7,582 bases of DNA from positions 1 to 7,582 of the forward strand of contig JAQBPL010000279.1 in the NCBI GenBank assembly GCA_028287545.1. Direction: 5' to 3'. The translations under genes were made by a program, and so were the position numbers. Shown here in pieces: positions 1-7,582 of the stretch (the stretch's first letter is position 1; every line of letters begins with the position of its first letter). This stretch comes from Vulcanimicrobiota bacterium. GTDB lineage: Bacteria; Eremiobacterota; Eremiobacteria; Baltobacterales; Baltobacteraceae. The notes under the pieces were generated by a model. That model was not told the DNA's origin. It was given only the letters and a program-made list of their open reading frames with translations, and did not search any database.

Positions 1-126
1 GTGCTGCAGCCGGCGTTCGACGCGACGCCGCTGGGGATCTCGCTCGACGTCCAAGAGATCGATCCCGAACTCAGCTTCAAAAAGAACAACCTGCACGACT
101 ACGTGAAGAAGCGGAGCGCCGTATGA
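1..126 (+). CDS. C-terminal end of an unidentified protein (5' truncated by window edge)
   Basis: The frame is open from base 1 and ends at TGA 124-126, giving the last 41 residues of a protein that begins outside the window. The visible tail includes the stretches PLGISLDVQEIDPELSF and NNLHDYVKKRSAV, which look like a normal charged C-terminus, but I do not recognise the family. The stop overlaps the next start as ATGA, so the gene is almost certainly cotranscribed and probably translationally coupled with the DapA-like gene. From the two genes that follow it could encode an enzyme of the same ring-cleavage pathway, for example a ring-cleavage dioxygenase. That is context only, and no catalytic motif is in view. 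The GTG at base 1 is probably an internal valine codon. Confidence 0.7.
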   Translation: MLQPAFDATPLGISLDVQEIDPELSFKKNNLHDYVKKRSAV

Positions 127-1034
127 AGATCGACCTGGCGAATCTCAAGGGCTCCATCCCGCCGCTCATCACGCCGTTTCGCGACGGCGAGGTCGACTAC
201 GGAACCTACGCCCGGCTGGTCGACTTTCAAGTGCTCAACGGTTCGCACGGGATCCTCGTCAACGGCACGACGGCGGAACCCTCGACGCTCACGACCGCCG
301 AGCGCAATCGTCTCGTCGACGTCGCCGTCGAAAGCGCCGCCGGCCGCGTCCCGGTCGTGGCCGCGACGGGATCGCAGTCGCTGGCCGAGAGCGAGGAGCT
401 CACGACGCACGCCGTCCGCGCCGGCGTCGACGCCCTGCTGGTCGTCACGCCCTACTACATCCGGCCGCCGCAGCGCGGCCTCATCGAGTACTATCTCGCA
501 TTGACCAAACGCCACGACGTCCCGTGGATGATCTATCACATTCCGGGACGCACGGCGGTGCACGTCACGCTGGAGACCGTCGTCGAACTGGCGCGCCGCT
601 CGCCGACGTTCGTGGGCATGAAGCACGCCGCCAGCGATCTCGGCTTCGTCTCGGAGTGCTTGCACGCGCTGCCCGACCTGCGCATCTTCGTCGGGCTCGA
701 AGAGCTGAGCTTCCCGATGATGGCGATCGGCGCGGTCGGTTTGATGAACGCCGTCGGCAACCTCCACCCGCGCATCCTCGCGCAGCTTTGCGACGCCGTC
801 TGGTCCGGCGATATGCTGCTCGGCCGCACGCTGCACCAGCGCCTGCTCGAACTGAACAAGGCCGTCTTCTTCGACACGAACCCGATCCCGATCAAATACA
901 TGATGAAGCGGCTGGGGCTGATCGAACGCAACGAGCATCGCCTGCCGATGGTGCCGGCGACGCCGGAGCTCGAAGCGCGTTTGGACGGCGCGCTCGAACG
1001 GTGCGGCCTCTTCGACCTCCACGCCGCGCGATGA
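123..1034 (+). CDS. DapA/N-acetylneuraminate-lyase superfamily aldolase (class I Schiff-base lyase)
   Basis: 303 aa, full length for the family. The TIM-barrel landmarks are in order: PPLITPF (14-19), the dihydroxyacid-binding GTTAEP loop (48-53) with Thr49/Thr50, TPYY (109-112) with Tyr111, YHIPGRT (138-144) with catalytic Tyr138 and carboxylate-binding Arg143, Schiff-base Lys167 in VGMKHA, and NPIPIKYMMKRLGL (253-266). In the family the lysine forms an imine with pyruvate or another 2-oxoacid for aldol addition or cleavage in the cytoplasm. GGAG at 113-116 lies 6 nt before the ATG, and the ATG overlaps the previous stop (ATGA). The coupled downstream FAH-family gene points to aromatic catabolism: a DapA-type 2,4-dihydroxyhept-2-ene-1,7-dioate aldolase in 4-hydroxyphenylacetate degradation is the best guess. 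Lysine-pathway dihydrodipicolinate synthase or a sugar-acid aldolase remain possible. The fold is certain; the substrate is inferred. Confidence 0.93.
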   Translation: MKIDLANLKGSIPPLITPFRDGEVDYGTYARLVDFQVLNGSHGILVNGTTAEPSTLTTAERNRLVDVAVESAAGRVPVVAATGSQSLAESEELTTHAVRAGVDALLVVTPYYIRPPQRGLIEYYLALTKRHDVPWMIYHIPGRTAVHVTLETVVELARRSPTFVGMKHAASDLGFVSECLHALPDLRIFVGLEELSFPMMAIGAVGLMNAVGNLHPRILAQLCDAVWSGDMLLGRTLHQRLLELNKAVFFDTNPIPIKYMMKRLGLIERNEHRLPMVPATPELEARLDGALERCGLFDLHAAR

Positions 1035-1888
1035 AGCTGCTCTCGTTCGCGGCGCGCGACGGCCGCCGCAGTTTCGGCGCCGTCGTTGACGGCGGCGTCG
1101 TCGACCTCGCGCCGCGCCTCGTCGGCGTTACGGACCTGCAGGCGCTCATCACGCGCGACGGTCTCGACGCGGCGCGCGCCGCCGCGCGCTCGGCGCCGGC
1201 CGACTATCGGCTCGAGGAGATCGCCTTCTTGCCGCCGATCCTCGCGCCCGAGAAGATCGTCTGCATCGGCGTCAACTACGTGAACCGCAACGAGGAGTAC
1301 CGGGACGCCTCCGACCCGCCGCAATACCCGAGCGTCTTTCTCCGTACGCCGGGATCACTCACCGGTCACCTGCAGCCGATCCTCCGGCCGCCCGAATCGC
1401 CGCAGCTCGATTACGAAGGCGAGATCGTCCTGGTGATAGGCAAGGGCGGACGGCGCATCCCGCGGGGCCGGGCCCGCGAGCACGTCTTCGGGTTGACCGC
1501 GATGAACGAGGGGACGATCCGCGACTGGGTGCGCCACGCGAAGTTCAACGTCACGCAGGGGAAGAATTTCGGCAGCTCCGGCGCGGTCGGGCCCTGGATC
1601 GTCCCGGCAGCAGAGATCGGTGACTTCCGCGATCTGCGCGTCACGACGCGGGTCAACGGCGAGCGGCGCCAGCACGACACGACCGCCAACCTCGCGTTCC
1701 CGTTCGACTACCTCATCGAGTACGTCTCCACGTTCGCCGAACTCCGGCCGGGCGACCTCATCGCGACCGGCACGCCGACCGGCGCCGGCGCGCGCTTCAC
1801 CCCGCCGAGGTACCTCGTCCCCGGCGACGTCGTGGAAGTCGAGGTCGAGGGCGTCGGGACGCTCGCGAACCCCGTCCGCGACGAATAG
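1031..1888 (+). CDS. Fumarylacetoacetate hydrolase (FAH) family protein, HpaG-like isomerase/decarboxylase or related
   Basis: 285 aa. The start is ATG 1031, overlapping the upstream stop as ATGA; the frame is open further upstream but only as a shadow of the aldolase gene. Family landmarks: IVCIGVNYVNRNEEY (76-90), LDYEGEIVLVIGK (126-138) with metal ligands Glu129 and Glu131, NEGTIRDW (159-166) with Arg164, GKNF (177-180), and the C-terminal LIATGTPTG (243-251) followed by LVPGDVVEVEVEGVG. By analogy with FAH, Glu160 stands where the third metal ligand is usually Asp, a conservative change. The family acts on 2-oxo/enol diacids: hydrolases, 5-carboxymethyl-2-hydroxymuconate isomerases and 2-oxohept-3-enedioate decarboxylases. 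Next to a DapA-like aldolase, an HpaG-type role in homoprotocatechuate degradation fits. No clear Shine-Dalgarno site precedes the ATG, consistent with translational coupling. Family assignment is firm; the exact reaction is inferred. Confidence 0.93.
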   Translation: MKLLSFAARDGRRSFGAVVDGGVVDLAPRLVGVTDLQALITRDGLDAARAAARSAPADYRLEEIAFLPPILAPEKIVCIGVNYVNRNEEYRDASDPPQYPSVFLRTPGSLTGHLQPILRPPESPQLDYEGEIVLVIGKGGRRIPRGRAREHVFGLTAMNEGTIRDWVRHAKFNVTQGKNFGSSGAVGPWIVPAAEIGDFRDLRVTTRVNGERRQHDTTANLAFPFDYLIEYVSTFAELRPGDLIATGTPTGAGARFTPPRYLVPGDVVEVEVEGVGTLANPVRDE

Positions 1889-1926
1889 GCGTCAGCAGGA
1901 AGGCACTTCACCAGACCTTCACATCT

Positions 1927-1969
1927 TTGGGGTTCACTCGCGGGCATGAGCTGCCGGGTCAAGCCCCAA
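1927..1969. terminator. Inverted repeat between convergent genes, possible bidirectional terminator
   Basis: TTGGGG (1927-1932) pairs with CCCCAA (1964-1969), extendable by TT/AA across a one-base bulge. Inside it, GGCA (1943-1946) and TGCC (1952-1955) form a small hairpin. It is the only structure I see in the 113 nt between the stops of the convergent FAH-family gene and the HTH/TPR gene. No U-tract follows on either strand, so intrinsic termination is uncertain. Confidence 0.3.
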
Positions 1970-2001
1970 TCGTGAGGGTTTATGGTCGGTCCCGCTCGCG
2001 G

Positions 2002-3279
2002 TCAGGCGACGGCGCTGCGGACCTGTTCCGCCACGGCGCGGTACCCGAAGCGTCCGCGCAGGGACGCGAGAAGCGGATCGGTCCGGACGAACACGATCCA
2101 GGGGTCGTCGTCGACGATCGCCTGCTGCAGCGCCTCGATCGCCTCGTCCGACCGTCCCAGCCCGACGAGCGCGACCGCACGCTGGTACGACGGCAGGCCG
2201 TCCAGTTCGACCGGAAACTCTTGCGGTGCGCGGCCGCCGTCGCGTGCGCGCGCGCGAATCTGGAGCGCACGGACCTGCGGCCAGCGATCGTCGCCGCCAA
2301 ACCCCTCGAGCGCGGCCAGCACGCCGGCGTACCGCTCGGCGCACGTCAGCGCGCGGGCGAGTTCGTACCGCGCGGCCGGATAGTCCGGGTCCGTTTCCAC
2401 AACGCCGCCCAAGATCTCGATCGCGTCGTCGAACCGGCCTTCGAAGCAGCGCGCGACGCCGAACGACGTCAGCGCGTCGACCGCTTCGGGCGCGTGCAGC
2501 AGTGCTTCACCGACATGATCGAGCGCCGCGGTCGTGTCTCCGCGCGCGAGCGCGTGCGACACGGCGAAGATGCGCGCATCGATGCACGCCGGATCGTAGG
2601 TGAGCGCGGCGTCGATCGCGCGCGCCGCGCCCCGGAAGTCGCGGTAGCCGAACAACCGGATGTCGGCCAGCGCGGCTTGCGCTTCGGCGAGATGCGGTTC
2701 GAGTTCGAGCGCGCGGTGCACCGAATCCAGCGCCGCGGAGAACGCCGCGCGAGGTTCCGCGAACAAGTACTCGGCTTCGATCAAGCGCGCGTCGGCGATG
2801 CCGCAGTGGGCCTTCGCCATCGTGGGCGCCCGCTGCAGCGCTTCCTCGAAGCAGGCGATTGCCGAGCGCACGCAATCCGGCGTCCGCCGCCGCCACAAAC
2901 GCCGTCCGCGCGAGTACCAGACCAGCGCTTCGAGCGACGGGCGCGCACGTTCGCGCACCAGCGACTCGATTTGGCTCGAGATCGCGTCGAGCGCCTCGGC
3001 GCGGCGGCGGAAACAGTGGCGCTCCGAGAGGTGCAGCTCGCCGGCGACGACCTTTGTGGTGCGCCCTTCGAAGTCGACGCCGGTTACGATCCGGCGCAGG
3101 ATCATGTCGTCGGGGCCCGCCAGCGCACCGTCGATCGCGGAGAGGAGCGCTTCCCGAGCCGTCGGGGTGCCCAGCGCCGCACGCAGCGCGATACCGAGCG
3201 TGTCGCGCTCCAGCTGCGCGGGGTGCCGAACCTTCCGCAGCAGTTCTCGGGTCCGGCGAAAGCTCCAGACCTGATTCAT
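2002..3279 (-). CDS. HTH-TPR protein, putative transcriptional regulator
   Basis: 425 aa, cytoplasmic (no signal peptide or membrane segment). The N-terminal third is Arg-rich and basic. Residues about 73-100, with the core ELHLSERHCFRRRAEALDAI, read as a sigma-region-4/LuxR-like helix-turn-helix. Residues about 115-425 are tetratricopeptide-type helical repeats, with TPR-like units near 136-152 (CFEEALQRAP), 183-200 (SVHRALELEPHLAEA) and 281-303 (GRFDDAIEIL then DPDYPAA). The C-terminal DDPWIVFVRTDPLLASLR (391-408) matches the tail of the divergent winged-helix/TPR protein, so the two bodies are probably homologous. TPR domains in such proteins usually sense a ligand or partner; neither is known here. 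There is no Shine-Dalgarno site near the ATG, but a TACGAT box ends 7 nt before it. A non-regulatory TPR scaffold is the alternative. Confidence 0.85.
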   Translation of the reverse strand: MNQVWSFRRTRELLRKVRHPAQLERDTLGIALRAALGTPTAREALLSAIDGALAGPDDMILRRIVTGVDFEGRTTKVVAGELHLSERHCFRRRAEALDAISSQIESLVRERARPSLEALVWYSRGRRLWRRRTPDCVRSAIACFEEALQRAPTMAKAHCGIADARLIEAEYLFAEPRAAFSAALDSVHRALELEPHLAEAQAALADIRLFGYRDFRGAARAIDAALTYDPACIDARIFAVSHALARGDTTAALDHVGEALLHAPEAVDALTSFGVARCFEGRFDDAIEILGGVVETDPDYPAARYELARALTCAERYAGVLAALEGFGGDDRWPQVRALQIRARARDGGRAPQEFPVELDGLPSYQRAVALVGLGRSDEAIEALQQAIVDDDPWIVFVRTDPLLASLRGRFGYRAVAEQVRSAVA

Positions 3280-3286
3280 GCCACAG

Positions 3287-3292
3287 ATCGTA
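3287..3292 (-). promoter_or_regulatory. Candidate -10 box (TACGAT) of a leaderless promoter for the HTH-TPR gene
   Basis: On the minus strand TACGAT (3292-3287) is followed by 7 nt and then the ATG at 3279. A transcript starting about 7 nt after the hexamer would begin at the start codon, which fits the lack of a Shine-Dalgarno site. No convincing -35 element was found at 16-18 nt spacing. Confidence 0.3.
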
Positions 3293-3313
3293 ACGAATGC
3301 TCCGTACCAAGTC

Positions 3314-3328
3314 TTGATCGGTTATCAA
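3314..3328. promoter_or_regulatory. Inverted repeat TTGAT-N5-ATCAA in the divergent promoter region, candidate operator
   Basis: A perfect 5+5 bp dyad with a 5-nt spacer is centred at 3321, in the 110-nt gap between the two divergent TPR regulators. It is AT-rich against a GC-rich background and sits where it could control both promoters, possibly as an autoregulatory site. At this arm length it could also be chance. Confidence 0.35.
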
Positions 3329-3389
3329 CGCGCCAAGCGCAGGAGAAGACGATACCTAGAACCTACCCGTAGATTAGGAAGACGACTGC

Positions 3390-4703
3390 ATGCAGGTTCA
3401 GCCCGCCTACGCGTTCGGACCCTTCGCGCTCGACCCAGCGAGCCGCAGTTTGACTCTGCACGGTATGCACGTGCCGCTTCGGCCGAAGACCTTCGAGCTG
3501 CTCGAGTGCTTCCTGGAGCGCGCCGGCCGCGTGGTGACCAAAGCCGAGCTGATCACCGACCTCTGGCCCGACGGCGAAGTGACCGAGCAGAACCTCGCCC
3601 AGCAGGTGTTTCTGCTCCGCTCGGCCCTGAGCAGCCATGCTTCCGAAGCCTTCGTCGTCACCGTCCCCGGACGCGGCTATCGTTTCGTCGCGCCGGTCGA
3701 CGTGCGGCCGGCGCGCGATGTTCCGCACAGCGATCTGCAGCGGCTGTACCTGCGCGGCCGGTATCATTGGGAGAAACGCACGCGGCAGGGGCTGAGCGAG
3801 GCGCAAGCGTGCTTCGAGCGCGCCATCGCGCTCGACCCGGCGTACGCGCCGGCGCACTCCGGGCTCGCGAGCACGTACATGCTGCGCGGCGAGTTTCTGC
3901 ACGAACTCTCGGACCGCGCCTTTCCCGCCGCGCGCCGAGTGGCGCTGCGCGCGCTCGAGCTCGATCCCGCGCAGCCCGAGGCCCTTACCGTGCTCGGCGA
4001 CGTCGCATTCTTCTACGACCGCGATCTCGAAACGGCCGAGCGGCACTTCGACGACGCGCTCGCGATCGACGCGCGCTACCGGACCGCCCGCCTCTTTCTG
4101 GCTTGGCTGTGCCTCGCCAGCGGACGCTTTGCCCAGGCGCGCCTCGAGATGGAGACGGCGCTCGGCGACGCGCCGTACGATCTGCCGCTTCAGACGGCGC
4201 TCGGCGTGCTCGCAATGTTCGAAGGGGACAGCGCCGCGAGCGTCACGCAGCTCCGCTTCGTGCTCGATCTCGAGCCGACGTTCAATCTCGCCAGCTACTA
4301 TCTCGCGGCCGTGCTCTGTACGCGCGGCGACTACACCGAGGCGCTCGCGGTCCTCGATACCGATGAATCGGGCGAATGGACGCAAGGCAGCGCCGCGATC
4401 GGCGCATTCGCCGCCTATCGGCTTGGCGACGTCGAACGCGGACGCGAGTACGAGCGCGTCGTCGAAGACTACGCGGCGCGCGGCGAACAGGTCTCGGCCT
4501 TCAATCGCGCGGCAGTCGCGGTCGGCAAGCGCGACATCCCGGCCGCTCTCGCGGCGATCTCCACCGGCGCGGCGATGCACGATCCGTGGCTCGTGTTCAT
4601 TCCGGAACACCCGCTCTTCGGGACCGAACTGCGCTGCGATCCCCGCTATCTGCGGACGCTCGAACGGATTGGACTCAGCCGCCGCTCGGAATACGGTACC
4701 TGA
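3390..4703 (+). CDS. Winged-helix (OmpR/CadC-type) DNA-binding protein with TPR domain
   Basis: 437 aa. Residues 8-102 form a complete Trans_reg_C winged helix: YAFGPFALDPASRSLTL, then the LRPKTFELLECFLERAG helix, VTKAELITDLWPD, the recognition helix QNLAQQVFLLRSAL, and the wing VTVPGRGYRFVAPV. From about 117 onward come TPR repeats: LYLRGRYHWEKRT (119-131) with CFERAIALDPAYAPAHSGLA (141-160), ALELDP (188-193) and HFDDALAIDARY (219-230). The tail is DPWLVFIPEHPLFGTELR with DPRYLRTLERIGL. Unlike CadC or ToxR there is no membrane helix between the two parts, so it is a cytoplasmic regulator. Start choice: AGGAAG (3376-3381) lies 8 nt before ATG 3390. It is divergent from the HTH/TPR gene, with which it shares the C-terminal motif. 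Targets and the TPR ligand are unknown; the divergent neighbour and the dyad at 3314-3328 suggest autoregulation. Confidence 0.92.
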   Translation: MQVQPAYAFGPFALDPASRSLTLHGMHVPLRPKTFELLECFLERAGRVVTKAELITDLWPDGEVTEQNLAQQVFLLRSALSSHASEAFVVTVPGRGYRFVAPVDVRPARDVPHSDLQRLYLRGRYHWEKRTRQGLSEAQACFERAIALDPAYAPAHSGLASTYMLRGEFLHELSDRAFPAARRVALRALELDPAQPEALTVLGDVAFFYDRDLETAERHFDDALAIDARYRTARLFLAWLCLASGRFAQARLEMETALGDAPYDLPLQTALGVLAMFEGDSAASVTQLRFVLDLEPTFNLASYYLAAVLCTRGDYTEALAVLDTDESGEWTQGSAAIGAFAAYRLGDVERGREYERVVEDYAARGEQVSAFNRAAVAVGKRDIPAALAAISTGAAMHDPWLVFIPEHPLFGTELRCDPRYLRTLERIGLSRRSEYGT

Positions 4704-4727
4704 CGAGGAGAACGCCGGGACGTTCGT

Positions 4728-4739
4728 CCTCGCGCGAGG
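4728..4739. repeat. Perfect 12-bp palindrome downstream of the winged-helix/TPR gene
   Basis: CCTCGCGCGAGG is its own reverse complement and starts 25 nt after the TGA at 4701-4703. A flanking GTC/GAC match can extend it with a small bulge. No U-tract follows, so it is at most a stem that could protect or stall a transcript, or a binding site. GC-rich palindromes of this size are not rare in such DNA. Confidence 0.3.
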
Positions 4740-4780
4740 GGACCTGCGCACTACGCGGCGTGGATCCGACCGTACCGCGG

Positions 4781-4799
4781 CGTTTCGCGTTGAGAAACG
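4781..4799. promoter_or_regulatory. Inverted repeat CGTTTC-N7-GAAACG upstream of the OmpR-type gene, candidate operator
   Basis: Six-bp perfect arms (4781-4786 and 4794-4799) flank a 7-nt spacer. The dyad ends 3 nt before the alternative ATG at 4803 and 39 nt before the preferred GTG at 4839. An operator for the downstream regulator or one of its neighbours is the simplest reading. If the ATG were used, the dyad would lie in the ribosome-binding region. Confidence 0.35.
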
Positions 4800-4826
4800 T
4801 TGATGCAGCGGGCGCTCGGCTCGGGG

Positions 4827-4832
4827 TACGAT
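4827..4832 (+). promoter_or_regulatory. Candidate -10 box (TACGAT) of a leaderless promoter for the OmpR-type gene
   Basis: TACGAT is followed by 6 nt and then GTG 4839, the same hexamer and nearly the same spacing as upstream of the minus-strand HTH/TPR gene. It lies inside the reading frame if translation starts at ATG 4803, which favours the GTG. A TTGATG at 4800-4805 is a poor -35 candidate because the spacing is 21 nt. Confidence 0.3.
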
Positions 4833-4838
4833 ACATTC

Positions 4839-5516
4839 GTGATCACAGCGCGAAGGCGTCCTCGGGTGGCGGTTGTCGGACCCTCCGAGATGGCGGCTGA
4901 CGTGCGCGACGCATTGCACGACGAACTCGACGTGATTCGCCGCGTATGGCTGCCGGGCGCCGAAGCGCCGCGAACCCTCGACGAGGGTGTCGACGCATTG
5001 CTGCTCGTCGTGCACGAACACGAGTTGGCCCGGTGCGTCCCCGCAGCCCGGAAGAGCACGCGCATTCCGCTGATCGTCATGACGCTCGACACGACGGCGA
5101 ACGCACGGGCGCGCGCGCTCGATCTCGGTGCCGACGACGCGATCAGCGCGGCCTGGGACGACGCGGAGTTGCGCGCGCGCATCCGCGCGCTGCTGCGGCG
5201 CACGCCGGGCTCGGCGCCGGCGGTCGTGCAAGTCGAAGATCTCGAGATCGATCTCGGCGCGCGCAGCGTGCGCCGCGGCGGCGACGTGGTCCGCATCTCG
5301 CCGGCTGAGTTTTCGGTGCTGGGCTCGCTCGCACGCAATCCGGGCAACGTGGTGAGACGCGAAGATCTCGCGCGCGAAGTGTGGGGTGACGCGCAGGCCG
5401 TCGCGGACGGTCGCCTCCACACGACCGTTTCGACCCTGCGTTCCAAGCTCGACCGCTCGCCGTTCGTGCCGCTGATCCGCACGATCCACCGGGTCGGGTA
5501 CGCTCTGCGCCGCTAG
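4839..5516 (+). CDS. OmpR-family winged-helix protein with a degenerate (pseudo) receiver domain
   Basis: 225 aa from GTG 4839. The C-terminal half (about 129-225) is a full OmpR/PhoB winged helix: VEDLEIDLGARSV, ISPAEFSVLGSLARNPGNVV, the recognition helix RLHTTVSTLRSKL and the wing IRTIHRVGYALRR. The N-terminal half has receiver-like layout but no phosphorylation chemistry. The acidic pair is GPS in VAVVGPS (10-16). The beta-3 strand LLLVVHEHE has no Asp at the expected place. Beta-5 reads ISAAW instead of the usual Lys-Pro. The Thr in VMTLD and the LGADDAI segment remain. It is therefore probably a phosphorylation-independent regulator. No histidine kinase gene is adjacent. Start: ATG 4803 (237 aa) is in frame, but GTG 4839 gives the usual short lead-in to the first receiver strand and follows a TACGAT box by 6 nt. 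The stop shares CTAG with the convergent gene. Confidence 0.88.
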   Translation: MITARRRPRVAVVGPSEMAADVRDALHDELDVIRRVWLPGAEAPRTLDEGVDALLLVVHEHELARCVPAARKSTRIPLIVMTLDTTANARARALDLGADDAISAAWDDAELRARIRALLRRTPGSAPAVVQVEDLEIDLGARSVRRGGDVVRISPAEFSVLGSLARNPGNVVRREDLAREVWGDAQAVADGRLHTTVSTLRSKLDRSPFVPLIRTIHRVGYALRR

Positions 5517-6205
5517 CCGCCGCTGAACACCGAGTCCGCCACCACGGCGTTGAAGGAATATGCTCCGTAGTCCAAGACCGCGTGCACGCGATACCCGCCG
5601 GCATCGAGATCGGCCTCGGCGCGTTTGGGAAGCTGATACGGACCGGCAGCGGATTCTTCGATCATCATCGCGATCGTCGTGCCGTCTTTGAAGATCCAAC
5701 GGCCGCGCAGCACGGCGGAGGCGTCGGTGTCGAAGTCGACCAGCATGCGGTCGACGTCGCCGGGACGGCGCGGCGTCCCCTCGATGCGGTAGGTGGTGCG
5801 GTTCTCGTCCGTGACAACGTCGCGCACGCGCAGCTCATAGGTGCTGCCCCAGGTAAGCGGAGAGCCGATCTCGGCGAAGACGTGCCGGTACGCGGCCGGC
5901 ATCGAACGCAGGTCGAGCGCGACGCGGTCGGGCCGCTTGTAATACGCCGTGCCGTTCAAGCCGAAATGAAACGTGATCAGTTTGTGCAGATGAACGTCGA
6001 CGTGCACCGGAACGGTGTACGAATCGAGCAGCGCGTCGTGCTCGGTGAAGCGCGCCAGAACCTGCGCGGCTGTAGGGCGCGGCCCGAACGTTGCAGCGGC
6101 AGCGGCATTGGCGGCGGCGCGGGCCGGCTCCCCAGGCGCGATGGCGTTCAAGGTGAGGAGCAGCAGTGCCGGAGCGGCGACGCGCCCCACGAGCCTCGGT
6201 GCCAT
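5513..6205 (-). CDS. Secreted LolA/LolB-fold-like protein (putative outer-membrane lipoprotein-sorting-like or periplasmic protein)
   Basis: 230 aa from ATG 6205. The N-terminus is a Sec signal peptide: a basic start MAPRLVGRVA, a hydrophobic run PALLLLTLNAIA, and a likely cleavage after ARA (28-30). There is no lipobox cysteine. The mature part is a beta-rich domain resembling LolA-like proteins (COG2834-type): GTAYYKRPDRVALDL (85-99), a long set of beta-strand-like segments, and the closing YSFNAVVADSVF (216-227), which matches the usual final strand of that fold. Such proteins carry lipids or lipoproteins in the cell envelope; the cargo is unknown here. A GTG at 6244 would add 13 residues before the signal peptide and is less likely. 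It follows the homoserine dehydrogenase gene by 53 nt on the same strand and is probably cotranscribed with it, though the functions are not obviously linked. Secretion is fairly sure; the LolA-like assignment is moderate. Confidence 0.82.
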   Translation of the reverse strand: MAPRLVGRVAAPALLLLTLNAIAPGEPARAAANAAAAATFGPRPTAAQVLARFTEHDALLDSYTVPVHVDVHLHKLITFHFGLNGTAYYKRPDRVALDLRSMPAAYRHVFAEIGSPLTWGSTYELRVRDVVTDENRTTYRIEGTPRRPGDVDRMLVDFDTDASAVLRGRWIFKDGTTIAMMIEESAAGPYQLPKRAEADLDAGGYRVHAVLDYGAYSFNAVVADSVFSGG

Positions 6206-6258
6206 GTGATGTGTGGCACGTATTCCCCGATCCCCGGACGGCACGACGCGACTGAGCG

Positions 6259-7452
6259 TTAGGCTGCGTCGCTCCAGACGGGGACGATCGCGCGAACGGC
6301 GCCGTGGACGCCGTAGACCCGCGCCGTCGCATCCAACTGGTCGAGCGGAACCGGCTCCGGCGTCACGACGCTGCCGCCGTCGAAGCGGACGAGCACCCGC
6401 GCGCGCAGCGGCTGCGTGACGAGATCGGCGCCGGCGTGCACCGCGACGTGGGGTTCGCCCCCCGCCAGCGCCGCCACGATGTCGGCGACGACCGCCGACG
6501 CGGTCGGATCGCCGCCGGCTCCCGCGCCGGCGAACGTCAGCGCGCCGCAGCCGCGGCCGACCACGCGCACGACATTGCCGGCGCCGCGCGGCTGGGCGAA
6601 GGGATGCGCGGCCGGAACGTACGCGGGCGTTACGCCCGCTTCGATCCCTTCGCCGGAGCGCTTCGCGATCGCGAGCAGCTTCAACCGCCAGCCGCGCTCC
6701 GCGCCCGCCTGTACGTCGGCGGCGCTCAGCGCCGCGATGCCGTGGCGGAGCACGCCGCCGGAGGTCGACGGCCGGCGGAACGCGAGCCCGGCGAGGATCG
6801 CGAGTTTGTGCGCCGCGTCGTGACCGTCGACGTCGGCACGCGGATCGGCTTCGGCGAAACCGAGCTGCTGTGCTTGCGCGAGCGCTTCATCGTAGGCCGC
6901 GCCGGCGTCCATCGCGTCGAGCACGAAGTTCGTCGTTCCGTTCAGCACGCCGCCGATTTCGAGCACGTCCTCGCTCCCGAGCGATCCCGCCAATGCGCGC
7001 ACGATCGGGATCGCGCCGCCGACCGCCGCTTCGTACCGCAGCGTGGCGCCGGTGCGCGCCGCGAACGCCGCGAGCCACGGGCCTTCGGTCGCGATCAGGT
7101 CTTTGTTCGCCGTGACGACATCTTTGCCGCGAGCGATCGCGCGCAGCACGAGCTCGCGCGCCAGGCCCACGCCGCCGATGCACTCCACCACGACGCGCAC
7201 CGCCGGATCGTCGACGACCTCGAACGGGTCGCCGTCGAAATCTTCCCACGCGACGGCGCGCGGCTTGTGCGGATCGCGGACCGCGATCCCGCGCACGAGG
7301 TCGGGATGCAGTTCCAGCAGCCGGCGCGCGACGCTCGACCCGACGGTGCCGCAGCCGAGCAGGCCGATCCCGTTGACGCGCTGCGCCGTCGCGGTAGCCG
7401 TCGAAATCGACGCCGCTTCAGACGAGCAGAGAACCTTGGGAACGGTGTGCAC
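6259..7452 (-). CDS. hom: Homoserine dehydrogenase, short form without ACT domain
   Basis: 397 aa from GTG 7452. It reduces aspartate semialdehyde to homoserine with NAD(P)H, the branch point to threonine and methionine, in the cytoplasm. The Rossmann motif IGLLGCGTVG lies at 29-38 and TANKDL at 114-119 (Lys117). The family signature runs from GFAEADPRADVD to GHDAAHK (198-216), with Glu201 and catalytic Lys216. GAGAGGDP (309-316) closes the core, followed by TASAVVADIV. The remaining ~70 residues show no ACT-type motif, so direct allosteric control by threonine is not expected from this chain. Start: GGAGG (7462-7458) lies 5 nt before GTG 7452. The in-frame ATG at 7464 (401 aa) has no Shine-Dalgarno site, and the GGAGG would fall inside it. 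Either start precedes the first Rossmann strand. Upstream is a terminator/antiterminator leader suggesting attenuation. The signal-peptide gene downstream probably shares the transcript. Confidence 0.95.
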   Translation of the reverse strand: MHTVPKVLCSSEAASISTATATAQRVNGIGLLGCGTVGSSVARRLLELHPDLVRGIAVRDPHKPRAVAWEDFDGDPFEVVDDPAVRVVVECIGGVGLARELVLRAIARGKDVVTANKDLIATEGPWLAAFAARTGATLRYEAAVGGAIPIVRALAGSLGSEDVLEIGGVLNGTTNFVLDAMDAGAAYDEALAQAQQLGFAEADPRADVDGHDAAHKLAILAGLAFRRPSTSGGVLRHGIAALSAADVQAGAERGWRLKLLAIAKRSGEGIEAGVTPAYVPAAHPFAQPRGAGNVVRVVGRGCGALTFAGAGAGGDPTASAVVADIVAALAGGEPHVAVHAGADLVTQPLRARVLVRFDGGSVVTPEPVPLDQLDATARVYGVHGAVRAIVPVWSDAA

Positions 7453-7457
7453 GAGTG

Positions 7458-7462
7458 CCTCC
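7458..7462 (-). promoter_or_regulatory. Shine-Dalgarno site GGAGG deciding the hom start
   Basis: GGAGG on the minus strand is followed by CACTC (5 nt) and GTG 7452-7450. It overlaps the G of the alternative ATG 7464-7462, so it cannot serve that start. Confidence 0.6.
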
Positions 7463-7480
7463 ATGGTCGGTAAACCGGGA

Positions 7481-7515
7481 AATGAAAACGGCCCCCGCCG
7501 ATTGGCGAGGGCCGT
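7481..7515 (-). terminator. Intrinsic terminator in the hom leader (attenuator terminator)
   Basis: In minus-strand RNA, ACGGCCCUCGCC (7515-7504) pairs with GGCGGGGGCCGU (7499-7488) around the 4-nt loop AAUC. That is 12 pairs, one of them a G-U wobble. UUUUC (7488-7484) and AUUU follow. The same position is a C-A mismatch in plus-strand RNA, and there is no U-tract on that side, so the element is built for leftward transcription. It ends about 30 nt before the hom start. It could instead terminate an upstream minus-strand gene outside the window. Confidence 0.8.
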
Positions 7516-7576
7516 GTCTGTCGTCGCTAGCGTCCGCGTTACGCCGACGTCGACCCAGACCCGCCCTCGCTGAGGG
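7488..7576 (-). promoter_or_regulatory. Putative transcription attenuator leader of hom (mutually exclusive hairpins)
   Basis: Four segments on the minus strand can pair in the classical way. Segment 1, CCCTC (7576-7572), pairs with GAGGG (7568-7564) across AGC. Segment 2, GCGAGGGC (7570-7563), is perfectly complementary over 8 nt to GCCCTCGC (7512-7505), which is the terminator's 5' arm (segment 3). Segment 3 pairs with segment 4 (7499-7488) as the terminator. So 1:2 allows termination and 2:3 prevents it. Threonine codons occur in two frames of the leader. The start of a leader peptide would be beyond the window edge. Family knowledge: thr operon genes including homoserine dehydrogenase are attenuated this way in enterobacteria; extending that to this locus is inference. 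Confidence 0.55.
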
Positions 7577-7580
7577 TAGT
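7539..7580 (-). other. 3' end of a short open frame in the hom leader, candidate leader peptide (truncated)
   Basis: A minus-strand frame enters from the window edge and ends at TAA 7541-7539 with the residues TTLSEGGSGSTSA. Its two Thr codons ACT and ACC (7580-7575) lie at segment 1 of the proposed attenuator. It could be the tail of a leader peptide, of an ordinary upstream gene, or noncoding. No start is visible. Confidence 0.2.
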
Positions 7581-7582
7581 CG

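Follow-up and report, generated by a model that had tools for sequence, protein, structure and literature searches.

A probable threonine-responsive attenuator before the homoserine dehydrogenase gene of Eremiobacterota, and related leaders with other sensor codons

The homoserine dehydrogenase gene (hom) of an Eremiobacterota bacterium is most probably controlled by a ribosome-mediated, threonine-responsive transcription attenuator, a reading which best explains the leader before the gene and to which, from comparative sequence and fold modelling, we give a probability of about 0.9. The leader carries a short open reading frame (ORF) with a run of threonine codons, alternative RNA pairings of which one is an intrinsic terminator, and a characteristic spacing, and ORF, codons, pairings and spacing are conserved among relatives. 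Related leaders with other codons stand before further genes of the class. In what follows the window is the whole stretch of 7,582 nucleotides that was analysed.

The leader and its gene in the window

On the minus strand of the window the order is leader, terminator and hom (Table 1). As the original prediction had it, a 12-pair stem with a U-tract stands just before the gene: the terminator (7515-7488, minus strand) consists of ACGGCCCTCGCC, the loop AATC and GGCGGGGGCCGT and runs on into TTTCATTT, with a short T-tract (TTTTC) whose first T is also the final base of the stem. A pattern scan of 6200-7582 finds two terminator-like sites against 0.4 expected from shuffles, the second being a shorter hairpin nested within the first. 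The sole imperfect pair of the stem, U7508-G7495, forms only in the strand that reads into hom, the opposite strand having a C/A mismatch there; arm 2 is exactly complementary over its 8 nt to GCCCTCGC (7512-7505) in the 5' arm of the terminator, and its GAGGG pairs alternatively with the CCCTC of arm 1. All three of these points had been predicted and all three stand. The leader, as the last 137 nt of the window, folds at -63.1 kcal/mol (z -3.35, with none of 200 shuffles as low), and its minimum free energy (MFE) structure comprises the hairpin of arms 1 and 2, a middle hairpin and the terminator.

Table 1. Features of hom and its leader in the window
Feature	Coordinates	Strand	Basis or remark
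Leader-peptide ORF, 3' end (..T-T-L-S-E-G-G-S-G-S-T-S-A-stop)	7539..7582	-	identity to L081; full ORF read in L081/L001 and L204
Leader ORF stop TAA	7541-7539	-	ORF start outside the window
Arm 1, CCCTC	7572..7576	-	overlaps last Thr codon and Leu codon
Outer 1:2 pairing, GAC with GTC	7581-7579 with 7560-7558	-	alongside arm 1
Arm 2, GCGAGGGC	7563..7570	-	alternative partners arm 1 and arm 3; first base to stop 29 nt
Middle hairpin, base GTCTG 7560-7556 with CAGAC 7520-7516	7516..7560	-	MFE; sets arms 2 and 3 next to each other
Arm 3, 5' half of terminator stem	7504..7515	-	7512-7505 pairs with arm 2 too
Arm 4 (7499-7488) and U-tract (7488-7485)	7485..7499	-	
hom Shine-Dalgarno GGAGG, 5 nt before GTG	7458..7462	-	sequence
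hom, homoserine dehydrogenase, 397 aa from GTG 7452	6259..7452	-	NF004976 E 8.5e-104; PF00742 E 4.6e-53

The same layout of GGAGG, 5 nt and GTG is found at hom in L002-L004, L006 and L007, and the gene probably starts at GTG 7452 and not at ATG 7464, because a 1-nt insertion lies between the two in L001. No ACT domain is matched in the Hom of the window, nor in any of 70 main-lineage Hom proteins, with or without a leader, when searched with an ACT HMM trained on the 18 ACT-matching paralog and outgroup rows (contig ends truncate some of the 70), and so loss of an ACT domain as the partner of the leader is rejected. The leader is absent from all 10 ACT-bearing Hom paralogs, the paralog row L191 having been excluded from the Pfam comparison. 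Thus the putatively leader-controlled Hom of the window (6259-7452) is without ACT, and the leaderless paralogs of related genomes (L190, L195) carry it.

As to the neighbours, the gene directly downstream of hom (5513-6244, minus strand) has no Pfam or NCBIfam match, and a protein similar by eye to its product comes after hom in L200 (7287-7952). Elsewhere in the window two divergent genes (2002-3279, minus strand, and 3390-4703, plus strand) encode TPR proteins, one with a Trans_reg_C DNA-binding domain, and beside this pair lies an OmpR-type regulator-like gene (4800-5516).

A threonine-rich leader ORF in the relatives

The nearest relatives of the window are MAGs of Eremiobacterota (WPS-2), a name which NCBI taxonomy places under Vulcanimicrobiota, and the closest of them (L001/L081) has a Hom 96% identical to that of the window and a leader identical to it over 127 nt. 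There the end of the window is read as the 3' part of a 27-codon ORF, MAATRVITTTMTMTTTLSEGGSGSTSA, the start of which is seen only in relatives. Two contigs of this genome (C104 and C251) end within or close to the hom leader, and the window does likewise at 7582.

Among 117 genomes of the class, 73 have a hom match at E 1e-30, giving 82 hom places and 79 upstream stretches that were screened. Three places (G024, G055 and G092) lie at contig ends, the upstream region of G055 being inspected by eye; only 46 nt of upstream sequence is available for L105 and 20 nt for L084, and the hom start of L131 was estimated, its match beginning at residue 109. A Thr-rich ORF over arms 1 and 2 is present in 12 of the 12 readable upstream stretches of the Hom clade around the window (63-96% identity), and a thirteenth such leader lies on another contig of the L084 genome, where the contig that bears hom breaks off after 20 nt of upstream sequence. 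The runs comprise 125 residues, namely 79 Thr, 22 Met, 18 Ile and 6 others, and hence 119 are threonine, isoleucine or methionine, all three of which derive from homoserine. The Thr codons in the runs are mixed (ACG 51, ACC 19, ACT 9). In ten leaders the densest stretch has 6-8 Thr per 10 residues, and in L091 and L092, the runs of which hold just 4 Thr, it has 4 per 10. The mean Thr fraction is 0.287 in frame against 0.01, 0, 0.013, 0.04 and 0.099 in the five other frames.

The distance from arm 2 to the stop is 29 nt in all 12 hom leaders; what varies among them is the length of the ORF (25-31 codons) and the distance from stop to arm 3 (25-30 nt). Every leader has Thr, Ile or Met codons at positions -3, -6, -9 and -12 relative to the arm-1 codon, a placement of sensor codons that is geometry only and assumes a ribosome footprint. 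A TAnnnT box precedes the leader ATG in all 12, at 6 nt in six leaders and at 9 nt in the other six, compared to 13 of 744 other ATGs in the 79 upstream regions that have such a box 6-9 nt upstream, and on a second contig of the closest genome (L204) the order is TTGCGC, 17 nt, TAGGGT, 9 nt and ATG. No Shine-Dalgarno sequence is seen before the leader ATG on inspection of the 12 hom leaders, which suggests a leaderless or nearly leaderless mRNA. Where the original prediction looked for a promoter and a short ORF with clustered Thr, Ile or Met codons beyond 7582, the closest relatives thus have a promoter-like box and an ORF of this kind, in a frame that runs over arms 1 and 2.

Conservation of the alternative pairings

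All three pairings (1:2, 2:3 and 3:4) are retained across the 12 readable relatives, some of which have single mismatches. The pairs of arms 1 and 2 are kept throughout except for one inner pair in L087, and an outer 1:2 pair changes from G-C to C-G in L091 and L092, both of its sides being coding. Taken together the 1:2 and 3:4 pairs form in 97.8% of cells across the 12 hom leaders; their covariation score is reached by none of 500 shuffles, the four pairs changed on both sides are matched by 10 of 500 and the count of further pair types by 388 of 500, with the proviso that the relatives share ancestry, so that such shuffle tests overstate significance and an agreement of 12 in 12 is not twelve independent events. 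The 2:3 helix retains 7-9 of its 9 pairs in each of the 12 and shows no covariation in the hom leaders (all 500 shuffles score as high); both of its arms also have a second partner, arm 3 being common to 2:3 and 3:4 in all 12. The 2:3 complementarity, the loss of which in close relatives would have spoken against the original prediction, is thus kept, although it does not covary.

The duplex between the ORF and arm 3 goes beyond that of shuffled ORFs (p<0.05) in 11 of 12 leaders, L086 being at p = 0.060, and in L081 it is stronger than with dinucleotide shuffles of the ORF at p = 0.010. The middle hairpin folds in all 12 and at p<0.05 versus shuffles in 10 (L089 0.242, L091 0.058), and L091 and L092 keep it despite quite different sequence. 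A chance origin of the arms is made unlikely by their conservation and by these shuffle tests. Before arm 4 is transcribed, the fold in which arms 2 and 3 close around the middle hairpin (2:middle:3) is the MFE structure without a ribosome in 11 of 12 leaders (not in L086), and with a ribosome masked over the run it is so in all 12. When the ribosome is masked at the stop, 2:3 is still in the MFE structure of all 12, in a fold 16-27 kcal/mol weaker than the free one.

A model for attenuation of hom

From this arrangement we infer that a promoter is present, that the ORF is translated, that ribosomes stall and transcription terminates there, and in which direction the system responds. The proposal of thr-operon-like attenuation before hom, made originally from the window alone, draws support from the Thr ORF, the alternative pairings and the spacing, conserved in 12 of 12. 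Expression of hom would respond to the supply of charged threonyl-tRNA, with lesser contributions likely from isoleucyl- and methionyl-tRNA. A promoter with a -10-like box beginning 12 or 15 nt before the leader ATG would yield the leaderless or nearly leaderless mRNA. When Thr-tRNA is scarce the ribosome would stall in the Thr run and cover arm 1, while arm 2 and the middle hairpin stay accessible; closure of arms 2 and 3 around the middle hairpin would then withhold arm 3 from arm 4, and RNA polymerase would enter hom. When Thr-tRNA is ample the ribosome would reach the stop, 29 nt past the start of arm 2, and by reading the 5' side of the middle hairpin would open it, so freeing arm 3 to form the terminator with arm 4, and 1:2 would re-form behind the ribosome translating to the stop.

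Because 2:middle:3 is favoured without a ribosome and 2:3 is kept with the ribosome at the stop, the choice between the arms would have to be kinetic in this model. In the simplest textbook scheme of attenuation things differ, since here 1:2 is small and 2:middle:3 wins thermodynamically until arm 4 appears; the main effect of translation to the stop would therefore be to open the middle hairpin, and the outcome may not hang on the small 1:2 hairpin.

Alternative explanations and the metX side

It seems very unlikely that the hairpin is an ordinary intrinsic terminator of a metX (metYX) transcript, with the hom promoter downstream of it and the arm 2 complementarity a matter of chance. In the closest relative metX, which is preceded by metY with a leader of its own, does stop 19 nt inside the leader ORF and some 90 nt before arm 3, high-GC terminators are often alike, and a covariance model of the 12 leaders also matches plain terminators at up to 40.0 bits. 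However all 12 leaders have the Thr-rich ORF in register with the arms and the constant distance from arm 2 to stop, the promoter-like box keeps a fixed spacing and the arm 2 complementarity goes beyond shuffles in 11 of 12. Further, in L004 metX and the leader are separated by a further ORF that looks hydrolase-like by eye and stops short of the leader start, and so the element is not tied to metX. A normal gene ending just upstream of the terminator would have spoken against the original prediction; metX does end nearby in the closest relative, and the element of L004 is separate from it. A double role, in ending an upstream transcript and in attenuation, is compatible with the leader, and since metX ends inside the closest relative's leader the terminator may also end metX transcripts. 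The 19-nt overlap of metX and the hom leader is L204:80-98, and the promoter-like boxes of hom lie inside metX.

Less likely still is that the leader peptide is itself active, as an arrest peptide or in trans, and that its conserved C-terminus (LGEGRSGSTSA) is functional. Ten of the 12 leaders resemble each other in their last 11 residues, and action in trans is reported for the leader peptide peTrpL of S. meliloti (PMC7298713). The tail of L091 and L092 is however LGEGECRSVLV, while the RNA arms and the length are kept, and of the metY leaders (below) seven have the RNA segment around GCGAGGG..GGTGTAG in one reading frame and four in another, which argues that the RNA rather than the peptide is conserved. 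Control of hom by a T-box, a SAM or other riboswitch, or a Rho-dependent leader is the least probable of these readings. Such elements precede amino-acid genes in other phyla, but the leader here is nearly all ORF and terminator. In the window no match to an Rfam family attains the gathering score, for which reason a riboswitch or T-box is rejected, and only far sub-threshold matches appear at E up to 5 in 7400-7582; in L001-L007 two tRNA genes and nothing else are found at gathering score. Ribosome-mediated, threonine-responsive attenuation of hom remains the preferred reading.

Related leaders before metY, thrC and other genes

A covariance model built from the 12 hom leaders was used to search the class (117 genomes), with downstream genes (metY, metX, thrC) called by reference proteins named by NCBIfam. 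Scores are 121-156 bits for the 13 hom leaders and 86 bits for a truncated copy of the L081 leader, found on a second contig; the best score in 30 control genomes of other phyla is 31.0 bits. Plain terminators within the class reach 40.0 bits and so bits alone are not decisive near 40; many weak matches up to about 40 bits (such as those in G063, G060, G007:C170, G003:C2 and G006:C20) look like plain terminators and were rejected.

Leaders with Met and Cys codons are found in 11 genomes at 40-58 bits, with peptides such as MNGRCMAIMAMCASREGRCRSSSP and MDRRPAMMMMCCSPRGTV, and the gene directly after them is metY in 10 cases and metX in one (G113); a weaker twelfth match (G111, 36.8 bits) is also before metY. 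These 11 leaders form 3-4 of 4 pairs in 1:2, 8-9 of 9 in 2:3 and 9-10 of 10 in 3:4. One 2:3 pair is changed on both sides, in one leader, the covariation score being reached by 18 of 500 shuffles, and the ORF-arm 3 duplex is at p<0.05 in 7 of 11. A segment of GCGAGGG and middle hairpin is common to the hom (Thr) and metY (Met/Cys) leaders, which, judging from their sequences, probably arose by duplication and were retuned through a change of the codon run. The fixed distance from arm 2 to the stop does not hold as a general rule, being 29 nt in all 12 hom leaders but 30 or 14 nt in those of metY.

Poly-Thr leaders, with up to 12 Thr in a row and scores of 45-58 bits, occur in 11 genomes and stand directly before thrC in all 11. 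Met/Cys leaders also precede the gene of an SsuA-family sulfonate-binding protein in two genomes (tested for L212, by eye for L215), where L212:1268-1409 and L215 (G112:C1:1786763-1786903) read ..AMSMCC.. and ..AMCMCC.. and have terminators. Scores near noise are obtained for a candidate Ile-containing leader before ilvA (L216, G112:C1:530565-530698, 36.3 bits), for a candidate before a gene that is ilvA-like by eye (L223, G077:C33:22025-22160) and for one before an aspartate-kinase-like gene (L186, G076:C11:49910-50045).

Met/Cys leaders before hom and the Hom tree

In a generic screen the more distant hom genes are preceded by short ORFs such as MFTAVAMMCPMCCMQMHAAWAVVERTV and then a terminator, and the earlier idea from a Thr-only screen that distant homs are leaderless was dropped, Met/Cys leaders being found there. 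Twenty-nine were analysed, L135 and L136 being of mixed composition and L143 and L145 having been excluded as repeat peptides. Their internal Met fraction is 0.17 in frame versus 0.003-0.07 in the other frames; the Cys signal alone is not frame-specific, since the fraction in frame +1 (0.133) exceeds that in frame (0.082). TAnnnT lies exactly 7 nt before the ATG in 24 of the 29, at 9 nt in L138 and 10 nt in L136, with none in three, and the ORF-arm 3 duplex goes beyond shuffles in only 13 of 29. Seven more Met/Cys hom leaders are recognised by eye (L124, the weakest, L132, L139, L140, L146, L153 and L263). At L111 and L122 the hom start region comes immediately after a -10-like TAnnnT box, with no leader between, and these two appear to have lost the whole leader-terminator cassette. 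Before other homs, for example L095-L103, neither leader nor terminator was found by the generic screen and by eye.

On a Hom tree made by a quick method that warned of long branches, the 14 Thr rows including the window are one clade (SH-aLRT 100), and 27 of 29 Met rows fall in one clade of 36 (support 97), with L094 and L147 outside. The Met state makes 12 changes as labelled by the automatic screen, an overcount because the seven by-eye cases are labelled as none, and the tree does not tell whether the Thr or the Met state is older. At 69 loci of other phyla, short frames rich in Thr or Met/Cys before hom were found in two. In one of these, L047 (1426-1473, plus strand, MAG Co_bin.216) a Thr/Ile-rich ORF, MYMHTTITTVTVIGDS, is followed by a terminator and then hom, and from its sequence this looks like a separate Thr leader without obvious relation to that of the window.

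Comparison with known systems

Ribosome-mediated attenuation of the enterobacterial thr operons, and Thr leaders with it, is textbook matter. Like thrL of Gammaproteobacteria (RF00506) the hom leader has a Thr/Ile-rich peptide, competing hairpins and an intrinsic terminator and would control the homoserine dehydrogenase step; in contrast to thrL its ORF begins at a promoter-like box with no evident Shine-Dalgarno sequence and contains arm 2, Met codons occur in the run, and the target is a separate Hom without an ACT domain. The Rfam model RF00506 (Thr_leader) finds 5 of the 12 loci at 37.1, 35.7, 34.6, 31.9 and 30.5 bits (E 0.002-0.073) against a gathering score of 55, and at E 0.5 none of the other seven, nor the window, which holds part of the leader only. 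As the gathering score is never reached we do not file the hom leader as RF00506, and the claim that its sequence is unrelated to the enterobacterial leader holds insofar as the Thr_leader matches are sub-threshold. In mycobacteria polycysteine ORFs are reportedly attenuators, going by the title of a cited paper.

A report on S. lividans (PMC8079986) describes leaderless leader peptides, among them metL before metNIQ, thrL before thrS, leuL, trpL and ilvL, with Met, Cys and Thr in the metL peptide MSTTSDRTPATEATTTPGARCMCRRMCAF. These resemble the leaders here, which are themselves probably leaderless or nearly so, as sensor ORFs in which the regulated amino acid is abundant, whereas metL and thrL are said to lack a typical or clear intrinsic terminator and the genes differ, the comparison being one of descriptions. 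Leaderless attenuators and Met leader peptides are therefore not new as ideas. For threonine and methionine operons a survey of Actinobacteria reports no conserved upstream RNA structure (PMC1262725), and a 2010 survey of premature terminators places leader-peptide systems in Proteobacteria and Actinobacteria, adds Firmicutes, and describes changes of sensing system at one same gene (PMC2965389). The attenuators of both surveys are of the same mechanistic class as that proposed for the hom leader. Among the top results of a literature search, with subscription papers largely outside it, there was no report of translation-coupled attenuation in Eremiobacterota (Vulcanimicrobiota).

Significance for the homoserine branch

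The hom leader itself is most probably a known mechanism in a new phylum, which would extend translation-coupled attenuation to Eremiobacterota (Vulcanimicrobiota), and what is novel is more the sensor codons, differing between genes and between lineages, than the mechanism. Across the class it is quite probable that one style of leaderless attenuator is used with its sensor codons exchanged, the leaders of hom and metY being retuned duplicates. Under this reading Thr codons would serve at hom in the clade of the window and at thrC elsewhere, and Met/Cys codons at metY (or metX) in the window clade, at hom in many other genomes and at the sulfonate-uptake gene. The exchange of Thr and Met/Cys sensor codons around the homoserine branch is well suggested, if less firmly shown. 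If it is true, Met/Cys leaders with full intrinsic terminators would make up a sulfur-amino-acid attenuator class. Unannotated small ORFs are given a putative amino-acid specificity by these leaders. The genomes would also provide a natural series for comparison, one gene being sensed via Thr codons in one lineage and via Met/Cys codons in another, with two genomes (L111 and L122) that appear to have lost the leader, and the evolution of attenuator specificity would therefore be directly comparable.
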